A DNA stretch of 64,000 nucleotides, from contig CM074763.1 of the NCBI GenBank assembly GCA_037355855.1, forward strand, positions 558,001 to 622,000, written 5' to 3'. The position numbers and the translations under genes were made by a program. The first letter of the stretch is position 1; the number at the start of each line of letters is the position of its first letter. The stretch is from Pseudo-nitzschia pungens (taxonomy: Eukaryota; Bacillariophyta; Bacillariophyceae; Bacillariales; Bacillariaceae). Under the pieces are notes generated by a model. The model worked only from the letters and a program-made list of their open reading frames with translations, was not told the origin of the DNA and did not search any database. Shown one piece after another: positions 1-64,000 of this stretch.

Positions 1-139
1 GTACAAGTAAAATCTTAGTATATCATGGTACGTACGTATTTCGGGTTCCGGTTCTTCTGAACGAACAGATCCGGATTTCAGATCTCGAACACTTTTTTGT
101 TTCCTTCATGCCAGACATGTGTATTTTTTGAAGACTTCG

Positions 140-1081
140 ATGAGGACCCTCAGCTATTCCACCAGTGCGAAGCTGTTTGCTACCGGCGCAACCCTCGGAC
201 CGATTGTAGATTCTCTTCACAATCAATGTTTGCTCCGCTATGACGTTCTTCCGATTGCTTTGGAATGGCCCGAGGCGTTTCATCGACAGCAAAACACAGT
301 AGCAGGCATCGCCACGGTGGGCGACGTCTTTGGCAGCATTACCGAGCAGTACCCCTACTTTTTCTGCTCCAGTTGGACCGTGCCTCCTCTTTTGGGATTT
401 GCCTACGTCATTCTTGGAGGGCTATTGCCTCGGATCGTAGAATCGTTCTCGGAATCGTTCTCGACGAAACAATCGAACCAAGAATCACCGTCGTATGAAA
501 AAATCACGAAACCAATACCAGCGCCGTCTTCAGCAGAGCAACTCCGGATGCGGGCGATTCTGGCAGTTTCATCTACAGCGTTAATTATCAAACTGTCGGA
601 ATTTTTGGAAACACATCCCCATGTTTTCGATAATTTGACTCTCGCGCAAGGTCAACTGGACGGAACAACGCTTTCCGTATTGGTCATGATTGCAGCAGCC
701 ATAACGCAATGGGTGCTATTGGATGGATCTATTACGGCTCTACTGGTGGCTGGGGTGACAGCAATTGGTGGACCTCTAAGTGAATTGCCATTTGTTGGCC
801 ATGGCGTTTGGACATATCTCGAGGGAGCTGGCGATTACTTTCCATTGCAAAATGTGTTGCCAAATGCAGCTACTACGATCGGGAGCGACGGAAACAATCT
901 ATTAATACAGTTACTCCCATTTGTGTTTGGGACGGCCAACTACAGAGATCTGGCGTTATCGAGCATTACTGGACCTTGTTATTTCGCGGTAACAATGGAC
1001 GCCATTGCACTCGGCAGATGGTTCGACAGTTCACCGCTGCCGTCATCACCAACGTCATCACTCGATAACGCCACAAGATGA
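140..1081 (+). CDS. INSIG-like multi-pass membrane protein
   Basis: Single-exon frame of 313 aa. I start at the ATG at 140, because the frame upstream of it contains no ATG. The protein has several hydrophobic segments. Near residue 80 it reads CSSWTVPPLLGFAYVILGG, which resembles the SAWWVPP...G segment of insulin-induced gene (INSIG) proteins. Near the C-terminus a VGHGVWTYLEG block is followed by GPCYFAVTMDAIALGRWF, which matches the position of the INSIG ending (QY...W.PC..F.GG...GNIGR). INSIGs sit in the ER membrane and retain SCAP or HMG-CoA reductase in sterol control. Whether a diatom copy does so is inference. The order of motifs and the topology support the family; sequence identity is low. 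It is convergent with the F-box/LON gene downstream. Confidence 0.62.
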   Translation: MRTLSYSTSAKLFATGATLGPIVDSLHNQCLLRYDVLPIALEWPEAFHRQQNTVAGIATVGDVFGSITEQYPYFFCSSWTVPPLLGFAYVILGGLLPRIVESFSESFSTKQSNQESPSYEKITKPIPAPSSAEQLRMRAILAVSSTALIIKLSEFLETHPHVFDNLTLAQGQLDGTTLSVLVMIAAAITQWVLLDGSITALLVAGVTAIGGPLSELPFVGHGVWTYLEGAGDYFPLQNVLPNAATTIGSDGNNLLIQLLPFVFGTANYRDLALSSITGPCYFAVTMDAIALGRWFDSSPLPSSPTSSLDNATR

Positions 1082-1212
1082 CTATTTCAAAACAACAGTG
1101 GAACTAAAAAAGGTATATTCTTCGTTACAAACGTTTGAATCCTCAGTCGTCCGTTGTTTGTGTGTGTGTGTGTGTTTATGCGTGTTAATGTGTATCACGT
1201 TTGCGTGCATCA

Positions 1213-2103
1213 TTAACTTACGTGGTCCGGGGGCAACCGCCAGGCCTTTGCATAAAAGAGATTGTAGGCACTCCTTCGCAACCAGATGCGATCAAGCTTC
1301 ACCCACGCCACGGGCAGCAGCCGAACGTCGGCCGTCCCGCGATCGTATGTGTGGCACCACACGAGTTGAACAAGACACGCCAATTCCCCCGGTGCCACTC
1401 TCCCTAGGCACGCGTGTATCAAAAACGGCGGGGTCCACACGCCATTCTGTTGCCCGATCCGGATCTTTCCTCCGTTGGAGGCCTCCTCGGGATTCTCACA
1501 TCCCATGATCAACTCGTGAACCATCACGCGATATCGAGGCTCGAACAAATGGAGACCATAAATTTCACCGATTTGCAAATAGCAGGGCATTATGAAGACC
1601 GGGGCGTTGAAATAAATATGGCTCGTCAGTACTCTTCTATAAATGTCTCGGCAACCCTGATAATTTTCGAACTGCTCCTTCAGCGACCGGATTGTTTTCT
1701 GCAGAGACTCCATCTCATCCTCGTCCACATCCAAAATATCTTGCTGCAACGGAAGAAGTCTCGCAAGGCCCTCCCTCCATAACATTCCGTGGTGTTTGTT
1801 CCCAAGTTGTCTCAGCAGCACCGGCTCCCAAAAGTAATCCAGGGCCACGAAATCATTGAACTCCTTGTTCACGAGCGGCAGGGTCGATGTCAGCGCGCCT
1901 AGTTGATACTCGCCGATTCTTCGTTCAAAGGGCGCCTCGGCGACGAAGGACAGGATCAGCTTGCGAATGTCATCGTCGAATAGTTCCCATTGAGGGAAAC
2001 AGGGTAGATTCAACTTCTTTATCAGCATGGCAGTGGGTGAAGATGTTGCCGATTGACTAAGCTCTCCTCGCCCCTTCAACGACTTATTTAGCAAATGGTA
2101 CAT
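1213..2103 (-). CDS. F-box-like / LON N-terminal domain protein
   Basis: Frame of 296 aa. The frame is open upstream to about 2184 but has no ATG there, so I take the ATG at 2103; a 5' exon cannot be excluded. Residues about 40-110 look like an F-box: ELFDDDIRKLILSFVAEAP, then LPLVNKEFNDFV and a WEPVLLRQLG motif. The C-terminal half carries the hallmark of the LON substrate-binding domain, GEIYGLHLFEPRYRVMVHEL, followed by beta-rich sequence. A short coiled-coil (ESLQKTIRSLKEQFENY) links the two. The combination suggests a substrate adaptor for an SCF-type ubiquitin ligase, with LON as the recognition module, comparable in principle to other LON-containing ligase subunits such as cereblon. 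No protease domain is present. Function is inferred. Confidence 0.72.
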   Translation of the reverse strand: MYHLLNKSLKGRGELSQSATSSPTAMLIKKLNLPCFPQWELFDDDIRKLILSFVAEAPFERRIGEYQLGALTSTLPLVNKEFNDFVALDYFWEPVLLRQLGNKHHGMLWREGLARLLPLQQDILDVDEDEMESLQKTIRSLKEQFENYQGCRDIYRRVLTSHIYFNAPVFIMPCYLQIGEIYGLHLFEPRYRVMVHELIMGCENPEEASNGGKIRIGQQNGVWTPPFLIHACLGRVAPGELACLVQLVWCHTYDRGTADVRLLPVAWVKLDRIWLRRSAYNLFYAKAWRLPPDHVS

Positions 2104-3434
2104 GCGCGAGAAAAAGTCGCCGATGGAGGTTGGCTGAAAAGCAGTGGAACTGACGACTTCTAGATAGTGCTTTCGTATTGGCAATGGTGGCTATAAGTGA
2201 TTCCGTGTATTCAGGATCAGACAACTTTGATCTATCATCGAACAGAATACAGTACCTTACTCGTATCTGAGTGAGTGTGTTATTCTTTCTTTGAGCCTGC
2301 GAACGAAAAAAGTTCTGCGACGGTCGATTGTCGTACGGTAAGACCTTACGCAGTTGGTGCGTGCTGGCCGGAATTGTTCGTACGAGTAACCATTACGAAT
2401 CAATTGCTGTCGATAAGATCGAGCATCTTATTACTTCGTATTTCTTTGACATCACCTCATACAAGTAAGATCTTATCCTCAACCTTACTGACTGCTGCGC
2501 TTCCACAAAAAAGTGGCAGACGGATCAGACTGTTCATGCTAATACTCGTGCATTTTGGAAAGGACTAATTCTGTTTGGTAATCCCAACATCAGAAACTAG
2601 AAAGTCTCATCTCAGAAGTCCTCGATACGGACACGTACATCATAATATTTTCGTTCTGTTTTATTATCGGCACCCGACTTCACTTGGAGTTTGTCGTACA
2701 TTCAACATTGACATCTACGGTATCTGTGTATTGAGCTACGAGTAACTTGCTCGTATGATGGAAGTTTTAGTTCTCAATACGTGTACGCCAATGCTAAAAA
2801 GAATCGCAAAATCTGAAGCCAATGATCACTTACCGATCGATGGTAAAAAATAATACTTCTACTGGCAGGCACCGGTACCCTTGGGGTCATTCTACACCGA
2901 CTTAGGCGTATCAAAGTCTCGTAAACAGAGCTATTCCCACATCTACGAGCTGAAGAACCAAGATACTACCAATTTCGACCTCTCGATTCGATCGACGAAA
3001 ATGTCGAGATTCGCATTGTGCAGTAATCTTACTTGCAGTTTCGAATGCAATGCTCTGTCGACATTCAATCTGCAGATTAAAAGCTACATTTCAATGAACC
3101 ATTCAGATTGCTAAGGAAAGCAACACCGATTTTTTCTCATCTTCCGGCAGGAAACAATTTGAGAAGTGTTCGGCAAGTTATTATTATTATTTTTTGTCGT
3201 CGCGGTGGATCATGACTGCATTTACAAAAAATACATTTTTGAGGGTGAAGGAAGACGAAGCATGTCTTAGTGTGAAACTGTTTAAGAAATTAGAACGACC
3301 TGTGTCAGTGATAGACTAGAAAGAATTTTTGATGATAGAATCCTTGTGCTCCATGGTATTTCTTGGCGAGGACTCGATGCATCCTTCCAAATTCAGTCGT
3401 ATTTCCTCCACATCCCGATGCGACAGTGGCTTGC
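2104..3434. other. Intergenic, no gene seen
   Basis: AT-rich spacer between two minus-strand genes. It contains scattered GTAAGACCTTAC and TACCGGTA-type words and an (ATT)n-like tract near 3180. No frame with convincing protein character was found on either strand. Confidence 0.6.
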
Positions 3435-4214
3435 TTAGAGGTTGTATTCCACCTGGTATTCCTTGCCCCATTCAACCTTGGCCCAAACTCGTTCGTAGAC
3501 ATACATAAGGGCAGTCTTGAAGATAGCGTCGGAACCGGCAATCTTGGAGGCAACGCTGATATCCTTGGCGATGAAAATAGCCATGGTCAAGGTGTTGCAG
3601 ATGGCAAAAAGTCGCCAGACCAATGCCTTCATCAACGACCTTCCGGCACCATCCGATCCGGATTTTCGTCCGGCTTGCGACTTGTTCATGAGGCGTTCTC
3701 CGATGAACATCGTGAGGGATTTCGAGGCGAAATCCGATCCGACAATAGAGAGAGCGGTAGCGATGGATCCCGAAAACTTGAAGGATGTGATGAACGTCAC
3801 ACTTCCGGCAATAACACGCCACATGAGGGCCTTGACGGCCGATCTGGCGGTTGTTTCGGAGAAATTGGCGGCAGGAGTGGAATTCAGCGTGCTTCCGTTG
3901 AGGTATTCTTGCTTTTTGGACTTCAATTGATTCAGCGAGGCCTCGACCTTATTCAGTTTTTCCATGGCGGCTTCTCTCTTCTTCATCATCTTGGCTTCGT
4001 CCCGTTCGAGCTGTTGGATGATGCGGTTCGTGAGTGCACTGCCCTCCCCACTGTCCGCGGTCGTGCTCGCACGAATGAGGCCGACATTGCGGATGGAGGG
4101 TATCGTCGTCGCCGAGGATCGAATACCGGGAGATACGGTCGAAAACGACGAAACAGTATTGGCAGCCAACGCTGCAACCAATGCAATTAGAATAGTTCTT
4201 GTGGAGAAGTTCAT
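3435..4214 (-). CDS. Plastid-targeted tandem DUF2061 membrane protein
   Basis: 259 aa, single exon, starting at the ATG at 4214, which gives a clean signal peptide (MNFSTRTILIALVAALAANT) ending SSFST, the aromatic +1 style of diatom plastid leaders. A charged helical stretch (residues ~65-110, EAKMMKKREAAMEKLNKVEA) is probably coiled-coil. Two DUF2061 repeats follow: ARSAVKALMWRVIAGSVTF...SKSLTMFIGERLMN and RSLMKALVWRLFAICNTL...FKTALMYVYERVWAK. Each has the (K)A..WR start, two hydrophobic helices and a Y/GERVW-type end. DUF2061 proteins are small membrane proteins, often single-domain in bacteria, of unknown biochemical role; here two copies are fused behind a plastid leader. Upstream of the start is a ~1.1 kb spacer and then the PDZ gene on the opposite strand, so the two are divergent. 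Confidence 0.8.
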   Translation of the reverse strand: MNFSTRTILIALVAALAANTVSSFSTVSPGIRSSATTIPSIRNVGLIRASTTADSGEGSALTNRIIQQLERDEAKMMKKREAAMEKLNKVEASLNQLKSKKQEYLNGSTLNSTPAANFSETTARSAVKALMWRVIAGSVTFITSFKFSGSIATALSIVGSDFASKSLTMFIGERLMNKSQAGRKSGSDGAGRSLMKALVWRLFAICNTLTMAIFIAKDISVASKIAGSDAIFKTALMYVYERVWAKVEWGKEYQVEYNL

Positions 4215-5336
4215 GGTTGTTGTCTTCGTGGTTCGTGACTGCAAGTTGCTAACGAGGTTTTTGGGTGCAAAGTTTGGAAGAAAAAAAGAAATGACAAGAC
4301 CATCAGAAGACCAATCTGCTATCGCACTCAATCACCAACGAAATTTCAGAAATGAAGGGTCCTGGTCGACGACAGCGTAAAACACGAAAGAACAAAAAAA
4401 AAGGCCGTCGCCGAGCAGAGAATAACCTTTTTGGGACCTCTTACGTACATGCTTTTTTGCCAACTGTTTTCAAGTAGTTTTGTTGCTCGTGCCCAGTACG
4501 TGGACGGGGATAGGAAGTCCATGCTTAAAATAATGGTAAAACCAAGATGTGTTATGGAGAGCGCGGGTCGAAACAATGAAAAAGAATGATGAATGAATGC
4601 TTTTGGATGAATTCGGGGGTACGAGTATGTAACTTGGGGAATGATAGTAACTCGGCGGTGAACCGATGGTTTCAACGGGGGCGATACTACCAGAGTGAGA
4701 AATTACATACCTTCAACCTGTAGTAAGGTTACCGTACGAGTGCAAGCCGCAACATCACCCCTCATGTCAGGTAAGTACCGGTACAGTTATCTTACGGTAT
4801 GTAGTGTGTGACGTTGTTGTGCGGTAAGGTTACTGTAACCTTTCGGATGCAAACGTACGGTAAGACCTTACCTCGTTCTCTATTCTCTGTCATCTGGTAG
4901 ATGTCACCTTGAAAAGATCTAAATGCATCTGTTCGGTCTTTCGGGATCCGATCCGGTGGTGGGCATACATAGTTTTATTTTCAACAGTGTTTGTACATAT
5001 CATTCTGTGACCGAAGACTTCGATTACCTTTGATATGAAGTAAGGTTTACTGTAAGACCTTGCTATAACCAATCGTACTACGTAATTCAGCTGCTTCTTC
5101 TACTCGAACGGTAATCCTTACCGGTATGGCGCAGTTTCATTCCACTTTATCAAGGCACAATCACACTCGAGAAATTGTATCAATCTGTGCTAAGTCTTAT
5201 GACTGACAAGATTGTCTTCTCTTAGATTCTACGAGAATTCGAGTGTTCGACACACTCGTAATTACCTCGTACCGGTACCCACCATTTTTAAGACAAGAAA
5301 GTCAGAGGTCCCAACTGCGAAACGCAAACCGCAATC
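4215..5336. other. Intergenic spacer rich in AAGGTTAC/TACCGGTA words
   Basis: No gene seen. This divergent promoter region contains a dense cluster of the recurring words: TAAGGTTACC near 4725, GGTAAGGTTACTGTAACC near 4823, GTAAGACCTTACC near 4860, AAGTAAGGTTTACTGTAAG near 5040 and CCTTACCGGTA near 5114. Several are partly palindromic. Confidence 0.55.
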
Positions 5337-6884
5337 ATGGTGGAAACAGGACTCTTGAACGTCGTTGTCAAACGAAAGTCCAAAAAGACATCGGGCTTTG
5401 AGGTGGAAAAACGAGAGGAAGATGGATTCTACTACATAACCAAGGTTCCACCGAATTGCAAAACGGTTGGGGTGGGCGACCGTGTCTTGGAGATCAACGG
5501 AACGACACATTTGGATTTCAAGAACGAGAAGAATGCAAATTCTCTGATCGAGAGCATCCGGCTCGATGTGTAAGCTACATACGTAGTACTATTTTCGACA
5601 GTTCAAATGCAGGGTCTCGTCGGGAAAGAAGCTGTTTGAGACTCAGAAAGATGCTTCTACCTCGTCTCATTGGCTGCTGTTCTTTTCCTTTCCATATTTC
5701 AGTGTCCCGGCAGATAGTGACGACGAAGAATCAGAATCCGAATCCGAAAGTGACGAAGAATACGAAGAAGTGTCTAAATTGAAAAACAAGACGGTAAGTT
5801 GGTACTGAATCGATATTGATTGGAAGGTTCTGTGTGCAGGTTTGTTGATTCCAAAACCTCAACCATGATTTTCGTGCTGGAAACAGAAGCTTGCGAGCGC
5901 CGCCGCCGCCGCAGAGGCCGCAGCATCCTCCAAGAAAACGACCAAACGGAGCAAGAATAACGACGACGAGTCTGCTGATAAAGCTGATGAAAGTGAAGAG
6001 GAAGAAGATTGGGACGACTCGAGTGAAGATCGCGGGGCTGGCAAAGGCAAAAAGGCTGCGAAGCAAAATGATGAGGACGAAGATGACAGCATGAGCAAAG
6101 ACAGCGATGACGACGACGACGACGACGACATTAGCGATCAGGAGGTAGGTGAAATTTCACAAACTTCATTTAGGCAGAAGCAATGATCAAAAACAAGCAT
6201 TCCAGTCTTGGAGTGATGTGAGAATTCTCACGGGAAACAATGCGATTTGCCTTACATTCATTCTCTGATGTCTTTATGTCTATCGTAGGACGACGAAGAG
6301 CAAGATTTTGTTAAGACGAGTGCCGCGAAGCGAAATGCAAATTACGACGACGATGAGGAAGAAGAGAACTGGGATCGGCCTTATGTTTCGAAATATAAGC
6401 CAAACGAAAGGTTTATGATCAACGTTGCGATAAAAGATGCCGACGGCGGCCAAATCGGACTAGATCTAGTGGAATTCAAATCGGGGAAGGGCAAATTTAG
6501 CAGGAACGATCTGTTTGTCAAAAATGTTGATCGAGGACCATTCTACAAGACAGGTATGTTTGCCGTTCTCGTTGCTAAACGCGGCATGCTTGAGTTATTA
6601 TGTGTCCATTCCGTACAGGATTGGTGTCGGAAATAGTTTTCTCGAACTGACGGTAATTTTATTCTCTCGCTACAACTCTCAATTCTACATCGCTACTGTC
6701 TGGTTCAACAGGTTTGGACCGAGGTGATAAAATCATTTCCATCAACGGAAAGAAGGTTCCAGATAAAATTAAGACAGCCGAGGACGCGATGAACGTGCTA
6801 ACCTCGAAATCCAAAATCGCCCTCTATGCAGTTCGTCCTGATCCGAAAGACAAAGGGTATATCTGGATGATGGAAAATCACTAG
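5337..6884 (+). CDS. Two-PDZ protein with long acidic linker (5 exons)
   Basis: Proposed exons are 5337-5569, 5703-5793, 5887-6144, 6289-6553 and 6712-6884. All junctions are GT-AG and phases match, giving 339 aa. The start ATG at 5337 lies in CAATCATGG. PDZ 1 (residues ~5-78) ends in the ...VGVGDRVLEINGTTHLDF block. The middle third is very acidic and low-complexity (ESESESDEEYEE; a run of aspartates; EEEEDWDD). PDZ 2 (residues ~230-325) has IGLDLVEF, LFVKNVDRGPFYKTG and LDRGDKIISINGKKV. The last intron splits PDZ 2 at its glycine codon, as the domain reads continuously only after splicing. PDZ domains bind C-terminal peptides; partner and location are unknown and no leader is visible. It could be a nuclear or cytoplasmic scaffold. 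Confidence 0.82.
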
Positions 6885-7059
6885 AATTGTAGAGTAAAGA
6901 ATAGAACATAGTGGTGCAAATCTCTTTTTACAGTTCATCTTCTAATATATCATATTGTTGCTTTAATCCCTTGATAAGCTTAGGGAGACTCAGTTGGGAC
7001 CAGGCGAAGCTCCCCCGTGTTCAAAAATTTCGATCGAACATCGTTGTGACTAGGCGTGC

Positions 7060-7666
7060 TTAGAAAGTCCAGAAGTTCTTCTTAGGAGGTTCAGGCTCAG
7101 GTTCGGGCTCCTTCTTCTTCTTCCCGAAGCCAAAGCTGAACCCACCCTTCTTTCCCTTCAGGTCGGAATCATCGGCAGAACCTCCTGGTCGTTGCATGTA
7201 AGGAAGGTCCTTAGGGTCCTTCACACTCCTTGGGTCGACTGCAAATCGAACAAGAAAGGAGACCGATTGTGTGAGTGCAAAATATACCAATAAAAAATAA
7301 TAAAAGTACACCATTCAATACAGTAAAGTACATCCGGCTGCGAGACAAAAAGAAATCGACGACCTTTTTAGACTCACCAGGAAAAAGGTTCTTTCCACCG
7401 GCCTTTTGCCAGTCCGAGAAGGAACGAGATTTAAAGGTAGTGATTCCGCTTGCTCCAAGGTTCTTTCCCTTGTTTTTGTTCTTTTCGGCCTCTTTCATTT
7501 TCCTCCATTGTTCCTTCGACATACCGCTAGGAATGTATTCCATCGTCATCCCATTGGTATTGCGAGCAGTCGCGGAAACGGAGGATCCCGAGAAAGACGA
7601 CGAAGTGGAGAATGCAGAGGCCTGCGAAACCGCAAGAAGGAGGGTGGTGGCACAGAAGATCTTCAT
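7060..7666 (-). CDS. Small plastid-targeted protein, unknown function (2 exons)
   Basis: Exons are 7378-7666 and 7060-7238 on the minus strand. The intron is GTGAGT...TTGCAG and the codon is split after the first base; the product is 155 aa. The N-terminus MKIFCATTLLLAVSQASAFS is a textbook heterokont plastid leader (ASAF motif). The mature part has MTMEYIPSGMSKEQWRKMKEAEKNK, a Lys-rich helix, SFSDWQKAGGKNLFPVDPRS, then a Gly/Phe stretch, a Lys run, alternating EPEPEPEP and the end NFWTF. No known domain is recognised. The motif SFSDWQKAGGKNLFP straddling the splice site is the most structured part. Upstream, and divergent from it, is the light-harvesting gene, so both may be plastid proteins expressed from one 578-bp spacer. 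Confidence 0.75.
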
Positions 7667-8244
7667 TGTTGCTATTATACTGTTACGGAAGATTGATATT
7701 ATGGCTACAGACCGTCGTTGCCGAACAATTCGGAAAATCGACTGCTACGTCGTGATCGATTGCAAACTTAGAAAGCTTGACGTCTCGTAAAACCTCAGAG
7801 AATTTTGTCCCTCTCCATCGTTACAAATCCAATGAAATGAAAGCATGAGGATTACACGTAAGTTTGATCGTTCGAACAGCTCAGCTCTTCTCACGAATGT
7901 GCTGTCAATCCTTTATGACGTTACTCTATGTTACTAACATATAAACATACGATGTGATATTAGATACTGTATTAGAGATGAGGTTTGATTTTGGTCAAAA
8001 CTATGTATCATATGTATTATATAAATCATATGTATATATAGTTATCATACTAGGTGAACTTTTCATTGAAGTCAAAAGATTTGTGCAGTTGATGTTACGG
8101 GAGAAAATAAACAATCCGTTCTTCACGAGTTCTCGATGATGATGAAAGCCTCGTCCTCGAAGCTTACCGATACGAAACGGATATCCCTTTCCCGTCCTCT
8201 TACTACCACGAAGTAACAATAATATCCAAATAGCAACATCCACT
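7667..8244. promoter_or_regulatory. Divergent spacer between two plastid-protein genes
   Basis: 578 bp separating the ATGs of the small plastid protein (minus) and the FCP gene (plus). It includes an AT-rich tract with TATATATAG around 8030-8045. No coding frame is convincing. By position it should hold both promoters, but no specific box can be assigned by eye. Confidence 0.4.
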
Positions 8245-9016
8245 ATGAAGTCGTCCATCGCTTTCCTCGCCCTTGGGGTTTCCTCCGTTTCCGCCTTTGC
8301 CCCTACGCAAAGTGCTAGCAAGTCCGCCACACAGGTTGGACTTACCCGCGACGAAATTCTTTCCACCCCCAACACCTTGGAATTGGGAGAAATCTATGAT
8401 CCCCTCGGACTTTCCGAGTTGGGAGGTGACGAAACTATTTCTTGGTTCCGACATGCCGAAGTAAAGCACGGACGTGTTGCTATGGCTGCCTTCGTCGGAT
8501 GGTGCGCCACCGCTGGGCTCGGACTTCGATTCCCTGGAGAACTTGCCCACGGACTCAACTTTGCCGATGTCCCCTCCAAGGGACTCGAGGCCTGGGATGC
8601 TGTTCCCGGATGGGGAAAAGCGCAAATGCTCCTCTTCGCTGGTTTGATCGAATTCCACGACGAACTCTTCTACAGCCGACGAGGAACCCACTACATGAAG
8701 GGTGGAGTTCCAGGAAAGGTAAGCAACGGATCCTCAACAAACACTCGTCCCTAGTGTCGGTCGATCGATGTATGGCACGAATATGAATTTTTTCAGTCGC
8801 GAATTTCTAACGATTCTTTATTCTGTTTTTTTTTTGTAGAACATGGTTCCTGGACTTTACGATCCTTTCAACTTGTCCAAGGGCAAGACCGAGGCCCAAT
8901 TGGCACGTGGCCGTGATGTCGAAATCAAGAACGGACGTTTGGCTATGATTGGTATCGCCGGTATGTACTTCGCCAACGTTATCGATGGATCCGTTCCTCT
9001 TCAACCTACCTGCTAA
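8245..9016 (+). CDS. Fucoxanthin-chlorophyll a/c binding protein (FCP family)
   Basis: Exons are 8245-8718 and 8840-9016. The intron is GTAAGC...TTTTTTTTTGTAG in phase 0, and the product is 216 aa. The leader MKSSIAFLALGVSSVSAFAP has the diatom AFAP plastid motif. The light-harvesting fold is clear: helix 1 with SWFRHAEVKHGRVAMAAFVG (E-K-HGR chlorophyll/ion-pair motif), an amphipathic middle helix with GWGKAQMLLFAGLIEFHDE, and helix 3 with RDVEIKNGRLAMIGIAGMYF (E-NGR motif). The protein binds chlorophyll a/c and fucoxanthin in the thylakoid membrane. Subfamily (Lhcf, Lhcr or Lhcx) is not assigned. Length is typical of the family. Confidence 0.93.
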
Positions 9017-9355
9017 ACACCATTTTCTGAATGGTGTGGGTAGTAATTGGCTGTCGATCTCCAATAGATGTTTGTGAGATCCGGTTTCTCCCTGCGAGTC
9101 GGACTACCTTCGCTCGCTCCTGCAGTGCAGCGCGCCCTGCATACTCGAATAACATTATAGAGGATTTCGTTTGACGACTTTGTTGGCAACGCAGTAGCAG
9201 GTGTGTCGTGAAAATCCTTGCAACCGTCGAATTTACGAAACTACCTATTAAACTAGAGGATACTTTGCGATGGAATAAAACCCAGTTTTATGCACGGTGA
9301 AAAACCAACCGCAGAACAATTATATCTAGCGATTAAGACATCAACACTACGATGT

Positions 9356-10147
9356 TCATATTATCGGAGCGCTAACGATTCCTAGCGTCAAGAAGTCGTA
9401 GTGGAGGAGAACTCTGGTAACTGTGCTGGCAATTTTCCAATCCATCGAGACCGGGTTCCGGGTTTCGTTGATTTTGACCGCTTCTCTTCCATGGATTTCG
9501 ATGACGGTATCCCACAGCGACTTGTGACTGTCTTCGTCCTCGATTGGATCGGGGAGTACTCCCTCGATTTGTTGGAGGATCTCGAGTGCTAATTGCTCTT
9601 CTTCCTCGTACCCATCATCGTTCATACTCATCGTTACGACGGCTTTCACCCGTCCTTCGGTCGAGTAATCCGACAAAATTTTTCCGATTCGTTCTTTCAT
9701 TTCTGTCGTAAGCTCTTCGGTATCTCCGCTGCCAAGCGTATCTCCACCGCCTGCGGGTCGTGGGTATTTCAAGGCGCCTTCTAAGACTCGATACAGAACT
9801 ACGTTTACTACGTCGGAGGATGGATGATCACCGTCGAGAAATTCTTGAAGCCATCTCCATCGGTCGAATCGATCTTCGCTGCCATCGAAGGGTATTAAAA
9901 CTGTGTCCGTTCCGGATTTCGAACCGGCCATGCCAATTCCAGTTGCGATAAACGATCCCCGTTGCTGGACAAAAGTCCTGGTCCATGATGTTGGTTGCAC
10001 CAAGACATTGACATTATTGTTTAGAAGAGCAACGGGTTGGAAGGATTGTGAACGTCGGAAACAGAAAATCGCATGGAAAAATAGACATCGAACAAATGGC
10101 TTGATCAGCGCAGTTGATGCACTATTATTCCTTGTCGACGAGCTCAT
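9356..10147 (-). CDS. Unknown protein with possible organelle leader
   Basis: 263 aa, single exon, starting at the ATG at 10147; the frame upstream has no further ATG. The N-terminus is basic and hydrophobic (LIKPFVRCLFFHAIFCF) followed by SQSFQPVALL, which could be a signal/plastid or mitochondrial leader. The mature part reads DTVLIPFDGSEDRFDRWRWLQEFLDGD, DVVNVVLYRVLEGALKYPRP, an acidic helical region, and ends RVLLHYDFLTLGIVSAPII. The composition is that of a globular protein rather than a chance frame. I do not recognise a family. It is convergent with the FCP gene, with 339 bp between stop codons. Confidence 0.6.
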   Translation of the reverse strand: MSSSTRNNSASTALIKPFVRCLFFHAIFCFRRSQSFQPVALLNNNVNVLVQPTSWTRTFVQQRGSFIATGIGMAGSKSGTDTVLIPFDGSEDRFDRWRWLQEFLDGDHPSSDVVNVVLYRVLEGALKYPRPAGGGDTLGSGDTEELTTEMKERIGKILSDYSTEGRVKAVVTMSMNDDGYEEEEQLALEILQQIEGVLPDPIEDEDSHKSLWDTVIEIHGREAVKINETRNPVSMDWKIASTVTRVLLHYDFLTLGIVSAPII

Positions 10148-10933
10148 AGCTTGACTTCGATCCTTGTCCAGGCAACTGATTGAACTTAGTGGTGGCAGCA
10201 AAAACGTAAGACTACCTCCATTCACCACTACGAAGAAGTATTTCGTACAGTACAAACGACTACCGGTAGAAGACAATACTGGGTGACGGAGGAATGCAAT
10301 CAATACCGATCCATCCGACTTGCGACTTTACTCGTAAAACAGTTTGTTGATGATGTGATGTGAGATGATCGTTTATCTGAATGGAACTCAGTATGTAAGG
10401 TATTATGTACCGGTACATGTGGGATGGGAGGTAAGCACCGGGAAGACTTACTACCAGTAAGGTTACTACAGTTCTACATAATTTTTTTCAGAATTTCAGT
10501 TGGAATGAGAAAGTTTTGAGAAGGCAGCCCATAGCCAACTCCTCTAGAGAGCATTGCCTGTTAACAACTCACCAAAGTTGAGTTATATTTGAATACAAAA
10601 ATAAAATGATGCAAGTTTCTATGCAGAAGCTAGTCATTTATATCCATTGTTGAGTGTGATGATCATACTACTAGTAGTAGTAGTACTAGTCCTACTACTA
10701 CTAGTACTAGTAGTAGTCATACTAGTATCATACTTAGTAGTACCCATACTACCAGGGAGTCCAATTGAACTATGGTGTCCCCACGCATCGTCCTGCTTTT
10801 TAAATATTACCTAGATTGTTTTGTCAAAAGGCATATTTGGTACCTAGTAGTGTTTTTGGGAAAAGGACGAAGTATTTGTCTTGGCAACTACTGGTATCAT
10901 TCTGAGATACAACAAGAATCACTTGCTTATTGC
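10148..10933. other. Intergenic spacer with CTAGTA palindromic tract
   Basis: No gene. 10661-10754 is a low-complexity tract made of ACTAGT/AGTAGT/ACTACT words that reads almost the same on both strands and can fold on itself. The spacer also contains a TACCGGTA-type word near 10410 and CCAGTAAGGTTACTACAG near 10455. Confidence 0.6.
10661..10754. repeat. Self-complementary (ACTAGT)n-like simple repeat
   Basis: About 94 bp built from AGTAGT, ACTAGT and ACTACT trimers/hexamers. Because ACTAGT is its own reverse complement, the tract is nearly symmetrical between strands and could extrude a cruciform. Confidence 0.8.
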
Positions 10934-13900
10934 CTAATCAAAGCTGTAAAATTTGATGTATTTTGCCAAGATCCCCCTTTCCGTTCTTTGGAGAACGGGG
11001 TATTTGACGTCGTAGACATGATTGCCGTCCTCGTCTGTGTATGCCTCCAGAATGTTACCGATGCCCCCGCAGTTGTTTACGTATGCCCATGCATGGCTCT
11101 CGACAATGACTAGATCACCCTTTTGAAAACCTTGTTCTTCTGCAGCATTGGGACCGGTCGTTCCGTCGACAGTTCCTTCTGAAGCATCCACCGAAGGCAC
11201 GGATTGTTCTCTTTGGACGGATCGAGTCGTGAGTCGCTTCGATAATTTCAGAGGGTGACCATTCTTGTCATCCAACCGCGTCTCCGTTTCTCTTGTTCTC
11301 CTCGGTTGCTTTGCGGACCGCGCAACCTGGAGATTTCCTCCAACTCCATCGGGACGGTCCCCTTCGGATTCATCCCCGCTCCCTTTCCGTTTTCGCAGAG
11401 TCCGGTTCGAGTTTCGATCGGAATTGAGCGTGGCCCAATACCTCCCTTCTGCGTTGTAAGTGCCTAGTTCTGTGAAGCCTGGTTTGGGTCGCGCTTTGGA
11501 CTGCGTGTGGTCCAAGCCTTGTGCCAAGGTAGTTGGCGCAGTATTGTTGTCTCCAGTGTCTTGTTTGGGTTCTGTCTCTGATTCCGAGGCAGCATCGAGG
11601 CACGTTGTAGGTTTTGACTTTGGTAGGAATGCTCCGTGGATGACGTTCTCATTCATCTTGGGATCTGCCTTTGCCGAGGTATATTCCATCGATTTCCTTG
11701 CATCCGCTGTGAGTTTTGGAGATTCGCAAAGCAACGGAGAAGTCTCCGGACGGTCATCGACGCCGAGAACAATAGCAGACGGTCCTCGATGGGCGGACCT
11801 CGATAGGGTATCTTCAGATGAGTGGCTTTCCCACCGGTTGTTGGCCGCTTCGGCCTCTCGAATTGCGACTTTTGCTGCAGCTTGTAGCTTGTCTGCATTC
11901 TCGTCCTCGTTCGCGGCGTGCTCCATTCGTGTGGATGGTACATCCGTGTCCCATCCATCACTATTGTTGTTGCTGCCGCTGCCGTTGTTGCTGCCGTTGC
12001 TGTTGGGAACACCGTTCCCTCCTTCGCTGCCGGTCTCGGGGACGCAAGTCTCGCAGTTCCAGACAAAGTCATCGCGGTTCGCCTTGCGCTCGTCGAATCC
12101 GATGCACTTCGACGCGACGTGGTACCAGGAGTGGCAACTCGCGCATTGGATCCAAAACGTCTTTCTGCGGGACGGAGAGTGAGAAGCTCCGCAGACGCTT
12201 GGGTGGTCGCAAAGATTCGGAACACACGCCGTGCCGTGCCGTGCCGCGCCATGCCATGCCATGCCATTGAGGAGTCGGTCAGTCGATAGCCACGATCAAA
12301 GGAATCCATCGAAGCAGACACAACACACAAAACGCGGAAAATTGGCAAAAGAGTTGAGCAGATGTGCAACATGGTTTTTTCTCCAACCACGTGTTGCGTT
12401 TGAAACAATGCAAACATGGGCAGGAACTTACCATCCCATCTGGGGGTTCTCATCATTCGCTGCGGAGTCCTCACTGCTCACGGAAGAGGAATCTTCGGCA
12501 GAGCTATCGACATGGAGATTGCTCGAAACAGCATCAGCATCGGCATCGGCATTGGCATCGACTTGAACATCGGCATCGGCATCGAGATCGACTTCAACAT
12601 CAACATCCTCTCCAGCGCATTGAATTGTATCGTGCGACAATTCCTGCGGAAGCGGCCGCTGACGGTCTTCGATTTGATCGGCCCGGGTCGCCAACCCATT
12701 GGATTCTTCGGATGTTTCTTGGGTCCGCAAGAGCGCTTCGCTTTGACGAACGCGAATGGCCACGGAAGGATCGTTTGGGCTTTCCGGAAGCGGACCGTGT
12801 TCGAACCCCGTGCCGGTAGCTGCTTCTTCAAGCAACAGCTTGGGTGCGCCGGACGGATTGCCGACGCCGACGACGTCCGTGGCAGCCGCGGGAAGTGCCG
12901 GCGCTTTCCGGGGCGGATGCTCCTTTCGTTTCTGCTCCTGTTTTTCGTCGTCGTCCTCCTCCTCCCGGGGCATCGCCCCCTCCGCGAGGTTGCCAATCTC
13001 GTGCCATCCCATCCACCGCTCGTCCCGGGCCGCTCGGTCCATGGCCTCCAGGAGCTTGCGCTCGACGCTGTTGCGGTCGCGCTCCTCTCGATCGGCGTGC
13101 TTGTAGCGAGCGACCACCAGGTGCAGGACCGGGCCGCTGAGTTCCAGCTCGAGTTCCAGGCCGGCCGTTGTGGTGCCCCCGACGGGCCTGCCGTTGGCGG
13201 CGAGCACCAGGTCATTCGGACGGAGCCGGGCGGGATGGTTGTGGTTGCGGCTTTCCGTATCGTGGTTGCTTCCGGGAGGGGGGACCCCCACAAAGGACGC
13301 GGCTTGCGCCGGCGAGTGGGGATCGACGGTCTCCACGAGACAGGCGTGGCCAAACTCGTCTCTGGTAACGGAAAACCCCCAGGGGAGCGTCCCGAGGGGA
13401 TCTCGCTCGAGGCGGACCACCGAGAGACCGTCCGACGGCAGAACGTGGGTGGATCGGTAGGGCGATCCCTCGGCAAAGGGGTGGACGCAGTAGCGTTGTT
13501 GTTGCTGTTGTTGTTGTTGTTGTTGCTGCTGCAAGCCGAGTGTTTCGTGGTGTCCGATGCCTTGCTGCGGTCCAAAGAGGAGGACGTCTCCGGTCTGGTA
13601 GCCCTCCCTGCCCCAGGGATTGCCCGGAAGGGGGACCCATCGCGGCTTGATGCGGGAGTTGGGGGATGCCGGCGGGAGTTGCGGGGGGTGTTGCGACCGA
13701 GGAGAGTTTACAGCCTCCCGGTCCGGGGGCCGCGGCACCGCGAGGCTCTCGAACTGCTTCCGCTCGTCGTCGAGGACGGAGTCGGTGCGATCGTTTCGGT
13801 GCCCGTTGCGGACGGGATCGGTGTTAGTATTGTTGTTTTCATTGCCATCGTTATAATTATCGTCGTCTTTGTTCTTTCTCCTCGTGTTCTTGTTCTTGTT

Positions 13901-16009
13901 CTTGTTGGCCTTGGTCTTCGTGCTCGCGTTCCGAGGCTGCTGCTTGGATTTGGGATTGGGTTTTGGCTTGCCAGTCTCCGGCTTCCGACGATTCCCCGTT
14001 GGAAAATCAAAGGTTTCCAATCGCGCCCCGCGTGTGGGAGGGCGATAGAAGGACCCATCGTCGCTGTCGTCATCGCTGTCGACGTCGTCGCTGTCGTCAT
14101 TGCTCGGACCGCTTTCGCTTTTGCTGCTGCTGCTTTCACTGTTGCTGCTACCATCGCTGTCGCCCTCCCCGGCCAACCCGGAATGCCGGGTTCGGGTTTG
14201 GTGTTTGGTCCGGCTCGGAGCGGCTCTTTGCGTCGTTTTGGGGTTGGCTTTTGCATTGGCGTCGTTCCGCTTGCGACGATTGTTGGTTCGGGACACGGTG
14301 GCACGGGCACGGGCACTGGCACCGGCGCTCTTCTTGGCGTTGCGCGTTGCCGGAGCGCGCTTTGTTTCGTTCGCTCGTCGTTTCCCGCGTTGTTGCTGCT
14401 GCTGTTGCTGCTGCTGCTGCTTCTCGGTTTCCTTCTGCTCGGCCTTGAGTCGCTGCCGGTACGACACGCAGCCGGGAGAATGCTCCGGCCGGGGATCCCC
14501 CTTTTGCCGGTGCTTGCGGAGGAGGGGGATCACCCTCCCGGTGGCGTGCTCCGACGCGCAGGCCTCGCATCCCAGCACGGTTCGACAGTGGCGCAACCGG
14601 TCGAGAATGGCCCGGACGCGGTCTCGGTTTTGGGACGCGGCGTGGTGCCTCGGACACCAGACGTGGTGGGACCGGGGGGGGCGCTTGGGCTTGGTCCGGA
14701 GCGTCGTTCGAGCGCTCGCGCTCGCGTTGTTGGAATCGAAGCAAACCGGGACGGTCCAGTAGTTCGGATCGTGGTAATTGCAGAGCACGCAGTACGGCGG
14801 GAGACCGGCTTTGGTGGAGCCGGAGGGTTCGGTGCCGTTTCGGGAGACGCGATCGCCCGGGAGCTCGGAGATCGGAGCGGGTGGCACCGGTGGGGGTAGT
14901 GCAGCTGGTAGTTGCTCGGGATTGCGATTGCGATTGCGATTGCGATTGCGGTCGAAATTGACATTGTCCCTGCCGGTAGACGCGTCCCGTTCGCTCCCAT
15001 TCGTCCCCGGCCTTGACGATGGCCTTGCCGATCGTTTTCGCCGCAGCACACGGATCGGTGGAGGCCCCGACGAACCGGAGCGCGACGACGATGTCGATGC
15101 CGCTACTTTTGCGGACCAGGCCCGGACCTCGTCCAGGGTGGCCAATTTGGGTTGCGGCCGTTTCGTTGCGGAGATGTCGGTGGGTTTCAGAAACCAATCG
15201 CCGGGTTGCAGTCCGGAGCGATGCGCCAGTCCTCCCCCGTGCAATCGCTTGACAAAGCAGTGGGGTCCACCTTTTGGAGCGATGCCGCTACCACTGGAGT
15301 TGCCATTGCCATTGCCATTGTTATTGCCATTGCCATTGTTATTGCCATTGCTGCCCGCATTGGGAAAGGTTCCCTTCACGAGGACAAGACCCAGGGAATG
15401 CGGGGTTTCCGTTCGAGTGGAAGAGTCGATGCGAACAAGATGGACGTTCCACTCGCGACTGTATCCCTTGGGAAGATTGGTGTTTGATTCGGTGCCCTCT
15501 TTCGCGTCCTCGTCGATTGTTCTTTCGTTTCCATTTCCATTTCCATTTCCATTTCCATTTCCATTTCCATTTCCATTTCCATTTCCATTTCCATTTCCAT
15601 TTCCAATCCTATTCTCATTCTCGTTTCCATTCTCATTTCCAATCCTATTCTCATTTCCATTTCCATTTCCATTTCCATTTCCAATTCCAATTCCATTTCC
15701 ATTTCCAATCCTATTCTCATTCTCGTTTCCATTCTCATTTCCAACCCCATTCACATTGACAAACCCGTTCCCGTTCTTGTCGTTCCCGCTGTTATCGTAC
15801 AAGCCGTCCATGTTTTGCGAAAAGGATTTGAGCGTCTGCGTCATGGGAGATTCGGGGACTGCATTGTCTTTGAAGTTGTCTTTGAAGTTGTCTTTGAACT
15901 TGTTGTTGCTGTTGCTGTTGCTTCTGCTGTTGCTTCTGCTGCTCTTGCTCGGAGGATTCGTCCCTGTCGAGGACGAAGTCTTGGGCGTGACGGTTGCCAC
16001 CGCTGTAGC

Positions 16010-16042
<33 letters not shown>

Positions 16043-16243
16043 CGCTGCCGCTGTCTTCCACGGAAACAAAGGATCCTCGGTGGCATCGCTGTCGTCGTCG
16101 TCGTCGTCGTCGTGATTCTTGTTCGCCTTGTTTTTGCGTTCGTCATCATCGTTGTCGTCATCATCGAGCAACAAATTGACCGACATTGCGGCATCCTCTT
16201 CCTCGCTCGTGTCTTGTTTGGGGGGAGAACGACGGTTGCTCAT
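10934..16243 (-). CDS. PDZ - Cys/His-rich - PDZ - PHD finger protein (2 exons)
   Basis: Exon 1 is 12432-16243 (ATG at 16243, MSNRRSPPKQDTSEEEDAAM) and exon 2 is 10934-12197. The 234-nt intron is GTAAGT...CCCAAG in phase 2, for about 1,691 aa. In exon 1, an acidic and Asn/Gly-rich N-terminus is encoded by a CCATTT hexamer array. A first PDZ-like region follows (VHLVRIDSS...CFVKRLHGGGLAHRSGLQPGDWF). Next come a zinc-ligand-like zone (YCVLCNYHDPNYW...HHVWCPRHH...LGCEACASEH...GC), a long basic low-complexity region with poly-Gln, and a second PDZ-like region (LPWGFSVTRDEFGHACLVETV...LRPNDLVLAANGRPVGG). Splicing creates CVCGAS, the first Cys pair of a PHD finger completed by CASCHSWYHVASKC and WNCETC. 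The last ~60 aa (GDLVIVESHAWAYVNN) resemble a Tudor/SH3-like fold. It is probably a chromatin protein. The domain pairing is the reason for joining the exons; transcript proof is lacking. Confidence 0.72.
12232..12270. repeat. GCCGT/GCCAT pentamer repeat in the PHD-gene intron
   Basis: Eight or so 5-bp units (gccgt, gccgc, gccat) inside the intron of the PDZ-PHD gene. This is one of many 5-bp-period tracts in introns of this window. Confidence 0.8.
15527..15760. repeat. CCATTT hexanucleotide array in coding sequence
   Basis: A run of CCATTT units, about a dozen perfect copies from 15535, then CCAATCCTATTCTCATTC variants. On the minus strand it encodes alternating Gly-Asn and Glu-Asn (GNGNGN..., NENENRIGN). 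The 6-bp period keeps the frame, so length changes would alter protein length without frameshift. Confidence 0.9.
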
Positions 16244-16254
16244 CGTTGGAAAGA

Positions 16255-16388
16255 GTGGAGTGAAGTGAAGTGAAGTGAAGTGAAGTGAAGTGAAGTGAAG
16301 TGGAGTGGAGTGGAGTGGAGTGGAGTGGAGTGGAGTGGAGTGGAGTGGAGTGGAGTGGAGTGAAGCGAAGTGAAGTGAAGTGGAGTGG
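16255..16388. repeat. TGAAG/TGGAG pentamer array directly upstream of PDZ-PHD start
   Basis: About 26 tandem 5-bp units: first TGAAG, then TGGAG, then TGAAG again. The array begins 12 bp upstream of the ATG at 16243 and therefore lies in the 5' leader or promoter. The minus-strand frame runs through it as (LHSTP)n, but that frame has no upstream ATG. Confidence 0.9.
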
Positions 16389-16979
16389 ACTATCTTTTCC
16401 AATCGATTTCAGTCGGTTCCTTCCAATTCTATGCCACTCCATCCACTGTGTGATTGACTCGATTCGATTCGATTCGATCCGATGCGATTTCAATCCACTT
16501 CGCTTTCGCTTTCGCTTTTGCTTTTGCTTTTCCTTTCCCTTTCTTTTTCCCTTCCGCTTTCCCTTTCGCTTTCACTTTTGCTTTTGCTTTCGATTTCGTA
16601 CACTCGAATGACTCCATCCATCCAATGATTCGGTACCGTATGACGTACGTGTATGGTCCAGAGCAATACCCAAATACACCAAGGCAGATGCCGCGAGCAG
16701 AGGATAGCACGCAATCAGAATCTAGCTCGCTTGCTCGATGGCATCAAATCCACGGTACGTGTTCGTGTAGTTTGGGATCCTTGGGAAAGGAACGGAATGT
16801 TAACATGTCCACATCGAATGTATGATGATGATGATGGACGTGTGCATGGTTGATTGATTTTGATTTTGAGTTGATTGATGATTGACTGATTGACTGATTC
16901 ATTACGGAACTCGGGATGCGGCACCAAGACTTATTCCACTGCATACTATTTAGTAATGTACACGTAAGGTTACTGTACT

Positions 16980-17010
<31 letters not shown>

Positions 17011-17460
17011 TCACGGCATCATTCCAGAGCCTGCCATTGCTTTGTGGATCCGTCACGATCAAAAGACGAAAGACGAAAGCGGTCCCGATCCAAAAGCAAA
17101 TCGCTACCGGTATCTTCCGGTATCGTATTATTATTATTTTGAACCGTGTCTCGGCCGATGTGCGGTGTGCGGTGTGCGGTGTGCGGTGTGCGGTGTGCGG
17201 TGTGCATCACTCATCGCATCGCATCGTTCGTTCCCGGCCGGCATACAGTAAGATCTTACTCGTAATCTCACTTGTACGACTATTACCGTATGCCGCCGAC
17301 TGCCTCGGAAGCTGCGAACCGGGACTTGTCATGGGGCTGTGATGTTTTGATTGGTTGCGTGAAAGGTAATTACGTGTACAAGTACGGTACGTGGAGTTTA
17401 CCAGCACGATTACGATCACTGGTACAAGTAATATTCAAAATAGTCCTACCGTACTGGTAA

Positions 17461-17576
17461 CCTTACTACCTACAAAATTCTTATCAGCTGTCCCCCGGTT
17501 CTACCGTAAGGTTACGTCCCCGACTACTAATTTCTACTGAAACCCGGGGACAGCTGATAGGAATTCTGTAGTAGGA
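17461..17576. repeat. MITE-like inverted repeat, ~40-bp arms
   Basis: The left arm 17461-17501 contains TCTTATCAGCTGTCCCCC and the right arm 17537-17576 contains CGGGGACAGCTGATAGGA; they are imperfect reverse complements over about 40 bp, separated by ~35 bp holding ACCGTAAGGTTACG. The overall size (~116 bp) and terminal arms resemble a short foldback or MITE. No target-site duplication is certain. Confidence 0.55.
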
Positions 17577-17587
17577 CACTTATTTAT

Positions 17588-17646
17588 CACTGCCTTCCTA
17601 CCCGTTTCGGGAAGTGACACTGCCTTCCTACCCGTTTCGGGAAGTG
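17588..17646. repeat. Perfect 30-bp tandem duplication containing a short stem
   Basis: Two head-to-tail copies with period 30, beginning CACTGCCTTCCTACCC. Each contains CCCGTTTCGGG, a 4-bp stem with TTT loop. It adjoins the inverted repeat at 17461-17576. Confidence 0.9.
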
Positions 17647-18786
17647 TAAGCTTAACCTTACGGTAAGGTTTACGGTATTGTTTCGGTATGAAAATAATGA
17701 TACTGCTAGCACGGGAACAGCTGACGAAGAATAAACCTTATTCAATATTGTGGTGGTAAGGATTAAGGCTTATTCCAACTTTCTCTGGTGACGAACTATC
17801 GCGTACTTCGTCCCAAAAGGAATCTCATTAGCGGTTGAAATACGCACACTGCCGAACTAGTGGATTGGAAATTAAGTTTTGTGTAAAAATCTTATTGAAT
17901 TATTTCTAAGCCTTTCATAAAGGTAACCTTACCCGTAGTTGAATAACAAGGAATAATTCCGATACAACGAACCCATGGTTCGGGAGGACCGGGGATGATA
18001 ACTACAAAATTACTGAAACTCGAACGTTCGCCATCGAGTTCCACAAAAATTCGATACTACGACCGGTATTTCGATCCTTCGCACGTGATGTCATGCTGAC
18101 ACACTAAAAAATCATAAACACCATAGTGGACGGTTTATCTCGTAACTCGCCGGAACCGCCGGAACCACCGAAACCACCGAAACCTTGGCAATAATCAATA
18201 ATCAATAATCAATAATCAATACCGATCCGAGACATTACTATGGGGAACACGATTCAGAATGCATAATTGATAAATGACGAGAACATCGATGCCAGAACCC
18301 GGCTTCGGCCGTTTCCGGGGGTTCGTTGTGCAAGTAAGTAAGGTTATTCGTCCGATGCTGTATGCAAGCACTGCGGCAACCTCTGGGAAACGCAACCATC
18401 TCTGCGAGAGAAGAATGCAGCAAGGACACAAGACATACGTGTACCGAATACCGGTATGAATAAGATACCTGTACAAGACAGCTGGACGAAACAAAAACAA
18501 CAAAAACACGGTAAGGTTTACCGCACACCGATGTCTCGTTGTTGCTCGCATCATTGGCGAAACTATCGGTAGTTGAAAATTCCATTGTCTCTTGCTGAGC
18601 GACACCAGGAACTAGTTTCTTCCGATACATCATAATATTAGAATACATCACGAAGTATCATATTACAACATCGCATTACTTCGGCACAAAGGACATACTT
18701 CGTGCTATCATCATCACCGTCGACGATTGATTGATTCATTGCTGTATTCATTCATTCATTCATATCCATCCATCCATTCATCCATC

Positions 18787-19617
18787 ATGCCACCGAATGG
18801 ATGCATCACTATCACCACCACCGCTGTCAACATGCTGGCTTCCACCATCGAAGAACCACCGGCAAAGGCAGAGCAAAAGCAGCATTCGGGACAACGAACG
18901 CCTTCCCACCAAAGCCCAGCGACCCGGAATCCGACGAAACGGACAACAGCAACAGCAGCAGCAGCAGCAACAACAGCAGCAGCAACAACGCTTCGCGGGT
19001 ACCAAACCTTCCAGTACATGCTGGCACCCCCTTCCCTCGCCACCGAGATTGTGAACAACATCGTCGACATGGTGTTTTACCAGGAGCCGCGGGATCCCTC
19101 CCGCGCCCAGGAAGACCACAGCGTCTACATGGACCGAACCGGCTGCTGCGTTATCGCCTATTATCTGGGATGCCTGTCGGTCTTCCCGTCCCACGCCCTG
19201 GGCGCCAGCCGGTGGATCTCCGCCGCGGACTGCGAACGCGACAATGATGGCGGCTGCGACTACAAGCACGAGCACGAGCGCAACCGCAGCAAAAACGACA
19301 CAGCGAACCAACCTCCCCGCGGCGATCCGGCCTTTCCCGTCCTCCGGCACTTTCGATACTCGTACTTTTGGGGGACGATGGAGGTCGACACGTATCACAT
19401 CAAGATTACCAGCGAGGACACGAACGGCATCGGCAGCAAGAACGGCATCAGTAGTGGCAGCAGCAAGATCGACAACCCCGAGTCGTTTCGGTTGGTGGAG
19501 TTCTTTACCTTTGCCAGCAAACCCTTTGTGTATTCGGTCGTTATCGGATTTTATTTCGCCGTGGTGGTGGGTGCGAGGATGGCAATGGCAAAAGTTTTTC
19601 AAACAACGCGCACGTAG
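18787..19617 (+). CDS. Unknown protein with C-terminal membrane segment
   Basis: 276 aa from the ATG at 18787. The N-terminal 65 residues are low-complexity (Thr/Ala run encoded by CAG/ACA repeats). The middle part looks globular: LRGYQTFQYMLAPPSLATE, VVFYQEPRDPS-like sequence, MDRTGCCVIAYYLGCLSVFP and PVLRHFRYSYFWGTMEVDTY. The C-terminus has a hydrophobic segment (FVYSVVIGFYFAVVVGARMA) that could be a tail anchor. I do not recognise a family. GC-rich codon use from 19000 to 19600 is like that of neighbouring genes, supporting a real exon; introns are not evident. Confidence 0.5.
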   Translation: MPPNGCITITTTAVNMLASTIEEPPAKAEQKQHSGQRTPSHQSPATRNPTKRTTATAAAAATTAAATTLRGYQTFQYMLAPPSLATEIVNNIVDMVFYQEPRDPSRAQEDHSVYMDRTGCCVIAYYLGCLSVFPSHALGASRWISAADCERDNDGGCDYKHEHERNRSKNDTANQPPRGDPAFPVLRHFRYSYFWGTMEVDTYHIKITSEDTNGIGSKNGISSGSSKIDNPESFRLVEFFTFASKPFVYSVVIGFYFAVVVGARMAMAKVFQTTRT

Positions 19618-19944
19618 CGAATGAAATACATCATAGATACATACGTGTTGAATCTCCCTACGCACAATCATCGGTAGTTTCGCGGATGGCTTTGGAATAT
19701 CTGGTTTCGAACCGTTGCGGAGTGAATCACCGCGGTCCGTTTCATTCTATAGTATTCTATTGTAGGATTGGTTGGGAAGGTAACGGGACGGTATTCAATA
19801 GCCATGCAACGAACTGCCGTGTCACTCCGTGTGTCACTCCGTGTGTCATTCCGTGTGTCATTCCGTGTGTCATTCCGTGCAGTGGATGCCACACCCGCCG
19901 GATTCATTCGTTCGGATTGCGTAGCCTCGCGGCAGGGACGCTCG

Positions 19945-22882
19945 TCACCTTGGCTTGCCGCGCTTTTGCTTCTTGCGGGAGCCGCGGGGAGACGCCGCCG
20001 GGGGCAGGCTGCACAGGGAGTCGCGCTTTGGCTCCCTCTGGACGGCGGTTGCGGCAGCGTTGTTTGCGTTTGCGGTGGCGGTGTTTGCGCTCGCGGCAAT
20101 GGTCGCTCTGTGGGCAGCGGCGGCACTGGTCCGCGTGCGCGTTCGAGTCCGTGTCGCAGCAGTAGCGGCGGCGAGTTGCTTGCGGAGCGCCCTCGTTTCG
20201 GCGCGGGCCGCTTCGAGGGCCCCGGCCTGCCGCGCGACGAGGAGTTCCCGCCGCTCCAGTTCCCGAAACTGCTCGTCCAGCCGGGATCGGAGGGCGGTCC
20301 GCATCGCGTCCCTCGCGGAATCGGCCCGCTCCAGCCGCTCGCGGAGGTCCTCGTTTTCTCGCTCGAGGTCGCGGAGGAGATCGGGCGTCCGCGGCGCTCG
20401 GGGACGGGCACGAGCATCGGCATGGGCACTGCGATTGGCAGTGCGATTGCGATTGCGGTTCGGGGAACTGCCGTCGCCACCGCTGCTCCCGCCGGGCGAG
20501 GGCTTCTTCTCGCTCGACGGCGGCGGCTTCCAAGCGCTCGATCCGGTCCAGGAGTCGTTCGTGTCGCCGGCAGAGGTCCTCGAACCCCGACGTGCCGGTG
20601 TCCAGCGGTTTCTGCGCGTGGATCGCCCGGGTGCTGCTGCTGCTGCATCTGTTGCATCTGCTGCCGCCAATATTTCGAACTCCCGGTGTGATCGGGAGTG
20701 TTGTTTTTGTTGTGATTGTGATTGTGAATTGTTGTGATTGTGGTTGTGGATTGCTTGTCGGTGACGACTCCCTCGTGGCCGTTGGCCGGGCTCGGGTCGC
20801 GGGTCGGGCGCTGCGGCGATCCAAAGGACGCCAGGGACGACGATTCGGAAGCGGTCAGGCGCTTTTGCAGCAGGTTCGGGGACCCCGAGACCAGCGCCAG
20901 CAAAACGTCGCGGATGTTGGACAACGATTCCTCGAGCGCCGGGGAACCGGCTGCGCAGCAGAAACCGAACAACGGCCCGGGGAGTGGTGGGGACACAAGC
21001 GTTGTTGTTGGTGGTGGCATGGGTACCATCGAGAGAATTGTCGTTGGGAGTAGTGTGGGTGTTCGCGCTGCTAGCGCTCGCGGACGTCGATCGATCGTCG
21101 CGGCTCCGGGCATCGGCCGCGGTCGCCGCAGCAGCGGCGGCAGCAGCTGCAGCCTCCACGGCCCTGGCGAGAGGGGACCGATTCCACCGACGAGGTGCGG
21201 TCGCCGCTTTGGGGCTTTGGTGGGTCGGTGAGGATGCGGACGCGGATGCGGATGCATATGCATATGCGGACGCGGATTTGGCGTTTCGTTTGATCCGCAA
21301 TCGGGTCTCCCCCGGACTCGTTCTCGTACTCGTTCTCGTACTCGTTTTTGGACTCGCTGGGTCATTGTCGGTCTCGGGCACCGATGCCCCGTCGCAACTC
21401 GTCGGAGACGCGGGTGTCGGTGGCCGGATTGTTTCCGTCTCCGCATCGAAGGTTTCGGCTCTGGCCCTTCGAGCCGAAAGCGTCTCCCCCGGATCGGGTT
21501 CGGAAGGGTTCGCGTTCGCGTTCGCTGCTGCTTTTGCTGCTGCTCTTGCTGCTGCTTTTGCTGCGGAATCGACGTCCGCGTCCGCGTCCGCGTCATCGAA
21601 ACCCCCGGCGAGGGATGCCCTCTCGCCGGTCGCGGAACGCGATGCGGGAGCCGCCGGTTCGCTCGCTCGGACTCGTTCTCGGCCTCCTTTCCGCGGCGGT
21701 CGCCGGATCCGGTCGGGCGGCGCGCTTCCCGGACGGGAGCGTCTCCCCCCGATCGCTTTCGGTTTGGGATTCGGTCGGGTCCGCGCTCGTTGCCGCCGAG
21801 TCGTCGGCGGTCTCCGCAACGGCGGGGTTCGACCGAGATTCCTCGCGCACGCAGAAAGTCGGAGAGTCGGTTTCCGGAGTGCCGCGTTCGGCCGCCACAA
21901 AAGCATCGGCACGAGCATCATTACGAGCATCATTATTACGAGCATCATTATTATGAGCATCATTATGAGCATGATCATGAGCATCATTATGAGCATCATC
22001 AGCATCAGCGGCAGCGGCAGCGGCAAGCAGAGACGACGCGGTTGCCGGTTCGTTGGCTCGATCGTTCGGCAGGAATTCGGCGCGAGCCTCCGAGGCAATG
22101 TCCCGGGGATCGGATGGCTTCTCGATGCCGGCCGCGGCACTTAACGCATTCTCGGTTGCGGTTGCGGCGACGCTCGCCAGAACTTGCTGGCTGCCGGGGG
22201 ACGACATGCCGGGGATCACCTTGGTGGCGCGCCTCCGCTTTCGTGTCCGGGGGCGACCGATCGGGCTCTCTCGGAGGCGCTTTGCATTGGCGGTTGACGT
22301 TGGCGTTGACGTTGGCGTTGCCAATGCGGTTGCGTTGGAGGATTTGCTCCGCTTGGATTTGCTTCTGCTTCTGCTTTTGCTTTTGGATTTGCTCTTGGCC
22401 TTGTTCTTGTCCTTGCCGGAGTGTTTGCCGCGCTCGGCGCTGCTTGGTTCGTTGTCGGTAGAGTCGGAATGTTCGGGGGTTTGTGGCTCTGCTGCTGGAT
22501 TGTCTGGGAGGGTGGTGCCGTTGCGGATGCGGATGCGGATGCGAATGTCTGTGCTTTCGCCGATGCTGCTGCCCGTGGACAATGACGGAGCGGGACTGCT
22601 GGCATTGCCGGTTTGGTTTACGGTTTCGATTCCGCTTTTGCTTTTGCTTCTCTTTCGAAGGGTGGGTGGAACGTCCTCGGCGTCCCTCTCCTCGGAACTC
22701 TCGATATCGTTGCCGCGGACGCCGTTCGATGATTGGAGCGCGCCGTTGCGCAGGTCGGCCTTGCTTCGATCGTAGTCGTCGATCTCGAGTCCGGGCCAAT
22801 AGGGTTTCGGGGATTCCGTCGTGCGCTTGGTTCTCTGGCCGGCGATCCCCCGCCGCTTCTTGGGCCGGTAGATTTCCACCAT
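19945..22882 (-). CDS. Low-complexity, Lys/Ser/Ala-rich coiled-coil protein; exon structure uncertain
   Basis: The ATG at 22882 opens MVEIYRPKKRRGIAGQRTKR. This frame runs to 21593 with nuclear-like basic tracts (KSKSKSKSRSRSKSK, RPRTRKRRRATK). Protein-like sequence then continues in other frames: FDDADADADVDSAAKAA (to ~21027), then AGSPALEESLSNIRDVLLAL (from 20950), then FEDLCRRHERLLDRIERLE (around 20540), and a strong coiled-coil DLLRDLERENEDLRERLERA ending at 19945. The second change is explained by a 76-nt intron, 20951-21026 (GTACCC...TGCGCAG), which joins phases. The others have weaker splice candidates or could be sequence errors. All minus frames are open because of GC-rich composition, so limits are tentative. 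No family recognised; possibly a nuclear structural protein. Confidence 0.5.
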
Positions 22883-24388
22883 ATGATCAGCGGAATATAG
22901 AAGGGTGGGTTGGTATGGTATGGGATGGGATGGTTAAGCTTACTTGTACGTGTTGCGAAATTCGATCTCGCTTCTTTGGGACGGCATTTCTGTAATTGCC
23001 GTACCGGTATTGTGAATTGTAGTAATAAAATTATGAATCGAACCTCGACTTGCCGTAAGGTTATCGCATAGTGTCGCATAGTGTCAACGATCTCGAGAGC
23101 ACAAGTGACTTACGAACTTACTCGCACCGGTAACACAAACATGTTGGCTCGATACAGGCATGTATGTTCTGATGGCATTACGTTGCGATTCAGTACATAC
23201 CGGTACGGACATGACGGTTATCCTTGGCGCGCCGGGGATAACCGTAAATACCCAAATCCAAGTCGTTTATGCGGTGAGATCACACCGGCGCCAGGAAGGT
23301 ATGGAGGACGTAAGGTTTACCAGTATTATTTGTACCAACACCGTATGGACTAAGGTTGCGGACCTGTTAGTCTCAGTCCGAGGAGATTTTTTTGGCGCGG
23401 GTAGGTATTTTCTAGTCGCAGGTGAGGCTTAACAGTCAACGAATCAATCATCATCAAAAAATCAAAATCATAATCGCTTGATCAGAGGAGCTCACAACAT
23501 GGAGATTGATTGATTGATTGATTCATTCATTCATTCCACGTGGAAGCAGTTATTGCAACCGGTGTCAAGGAAGGATCAACTCTCCGGCCCGATCTACCGG
23601 TATCAATATTGTTGCTACAACTAAGCCTTACGTAACCTTAGTTCTTCTTGTTGTATTCATACTTCTACGTAACCTTAGTTCTTGTTGCATTCATACTTCT
23701 ATCATCATTATTTTCCATAGAACTTCCCGGAAGGCACTATATTCGGTATGACACTGTCATGTCAAAGCTCACCAAACTAGTATATGTCACGGAGCCAGGG
23801 GGGGTGTCCAGCAGTAGTATCATGATGCATGAGCGTCCGGTTGGGTTGCCGTCCACCAACAGAACCGATCCACGAATAGTGTAGTACCGCTGTACCAATG
23901 GTAGTACTATGGATCAACTCTCCGGCTTGATCTATCGGCATTAATATTATTGTTGCTACAACTACGTGGTAAACGTAACTTAGTAGTTCTTCTTGCATTC
24001 ATGGTGCTTCTATCATCGTTATTTTCCATCACATTACTTCGCGGAAGGCGCGTATTAGTATTTCCGGTTGGATTCATCATACCATTTGCACGTCAAAGCT
24101 CACCAAACTATGCGTCACGGAGCCAGGGGCGTCCGGTATCTTGCATCGCAAAATTTCTGGCTCGTTTTTTGGAATCCTTCAAGTCCACGAGCGTCCGGTT
24201 TGGTTTCCCTCCACCACCAACAGCACCGATCCACGAATAGTGTACTAGTACCGCTGTGCCGATACTAGTAGTATCTATGCGCGTACTTTTCACCACCTAT
24301 GTATGCATCGATACTTGCCTACCGTATCCACCATCTACTAGTGGAGCTATGGTCGGGGAATCACTGGTTTCGACACTAGAATGACTGC
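22883..24388. other. Intergenic with a tandem ~340-bp duplication
   Basis: No gene seen. It begins with GGGAT/GGTAT pentamers (22908-22934) just upstream of the coiled-coil gene start. It contains ATTC repeats near 23510-23535 and two diverged copies of a ~340-bp unit (listed separately). Confidence 0.6.
23573..24275. repeat. Two diverged tandem copies of a ~340-bp unit
   Basis: Copy A is about 23573-23910 and copy B about 23911-24275. Both start GGATCAACTCTCCGG(C), share GTTGCTACAACTA, CTTCTATCATC(A/G)TTATTTTCCAT, TCAAAGCTCACCAAACTA, GTCACGGAGCCAGGGG and GAGCGTCCGGTT, and end CCGATCCACGAATAGTGTA. Indels separate the copies. Neither has a coding frame. It may be a non-autonomous element or satellite duplicated in place. 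Confidence 0.85.
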
Positions 24389-26763
24389 TCAAACAGCAAA
24401 CAGAAAACAGGACTTGTTGGAAGCGGTACCATACCGTGTGTCAGGATTGACAGAGATGTTGTCGTGAATGGAATGGAATGGAGTGGAGTGGAACGGAATG
24501 GAATGGAACGGAATGGAACGGAACAGGCGCCAAACGAGAACGAGGAACACCGCACTGCCAGCAAGACCCTGCTCGTGCACATCACCGGCGCGCATGCAGC
24601 ATTCCTCGGTTTCGCTCAGAACTCGATGACTTCCACGCTCTCGAAACTCGTCGTCGTCACCGAAACCGTCGTCACCGAACCCGTCGTCGTCAAACCCGTC
24701 GCCGTCGGAGAGACCGCGGCCCTCCCTCCGTTCCTTCTCGATCGCGGCCCGCAGCAGCGCGGCCTTCATCGGGTTCAGGACGACGCCCATTTCCTCCTTG
24801 CCGTCCAGGACCCCCACGTGCACGGCGCAGCCCAGCGCCACCGCCTCGTCGGGATCGACCGTCTTCTGCGGGGTGACCCCCGTCAGGGACGCGATGATCC
24901 TGCCGATGGTCGGCATGCGGGTGGCGCCGCCCACCAGGACGATCCGGGAGATGGGACGGCCGGAGATGCCGTCGGCGCGGACCTTGGCGTTGCTGGTGGG
25001 GGCGGCGGTGCTGCCGCCGCCGCCGGAAGCCGCGGTGGCCATGGGCCTTGCGGGATTCTTCGCGGAACCGGCGCTCCTTCTTGGCGACCTCCCGGGCCTT
25101 TTTGCGGCCCTTTTGCTGGGCCTTTTTGGAGGACCGAAGGTCGAGGACCTCCAGTGGGACCTCGAGCGGGACCTCTTGCGTGGAAGGGGCAGCAGCAGCA
25201 GCGGTCGATGCGGCGTCGTGCTCGTAATTCTCCTCGTCCTCGTCCTCGTCGTAATAGAATCGTTCCAGCTCCGCCAGTTCCTTTTCCCGCTCGAGGGCCG
25301 ATTCGGCGACGCTCGGTCGGGTGTCTCCCGGCAGCATGGCTCCGGCCATGATGGCGACCTCGCGGATCGGGCGGATGAGATCCTGGAATTCCTTGGCGCA
25401 GAGCTTTTCGAATTCCTTCCGGGTGAACCTGTGAAAGCTGTGCGTGGAGTTGGAGTTGCCTAGCTGGTCGCTGCCGGTGCTCCCGCCGCCGCTCGCAACG
25501 AGGACCCGCCTTCCATCCTCGAGGGCCAGCCAGCCGTCCTGCGTGGTGGGAAGGGCCAGATCCACCGCCCGATTGTTGCTGAGGGAGATCCGGATCGCTT
25601 CCGCGGCCTTTAGGACGACGGCCAAGGAATCCTCCGTTTTGCAGCAGCCGCCCGTCCACCCCGAGATTTGTTTCGCGATCTTGTGGTCGAAGTTCGTCCC
25701 GCCCAGCTGCGCGTTTCCGGACGTGCAGACGATTTCCGTCAGTCCCCGTCCCACCGTCAGAACGCTGACGTCGTAGGTTCCGCCCCCGAGATCAAAGACC
25801 AGGACGAGTTCCTCCTCCTCGTTGATGTCCTTGCCGAACCCGTAGGCCAGCGCGGCGGCCTCGGGTTCCCGAAGGAGCCTGACCTTCTCGATGCCACAGG
25901 CCTTCGCGGCGCGAACGGTGGCTTCTTTCTGGGCGTCGTTGAAATAGGCGGGGATGCCAATGACTGCCCGGGTGATGGAATCTCCCGTGTGCTCGGAGGC
26001 GACGCTCAGCAGCCGCTGCAAAATGCAGGAGGAGACATCCTCGGGAGAGATCGTGGATGGTTCGGACCCGCTGCTGTCGTTGCTATCGTTGCTATCGTTG
26101 CTGCTGCTGCTACTGTGCAACGAAAACAGCCTCGTGGGGTACTTGTCGGCGTCGTCCAGGATTTTGAGCAGGGACGGTGCCTTCTTCTTTTTTTTCGGAA
26201 AGGCTTTCTTCTTCTTGCCCTTTTTCTTTTTGTTGTTGCCCTTTTTCTCGGTGCTCGCCGCCGCGAGGTCCTCTTCCCCGCAGAGATCCGGCACCAGGTG
26301 CGGAACGACCTGCCTGGTTTCGTCCGAGAGGTTGTTGAAGCTGGTCCCGATCACCCGTTTGACGTGCCGGTAGGCCGTTTCCCTGTGCTCGAGTTCCCAA
26401 TCGAGGGCCTCGTTGCCCACGAGGGGATTGGAGTCCGCGTCAAAGGCCACGACCGATTTCACGGTCCTCCCGTTGTTGGGGATCTCGATGATGCGGGGTT
26501 CGTCGTCGTCGTCGAGAAAGGCGATGGCGGAGTTCGTCGTTCCGAGATCGATCCCGACACCAATCTCGGCACGGAGGGAGACGGAGACGATGGGGAGGGT
26601 TCCGTCGCCGGAATTTTCGCGGGATGGTCTCGCACGGCTACAACCCTTGGGCGGAACTGTGAAGGCGTCGCGGAGAAATCCGAGCGTCGGGGTAGCAAAT
26701 AGCACCGCAAATACGGTCGGCAACAAGAAGCTGCAAGGACGTTCGTATTGGAGGGAACGGCAT
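24389..26763 (-). CDS. Signal-bearing Hsp70-like ATPase without substrate-binding domain
   Basis: About 790 aa if read from the ATG at 26763 with two single-base frame changes (near 26730 and 25045). A hydrophobic leader (LPTVFAVLFATPTLGF) precedes the Hsp70 nucleotide-binding domain: GVGIDLGTTNSAIAF (phosphate 1), VIGIPAYFNDAQKEAT, LREPEAAALAYGFG, LVFDLGGGTYDVSVLTVG (phosphate 2) and, in the second frame, RIVLVGGATRMPTIGRII plus DPDEAVALGCAVHVG (adenosine motif). A Lys-rich insert (NNKKKKGKKKKAFPKKKKK) follows the first lobe, and a ~120-residue acidic/charged insert precedes the adenosine motif. After the ATPase domain there is only an acidic DDDGFGDDGFGDDD tail; no beta-sandwich or lid. This resembles ATPase-only Hsp70s such as HSPA13/STCH. 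The true 3' end is uncertain because the frame runs into a GGAAT pentamer array. Confidence 0.7.
24465..24524. repeat. GGAAT/GGAGT/GGAAC pentamer array
   Basis: About twelve 5-bp units at the 3' end of the Hsp70-like gene. Translation through it gives (HSIPF)n, so it is more likely 3' UTR or intron than coding. Confidence 0.85.
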
Positions 26764-27845
26764 TATGTGAAGCAAGTGGGTATCGCGTGATGCCAGCAAA
26801 AGAATTCCGCCAGAACGGTACAAAGTATGTTAATGTTACTGTGTAAAAAAATGGTATCGGCTTGGTTTGGTAAGATGGATTCAGTCGGCTCGCATCGGCC
26901 TTTCGTCATGCAACTTCTTTGCGCTTTGTGCTTTGTGCACGGAGTGATGGTGCGTCGATGATGGATGATGGATGATTGATGGATGATGATGCAATCAGAT
27001 TGGTTATGCAATTTACGAATCTACCAATGAATGCTACGAAGGCAATGGTCAGTGGTATTTTGAAACTGATGGCTCTGTAACTCCCATCAACCGAGTCGTG
27101 GATAATGAATATCTTGCTTTTAGTCCTCAGTCCACACTTTCAATCAGAATCAATCAACAAGTTAGTATTTGCTTTTTTCTCTGCCTGGAACAGTACATGA
27201 CAGTGAAGGGCATGGTGAAGCGCATGCTTCTTGTGCTTGAACGGTCTAAAGATGCACAGATAGCCATGGCTCGAAAAAGAACATCTCAGTCTGCAATCTC
27301 CTAGAGTCCTTTTTGTGTTCTGAGTTAGAAGTACCGGTATTCCTTCTTGGAGTACAAGGATTGTGACAGATTTTTGTGGTCCGAAAATAAGATTGGACCC
27401 ATGAGTTTGATCGGCTGGAACAACAGGCTGATAATGCAATTTTGTGACTTGTATGGGAATACTACGAGTGGAAATGGTTTCATCCCATCGATACTGGCTT
27501 TGTGCCATTGGGAGAGAGCAGTGGAATGTCCTTCTCTCAGCCAGTGACGCATAAATACACAAAAGTCTACAACAAGTGGTGGTCAAGAAGGGAATATCTT
27601 GACAAGTTTAAAAGAATCAATTTTCGAGTAACACCGCTCGTAGAAGTAAGCACTGCGTCAAGTCATCGAGTATCTCGATCGCATGGCACATACTCAAAAG
27701 TGCAACTACCATCGACATCTCCAAATTCTATGTCGTATCGTTACCCACTATCCAACAACAATCGGTTCGAAAGGATCACATTGCCGTACGGTAAATCGTT
27801 CGATCGGAACCGCTTCTTTTTTTTTCTCTCTCTCCTCGTTTGCTC
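26764..27845. other. Intergenic, no gene seen
   Basis: About 1.1 kb between the Hsp70-like start and the ADH stop. GATGGATGATG repeats lie at 26950-26990. Frames on both strands are short and unstructured. Confidence 0.6.
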
Positions 27846-30140
<2,295 letters not shown>

Positions 30141-30206
30141 GATTGTAGCTTTCGGGTTTGGTTGGCTTGGCTTTGTTCTGTAATAGGTGTCGCTCTCGTA
30201 TATCCT

Positions 30207-30241
<35 letters not shown>

Positions 30242-30879
30242 TGGGAATGTTGTTGTTGTTTTTGTTGTTGTATTATTTGTTTTGATGATTATGATGATGA
30301 TGTCTGTGGGAACATACCTGGTACCAGTAACCTTACGTATCGTGTTCACGAAACCCAAGTCGGATCTCGGATCGTGACTACAGAACGGTGAACCCGAACA
30401 CAGAGATAGATACAGCTCAGTGCCCGGTACAGGTAACGTAAGGTTATGCAGTAAGTTAATTATGTAACATTCCTAACACATTCGTCCCGATCGGTAGGAA
30501 AGATCTTCTTTGCCAGTGATGATGGTGTAAGGCTTTTAACGGTAGTGACACACAACGATGTCCGGTGTCAACCTAATAGAGTTTCCGCCCTGTCCGTCCT
30601 TCTTATAACATATGAATGGTACATACTATAAATATCTATGGAGTAATGGATCGTAATAACACATGACGATGTCCAATGTCAACCTCGTAGAGTTGTCGGT
30701 CTGTCCGCCTTCTGTATTACTTATAGATAGTATGTACTTTACATACCATGGAGTAATGGATAATAATAGCAAAATCTAAAACTACAGAATTACTAAGTAC
30801 GAAGTAAGGAACCTTATCCAACTAGGCTCGTGCTAGTTGCATCGATCATTAGTATTGTTTGGATCCAATCCATCCGTTC
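30141..30879. other. Intergenic, with TCG/GTC triplets and a duplicated segment
   Basis: A CGT/CGTC triplet run lies at 30208-30240, upstream of the ADH start. Around 30548-30640 and 30658-30750 two similar ~95-bp segments occur (shared GATGTCC(G/A)(G/A)TGTCAACCT, TAGAGTT and CTGTCCG(T/C)C, and TATGGAGTAATGGAT). No gene seen. Confidence 0.6.
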
Positions 30880-33111
30880 CTACGTCATTTCGGCGTAAGC
30901 TGTTGTTGCTTCTCCTCCTCTTCCGTGGTAGTGGTTATTGCTCGCGCTCGCGCTCGCTGCTCCCAATCCCTTGTTGCTGTTGCTGTTGTCGTTGTGGTGG
31001 TTGTTCGTGGCAACGCTGGTGGTCGTCGCTGCAGCTCCCCGGCACCCGAGCGTCTCGGGCATGAAACCCCCAAAGATCGCAATGGGAATCCCCGACAGAA
31101 CCAGCGACCCCGACAGGCTGGCCACGTGCCCGAACCGTTCGACGGCGTGCTGGCCGAGAAAATTCGACAGGGTGGCGCCCAGCCCAAAACACGAGGCGGT
31201 GAGTCCCATAACCACGTTGAACCGGCCCGTTCCAAAGGTAATGTCGGCGACCAAAAAGGGGTGGACCAATCCAAAGAATCCCCCGCCCAGGCCATCCAGG
31301 ATCTGCGTCGACAGCAGGTAGGTTTCCCCGGCGTTCCTCCAGTAAATGATTAGGGCGCACCGCAGGGGCAACGAGAGGAGGCCGGCCAGAAAGAGGGGCT
31401 TGCGGCCAACTCCGATCTGGGTGAGCCGGTCGCCGATCCAGGTGGCAATGGTCTGTTCAAGAGTCGAGTCGAGTCGAGCCGATTCGATTCGATTCGAAGG
31501 AAAAACACATACCGTGAATGAATGAATGGGCGTGTTGCGAGCAAGACGACAAGGAACAGGGTAAGAAATTGTTGCGGATGGATTTCCGAGAACTCCCGGA
31601 TCGCACGGTAATCTTCTCGAACGGCGCTTCCGGTCGCACAAAAAAAAAGACGCCCGAGCAATCCTAGTACGGATCGAATCGTATCGGATCGTATCGTACC
31701 ATGGTGATTTGCGCCAAAACAATGGCACCGGCAATCAGAGGAATCGCCGCCCGGCTCGGCGCTCCATCGTCTCCGTTGTCGCCACCCATCAGCTCTCCGA
31801 GAACCAGGAGCACATTGGCGTTTGCAAAACTGTAGGAACGATGCAAAAAAAAATTGGTTGCGCGTGGCAAATCGTGAGGAACGAGTAGTACAATGACGGT
31901 TTTTCCTTCCGGGCATTCTTCGCAGTCAAATGAATCGTACGGCACAATAAACAACAACGTTCGTTCGATTGCATAGTTTCGTTTCGTTTCGTCTCGTTTC
32001 CTTTCCTTTCTTGTGTTCGTGTAGCCACTTACTGGAAAAAGAATCCGGTCAGGCACAACAGAAAACACCGCTGGTCGGACATGACATCCCAGTAGCTGCT
32101 GGCTTCCGGCTCGGCAACAACGGATCGGCAGTCGCTGGGTTGTTCCTCCCGCACCCTCTGGTGGTGTCGCAGGTCGTCGCATTCTTCGTGCTCCGGTATA
32201 TTGTTGTCGCAATCGTAATCCCAATCGCAATCGTCGTCATCGCCGCCGCAATCCACCAGCCGTTCGACGTGACCGAACCGGTCCAGCGCCCGCTTCCCCG
32301 GAAACCCCCGCCCCATGTTCGGGTCGCCCTCCGGCAAAAAGCCGACAAACGCCACGGCCGTGAGCGCGCTGCAGGCAATCACCAAAAAGCACAACCGAAT
32401 GTTCGGGTACATTGCGTAGGCCACCAGGCCGGCCAAAAAGGCCGCCGCGACGCTCCCGAGGTGCCCCCACAGCGTGTTGCTGGCCATCACGGCGTCGAAA
32501 TGGTTCGGTCCAAAGGTCGCCAGGACCAGGGCCGACAGGCACGGATTGATAAAGGACGACGCCATTCCCTCGACGATCTTCGAGACGTACATCAGGCCGT
32601 GCCCGGAGTTGCCGTTCACAAAGAAAATCGCGCTGGCGGAAAGGGCCGTGAGGACGCTCGCCGCCGACAAGAATATCCGCCGGTCGACCCTCGTCTTGTC
32701 GACCAGATCCCCCGCAAAGGTTTGCACGATTAGGGCCGTGAATCCCATCATGGAGAGAGCCGTCCCAACGGCTCCCTCGTTCCAACCGAGCGTCACGAGG
32801 TAAATCCCCTAATGGACGGGACGGGACAGAATGAGAGGGATGGGATGGGATGGGATTGTGAAGGAACGACAAAGGAAACGCAAGAATTGAGACGGCGAAA
32901 AATACAGAACGACGAGGAACTACTACAATGCCATGGTTTCGATGCCATGCCATGCCATGCCATGGATGCAACACAAAACGAACGCGCGGTCTACGGAACG
33001 AACCTGGAATATGTTGAGCCCATCACCCAATTCTCCCAGCGAAAAGCTCACGATCAAGAAAGCTATTGTCGGTGATAGGCTTCCGATCGATTGCAGCGGG
33101 TTCGGTATCAT
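30880..33111 (-). CDS. Major facilitator superfamily transporter (4 exons)
   Basis: Exons are 33004-33111, 32033-32808, 31700-31829 and 30880-31452. All introns are GT-AG with matching phases, for 528 aa. Splicing rebuilds the first helix pair (SLGELGDGLNIFQ joined to GIYLVTLGWNEGAVGTALS). The loop 2-3 signature is FAGDLVDKTRVDRRIF, a form of the MFS G-x-x-x-D-R/K-x-x-R/K motif. The second half has an equivalent loop (ATWIGDRLTQIGVGRKPLF) and TM segments such as GLTASCFGLGATLSNFLG. The central loop is long and acidic (CGGDDDDCDWDYDCDN) and the C-terminus is Asn/Ser-rich. Twelve TM helices are expected. Substrate is unknown; the overall look is of a drug/metabolite:proton antiporter-type MFS. 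Every intron contains 5-bp repeats (GGGAT and CCATG, GTTTC, GTATC and GATTC). Confidence 0.88.
32812..32964. repeat. GGGAC/GGGAT and CCATG pentamer tracts in MFS intron 1
   Basis: Two separate 5-bp-period tracts inside one 195-nt intron: GGGAC/GGGAT (32812-32856) beside the acceptor, and CCATG (32940-32964) nearer the donor. Confidence 0.85.
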
Positions 33112-34439
33112 TCTTGTTTTGATTTAGTAGAATCGATGATGTCTTGGTGGTTGTGGAAAATGCATCCGTTCCCGATCAAAAGCAAAGAACGAACGAATGC
33201 ATTGAACCGGGATGGAAGGTTTTGGACTGCAAATCATAAGCAAGACAAATCGCGAAAGCTTGTATGGTTGGTTGTTCGCCTCATCGGTTCGGATTCCGAA
33301 CCGTTACGCCTTCCAATTAGTAACCTACCGGTAATTCTGCAAGATGCAATTATGCGTTAACCCGTAATTACACAAATTGGATAAGACTACCCCCGTTTCC
33401 TAAGTGTGTCTTCCCGTAACGGTAGTGTAATTGATGCGACCGGATAGAATAGAAGCGGAGTTGCTAAAACAAATAATTAAGGAAAACTTCCTTCCTCTTT
33501 CCATCTAACGCGCGAAACGGAACATACCGGGAATGTTCCTTATGGAGCTGCAATTTTGGAACGTTACGGTGTCATGCTTTCGTTGGCATGATCCGAGTAA
33601 GATTAAGAGTAAGATCTGAAGGTTTACTCGTATTATTATTTGATTTCGAATTGGAACCACCACCATGAAAAGCCCAAACACAGAAATACAATTCGTGACA
33701 ACCTTCCGAATTCGTGTTTTCCTTCTTCCCAACGATATTGCTATCCGAACCCAACATGCTGCCAATGTCTGGTGTAAAGCAAGATGGAAAGACGTGAATG
33801 CAGTAGTGTGGTGTGGTTGATTGATCAGCAGTTGCTGCTTGTTGTTCTTGTTGGTCGTGCTGGACTCGTGGCGATGATGTTCTTGATCACATTCATGGTA
33901 ACTCACGGAAACAGACACAATGCTAACGACAAGGTTTCGTGTCAGAGATCGCATCTCGACAATCTGCTATCCGAGAGAGTACGGTGCTGGTTTCTTTCTG
34001 TTCCGAATTGGAACAACTGCGGAGAACGAAAAGATTTGTTTCTCCCAAAATTCTACTCCTATATCTACCGTATAATACCATGCACTACTATTAATTAATA
34101 GTTGTTGTACTATCCTTTGCAACGTGTTTGGGAGAATAATGTTGCTAGTGCGACAAAGCAATGAATTCGGAAATGTCGTTTGAAAAGGCTTTGCACCAAT
34201 ATGGGACGAGTCCAAGAACATCGATGCGAAACCAATTTGTTCGTTCTTGAATTCTGTCAAAGCCCGCACTCAACAGCAATGCTCGATAATGATTTGTTGT
34301 CATTCAAATATCAATACCAAACAAGAATATCTCCAGCATTGCTTTCGATCCCGGCAAAAGCATATTATTTTATACTATCATTATTATTCGTATCACAACA
34401 TTGTTTGTGAGTTGCGACGCGATCTCCAACCGTGATTCA
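33112..34439. other. Intergenic, no gene seen
   Basis: 1.3 kb spacer between the MFS start and the AQR stop. AT-rich. Several short frames up to ~150 codons lack protein character. GTAAGATTAAGAGTAAGATC lies near 33598. Confidence 0.6.
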
Positions 34440-37400
34440 TTACTCTTGCATAGCAGTAGTAGTAGTAGTATCGGCACCGTCTTCCGCTGCCGATTCTTCG
34501 CCCCGGGCCATCAGGTCTTCCTGCATGTTGTGCACCAGCGTTCCGAGCACCGAAACGTCGTCGACATCGAAAACGGTCCACGGGTCCTCGATGGCGTCCC
34601 CGGTCTTTCGTTCCGAGGGGTGCGTCTCTCCCAGCACCAGACTCAGCTTGCGGTCGCTCCTCCCGCCCTTTTCGTCGTCGAATTGCCGCATCGATCGCTT
34701 CAGCTCGTGGCACCGGCCGAAGACCGATCGGCGGTAAAACACGTACAAGCCGAGACGGGCCCGGGACAGGGCCACCACGAGGCGCCGGACGTCCCGCAGG
34801 TGCCCCGCCGTCTTGGTTCGGACCAGCGAGAGCAACACGTAGTCGTTCTGCTGTCCCTGGTACTGATCCACCGTGGATATCGCCCCCGGCCGGACCCCGG
34901 CGAGCGGCGTGTCGGGGCCGCAGCGCTGCGCCACAATGTCGCCGATGAGACCCTTCTGCCCGTTGTAGGTGGTGAGGATGGAGATCTTTTCCGGCGGGTA
35001 TCCGATCAGCACCATGTACTGGAAGACCGCCACGGCGTATTCGGCTTCCCCCAGATTCTGGTAGTAGTGGGCGCTCGGCGTCGTCTCGCCCTTGCCCTGG
35101 AAGTCCCCCACGTCGATGGCCTGGAACGTGTGCAAAAAGCCGGGGTTTGCGCGCCGGAACTCGCTTGATTCCACGACGTGCCCCAGGTTGCCCAGGTTGT
35201 TGTACCGCCAACTGTTCGAGAAAAAAATGGATGGAGCCAGAGGCGAAAAAACAAAAAGTCAGGACGTGTTGTTCGAACCGCAACGCAATGAATCCATCAA
35301 AATGAATCGCACAACCACAAACCGATAGAAACGAAACGCACCCGTAAAGATCCTTGATTTCGGGTCTCGCTCGTCCCTGCTTGTCGAGTTGAATGTAGGG
35401 CACGCCGAGTTTGATCAAGCGTGTGAACATGCTCTGATCTAGGTTGCTATACTTTGAAAAGGACGCATTCTTCACAACGGGGGGCAGCTGGTTGTGATCT
35501 CCCAGCATGCACACTCTCTTCAATCGGGACCTGCCCGACACGGATTCGTCCGAGCTTCCCTTTTGCAGAAGCATCGGGACAAAGGTCTCGATCTCTAGCA
35601 TTTGTCCCGACTCCTCCATGACAATGTTGTCGTATTCAAAGCCCAATTTGATTAGGTTCGATCGCGCGATAGCAGCGTGGGTGCACGTCATGGCAACAAC
35701 CCGGGCTTGCTTATTGATGAGATAATCCGCTCGTTGTCGCTGCGAGCGAAGCATTTCAAACGGTCTGTACTCGGTCAGCTCCGAGAAAATATTGTCGAGA
35801 GCGGCAAAGTGTTCCCTTGCCTCCTTCAGTGTGACCGCGGTGGTTCGAAAGTATCGTTCGAACGGGAAGAAATTGGTGACATCGTCGCCGTCCGATGACA
35901 AGCCCGCTCCTCTTACCGCCGATTCGAAATCCGATTTTTTTCGCTCGACGTACAGTTTTCGGAAATAGTCCGCCGTTTCGCAAGTGTAAGACGACGAACT
36001 ATCTGCTCCGCGTTGGGCTTTGCCGCTAATATCCAGTGATTCCGACAGGCACTGGACTTTCTCCAAAAGTTCCCCGCGTCGCTGAATGGAATATGCGACT
36101 CGTCCAATCTTGGTAAAGTCGTGATCAGAGTTGGTGTCCAAGTCACGTTCCCCCGCACCAAGACGGACCAGGTAGCGCTCATCAATGTCCCCGCGCGCCA
36201 TCACCTTCATGAAAATATCGTTCAGCGCAGCATTCGAGTGCGTAATAATGACGGTTCTCTGCGTCGGAAAGGAATGGTACAAGCACGCAATGATCTGAAC
36301 CGCTACATCTGTTTTTCCCGTTCCGGGCGGTCCAACCACGAGAGTCAATCCCGGAGAGAGACCCGATCTCACGGCTTCGACCTGTGCGGGAGTGAACCGT
36401 ACCGAATTCCCTGCAATGTCTTTTGGAAATGGCAAAGAGGCAGCGTCCACCACCTGCTTCTCGCTACCCCCCTCGGAATCTTTCGAAAAGCGAATCTTGA
36501 AGTTTGAACGGGGTTTCCCGTCACTCGAGACGTCCATCCCCAGACAACTCTTGACCATCCAAAATCACTTTGCTGTCGCCAAACGAGGCACGGAGGTGAT
36601 TCTCGTCCAAAAAGGTGTCACCAAAATCCAAAAAGTCCGTGGGCTTGTTCACGCCAACGGTTTGCAACGCGTACGATTTCATGGTGTCGGAGTTGTAGGA
36701 TGCGGATTTCGGATCGGCCGTTCCGAGTAACAACGATTGTAGCCATTTGGGAAGCACGCGTGAAATAGATCCGGCGCCCTCTGTCAATCCACGGATCGTT
36801 TCGAGGATTGACTTGAAGTTGTTTTCTCTTCCGTGTCTCCGAACGACGAGATTGAAAGTCTTGTACAACTCGCTGGCCCCGCCGAGTTTGCTATCAGACG
36901 AATATTGGCACGTATCCATAGCCACACGGAATATTTTCTTTGTGGATCCTTTCTGATTGTCCGGAATAGCTACCCCTGGATCACTCAATATAGTCCCGTG
37001 CTCGTTTCGCACCTGCATTACCATACATCCCCGAACAACAACCTACCCCAAACCTATTGGGAAAGTTGCCGTCTTCTTCGTCCGGAACTCGTCTTTCTTT
37101 GTTGTCCGTATCCCACATTTTGTGCGCGCCGTGCTGCAGGTGATAATCCTTTATCAGGGGCGCCTGGCTGCCGTTCATTTTCGACGCGTCGAGTGTAACC
37201 AAAAACAGATTGTCGAACTCGCCAATTTCTTCCCATTCTCTGCGGATGCTCGCACCGCACCTCTCCAAATCCACCATGAATTCCGCCGTAACTTTTGCGC
37301 TGGTTGTCTCACCCAGCCTCGGCGGTCGGACTTCGATGATGCTCACCGGTTGAACGAGTTCCAGGGCCATGCGGCTCCATCCGTTGAATTCTGTCTTGAG

Positions 37401-38973
37401 AGTGATTGTTTCGTCATTCCTCCAAGCTGGATTGACGCAAGACGGGACGAACGCGCTTGATTGCGTCGACCAAATCCGAACGAATGTCATAGGCACTCTC
37501 AAGGCGAACGAGTTCAAAGTTACGGATGAGATAGTCCTGGAACGATAGGTATTGGGCGTTCAGCTTTGGCAGTGCCAAGACCTGTGTCGGGCGAAGCTGG
37601 CTGCTCGAGGCCGGGATGACGCTGAGATCCCAGAGGACTTCTTCCGTTGGGTACAAAGGATAGAGTTTCAGTTGGTCGGTGGGATAGGGTGGCATGGATA
37701 GATAGTACGACAATATTTGCAGCATGTAGGCTCTGCCGTGGGTCTCGTCGGAATCCGGGAGAAGTCGCATTCGGTATAGCAACCGCGCCAAGTTTTTGTC
37801 CGAAAACCCAACAAAGGACCGTTCCAAGTACGAAACGTTGACCGAGCCTTGGCGGCACAACAATCCAACCCCTGCATACACAATTTGTTTCAGGTCTTCG
37901 GGGTAGTGCCTGTATGCCATTTTTTGCAACGTTGTGGCTCGGCCGTGATGCATCGACAGCATGTCGATCTTCGAAAGACTCTTGTGGTTGGCGTCTTGGA
38001 TTGGAAACGCCAGGAGGCTATTGATTTTTGTCAGAAGATACTGAACCAGGCGAAGGTTCTCTGGAATAGCAAATTCATTTCCAACAGCCAGTCGACACCG
38101 AACGCTGAAATCGATCGAATTGAGGTAGGCTACAAGGAAAAATCGAGAGGATGCCATCGACAAAAGATCGATCAAAAGTTCCAGTGATCGGTGAAGAAAC
38201 AGCCAAACACCGGAAGGAATGTCGTCAAGATTGTCTGGAAGGTCGATGGTCTCGTCGGCTTTGAATTTCACAAGGACTCCGAATTTCGAATGTCCCTCCA
38301 GAAGGTCAAGGATCGTTTTCACGTTGTTCACGATCCACAGTTTGTTGTCGCCCTTGGAAGATGCGGCAAATTTCCGTCGGAGCCCCGCGCTTTTTTTGAG
38401 CTCCAGCTCCCGGAGACGTTCCGGCATCCAATGCCACAGTCGTATTCCAGAAACGTGCGAGAGGATGCCCCTCAGCATCGGATCGTCCCGGTTCCCGCTG
38501 CGACAGAGGGACACGTCCAAAAAGTGCACGATGCGCGTTTGCAACTCAAAGTCCGATTGCTCCGTTTTGTACAGGAGTGTGCTCAGTATTTTTTCGATCG
38601 CCGCTCGATCCTCGTCGCTCTGGTTGACTCTGTCGAAGAAGGTGAATCCATCGGCGTACGCTCCCTCGACAAAATGATGAGAGACGAAGAGCACCAGGAG
38701 ATAGCAGGCATGGAAATAATCCTTCGAATCGAAATTTTGCTTCAGAAAGGGCCAAACAATCTCTTCCAGTGCTCCTTGTTCCTCCTGCCTGTGGATATTC
38801 TTCAACCTCCGGAAATTATCCTGCTCCAAGACACATAGTTTGTAGAGTTCGTTCAGATCCGTTTTCCCGGCGGGTTGCTTTTTGTTGTCGACTGCATTGG
38901 AGGTAAGTGCCGCCTTTTTCGGTGCCCTCTCGTCTTCTCCTCCCTCGGAAGATCTGGGCCTTCTAGCAGGCAT
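34440..38973 (-). CDS. AQR: AQR/Aquarius-like intron-binding SF1 RNA helicase
   Basis: The locus reads as ~1,466 aa from the ATG at 38973 to the stop at 34440, very close to the family length (~1,480). It has one 130-nt intron (35212-35341, GTGCGT...GAACAG) joining [13 protein letters not shown] to [18 protein letters not shown]. The N-terminal armadillo-like region ends with [35 protein letters not shown] and RLESAYDIR. The helicase motifs are [19 protein letters not shown] (Walker A), [41 protein letters not shown] (Walker B), [33 protein letters not shown] and [23 protein letters not shown] binds pre-mRNA upstream of the branch point within the spliceosomal intron-binding complex. Reading through needs three single-base skips near 37444, 37045 and 36540; conservation on both sides argues against introns there. 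Confidence 0.93.
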
Positions 38974-40435
38974 GTTGTGAGATCGAATCGAATCGGACCT
39001 TTTTGGAATATTATAGCGGGTCGATTTTTCAATCAATGTGGTGTCTGATATGGGGGTCGCCTGATACAATTTTATTGTTGTTGCACTCTCAACAGCCATC
39101 GTCAATCGCCGTCGATTGTCAATCGACAAGAAAGTTGATTTGTATCGCCATCCAGAATCTCGAGTATCGGATGTCATCGTCAGTCCTGCAACCGTCAAGA
39201 AAATACCGCTGGGGGACTCCTGTAGTACGTGCCTTTAAAAGCACTATCAGCACTTACACTTACACCAAGAGACAGTCAATGAATGAAAGTGGTGTATTTC
39301 CAGCCCATGAAAGCATCTCTAGGGTGATTGTTGGGCCAAACCAAGATCATCCTTCTGAATTTGGTCTTGCTTTCGATCGACATGAACAAACAATTTCAGC
39401 AGGTCCTAACTTGTTGCAATCGTACTAGTAGTAGTAGAGTACTAGTAGAACAAGAAGAAGGCCTCAAGGACGAGAGATCACCACCAACAGCCCACAAGGA
39501 GGAGCGACCAGCAGCAGCAACAGGCAAGAACAAGAGGAGGTACTCGAAAATCATCCTGAACATGCAAGAAATCCCATCAAAAACATTATGACAGCATCCT
39601 CCCCTGAAAGGTTTTATGGAAACATGATGATGGCGTCGCCCTTCTCGTTGTAGTAGCCAAACTCTGCAACACAAACATAAAATCATGTTGTAACATCTGG
39701 CGTTTCTTTCTCACAAATACAAAAGAAGATTGACCTGCGAACAAGGCAGCCCTCTGTCTATCTTGTTTTGTTCTAATGCAGAAGGTCGTAGTATGGTACC
39801 TTGACGAGTTCACGATGCTAGTGCATGCAGCATTATCACAATGCCTATTCGTTCTAAAAAACCCCAATTTCCATGAGAAGAAGAAGACTGCTATGAAGGA
39901 ACTCGTGTCGATATTGTGAAAGAATTTGTGGCTCGCGAATGATCATGCACAATTCGGAGGTATGTGTCAAACTAGCATTACTTTCCGGGACGATCACCGC
40001 CTCCTGGCTCTGCGATGGCCGAGTCCGTCGAGCACAGTTGGCATCGACGGACAATTGTAAGAAGACACAATAAAAAACTTTCTCCATACCACACGTTGGC
40101 AACGATTGATTTCATAGCCTTGACGCTGAATAGAAGTATTGCAATATTGCACAAGGCTTTCGTAGGATCCATGTATGCTGGAACGGTAAACAAGCATCAA
40201 CATCATGCCGGCAAGAAAGCAATTCACACGACATATGCTTCGTTTAGGGTTTTTCTTGGTGCGAAGTATTTTTCTTATTTATCAATCATTGATTTGTAGT
40301 GCAGACGACTGTAAGGTCATGGAGTTGCCGGAAAATATTATGCGTATAATAAAGGTTGCCGGACCCCGTCCACAAACTGTTCCGCAGAGTTTCCACCCGA
40401 TTCGACCCGACCCAGCCAAGTTTGGAACGCGCCGA
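38974..40435. other. Intergenic, no gene seen
   Basis: 1.46 kb between the AQR start and the NDUFA12 stop. An in-frame ATG for AQR exists at 39177 but would add an unconserved leader. Short frames only. Confidence 0.55.
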
Positions 40436-41573
40436 TTAGGCTGATCCGGCAAGCGTACCGCCACGGGCCAGAATGGCTTCCTCCCGGGGGCTGAGCTTGG
40501 TGGCCTCGGCCGCAAAGTCGGCGTCGTCGACGGGTTCCAGGGCCTTCTTTTCCTCGGCCGTCATGAGGCGCTCCTTCCACTTGTCGTTCTTGTAGGGCCG
40601 TCCCCCGCCGGTGGCCTCGTCCAGGTCGCCCTCGAAGGTGAGGGGTCGCTGAAAGGCGGGATTGTAGGGCGATCCCGGCTGCGTGTAGTAGGCCTCCGGC
40701 TTGAAGGCCGGTAGTCCCACCACCGAGTTTCCGATTCCGTATCCACGAGAACGGATCTGCGTCTGTTGTTGCATGTGGTTGAAATTGAAGAGCTCGTTCT
40801 GGTATCCAACGTTGTGGTCGTAGGGGGCGTCCGAGGGAGCGCTGGGCCGGATGCGCTGCTTGAGGTCGTTGATGAATTCCTCCTCCTCCTCGGGGGTGGC
40901 GTCGTGCATCGACGTGAGCCAACCGTGCCACTCCGGGGGGACCTGGCACGAGTCAAAGTTGTGGATGTCTCCGGGTTCGACCCATCGGTGCTGTCCAAAG
41001 GGGTAGTCGACCTTGTTTTCGTAGTAACGGTTTCCGGCGGCGTCGCAGCCCTTGTACGTTCCGAATTTGAACGGGTAGTCACCGTTCTTCGGGGTTAGCA
41101 TGGTGGGAAGAAAAACAAAAACAAAACCGAGCATGACAAGAGGGGATTCATTCATTCAAAAAAGATCACAGAAACGAAACGAATTGAATTGACCGAGTTG
41201 AGAAGCCATCCTTCAAGCAATCGATACCGAAGAAAATCAACGCCATTCACTATGAATATGGTACGACAGTGGAGCGGAGACCAATCATGGCCGATTATTC
41301 AACAAGTTGAAACGTACCGTGTACATGGCTTGGAAGAGCCCCTTCCATCCTCCTCGGTATTTGAGCGCCGCCTAGCAAATCAAAAGCAAAAAGAAAGAGA
41401 TCATACAACGGCAAAGGCAACGGCTTGAGTTTCTTTCTAGTATCGCCTACATCCTACAGAGCACGACAACATCGACATCGGAAGAGCTCGTGTTGCTGTA
41501 CCAATCCAACGACGCAGGCACAACGCAACCCAACGCAACTTACCTGGACGTTTCTCACCACACTGAGTACCAT
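40436..41573 (-). CDS. NDUFA12: Mitochondrial complex I subunit NDUFA12 (B17.2) with C-terminal extension (3 exons)
   Basis: Exons are 41544-41573 (MVLSVVRNVQ), 41318-41371 (AALKYRGGWKGLFQAMYT) and 40436-41086. GT-AG introns in phase 0 give 244 aa. The domain is recognised by GLFQAMYT, FGTYKGCDAAGNRYYENK, FGQHRWVE and VPPEWHGWLTSMHD, which are the core NDUFA12 signatures. The subunit sits in the matrix arm of NADH:ubiquinone oxidoreductase near its junction with the membrane arm. The homologous part covers residues ~1-105; the remaining ~140 residues (RSRGYGIGNSVVGLPAFKPE, PYNPAFQRPLTFEGDLDEAT, then a charged helical end) extend beyond the usual ~145-aa length. The intron 2 acceptor follows CTAAC and a pyrimidine tract. 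Confidence 0.93.
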
Positions 41574-42027
41574 GGTTGGTTGGATTGATTTGTTCGTCCA
41601 AACGAACGCGACCTCTACTGATCGAGGTTTGCGTACAAGACAATCTAGATGTAACTTGCAGCGCGGTTGCTGTTGCTGTTTCGGTGCGACATCACCATTG
41701 TCGAACTTCGCTAACGCACACGAACCTCACCGTATCGTAGTAAGTTACCCGTACTCATACGACGTACATATTGTCGTGTACCGTACAGACCCTTGCATTG
41801 CAGCAAGACGAACGGGATTACCAAGCAGTAGTAACAGTAATTACGCGTAGCTCGTAGGCAGTATAGGCTACGGTATCGCACTGAACGAAACGAACTACAG
41901 TACAATATCTACGAGAGAGGGGCAGGCAACGGGAACTTCAAACCCTTTGGACAAGGGGAAACTTTAACCTTATCCTTACAGTGATGGTAGTGTGGACTTA
42001 ACTGGCCGTGGGAAATCTCAGTGCCGC
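41574..42027. other. Intergenic, no gene seen
   Basis: 454 bp between the NDUFA12 start and tRNA-Phe. No convincing coding frame. Confidence 0.55.
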
Positions 42028-42032
42028 GTCTT

Positions 42033-42076
<44 letters not shown>

Positions 42077-42100
42077 TGTGTTCGATTCACAGTCAAGGCA
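42028..42100 (+). tRNA. trnF-GAA: tRNA-Phe (GAA)
   Basis: A 73-nt cloverleaf. The acceptor stem GTCTTGA pairs with TCAAGGC (one T-G wobble). The D-arm is GCTCAGTTGGGAGAGC, the anticodon arm is CAGACTGAAGATCTG with GAA in the loop, and the T-arm has GTTCGATTC. The discriminator base is A and no intron is present. Box A and box B consensus sequences are visible. Confidence 0.95.
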
Positions 42101-42116
42101 GTCTTTGATGGCTTTC

Positions 42117-42189
42117 TCCGATATGATGTAGGTGGTTAGCATACTTGCCTCTCACGCAGGATACCAGGGTTCGAGTCCCTGTATCGGAA
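42117..42189 (+). tRNA. trnE-CTC: tRNA-Glu (CTC)
   Basis: A 73-nt cloverleaf, 16 nt after tRNA-Phe. The acceptor stem TCCGATA pairs with TATCGGA. The D-arm contains GGTGGTTAGCA. The anticodon stem CTTGC/GCAGG encloses the loop CTCTCAC with anticodon CTC, and the T-arm has GGTTCGAGTCC. A TTTTTG run begins 2 nt after the 3' end, acting as a pol III terminator candidate. Confidence 0.93.
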
Positions 42190-43217
42190 CTCTTTTTGCT
42201 TTTGCATTGGCCGACCTTTTGGACGAGGAGTGGGGACTAATCTTGCAAAAGACAGGAGCAATGGCAAAGCTATGCGTCCGTACGTTTTAGATCCCAAACC
42301 TTGCAGGTGTGGTACTTTTACCTGTAAGAGCGAAGCGCACGAAAGAATGGTGTGTCAACATCACAGCGACAAACAGCTGACAGGAAGCAACATCATGCGA
42401 CGAGTAGCAGCGATGCTAACTCGGATGCTGGGTCGGACAGTTCTTTTTGTGCTGGGGATGGATAACAATGGCGACAAAAATCAACAGCAGCGGCGACAAA
42501 GAGCGTCGAACAACGAACCGTACGGGGGTTTTGCTAGATGCAACACGTGATTTATCTACCACAGAGGGATGACCCAGCACGGCACGGAACGACCTCGAGA
42601 GGTACAAGAGTCGCTAGCGGGGTGGAAGCAGCAGCAATGCCACCAACAACGTCGTTCTGCGAATACTGTACGTCGTTTTGCTTGGTTCGACACCTGGTTC
42701 CTGTACTGCGCAAGCGTAGCCAAGATAAACAAGGGGAGCTGCGGTGTGTGTGTGTGTGTGTGTGTGTGTATGGGGGGGTTAAAGCAGCGGCGAACAAGAG
42801 CAGAGGCAAACAAGAGCACCAGGGGAGCGAGTCTCCTTGAGCAGCAGCAGCAGTAGAATCAGCAGCAGCAAGTGAGTGAGTGAGTGAGTGAGTGCGTCGA
42901 TGGATAAGGGGACGCGAGTCAAGGCAATACTCCGATGAAAAGATAATCTATCCATCCTCAGAGAACGTGAAGAACACAGATCCGATACTCAAGGGAGGCG
43001 AGGTGACGGGACACTCCGCATAAGATAGATCGATCCAGCATTCCTCTGGGAAACGAGGCGGTATAGGAAAAGATATCTATTCATACTCAGGGTCCACGTG
43101 CTCGAGGGCACACTCCTCGATGAAGGGACGCAAGGCGATGCACGAAAAGATAATCTATCCATACCCGGTGGACGTGAGGCGTGGATTCGATACTCCGCAA
43201 AAGAGAGAGATCCATGC
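42190..43217. repeat. Gene-poor repeat region after the tRNAs
   Basis: Contains (TG)n at 42743-42769 and GTGA repeats at 42870-42893. Diverged copies of a degenerate unit run on to ~43290: GAAAAGATAATCTATCCAT occurs at about 42937 and 43144 and in shortened form at 43069; GATACTCCGCA(A/T)AAGA-like words recur. No coding gene is supported. Confidence 0.6.
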
Positions 43218-43520
43218 TCAGGGGTCGCGGGGGACACTGAATCGATGGGACACACGCAAAAGAGGTCGGTGCTCAGGAGACGAGCAAGGCGATGAAAGAA
43301 ACGAAGGGTAAGTAACCAATCGACACTGATGATTTATTGAGCCATCATAATAGATCTCTTCTAATAAATGATCGTCATCCTCCTCCTCTTCTTGTGGATT
43401 GTCAAAATTTTCAAGCCTGAGATCTTTCAACACCATGTTCGACACGATCTGAGAAGTCGGCTCCACAAGAGCTGGGGCGGGATTAATCTCTGCCACCGCC
43501 TCCTCTTTGTCATCGGAATT
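43218..43520 (-). pseudogene. Possible degenerate coding fragment, acidic
   Basis: A minus-strand frame with protein-like composition: AVAEINPAPALVEPTSQIVS, NMVLKDLRLENFDNPQEEEE, DDDHLLEEIYYDGSINHQC. It continues upstream only through a change of frame near 43500-43620. No start, family or splice structure can be fixed. It may be a decayed gene or transposon piece. Confidence 0.25.
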
Positions 43521-44023
43521 GGCAACAGGTAAGTTACTTTTTGCAGCAGAGTCGGCAGATTTCTGCTTTTTCTGGAACCATCGACTGAACTTGCTTTTTC
43601 AATGTCGTAGGAGTCGGAACTGCCTTTTGGTCACATCTTTCTACCATGAGGAACTTCTCACTCGTAAGCTCCGCATTGGCTTGCTCTGCAGAGTACCACG
43701 CAGTGGCTCAATTCTTCTTCCTTTCCCCTACTGATACGGGTACATCTCCTTCAGTCTGTTACTAATGGTGAATCCCTAACAGGGTTCTTGTCCATGTTTT
43801 CTTCTGTTGTTTCCTTTCCCAGCAGTCCTTTGGCACCGCCACGGAAACTCAGCTAGCCACCTATGACAATATCTTAGAGGATATCAAAGAAACTCGTTCG
43901 ACAACATAGACTGGACGAGTTCAGTAAGCCTTACCGGTACAGTAATTACGTCCGAGTAAACCTTAATCTTAGTCTCTAGAGTAGACAACTCATTGATATT
44001 TTTTCCGAATCGCATTGTTGTTC

Positions 44024-44050
44024 CGGTGCGAAGAACTGTTCTTCGCACCG
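44024..44050. repeat. Perfect 27-bp palindrome (13-bp arms, 1-nt centre)
   Basis: CGGTGCGAAGAAC, one T, then GTTCTTCGCACCG: the arms are exact reverse complements. Flanks do not extend the symmetry. Confidence 0.97.
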
Positions 44051-44187
44051 TATTTTCATATCCATTTATTTATGACTTGTTGATTGAACTTTCAGACGAA
44101 AAAGATGGACTACCGGTATTTTATCACAAAAGTACGGTAGAAAGCTCCCACAAAACAGCGCAGTTCACAGTAAGTTAACCTTACTCG

Positions 44188-44425
44188 TCACAAATAATAA
44201 TACTTCGTACAGTATGTTTTAAGCAGAAGTCAATCTGGTAAGCAGCATTCAACGGTGAGTCCCAACGGTAATTACCAGTAACTTGCTTCACATTACGAAT
44301 GAGTCAGTGTCGTCACAAATAATACTTCGTATGATTTAAGCAGAAGTTAATCTCGTAAGCAGCATTCAACGGTGAGTCCCAACCGTACCAGTAACTTGCG
44401 TCACATTACGAATGAGTCAATGTTC
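44188..44425. repeat. Tandem duplication of a ~120-bp unit
   Basis: Copy 1 is about 44188-44313 and copy 2 about 44314-44425. Both contain CGTCACAAATAATA, AAGCAGAAGT(C/T)AATCT, GTAAGCAGCATTCAACGGTG, AGTCCCAAC(G/C)GTA and CATTACGAATGAGTCA. Point changes and small indels separate them. Confidence 0.9.
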
Positions 44426-44570
44426 TCAGTCTACATTATCGTTTGTCTTGTGTTTACCGTCATCGGACTCACTGCGGTTTGAATTTCTCTTGCTCCACAG
44501 CTCCGCATTTTGTTTGTGTTATTCATGTTCCCCCTTGGATGCCTTCTGTATGGTGCTCAAAGGCCACAGG

Positions 44571-45253
44571 GCTGGTTGAAAGAAGTGGCTCGTTCGTCCC
44601 AACCGTATCTTACGATAAAATACGAGCGGGTCGTTTCTTTCAGTCAGCTCTCTGGACTCTGCTCCTCTGGTGATTGCATGCATTGCGTTTTGAATGTCGT
44701 TTTGCGCATATCGATGACTCTCTCCCCTTTAACCATTCCCTTTGATTACCCACGCTACTGTGCAAAATATCCACCCGGCTGGTTGAAAGCATTGACGCGT
44801 TCGTCCCAACTTTTGTCTTCCGGTAAAATACGTCCGGGTCGATGCTTTCAACCAGCTGTGTGGACTGAGCGACATCCATGGCGTTCTGAATTTCTTTTGT
44901 GCTGCAGTATATGTCTTTTTCTCGCTTCCTCGATTCCATTTGGTTCCCCGCAATATGGCACAAATTGGCCACTGGATTGATTGAAAGCATTGACTAGTTC
45001 GTCACTTTATCATGCGGTATAATACGTCCTGATCGATGCTCTCACTTAGCCCTATGAACTTGACTCCTCCGATGGTCGGATCTGTTGTCTCTTGAATTTC
45101 TTTGTGTTGCAGTAACAATGACTGTTTCGCGCTTTCCTGATTCCCGTTTGAAGGTGTGGTGCCGAATGGTCATGTGTTTGGTTGAAAGCATCCACTGGTT
45201 TGTCCCAACCTCATCGTACTGTACAGTGTGAGCGAGTGGATGCTGTCAAATGG
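44571..45253. repeat. Tandem array of ~200-bp units, each with a ~78-nt hairpin
   Basis: Four diverged units carry hairpins at 44571-44647, 44778-44856, 44972-45050 and 45176-45253 (spacings 207, 194 and 204). Copy 2 is nearly perfect: GCTGGTTGAAAGCATTGAC on the left, GTCGATGCTTTCAACCAGC on the right, with a ~40-nt loop. Between hairpins, units share a TTGAATTTCTTTTGTGCTGCAG-like segment (near 44480, 44685, 44888 and 45093). No long frame is conserved. Stem pairing persists although arm sequences differ between copies. Strand is undefined. Confidence 0.85.
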
Positions 45254-47411
45254 CCTCAGGGGACGACCCATGCCGTTAGTGGTTCGTACGTGATGCTTTT
45301 CGTTTGGAGAACGGCCATTGCACGGGCGTGTGTACGTACTCACGATCATTTTTTCTTTCCTTGCACGGTTCTCCCGGTTGCTGGTTGCATTCCATCCTTC
45401 CGGTAGCAAACAGCGTCGGTAATTTGGTGGGAAAGGCTTTCGCCGGGTTCAGATCGCACTTGATTGTCGATCTTTCCCACCTCATTGGACGAATGATAGG
45501 TTGGTATGGGGCAACACGCGCAATGATACGGCGCAAGTCCACGTCCTGCCTCAACCAATCGCAAATATTTTTCCTGCTGTGTTGCCACGAACTGTAATCC
45601 AGGACGTTTTGCCCCTTCGGTCGCAATTCCTTGCCACGTTCAAGAAAGGGGATCCGCCAATTTTTTGTTTTGTTTCAGTTATCGGTTGATGGACGGCATA
45701 AGTCCTGGTAATGGATATAAACAGTGACGTCGATTCATCTGTTTCTGTCTCTCGGAGATGATGCAGCTCTTCGACGTTTGTTAATGTCTTCGTTGAATTC
45801 ATGTTCTCATTGGAAAAAGCTCAAGAGCAACAGAGTGTCCCCGGAAAGGTACAATTGTTCCAATCGTCTTCGTGAGATCGCTTGTTCGTCGTAGATTAAG
45901 ATATTGTATAATCGAATCACAAACGCTGTCCATGTAATAGGAGCCTTGCCTATTGAAATATTCGGTATTCTTCAGCAGTACACGTAGCAAGTGGTCCCAG
46001 GAACTGTAGTTCCTAATCGTGGCATTGAAAAGAGTTGTGACTGGCAGCCCAGTAAGAGTCACATCCAAATCATGTACTGTGTTCACTCGCTTTTGTGTTC
46101 AATGCTTCTTGGCCATTCGTTTATGGACTTAATTGTCCCGATAGAAGATCATGGAGATCGTACACTCGATCGGTAGTTCCTTGGCATTAGTGACGATCGA
46201 AGCGTTCGAGAGATTGTTTGGTCGGTCTCTTCTAGCTGTCCCGTATCACTTCGACACTAATGCTTGTTCGCAATGGTTCATTTGCGTTGTTCGCATGCTT
46301 TGATTCACTTGCAGCAGATGGGAGTTTCACAGTAACCTTGCGATTCGATTCGACAATCACAGACTCCATGTGTTTCGATCCCTATCGGCGCTGTAGATTG
46401 GATGCAATGCTTGGCGCTCGTAGCAGGGCACGTTGCAATCGTACAACAGCTCTCATGAGTACAACGCACTTGCAGCAGAGGGGCATCCTGGAATACAGGT
46501 CCATCAGATGGCAGGCGGAAATCGCACGGATCCTGTTGTTGCTGCTGCAGCGAACGTTCGTAACATTGTAACAATGCAAGTTCATAACAGGGAACATCGT
46601 AAACAGTTACAATGGGGAGTCTCGTAGTTTCTCCATCCTTGTTTGTCTGATGTTGCGATTGATCGCAACATGATACCATGGAGATCAGGGACAAATAAGC
46701 AATCAATCTTCAGGGCAAAGAAAGGTCTCGTGCGATCGGGGCGACTATCCAATATTCTTGTTGTGGAGTCCTTTGCTACGGTCGTGAATCAACAATGTCC
46801 TTTTGTTGCTGCTGTAGCTGCTATAGCTGCTCTTGCTGCGAGGAGAGGAAAATATCGATTCATTGTGCGCTTTCACTGCATTGACAGAATCTATCGATCC
46901 AACCATCCGCGATACATCGATCGATCATCCACATCTGGACCTACTCGTATCCAATAACCGGTGCAATGGACAAAGCACGCAAGTCCCAAATTATTTTGCC
47001 TTGATTTTTCTGATGCACCATAGCATTTTTCTTTATTGCTATTCATGTTGCATAGGGTCAAAGCAGCAACGAAAAAACACAAACTGTTTTAAAAGTACAT
47101 TGATGAACAACTTGAAACTATGCAAACACAGCTCTACCAGATTTTTTTCAGACAATCTAGTTGAAAATAGAGTTCGTCGTTAGCAGTGACTACCACCACA
47201 TCAATTTGAAACGGGATTGTCTCGGCTTCATCGAGTTTCGGAAACTTGATTTCTGAAAGAAAAGTCAGGCGCCGCGAGTTTGTCCCTAGAATTAAGTATG
47301 CGGTCACCTTATTACAACAATGGTGTGATTGATTTGTCCATGCAAGATTTATCGAGATAATGATGCACGGATTGGTCTCGGTTTTAGTTCTGGGTCGAGC
47401 ACTACTTGTAG
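45254..47411. other. Gene-poor region, possible decayed coding fragments
   Basis: No intact gene. A minus-strand stretch 45799-46086 has protein-like content (LTGLPVTTLFNATIRNYSSW, GSYYMDSVCDSIIQYLNLRR) but no ATG and no recognisable family. Another at 45276-45626 contains YSSWQHSRKNICDWL. These may be remnants of one family. GCT/CTG triplets lie at 46810-46845. Confidence 0.4.
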
Positions 47412-49582
47412 CTAGCCGGGCTTCTTCCGCTTCTTCCCCGAATTTTCCGATGTCGATGCAGGGGTCGGCGGACCGCACGTGCTTCCAAACGCACGGTTCT
47501 GGTAACACATGTGCTGCAGGGCGATGATCGACGAGGCCTCCCGGTCCGCAAACGCGGAACAGTGGTCGGGAAAAAGGCGTTGTTCCAGTGTCGGGATCCG
47601 CCGCTTCTTCAATGCCGAGAGCAGCTCGCGGTACATCCTGGGTGGCTCGTCGCAGCGCCGGTGGTGGTGTTCGTCCCCCGCGGGTCGCGGCCGTCGTCGA
47701 CCAAACGCGGGAGGCCTCCCGGAAGAAGATGGATTCGAAGGGGGTGGGATGCTCGCGGCAAGCAGCAGGCCGTGATCCGAGGCGCCCCTTGCGGGAGCGG
47801 GAACGTCGGCACCAGCGTCGTCGGACGAGTGGTGGTAAAAGCGAGAGACGAGCTCGTCCGTGTTGTGGTGGTCGGTTTCCTGTTTGAGACGGGAACGGGA
47901 TTCGATCCCGATCGCGCACGTGATCGGAATCGGTGACGATTCCACAACGTCCTTCACCAACCGCTTCGCCAGCTTTTTTCGGCTCCAGCCACGGTCCTCC
48001 CCGGGGTCGTTTTTCGATGACGACGACGACGAAGAAGAAGAAACGGGCGGCGTCTGCAACGGCGACTGTCGGTCGATCTCCCGGATCAGCGCCGCGAGAA
48101 TCTGATGCTCGCTCGGTGCCGCTCGGTGCTGGCTCGCGAGTTGGTCGACGAAGCGACGCTCCTCCAGGAGCACAAAAATGCCATCGTCAAAGACCAGGCG
48201 CAGGCTGTTGGTGTGGCGCGCCGCGGATTTGGACGAAGCGAGTTTCGACCGCCAGAGGGAACACACAATCACTCTCACCAGTCGCCAGTGGATCTCGTCT
48301 CGCCGATCCATGTCGATCGATACGGAGCCGGACGAGGCCGGCACCGTGCAGACGACGTGCAGGCATGTGGATTGGAGTTCTAAGGGCTGCGATTTTGCGA
48401 GAGAACGACCGGGGGATTGCTTGTTCGGCGCCTCCGCGGCAGCATCGAGCAACCTGGTCAGGGCCATGTCCAAGACACCAGTTGGCGTGGTGAAAGGCCA
48501 GCAGGGAGAGAATCTTGGACGTGAATTCGGGGACCGTCCCGAATCGAACGCCCACCAGCGGAATGCCGGACGCTCCGCAGACCTGTTCCAGAATCCGTTG
48601 CTCGTGGGACGTCATATCCCGCACGGCGCCGAGAAAGAAGCAGGCGTGGTGCGTCGCTTCCGACTCGGATCGCGGTCCAAAACACGGAAACTCCTCGGCA
48701 GGTTTCGTGCAGGGTTCCCGCGATCACCCCCGGAGAAGCTCTCGACGACGAAGAACCCGTCCGGGACGAGTCGCCCGGAGGAAACCGCAAGAGCTCGCGG
48801 TAGATCCTCGTCAATCGCCGGCTGTCCGGGGATCCGCCGGCGTTGCCGTCCGTGGCGTTGTCCTTTTCGCCGTCTGTTGCATCCGCCTCCCCGGACCGTT
48901 TCGTCCAGGCGTCCCAGACCCCAAGCAGGGCGTTTCGATTGGTTTTCCTCAGGACCACGTCGGGATGACTGTTGAGCCGGTGCTCGCGAAGGAATTCTAC
49001 CGACACGTTCTTTTGGAGGAATTCCAACACCGCGCGCTTTGTATCGATCTTTTCGATGCCGCCTCTGGTGTTGGTGCCCTTGGTGCCCTTGTCCTTGTCC
49101 TTGCCAGCCAAAGAGGGAGTGGATTGTGGGTTCCGGGACAGGGACGGATCCACATGAATGACGCATTTCATGCCCCCGTGTTCCACCGTGGTTCTCAGGT
49201 TTTGGGCGGCACGCTTCCACAACTGAACAATGGTTTGTTCCTTGGGAAAAGCACTGGGGTTGTTATTGTTATTGTTGTCGTTATCGTTTTCGCCCCCGCC
49301 ATCCAGGGTCATGTGCAGCCGCGCCAGGTCCTCGTCGAACAAAAGCACCAGTTCCTTTTTCGTCTTGTTGCTCTGGTTCCTCCTGTTGCTGTTGGTGGCC
49401 CCGAAGAGAAAGGAGGCCACGCATCGGACCAGGGCATCCCTCCTTCCCCACCACTGCGATTCGTCGGATCGGGGTCGGTAGGAATCCTTGTCGGCCCCCT
49501 TTCCCTTGCACAGAAGGACGACCCTCAACCAGCCACACTCGTCGTCGCTAGTGCCACCATTCTTCTTCTTCGTCGTCGACAT
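47412..49582 (-). CDS. Unknown protein; needs two single-base frame changes
   Basis: The ATG at 49582 opens MSTTKKKNGGTSDDECGWLR, followed by GWLRVVLLCKGKGADKDSYR, RRDALVRCVASFLFGAT, ELVLLFDEDLARLHMTLDG and RAVLEFLQKNVSVEFLREH. The frame changes near 48690-48725 (to FPCFGPRSESEATHHACFFL, RILEQVCGASGIPLVGVRFG) and near 48475, where FHHANWC runs straight into LDMALTRLLDAAAE. It then reads to 47412 (EIHWRLVRVIVCSLWRSKL, GIFVLLEERRFVDQLASQ, basic end KKRKKPG). With two one-base skips the total is 722 codons. I do not recognise a family; the globular blocks look conserved and cytosolic, with a low-complexity Ser/Asn filler. Alternatives are introns at the first change or errors in the sequence. 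Confidence 0.55.
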
Positions 49583-50689
49583 GACATGAGATGCTATGTG
49601 TATGCGGACTTGGCCATGCTCTCTCTGTCTCTGGTTCGGTACGAATAGAGAGAGGGTTGCGAATGAATCTTGGATTTGTGCTGGATAGCAAATCCGAAGT
49701 AATGATGATGTACACGTATGAACTTTCGAAGTACGATGTAGATGTACTTGTACTTGTACTTGTACTTGTACTTGTACTGCAGTCTTCTTTCGACCGCCAA
49801 GAAAGTTCTCTGTCGTTCGGTGGATGGAATGGGATGGGATGGGATGGGATGTGATGTCTCGATGGTCGATCACAAACTTGGAGTAAGGTTATTATTATTT
49901 GTGTGGTTGGGATCCAAAGAGATACCATGGGTTGTTTTTGTTTTTTGATGCCGTTGGTTCGGTCACCTAAAAACAAAACACTCCAAAAGGCATGTGTCAT
50001 GGGTTCACGACCGGTAGGTATGTAACGGCAGGAATGCCGTATCGTTCGTAATTACAACGCCTCTCTCCCGAAAAGTCTTCCGTATCTAACACTCCCTCAA
50101 CTCCCCGACTGGCGCGCATCCAAAAGTATCACAAGTATCGCTAACGAGCATTGGTGGACGGATCGTCGCTCGTCTCTCACTCTGCGTTTATAAGGTGGTT
50201 CGGTCCACGTTCCGTGCGATCTGCGATGGACGATACTTAGACGAATCTCGACCAAAACCCGAACGTCGACGCATCGTCCCCGCGCCAAATCGATCGACCC
50301 GACCCCGGTACGAGCGGTACTTTAGTACCGGAGATTGCAACCGCAACCGCAGCGAGCAACGGCTTCGGTGACTTCTTCTTTGTTTCGCTCGGTTGCAGTT
50401 TCCCTCTCTAACGGGTCGATGTCTCATTCGTTCATTCCAAACCACCACAGCCACAGCCACAGCCACAGCCACAGCCACAGCCACAGCCAGCCACAGCGAC
50501 GAAGAGTACGAGCACGAGTACGAGCACTTGTGCCGCCACCCGAGTTACAGTCTCCATCCGACGAAATACGCGAGCGTCCTCTCCGTCCATTGCAACCACT
50601 AACGGTATCCGTAACAGGAACAGGAACAGTGCATTGGATTCCTTCTCGGCTTTTCGTTTGTCAAATCCACCAAAGATTGCGATTCCAGA
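49583..50689. other. Intergenic spacer between divergent genes
   Basis: A TACTTG hexamer run lies at 49746-49777, GGGAT pentamers at 49826-49856, and a CAGCCA hexamer array (CCACAG) at 50447-50490. The spacer lies upstream of the Rab start. No gene seen. Confidence 0.6.
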
Positions 50690-51792
50690 ATGCCGCACGT
50701 CGAGTTGCCACAGGCCGTATTCAAGGTGAGAACGACAGAAGGAATCGAAAGAAAGGAATCAAATAGACTGGAGTGGAGTGGAGTGGAGTGGAGTGGGAAT
50801 CCAATGAAGTGAAAAGGAATGAAAAGGAATTCCGCAACTTGCAATTCCGAGATCGAAGATGCCTCAGCAGTATCTTACCGTACGTCGTTGACTTTGTTTT
50901 TGCTTCTTCCTCCCTCCCTCTCAATCTCTGTATCTATCTATCTATCTGTATATATATATATATATATATCTTTGCATCCACAAAGGTCGTCATGCTCGGC
51001 GACACGTTCACGGGCAAGACGTCCCTCGTGCTGCGCTTCGCCGAGGGCCGTTACCGGGAGCAGTCGGTGGATCCCACGGTCGGAGCCTCGTTCGTGACGA
51101 AGCGCCTCACGGTGCAGGGCATCACGGCCAAGATCCAGATCTGGGACACGGCCGGGCAGGAGCAGTTCAAGCGGCTCGCCCCGATGTACTACAAGAATGC
51201 CGCCGCCGCCATTTTGTGCTACGACGTGACGTCCCCCAAGTCCTTCGAGACGCTCGAATACTGGATGGACAAGCTGAAATCGGAATCGAGCAACGGGGGC
51301 ATGGTCGTTGCGATGTGCGCCACCAAGTGCGATCTCGACTCGGATCCGGACACGTCGCAGGCGGAGTTACTGGCGAAGCAGACGGGGTCCTTCTTCCTCA
51401 GGACCTCGTCCAAGACCAATTCGAACGTCCAGCTCCTCTTTCAAAAGGTCATGGAGAACGTTCTGGCCTGCCACGGAAGCGGCGGCCACAACCCGCTCAC
51501 CCCCGGATCGGTTCCGCGGACCCCGGATCGGCCCACGCGGTTGCTCACGGAGGACGCGGCCGCGCAGACGCCGGGCAGCTTGTTCGACGAGAAGAAATCC
51601 GAGCAAGACGACCGCGACGATGTGGTGGACGCCGAGGCGGCGGCCTTTGAGGACAGCGGCCCGAATGGCAACCACCCCAGCGCGGGAAACGTCTCGCGGT
51701 GCGGCATCGTCTCGCGGTGCGATGCCAGCAGTCTCGTGTGCGGCGACGTTTCGGGGGAGGACGGAGCACTCCTGGGATGCATCGTGCAATGA
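50690..51792 (+). CDS. Rab5-like small GTPase with long C-terminus and CaaX ending (2 exons)
   Basis: Exons are 50690-50725 (MPHVELPQAVFK) and 50986-51792. The phase-0 intron runs GTGAGA...CACAAAG, and the product is 280 aa. The G motifs are GDTFTGKTSL (P-loop; T at the variable position), the switch I threonine in SVDPTVGASF, WDTAGQEQF (switch II, with the Gln), TKCDLD in place of NKxD, and a TSS-type G5 (RTSSKTNSNVQ). YYKNAAAAILCYDVT matches the Rab5/Rab21/Rab22 consensus. After residue ~180 there is a ~100-residue Pro/Thr/Asp-rich extension. The protein ends CIVQ, a CaaX box that predicts farnesylation rather than the usual geranylgeranylated double cysteine. The role is presumably in endosomal traffic. 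The intron carries a GGAGT pentamer array and a (TA)n run. Confidence 0.88.
50767..50965. repeat. GGAGT pentamers and (TA)n in the Rab intron
   Basis: GGAGT x6 at 50767-50796 and TATC/TA repeats at 50935-50970, all inside intron 1 (50726-50985). Confidence 0.85.
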
Positions 51793-53405
51793 GGAGCATC
51801 CATTCATCCATTCGTCCATGCATTCATTCATCCCGTTGCGCGTGCGTGCTTGCGTTCTTGCGTGCGTGCGTATTTGGAATTCATCCATCATCGTTGCGGC
51901 AAAAGAAGAAAGCGAATGATTGATTTGATGCGAATTGCGGGAGGAACTTTTTGGCACGGATTGCGCAATCGGGAAGGAGTCGGATCAGAACACAACATTC
52001 GATGCAGGCGCACGCACTGCGAGGGAATGAACTCGAAATTCTACGAACTGTATATTATTTTATGATATTATTTTTTCAGATGATGTACAAAGCAGCACAC
52101 AACCAGCACGGAACGGGATCCATATCCGATGCGATGCGATCCGGTCCGATCCGATCCAGACAACAAACACTCGGCTTTTCTGGCTCTTTATGGAACGGTC
52201 CGAAGAAGAGGGAGGAGGTGGAAACAATCGTTCTCGAAACAAGTCGAACGAGAACGATATCCAGGAACGCACCCAAAAGAACATCTACCATTATCTCATC
52301 GTTGTTATCGTCGTCGTCATTACCGACTCGACTCGACTCGATTCCTTGCTACAAACAACCCAAAACGATGTTGCTTACCGCTATTGCATCGCAACGATTG
52401 CGAAGCCATGGTTTGGGCAAGATTGAAACGACATTATACGATACGATACGATACACAGGATACAACAGGATACAACCCGACTCAAAATTGCATTGCAACG
52501 CATTCCGACCACTCACTCTACTTTTACCGCACAGCGAATAAACCTCCAAGGATATAGACATTCCCATTTCACGAGCTAATTTATTAGTAGAGAGATGGAA
52601 AATCACGCAATCCGGAGTGTCGTCGTTGTCGTCGCTATCATCAGTTTTGAAATTGTCGTGGTCGACTCTCTCGTTGCGGCTCGTATCAACGGAACAAGAA
52701 TGCGGTGAGGATTGCGGAGCACGTCTGGTTGGGAGCGGCGACGAACGCGACCCGAAATTTGCGTTGCCGCGCGTTCCGAGGACCACCGATTGCGCTTCGC
52801 TTTGCGCCGCAGGCGAACACGCCGAAAGGGCTCACTCGGGATCCTCCACCGGCGTCGACCGCTCCATTCCGTGAGAGCTCATTGCGCGCGGACGTTCCGC
52901 GTCGAAAGCGCCGCCGGATCGTTCGTTTTTGCCAGTGTCACAAACAATAATGGCAACGGCAGTAGTACTAGTTCCGCAATGCGCGGATGCTCCAATGCCT
53001 CGGAATATTTGCAACAAGCCCGGGTGTCGAACCAAGTGTTGCATTCAATCTCATCCGGTCCGGTCCGGTCCGGTCGAGCCTAGTCCATTCGATTCGATTC
53101 GATTCGATTCGATTTGAACCAACGAGACTCGAAAGACCCATCAATCCAACGGCCAATTTTCGCTTTGCGAACGGTACCGAGAGTTTCAAAAATTTGCAGC
53201 AGGACTATAAATCGATGGGGACGACAGGCAACCTAGCCTACATTATGATAATACTAGCACCACCCGCATTTGTTGCCATTCATTATTAATAGTACAGTGC
53301 TCGTACTTTCGAATGAAGAATGTTTGTGTGCTTTGTTTGTTTGTTCTTGGGTTTGTTCCCTAGCTCGCTCGATCGCTCGATCGCTCGGCGTCCTTCTCGT
53401 TTCTC
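51793..53405. other. Intergenic, no confident gene
   Basis: 1.6 kb between convergent Rab and nitrilase genes. It contains ATTC repeats at 51810-51830, CGATC/GATCC-type pentamers around 52125-52160 and 53050-53115, and CGACT repeats at 52325-52340. Minus-strand frames around 52350-53040 are GC-rich but have no recognisable domain. Confidence 0.45.
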
Positions 53406-54610
53406 TCAGGACAGCTCCTCGAGCGAATACAGGTCCGTTCGTCGCTGGTTCCCGATCGGGATGCCGCTCCGTACCTCGGCCAGCCGGTCCAGATCCAGAT
53501 CGGCCACCACCACCCCCTCGGTCTCGTCCGTGGTGGCCACCACGTCTCCCCACGGAGACACGACGGTGCTGTGGCCCCAGGCCGTGTAGTGGGGGTACTT
53601 GGGTCGAGTCCTTGTCGTCTTGTCTTCGCTCGGCGGTTCCGACCGGGCCGGGGACGCCGTCACGACAAAGCACTGGTTGTCCAGAGCCCGGGCCTGCTGG
53701 AGCAGCTGCCAGTGGGCCGGACCGGTGGTCATGTTGAAGGCTCCCGGATAGATCAGCACCGAGCAGTCGTGCTTTTGCCGCAGCAGCATGGCGTACTCGG
53801 CGAACCGAATGTCGTAGCAGATGCCCACACCGATGGTCCCGTACGGGGTGTCGAAATGCGAGACGGTCGATCCCGGGCTCAGCGTCTCGGACTCGAAAAA
53901 GGTGATCCCGCCGGGCACGTCGATGTCGAAGAGGTGGACCTTGCGGTGCTTGGCCACGACGACGCCGTCCGGGTCGAGGACGAGGCAGGTGTTGTAGATC
54001 TTTTCGGTCCCGTCGTCCTCGATGACGCGCTCGGGGACGCTCCCCCCGACGATCCAGAGGTCGAGGTCCCTGGCCGTTTCCATCAGCAGCCGGGCGGCCG
54101 TACGAGGACCACGAAGGGGAGGAGGGATCGGCATCAACATCTGCATCAACATCGGCATCAACGTCAACATCGTCCGGCAATCCGTCACCGATTTCGGGGA
54201 GCGATTCGGCGTATTCCGGAAAGGCGGACGTCGCGTAGGGACTGTTCCAGATCTCCGGGAGAACCGCCATGGAAGCGCCCTCTTCCTTGGCCCGCGCCAG
54301 GTACGTCCTGGCGGTTTCCTCGTTGGTGGCTTTGTCGGGGGTCACGTGGAACTGGCAGAGGGCAACCCGCAATCGTTTGGAGGGCGCATCGTCCTGCCAG
54401 AGACGACGACATTCGGAGGTGAGACAAAGACGAAGTCGAAGATCGCGAGACGAAAGGAGAAGAGGATTCCCGGTGGAAGGAACGATGCGCTCGGCGGTTG
54501 CGTGCGATGTCGGAGCGGGATCGGCGCGGAGCGAAGGCCGTCACGGATGTGTCCAGAGAGGATAACCTTGCGGCGGTCAACAGAAAGAACGGGCGGGATG
54601 CGATTCTCAT
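53406..54610 (-). CDS. Plastid-targeted NIT2/omega-amidase-like carbon-nitrogen hydrolase
   Basis: Exon 1 is 54452-54610, with a leader MRIASRPFFLLTAARL...TSVTAFAPRRS (TAFAP plastid motif). A 58-nt intron (54394-54451, GTCTCG...GGCAG) follows, then exon 2 (53406-54393). The nitrilase triad is present: E in VLPEIWNSPYAT, K in AKHRKVHLFDIDVPG, C in VGICYDIRFAEYAML. YPGAFNMTTGPAHWQLLQQARA, VVTASPARSE and AWGHSTVVSPWGDVVA are typical of Nit2. The enzyme is expected to deaminate alpha-ketoglutaramate or similar amides. Between SLPEIG and ARLLMETARDLDLWIVGGS lies an Asp-rich GATGTT repeat; a single-base frame change is needed in it (~54110-54180). Total 381 aa with that change. An intron there looks unlikely because both sides are conserved and close. 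Confidence 0.86.
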
Positions 54611-56429
54611 TCTGCGCACGGAGCCGTCAACGGTTTGTTGTTTGGTACCAAACCTAAACTGTTGTGCTGTTGGCTTCGAGGATCGACCGAGTACTACTAT
54701 ACAGTAGTAAGGAGGATTTCTGTTTCGCAACAATCAACAATTGACAATCAACAATCGATAGTCAATCTTGACGTGCTACGAGTAATCTTACAACAAGTAA
54801 GGTACCGGTACTTACTTGAGCCGTACGTGCTGATGGAAACTGGTGCCATCGATTGGGATTTGGGGATCATAGATCATCATCTTCGCAACTCGAATGTGCC
54901 AGCGGAAAAAAAAATCTTCCAACTGCAGTTTCGCGGACTTCTTCAGTCTCAACAACGACTTTTGAGATCGATCGTACCGGTACGTACGGTACATACTTTG
55001 GTTAACAAGGAATAACGAGGAAAAGGGAATAACAGTTCTTAGCACAAGGTGGAGGTTGTTGATGGTTGATCATGATCCCAGTGAAAGTCCTACTTTTTGT
55101 CCAGTTCTGTACCTTTCTTCTTGCTTTTCAGAGCCAGCCAAAGATCCTTCCTCTTGCCCCACCAGAGGGAAGGTTTCAATTGCGCTGTCGTATTTGCTGT
55201 CTTCGTGACCTGGGCCTCCTTCGAATGTGTGTAGTACTACTAGTAGTATTCTAGGATATCGTAGAACTCAAAGTTGTTGCTGGCGCCTCCTCCTTCACGG
55301 TTGGTGGTACAACCAACTTTGCTGTTGATGCTATCTTTATTTCAACAACAGCTTCGTCTACCCCTGTCTTGTTGTTCAGGCAAACAATTCACCAGGAATG
55401 GACAAACGTAGCGGACGCAGGCTTGCGTTCTGCAGGTCCTCCCAGCCGCCTTCGAATCCATTAAAAAGATTAAGGCAAGATTTGATCGTCTTCTTGGGAA
55501 GTCCTATTTGAAGACTTCAAACAGTACAGATGCATAGTGAATACAATACGACCTTCTGCCTCCCCGTTGGTTACACCGGTTGCTAGCTACTACTAGTTTT
55601 GATTCCGTCGTGTATTGCAGTCGAGATAGTAGCTATTTCTTAGTTCGAACGCAAACAAGATCCCCCAAAAGAGTGATCCTGTGATTTGAGAACTCGGACT
55701 CATTGTTGCGTCAAGAAGGCCAAAGAAGAAACCAAGAGAAACTCTGGGACTCGTGTCCTATTGTTGCCAGCGATCGAGTCCTGTCTGCCAGCAATTACTA
55801 CTACTATGCGCTGATTGTACCAAGGCTCCCGCCAGTCATTGCAAGCTTCGCGACGATCTCCCAAGGTCCAGGGGACATCGAGAGGATGAATGAATCGATG
55901 ATGCGTGCGCGGAGCCATCTACCGAAACGGCAAGGCAAATGTTTTTTTTTCGCAGGTTTGGGTCCCAAGAGTTGTGGGATAAAAGATCTTGCATCGTCAG
56001 GCCGGTCCGCAGTCATCATTGCCATGAGTTGTGTTTCGAGTTTGTGCCCATGGCGGTCTTTACAAAGAATCCATCGGCCGTGATCGGGACAAAACATTCC
56101 GAAAAAAAAAAAAACGATGCATCGAAATCCTTCTCCTTTGTCCCGACGCTTCACGAAGCCAGAAACACGGACATGAGATTCATTGGAATGGAGCCGAATT
56201 CGAGAAAGGGGGGATGCTATCTAATGCTATCTACTCGTACGCAAATGAGTATCGCTTTAGGTTTTGCTGCGGTCATGGGTCGCAATAACACGCCGCGAAA
56301 GAAACTATCTATCTTTAATACGCGTACTCGTACTGGAACCTTCAAAAGGAACCTTTGATTTTCGCTGCATCGAATTTATTTCCCGTACACTTCACGTAGT
56401 GACGGGACCTAGCGAAAGAGACAAGCAAA
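54611..56429. other. Intergenic, no gene seen
   Basis: 1.8 kb between the nitrilase start and the DEAD-box stop, AT-rich. It contains AAGTAAGGTACCGGTACTTAC (split by position 54795-54815), a near-perfect palindrome made of the two recurring words. Frames are short. Confidence 0.55.
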
Positions 56430-58538
56430 TTACGCCGTTGGCCCCCACCGTCCCCTTCGTTGCCTCGATCCGTTCTCCCGTGACAAATCCCCGCCGGCGC
56501 CTCGCTTTCGGTGTCCGCCTCGATGACCGGTGTTCGCGGCTCCGGCGGCAGCGGCGGTAGCGGTCTCCCCGAGCGAGCGCAGTCCGGCCGGGAGCGGACG
56601 GCCCTCCCTCTCGTAGGCCCGCATCAAGACGCGGGCAAATCCCGCGTCGGAGGGCAGCAACAGCGTGTAGGCCGTGCCCCGGCTCTCGGTGTCGGACGAC
56701 AAACGCCCCGCCCGGCCGATCCGGTGGACGTGCGTGTCCCAGTTCTTGGCCGGATCGAACTGGACCACCCGTTCCACGTTGGGAATGTCGAGTCCCCTTC
56801 CCGCCACGTCGGTGGCTACCAGGACGCGGGGGGAACGATCGTTGCCGTTGCCGTTGCCGCTGCCGCTGTCACTGTCACTCCCGGTTCGGGCAAAGGCCCG
56901 AAGGGAGGCGGTGCGATCGGCCTGGTGCTTGTCCCCGTGGATGGTCTCGATCGCCGTTTCGGGGAGGACCATCCGGAGCTGGGCCGCCAGTGTTTCCGCG
57001 GAAGCCCGAGTGGCGACAAAGACGAGTGTCCGCAGCGGTATTGGTGTTGGCGTTGATATTGGCTGGTGTGTGTGTTGCCCCGTGTATGCTGTACGTGTAG
57101 CTCCCCGGTGGTGGTCCCTCCACAATCCCTTGAGGAATTCCAGCTTGGCTCGGCTGTCGGGCAGGCACACCACGTGTTGGTCCACGTTTTCGGACGAGGT
57201 CCCGGTGCGGCCCACCGAAATCCGCACCACGGGGCTCTCGCTGCACCGGGACTGGAGCAGCTTCCGCTTGAGCGTCTCGCGAAAGGTCGCCGATATCCAG
57301 AGGGACTGCCGGTCCGGTCGGAGGCTCTGCAGGATGCGCGCGACCTGGGGTGCAAATCCAGCGCAACCCAGAAGCTTGTCGGCCTCGTCCAGAACCAGCA
57401 TCGTGACGCTGGTGAGGAGCCAGTGGGGTTGTTTCCGGGAGTGTTTGCAGCGGAGGACGTCGAGGAGTCGTCCCGGCGTTGCCACCCAGCAGTGGGGCCG
57501 GGTGGCCTCCAGGGTTTGGGACAGCTGGTAGCGCCCGGGCCCGTGACCCCCCGTGACGGCACAAACCTTCCAGGGAAGTCCCGCCAGAAGCGATCGAGCG
57601 ACGCGCTTGACCTGTACGGCCAATTCCCGTGTCGGGACCAGCACCAAGGCCCGGCTTTCGGCATTATCGTTGTTGGCCAGCAGGTGCGCTACCACCGGAT
57701 ACAGAAACGCCAGCGTCTTGCCGCTCCCCGTCGGCGCGGTCACCACTGCGTCAAAACCGCTCAGGGCGACACCCAGGGTCTGTGATTGGACCGGCGTCAG
57801 TCGATCGTGGCGGGTCTTGGCGCTCCATTCGAGTACCCCAAGGGGAAGGACTTCCCTCAGTTCTTGTAGGTCGTATATCGGATCGACGGACAGTGACGGC
57901 GGATCGAAGAAAACATTGTGGCGGCGTCGCCATTCGTGGCCCTCGGACGTTGAACTGTTGGGGTCTTGTCCGTTTTCCCCCGACAACAAAAGGCACTTTC
58001 GAACGGGAGCGTACGCGATTCGATCGTGGTCCACGGATTCGAGGGCAACGTCTACGTTCGTGTTTGTGTTTGCGGGTTGGTTTGGATTTACAAAAGAGTC
58101 CACCGCCCTCGGCGGTTCCGCCTGATTTACCTCGCTCGCTGCTTTCGATGCTTCTACCCAGTGGCTCGTAGCTTCGTCTTCGTTGTCGACGTCCAATCTT
58201 CCACCATGATAACGGTGGTCCGAAGTGCGTTTTTGGTGATGTGGATTTGTAGGCTCGTTCTCGGAGAGGGCGCTGCTTCCGCTTTCAATGGTAGTCTGGA
58301 TCGGGGCGTGTTTCGATGCCGTGCTGTGGTCCAAGGCTTTCATGTACGCGTCCAGCGGGTCGACGTCCTCGTCGCCCTCCCCGTGGCCATCGTTATGGCT
58401 TTTCTTTGGATCTTCTTTGTCAATATGGTCGGGTTCCAGATGGTCCGTTTTGTCAAAGGTCAGAAGTCCCTGCCGCTGTTGCGATTTCAGTCCATCACCG
58501 TTGCCGTCCTCGTCGTCGCTGTCCTCGAACCATCCCAT
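56430..58538 (-). CDS. DEAD-box RNA helicase, DDX42-like
   Basis: Uninterrupted 702 aa from the ATG at 58538. The start MGWFEDSDDEDG and the acidic, disordered first ~230 residues (including DPLDAYMKALD) resemble the DDX42/Prp5-type N-terminus. Core motifs in order: Q motif (LTPVQSQTLGVAL), I (VTAPTGSGKTLAF), Ia (LVPTRELAVQV), GG (VTGGHGPG), Ib (VATPGRLLDVL), II (VLDEADKLLG), III (SLWISATFRETL), IV (TLVFVATRASAETLA), V (RVLVATDVAGRGLDIPNVER) and VI (HRIGRAGRLS). The C-terminus is Gly/Arg-rich. It is probably nuclear, in splicing or RNP remodelling. DDX42 identity is a best guess; other DEAD subfamilies are possible. No intron and no frame change, unlike several neighbours. Confidence 0.9.
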   Translation of the reverse strand: MGWFEDSDDEDGNGDGLKSQQRQGLLTFDKTDHLEPDHIDKEDPKKSHNDGHGEGDEDVDPLDAYMKALDHSTASKHAPIQTTIESGSSALSENEPTNPHHQKRTSDHRYHGGRLDVDNEDEATSHWVEASKAASEVNQAEPPRAVDSFVNPNQPANTNTNVDVALESVDHDRIAYAPVRKCLLLSGENGQDPNSSTSEGHEWRRRHNVFFDPPSLSVDPIYDLQELREVLPLGVLEWSAKTRHDRLTPVQSQTLGVALSGFDAVVTAPTGSGKTLAFLYPVVAHLLANNDNAESRALVLVPTRELAVQVKRVARSLLAGLPWKVCAVTGGHGPGRYQLSQTLEATRPHCWVATPGRLLDVLRCKHSRKQPHWLLTSVTMLVLDEADKLLGCAGFAPQVARILQSLRPDRQSLWISATFRETLKRKLLQSRCSESPVVRISVGRTGTSSENVDQHVVCLPDSRAKLEFLKGLWRDHHRGATRTAYTGQHTHQPISTPTPIPLRTLVFVATRASAETLAAQLRMVLPETAIETIHGDKHQADRTASLRAFARTGSDSDSGSGNGNGNDRSPRVLVATDVAGRGLDIPNVERVVQFDPAKNWDTHVHRIGRAGRLSSDTESRGTAYTLLLPSDAGFARVLMRAYEREGRPLPAGLRSLGETATAAAAGAANTGHRGGHRKRGAGGDLSRENGSRQRRGRWGPTA

Positions 58539-59136
58539 TGTGATTGTTGAACTTGATTGATTCGTATTAACAACTCGAGTGCGGTATTCGATTCCACCGG
58601 GTTCAATCCGATTGAACTCGTATGGAACCTGTGTATACTAATAGGCGTCGGAACGCTCTTCTTGGGTATTTGCCTTGATTGCGTCATTCACTCACCCCAT
58701 GCAAAAATAAGGATTGGCCATGCTAAGTAACCAGAAGATCAAACAGTTCCGTGTTCCATTTGGGCGGATGAAGCCTCAACTACACAGTATGTTGGTTTCC
58801 TTTCTTACGTGCTTTGGAAACCTTCTCTCCGTCCAGCAAAAAATTGAGGCGAGATCGAACAGTACAGTATTAAAAACGCTTTGAGGCTGTTATCACTTTC
58901 CCTCTGCACCCTCCATTTTTGTATCACATACCGGTACGTAATTTTGTGAGAGTTTGTCCCTAGAAGGGTTCGTCAAATTCTGATTTTGCATGGAGTTTCT
59001 CATTGACCCTTTCATACTACTATGAATCATCTTCGGCTTAATTAACATGAGCCAAGCGATTTGAATAAGTAACCTTAATCTTAGTAGGATGTCAGTATTA
59101 ACAGTCTGTCCGCATTCTTGTCGAAGTGAGTAAGCT
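58539..59136. other. Intergenic, no gene seen
   Basis: About 600 bp upstream of the DEAD-box gene. No coding frame of note. Confidence 0.55.
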
Positions 59137-59580
59137 CATCCGGTTTTTTTGGCACTTATACATCCGGGTTTTTTGACACTTATATATCCGGGTTTGTTTG
59201 ACATTTCTACTTATACATCCGGGTTTGTTTGACATTTCTACTTATACATCCGGGTTTGTTTGACATTTATACTTATATATCCGGGTTTGTTTGACATTTA
59301 TACTTATATATCCGGGTTTGTTTGACATTTATACTTATACATCCGGGTTTGTTTGACATTTATACTTATACATCCGGGTTTTTTAACATTTATACTTATA
59401 CATCCGGGTTTTTTTGACACTTAGAAATCCGGGTTTGTTTGACATTTATACTTATACATCCGGGTTAGTTTGACATTTATACTTATACATCCGGGTTTTT
59501 TTAACACTTTTACATCCGGGTTTGTTTGACATTTATAATTATACATCCGGATTTTTTTGACACTTGTACATGCGGGTGTT
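59137..59580. repeat. 31-bp tandem repeat array (~14 copies)
   Basis: The unit core is ATCCGGGTTTGTTTGACATT followed by TATACTTATAC. Copies are head to tail with period ~31, shorter units (~22 bp) occur where TTTTTTGACACTTATAC replaces part, and the first copies are more diverged. Translation in any frame is only the repeat. Confidence 0.93.
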
Positions 59581-60147
59581 TTTACCACATACGGTACCCG
59601 TACGGATACGAATAAGGCCTTACTTATCTCTTCACCGACTGACGACATAACCTTACCGGTAACCTTACCGTACACGCAACAAGGATTGCGAAGTATCCAG
59701 AGTTTTGCTTTGATATCCCCCCGAAGTGCATCTATTTTAAAAAGAAAAGTATTTCGTATGGAATCCTCAAGATACAAGAGAACTTTATTTCGTATAACTA
59801 ATCACAACCACGTACACGTACGTGTACTTGTATTCTTTCACGACGTTCCGTAGGTGTGAAAAAGAATAATTTGAATATGGAACACGTGGTACGTAAATCT
59901 TATGGAAACAATGTGTCGTAACCTTACTTTGGGCCTGCTTAGGAAATTTACAAATTGTTACAAATGGCGCAGGAAGTATGAAGATTGATCTCAGAGCAGT
60001 CTTGTGAAATATTTGGGCTTTGCCAGTTCTCGATAGGTCGTAATGTTCTCTCGTATGCAAAAGTTGAGAGGTTAGTGTAGTGACAAACAAAACGTATCAT
60101 TAATTTCATCCCGGTGCAAAAAGAAAGGAGACAACAGAATCAAAAAC
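59581..60147. promoter_or_regulatory. Upstream region of the 7TM receptor gene
   Basis: 567 bp with CCTTACCGGTAACCTTACCGT at 59650-59670 and GTAACCTTAC near 59918. No gene; presumably contains the receptor promoter. Confidence 0.4.
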
Positions 60148-61263
60148 ATGGCAACAGCATCGAGAGCACTTGCTGAAAAAGTGGAAGTATCATGGGGGAT
60201 ACCAGTTTTATCCACCTGGGGGGTGATTATCATCGTCGACGTTGTCATGATTATCGCATCTCTCGTATTTCTCTCATGGTTTCGAAAGCAACCAATCGTT
60301 GCAATGGGTCAACCTTGGCTACTGTTTGTGATGCGTCTCGGATCGTTACTATACCTTTCTGGGTTGATCATAGAAATGCTAATGATGCTAGAGGGTTATT
60401 ACGTTTTCGATGGTCCTTGGCACATTCTCTGTGGCACCGCAAATTGGTTGTTGTATATTGGAATGTTTATGACGGATTCGATGATATTCTTCAAGTTGTA
60501 TCAGGTCTACAAAGTAACACAATTTCGCCGTAGCATAACAGTTCTTCCTCGACACATATTGTTTCCCTTTTTGTTCGGCCTCATTGTACCATTGGCGATG
60601 TGCATTGTGGAACAAGCTTTTTTTCCATCAGATACATATAGCTACGAGATTGAAGGTAAAGTTTACTACGCGTGTGGATTGGACATCACTCGAGAACAAA
60701 AGATTATCACGTATCTTCATCTTGCTATTGCTTTGCTATTCCGTTTGGCCATTTTGATTTTTGCATGGAAACTTCGAAAATTGGATGAATCAATTGGTGA
60801 CAGCCGACGAATTATGCGTTGGGCCATTTTTACAATCATGGCGTACATTTTTGCCATAGTTTTCTTTTTCCGAATCCTAAAAAACCTTTACAAATGGAAG
60901 GCTCTGGATGGCGATACCAGAAAGGGAATTGGCCTGATCGTTGGATATCTGCCTGTTCTATTGAACGCACTGGCTCCGACAATGTTTTTGGTGGTACCGA
61001 GGATGTATCTTGTGTGGTACGAGGGAGCGCATGGCCGTTTGCCTGCCAATGTCCAAATGTACGGCTCGGGTCGAGTCAACGTCTCTTCTATGCCAAATCT
61101 TTCTTCAACAATTCGCAGTATTCCGTCTCGACAAATATCATCATCTATTGCGGACGAGGCGTTCCCCCCAGAGGAAATAAAGGGGTTGGAGGATGAAAAC
61201 GAGAACAAGGTCGAGGACGACCGCGATAGTCAGATAGCCAAAGACAACGCTGCGAATGTCTGA
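60148..61263 (+). CDS. Class C-like (GABA-B type) seven-transmembrane receptor
   Basis: 371 aa, single exon, ATG at 60148 (AACATGG). Seven hydrophobic helices are visible at roughly residues 24-46, 60-82, 95-120, 135-156, 190-212, 228-247 and 260-285. The C of FDGPWHILCGTANWLLYIG at the start of TM3 and C176 in VYYACGLD of loop 2 fit the conserved class C disulphide. TM7 ends with TMFLVVPRMYLVWYEG, the FxPKxxxI/V-like ending of class C receptors. The N-terminus is only ~20 residues, so there is no Venus-flytrap ligand domain. The ~85-residue tail is Ser-rich then acidic (GLEDENENKVEDDRDSQ). It is plausibly a plasma-membrane sensor or a partner in a heteromer. Confidence 0.75.
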   Translation: MATASRALAEKVEVSWGIPVLSTWGVIIIVDVVMIIASLVFLSWFRKQPIVAMGQPWLLFVMRLGSLLYLSGLIIEMLMMLEGYYVFDGPWHILCGTANWLLYIGMFMTDSMIFFKLYQVYKVTQFRRSITVLPRHILFPFLFGLIVPLAMCIVEQAFFPSDTYSYEIEGKVYYACGLDITREQKIITYLHLAIALLFRLAILIFAWKLRKLDESIGDSRRIMRWAIFTIMAYIFAIVFFFRILKNLYKWKALDGDTRKGIGLIVGYLPVLLNALAPTMFLVVPRMYLVWYEGAHGRLPANVQMYGSGRVNVSSMPNLSSTIRSIPSRQISSSIADEAFPPEEIKGLEDENENKVEDDRDSQIAKDNAANV

Positions 61264-62299
61264 ATTGTAGGTGGGAAGTCCCTTGTTTGAAGTCACTTAT
61301 GAGCGGCTAAGTTGTAATGAGAACGAATGGGTTCGGGAAGGAACTACGTGTACTCATTTTAGAGCAATCAACAGTCCTTGATATAAGCACAATTACCATG
61401 GGGTTTGGAGGCTCGCGACCTAGAGGGACAGGTACGGCGTTGTTAACAGTGGCGTGGAAAAAATAAAGCGTTGCTACTAATTGTATAGTGAGCTGGATTT
61501 GATTCAGGAATTTGGTTTAACAATTAGAAAGATCAACGATAACGAACTTCCGGTCGAAGAGAAGGAAATCGTCTGCGGCAAAGCGAATTTGCTGCTGTCC
61601 TTATGACAAAGTAATGATTCATTCTGGGGCAGACGATGTTTCTTTTGCGAACGACTGGATTGTTGCTGGAGCGAATTCGTCGGTGAATTCGATGCTGTGG
61701 GTATGGATTCGTCAGTGGATGCGTTGACGAAGGACGACTTTCGATGTTTGAGTGCATTTGACGCAAAGAATTCCATGCAAAAGTGTACTACGTATTTGGT
61801 TCCAGGGGAAATCGATTTATTGCTGTTTTGCTGCTCTATTTTTTCCTCTTCTTATTGGATCAATTAAAATTCTAATTTGTTGAAAAAAGTTCCGTTGTCA
61901 ATGTTACGGTGCGCTCGATAGACTCCCTTCGGTATACTCGCCGTTAGACCAACGACGTGTTGCTGATAGGCCGACACTGTTCATAGACGTCCTGCCAACC
62001 GCCCAACGTAGCTTATAGACTCCCTCATATAACGGCAACGTTTCGCGTGCTAGGTACTATCGCCGATTCACTGACAAACCTTCATTGATAGACTCGATGA
62101 TTAACTTGGTGCACTTCTTGTTGATAGACCGATGCGCTGATAAATCCCTCCCTGACAAACAAATACTGATGCAAACTCACTTCGCTACGAAAGCTGAGGA
62201 TTCTATCAGCTCCACTCGTAGCCATAGCTTTCTCTGGCAGTAGTAGGGTCTACCTACTTGGTATATACATGAACCACCTTGGTATATAAATGAACAGTC
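61264..62299. other. Intergenic, with recurring GATAGAC words
   Basis: No gene seen. From 61915 to 62160 the words ATAGACTCCCT, GATAGAC(C/T)(G/C)GATG and CTGATA(G/A) recur at irregular intervals, suggesting decayed short repeats. Confidence 0.45.
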
Positions 62300-63240
62300 G
62301 AACCAAGCAAAACCCCGCGTTAAACTGCAGCCGAGTTGCTGGATATTATTCTGCTTCTCTTGTCGACAATGCTACCACAGTCATCATCTTGCTAAATTGT
62401 TCAACGGGTGTTCCTTACAAATATGTTATGCTGGCGTTCACGCTTCTTCGGCTTGTACGTTTGGAATGTTCCGAATTACACTTGCCTGATATGGTGAATT
62501 TTTCCATTCTTTGCCATTCCATGTCCCAGGCATAATTGGTCGGAACAAAAGGCCTGTATTGTTGTTGCGACCACATAATCCATCGCTCTTTCCAATGCCT
62601 AATAACTCCTTCTTGAAGGCTGTTGCATCTGGCTCGGCAGTTATTTTGCGGAGTTCAGTAGATCTGGTCAACTTCATCGCATCATGTGCAATAGTATTCC
62701 CACTCAGAATTTATACCTCGTTTGCTCCTTATCTATTACGCGTAGTAGTTGATCATGTTCTTCATCGAATTCGAGAGGACTTCCCGGCTCCTCTGGTGTA
62801 GATGGTGCTCTTTTGCTCGGTCCAATTCGTATACGAAGCGTTGTATCTTTACAAGTTGTTTTGAGCGAATTGCTGTATCTGTTTGATCCACCTGACATCC
62901 GACATACTCCTTTAGCTATATTTCGTCCTTGCAGTCGAATGAGCTTGTGAATTCATGTGTAGCTTCTTCCACAAACTGTTTAGGCCCAGATATACAGCAG
63001 TCATCTCCTATGCTTTTTGTTTATGCAACTCGGTGCTTTACTGATCCGCTAAACTCTCCTATATGCTCTTTTTTCTTAATTGTGCCACGGCATCGCTCCT
63101 TCGCACATAAATGAACTGTCGAACCTTGCACAACCTCTTTGCTGCTACTGTTTCTGCTCGCGCCAGCATTGGCAACGTTTCTAGTAGTGGCAAACAAGAA
63201 GTAGAGAGTGATCATCGAATTCGCGGTAGTAGACACTCAA
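62300..63240 (-). mobile_element. Degenerate Ty1/copia-like retrotransposon pol fragment
   Basis: Minus-strand translation shows, in broken frames, the copia reverse-transcriptase segment GDDCCISGPKQFVEEATHEF, then a TAG stop, then LKEYVGCQVDQTDTA. Further on come ITAEPDATAFKKELLGIGKS, GTWNGKEWKN, and an RNase H-like end (TPVEQFSKMMTVVALSTREAE). The order RT-connection-RNase H is that of Ty1/copia pol. Stops and frame breaks make it dead. Matching words (AAATGAAC(A/T)GTCGAACC) near 62287 and 63108 may be internal duplication. No LTRs were found. Confidence 0.7.
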
Positions 63241-64000
63241 GTAAAGTAGGGCGACGCTGCAAAACACTCAGCCATTCGACACTGCAATCTAAAAATGAGG
63301 TCGGACCACATATGCTTTCTCAATAGTGCAACGATGTCGACCCGAGTGTGTCATTACGTATTATTTTTTAGTTGTCGACCAGAATATTGAAGAAAAAAGG
63401 AAGGAATAACGTCACAGTCATTGTGTCATGGTCACAGTCTTCGGAGTGTTCAGACACTAATGATTGTAGAAATATAGATGATGTAACAATGGTCATACTA
63501 CAGGTAAGATCTTAGCTTGTATTCGTATCGAGGAAAGAGCACATGTTTATGCTTTCACTTCAGGACCCTTCATTTAGATAAGCCGGCACTTTTGATAGAT
63601 TGCTTCGTATTCGTAGTATTTTGTACGGCACAGTAATCTCGTCGATGGGGAGTGAGTTGCTTCTCGTACCTGGTATTTTCGCCCTGGTCATCAATGCGCA
63701 GTTTCCTTGTCTGAGTTGAGTAAGGTTAAGGCCTTACACAATATTATTGTGATACAGTATCCTTAGAGAAGACTAAGGTTACTCGTACCGTAAGCCCCTT
63801 GATCGTTTTTGAGATAGCGATGTACATGGAAGATACTCAGAACTGAGACGTAATTTTAAGATTGTATTGTATGTCATTAATATCATGATTGTTGCATCGT
63901 CAATGCTATCTGCATTCAACCAAATTACGTCAACGACACGAGTCTGTACATCTACGTAAAGGTTACGAATACAAAGTTGTCCTATCAAGTCGACGATCGA
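63241..64000. other. Intergenic to window end, no gene seen
   Basis: AT-rich. AGTAAGGTTAAGGCCTTAC near 63718 and CTAAGGTTACTCGTACCGTAAG near 63773 repeat the window's common words. Short frames only. Confidence 0.55.

Follow-up and report, generated by a model that had tools for sequence, protein, structure and literature searches.

We asked why four tandem units in the genome of a pennate diatom each keep a hairpin whose arms differ in sequence from one unit to the next, and what an RNA with such hairpins might do. The units occupy positions 44561-45260 of the window (the whole stretch of DNA analysed, 64,000 nucleotides), with start-to-start spacings of 207, 198, and 201 bp. A sequence-only reading had described four tandem hairpin units of ~200 bp; these are present, and the arm sequences that it quoted are correct. 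The hairpins themselves are longer than the ~78 nt it gave them: each measures 94-99 nt and contributes 35 stem columns that all fall on one diagonal of the four-copy alignment (i+j=100; Table 1). The stem of copy 1 runs for 30 continuous pairs, including G-U. Identity between copies is 62-79% in the loop, 63-84% in the arms, and 40-63% in the spacers.

We compared the minimum free energy (MFE) of each copy, folded as the + strand, with 300 dinucleotide shuffles of that copy (the basis of the z-scores in Table 1). For copies 1, 2, 3, and 4, respectively, 0, 0, 8, and 19 of the 300 shuffles fold as low. The fold stability of copies 1 and 2 is therefore far beyond chance, and that of copies 3 and 4 only weakly so when energy alone is considered. 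Since segments elsewhere in the window reach even lower MFEs, to -56.9 kcal/mol, we did not use raw energy as an argument. Copy 3, which had been called the weakest fold, is the weakest by MFE but not by z-score, where copy 4 ranks last. A microRNA precursor is expected to be paired across the guide region of its arm, and in columns 11-29 we found 19/19, 19/19, 15/19, and 16/19 positions paired in copies 1 to 4, including G-U.

Table 1. Features of the hairpin array and its immediate surroundings, in window positions.
Feature	Position	Strand	Details
Pair of ~117-bp direct repeats	44185-44428	+	just upstream of the array; 59 nt at 93% and 43 nt at 91% identity
Hairpin copy 1	44561-44658	+	MFE -47.5 kcal/mol, z -7.0; 33/35 columns paired, 8 G-U, 0 A-C
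Hairpin copy 2	44768-44866	+	MFE -51.8 kcal/mol, z -8.4; 31/35 columns paired
Hairpin copy 3	44966-45060	+	MFE -24.6 kcal/mol, z -2.1; 10/35 columns unpaired, 5 of them A-C; most decayed copy
Hairpin copy 4	45167-45260	+	MFE -30.4 kcal/mol, z -1.7; 27/33 columns paired among those with a base on both sides
5' arm site copy 1, ATSFNQP	44569-44589	-	matrix score 27.2 bits, best of 127,960 positions
5' arm site copy 2, VNAFNQP	44776-44796	-	matrix score 19.1 bits, second in window
5' arm site copy 3, VNAFNQS	44974-44994	-	matrix score 18.6 bits, third in window
5' arm site copy 4, VDAFNQT	45175-45195	-	matrix score 15.6 bits, fourth in window
Candidate 5p small RNA copy 1, UGGUUGAAAGAAGUGGCUCGU	44573-44593	+	putative ends; equivalents from 44780, 44978, and 45179

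We next consider whether the stems have been preserved as stems. Among the 35 stem pairs, 8 are invariant, 11 show one-sided variation, 8 have a change on both sides, and 8 deviate only through unpaired cells. When the partner column was slid by 1-3 columns, two-sided pairs fell from 8 to 1-3 and the proportion of pairing cells from 84.1% to 33-46%. One of 500 shuffles attained 8 two-sided pairs, a value not to be taken as a probability when sequences are related, and the whole comparison is among four related paralogues, a small sample. Both the hairpins and the covariation in their stems are real. The earlier proposal that selection has acted on a folded RNA or a cruciform is supported by the eight two-sided pairs. 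Two of the specific changes then put forward, C-G to A-U in copy 1 and G-C to C-G in copy 4, hold; the third, U-G to C-G in copy 4, was said to affect both arms and is one-sided.

If a pair decays by a single transition, a given strand is equally likely to show G-U or A-C, and the opposite strand then shows the alternative. On the + strand we counted 21 G-U against 5 A-C among non-Watson-Crick pairs (binomial p 0.0012). All five A-C pairs lie in copy 3; copies 1, 2, and 4 together hold 17 G-U and no A-C. This excess favours an RNA of the + strand over a DNA cruciform or palindrome, and + is most likely the RNA strand. A covariance model gives 103/50, 102/41, 83/31, and 77/20 bits (+/- strand) for the four copies, a comparison that is partly circular since the model was built from the + strand copies.

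The arms themselves suggest what such an RNA might recognise. Read as its reverse complement, each of the four 5' arms spells the core of the DUF285 repeat, a relation that the sequence-only reading had missed. We scored both strands of the window (127,960 positions) with a matrix of seven codons built from 288 distinct FN[QEHK] units of 30 DUF285 loci (L047-L076), all outside the window. The four highest scores belong to the 5' arms, one in each copy and in register; the next score is 11.9. DUF285 units themselves have a median of 25.1, and the tail probability of the copy 1 score is 4.7e-10 per position. The seven-codon span of the matrix was picked after the match had been seen and is post hoc; the P value bears correction for ~55 windows per unit and for hairpin positions. 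The four matches are not independent, because the copies share ancestry. The score of 11.9 belongs to an isolated LSAFNQI reading at 63906-63926, near the window end, with no other DUF285 repeat in the surrounding frame. A mismatch-only comparison (363 units, looser rules, three more loci) was too loose to decide, with 18 of 1469 random 99-mers of the window and one reversed hairpin also differing from a DUF285 21-mer by 3 mismatches or fewer; it was replaced by the matrix and tail probability. The likeness to DUF285 is confined to ~21-30 nt of each ~200-nt unit; beyond 7-8 codons, inspection by eye found no DUF285 motif in the - strand reading of the units. Judged by these in-register matches, the 5' arms are antisense to the DUF285 core. 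All four copies share UGRUUGAAAG, and the start of the candidate 5p small RNA (Table 1) was chosen for its 5' U.

Among the open frames of the window are matches to Aquarius, HSP70, a DEAD-box helicase, and a class C GPCR. For the Aquarius protein the closest named relative comes from Cylindrotheca fusiformis, a pennate diatom (55% identity, rank 13), and other proteins reach 59%; the genome is on this ground taken to be that of a pennate diatom. The array is flanked by tRNA-Phe/tRNA-Glu (42028-42190) on one side and by open frames from 47.1 kb onward on the other. Between them the sole open frame of at least 150 aa is 44510-44980, and no hexamer coding score in this interval is positive. The hexamer test was trained on five open frames of the window and has low sensitivity, with the open frames at 47.4-48.5 kb scoring about zero or below. 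A coding repeat was considered since each unit spacing is divisible by three and copies 1-2 lie within an open frame, but indels break the register (the 3' halves include spacings of 208 and 194, owing to internal indels). A coding gene or DUF285 pseudogene was likewise rejected, as hexamer scores are negative in all frames in this low-sensitivity test and DUF285 likeness, judged by eye, does not extend along the unit. The TTGCAG motif reported as kept in the spacer occurs as CTGCAG/TTGCAG in units 2 and 3 and is absent from units 1 and 4; with the motif in only two of four units, we rejected an intronic or mirtron-like arrangement. In agreement with the sequence-only reading, which recognised no known non-coding RNA family, an Rfam search of the whole window at the gathering score gave two tRNAs and nothing further.

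Other repeats lie in the window: a minisatellite at 59137-59569 (period ~31 bp, ~13-14 copies) and short tandem arrays at 16253-16389 (GAGTG x27, 95% matches) and 29864-29950 (ATCACATGGC x8.7, 100% matches). The pair of ~117-bp direct repeats upstream of the array shares GTCCCAACCGTA with the loop of copy 1 (a side entry spells the shared stretch GTCCCAAC(C)GTA), and possibly belongs to the same transcript as the hairpins. These upstream repeats have no second locus in the genome and form no strong hairpin, and none of the window's top 25 matrix matches to DUF285 falls there.

We then turned to the genome (66.9-Mb assembly, 28 contigs). The 19-nt arm of copy 2 matches 39 places with at most 3 mismatches, against 12 for the reversed pattern. 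Five of the 39 are the array, nine have no assigned locus, and 25 were read in context; four loci, comprising three distinct 75-bp arrays, were analysed for repeats. The opposite strand of these three arrays reads AFNQPINEWDVS-type repeats, which are DUF285 (PF03382, BspA-like). One of the 75-bp arrays (L010) has a reading frame broken in places. DUF285 matches in the genome number at least 235 (150 of 328 candidates scored), in open frames of up to 3282 codons. Genes of the 25-residue DUF285/BspA-like repeat form a very large expansion, for example at C10:109695-115058 and C12:1378657-1381719.

The 15-mer GGYTGGTTGAAAGMA has 79 matches in the genome against none for its reverse; 2 are the array and 77 lie elsewhere, 74 of them antisense in DUF285-type repeats. 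By hand comparison, 73 of the 77 are on the opposite strand of a listed DUF285 match, either inside it or within 0.5 kb and in its cluster; one more (C2:6716593) is in the 75-bp array at L010, and the other three (C2:7068913, 7068988, and 7069063) are 75 bp apart and outside the DUF285 rows listed. A single DUF285 cluster on contig 10 bears 19 of these sites. With the 21-mer of copy 1, we found 28 other matches at up to 3 mismatches against 0 for the control; 23 are antisense in listed DUF285 clusters and five are outside them (C1:2305130, C2:7068912, C2:7068987, C3:5481940, and C6:1734313). Given these antisense matches, an RNA of the 5' arm would have complementary sites in DUF285 mRNAs. A microRNA gene calls for complementary sites beyond chance, and the counts (77 against 0 for the 15-mer, 28 against 0 for the 21-mer) provide them.

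The complementarity is imperfect among the 288 units sampled, which are part of the family: no 21-nt arm matches any of them perfectly. The best pairings have 1 mismatch and 3 G-U (copy 1), 2 and 2 (copy 2), and 3 mismatches (copies 3 and 4). On a plant-like target scale, 5, 1, 1, and 1 of the 288 units score at most 4 with the four candidate 5p RNAs and none scores at most 3; with 40 shuffles of each RNA, no unit reached 4.

More units of the same kind were sought across the genome, as had been suggested, and no second copy was found. In particular, a DNA search for dispersed, MITE-like copies, which skips very common words, returned this locus only. A 25-nt arm pattern allowing 3 mismatches occurs at one other place (C4:4334817), which has no such hairpin and no DUF285 motif. 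The pattern KTTGAAAG-N40..66-CTTTCAAM occurs at 6 places including the array (control 2). Folding of the five others gives -14.4 to -27.3 kcal/mol; they have no DUF285 motif (best score <0) and were rejected as further hairpin loci. Two TTGAAAG/CTTTCAA hairpins without a DUF285 motif, L078 (C3:6450863-6450939) and L082 (C7:1074002-1074078), reach -27.3 and -25.0 kcal/mol when folded with 10-nt flanks. A genome search for hairpins directed at the WDVS part of DUF285 (GAAACRTCCCA-N25..55-TGGGAYGTTTC) gave 0 matches.

In contrast to the 5' arms, whose scores are given in Table 1, the 3' arms score 2.3, 11.0, -7.6, and -11.9 bits in register; most carry no DUF285 motif, and the 3' arm of copy 2 retains a partial match in sense. 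Copies 1 and 4 both have 5' sites that fit DUF285, although 8 of the 21 bases differ between them. When copy 1 was substituted at random, a fit as good was obtained in 3 of 4000 trials with 8 changes, as in copy 4, in 0.9% with 6 changes, as in copy 3, and in 7.4% with 4 changes, as in copy 2; with the 5p of copy 2 as the start, copies 3 and 4 each gave 2.7%. For the 3p arms, starts from copy 1 or 2 gave 18-56%, apart from 1.2% for copy 1 to 2. The test is not clean, since the 5p comparison of copy 1 to 2 has P 0.074 and the 3p of copy 2 has P 0.012. In the F-N-Q codons, differences among the 5p arms are at third positions only (AAC/AAT, CAG/CAA), while those among the 3p arms are at first, second, and third positions. 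In this small sample of four related copies, whose loops are conserved almost as well as their arms, the pattern is the trace expected of a guide that follows its target and a passenger that needs only to pair.

These comparisons bear on the strongest alternative, in which an inverted copy of a DUF285 gene fragment formed a hairpin, was amplified in tandem, and is now decaying without function, as a failed or newborn locus. Hairpin small-RNA genes are known to arise by inverted duplication of a target gene, the array is a single locus with weakened stems in copies 3 and 4, and the 11.0-bit sense match in the 3p of copy 2 is what such an origin would leave. We consider this history unlikely: two-sided changes exceed both the shuffled and the slid controls, three copies hold G-U without A-C, in most comparisons the 5p match is retained better than under random substitution, its retention also exceeds that in the 3p arm, and DUF285 likeness is limited to the short stretch described above.

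Silencing by a guide RNA needs proteins that cut and carry it, and a microRNA gene calls for Argonaute and RNase III genes in its genome. Both are present: an Argonaute-type gene at L038, with PAZ (44.9 bits) and Piwi (83.7 bits) domains in neighbouring open frames, and RNase III (66.9 bits), with domains at L040 (C4:1112676) and L041 (C4:1894468), all above the Pfam cut-offs. By eye, neighbouring frames beside L040 hold a second, partial RNase III-like motif, which Pfam does not detect, and the locus resembles a two-domain Dicer-like gene in several exons. In the passages cited, diatoms are described as possessing Argonaute and Dicer-like RNase III proteins, and the Dicer-like protein of Thalassiosira pseudonana as having two RNase III domains and little else (PMC4156623). 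MicroRNAs of Phaeodactylum tricornutum and small RNAs of T. pseudonana have been claimed in the cited portions of earlier reports (PMC3141676 and PMC3155517, respectively). The sections cited from later surveys report no canonical microRNAs in T. pseudonana and Fragilariopsis cylindrus (PMC4156623) or in P. tricornutum (PMC4247016). Most small RNAs of P. tricornutum are there described as 25-30 nt long and as mapping to methylated repeats, and some as mapping to genes that are methylated (PMC4247016). As for the putative target, the cited part of a global-ocean diatom survey places DUF285 among the top 100 Pfam families, where no other domain of unknown function appears, and describes its genes and transcripts as especially plentiful at high latitudes (PMC11992049). 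In the open-licence literature searched, we found no paper that treats diatoms, microRNAs, and DUF285 together.

The sizes and locations reported for P. tricornutum, together with the repetitive nature of DUF285 arrays, speak for another reading, in which siRNAs of 25-30 nt from both arms would guide DNA methylation of DUF285 genes with none of the precision of a microRNA. We regard it as improbable, slightly more so than a decaying inverted copy: the stronger retention of the 5p match suits one guide strand rather than both, and there is no near-identity to the 288 sampled target units. It is quite improbable that the hairpins form a structured RNA with another role, such as protein binding or RNA modification, and match DUF285 by coincidence. 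The loop is conserved to a degree needless for a pure guide precursor, but all four copies give top-ranked matches in register, the 15-mer is distributed as described, and the array has no Rfam match. That the units are DNA palindromes or a palindromic mobile element is least credible of all and hardly worth entertaining, for although the arms are palindromic and template switching (or a cruciform function) can keep pairing restored on both sides, the G-U excess is strand-specific and no second genome locus was found.

We return to a guide RNA, and put at about 0.58 the probability that the array is a microRNA-like or hairpin-siRNA cluster, that is, a non-coding gene of the + strand whose 5p RNAs act against DUF285 mRNAs. 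Under this hypothesis a + strand transcript would carry the four paralogous hairpins, and an RNase III/Dicer-like enzyme would cut it. The 5p strand, antisense to the codons of [AV]-[TND]-[AS]-F-N-Q-[PST] in the core of the 25-residue DUF285 repeat (BspA-like and LRR-related), would enter Argonaute and repress DUF285 mRNAs, many of which would offer several tandem target sites. The 3' arm would be a passenger, with pairing as its sole requirement. Transcription, dicing, the ends of the small RNAs, 5p loading, and silencing are all predicted here from the genome. In its boldest form, to which we give somewhat less than even odds, the array would be a true diatom microRNA cluster devoted to one giant repeat family, in which four diverging guides track synonymous variation in the core codons of DUF285 and a few RNAs restrain dozens of genes.

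If true, this would be an independent origin, in a single-celled alga, of the miR482-type arrangement in which a master guide acts against a multigene family. Confirmation would supply a specific guide-target pair that can be tested in a diatom, a handle on the function of DUF285 proteins, and an independent case of small RNAs that follow the wobble positions of a gene family. The matter has weight given the surveys whose cited sections report no canonical diatom microRNAs (PMC4156623, PMC4247016).

Known systems resemble the array in part. Its genome shares Piwi/PAZ and RNase III domains with known diatom small-RNA pathways, and it differs from T. pseudonana, F. cylindrus, and P. tricornutum, set beside it here by description, in that canonical microRNAs are reported absent there in the sections cited (PMC4156623, PMC4247016). 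As in the microRNAs of the brown alga Ectocarpus, as far as their cited description goes, the candidate 5p could begin with a 5' U; unlike them, the array has four paralogues within 700 bp. In Giardia, according to the part of the source cited, RNAi controls a large family of surface proteins (PMC3566956), a likeness drawn by description, since both the machinery and the targets (variant surface proteins) are different. The closest parallel in logic is miR482/2118 of seed plants, where, as described in the portion cited, hairpin paralogues produce a guide that fits the codons of a conserved motif in a large LRR-type family; the motif is the P-loop of NBS-LRR genes, and variation falls at the wobble positions of the target codons (PMC9650292). 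The 5p arms of the array likewise vary at third positions only within F-N-Q. The likeness is one of logic only, the array having no Rfam match at the gathering score: it comes from another kingdom, the proposed target is DUF285 rather than NBS-LRR, and the guide is proposed on the 5' arm. Also unlike miR482/2118, the proposed target of the array is itself a tandem repeat, and hence each mRNA would present several sites.
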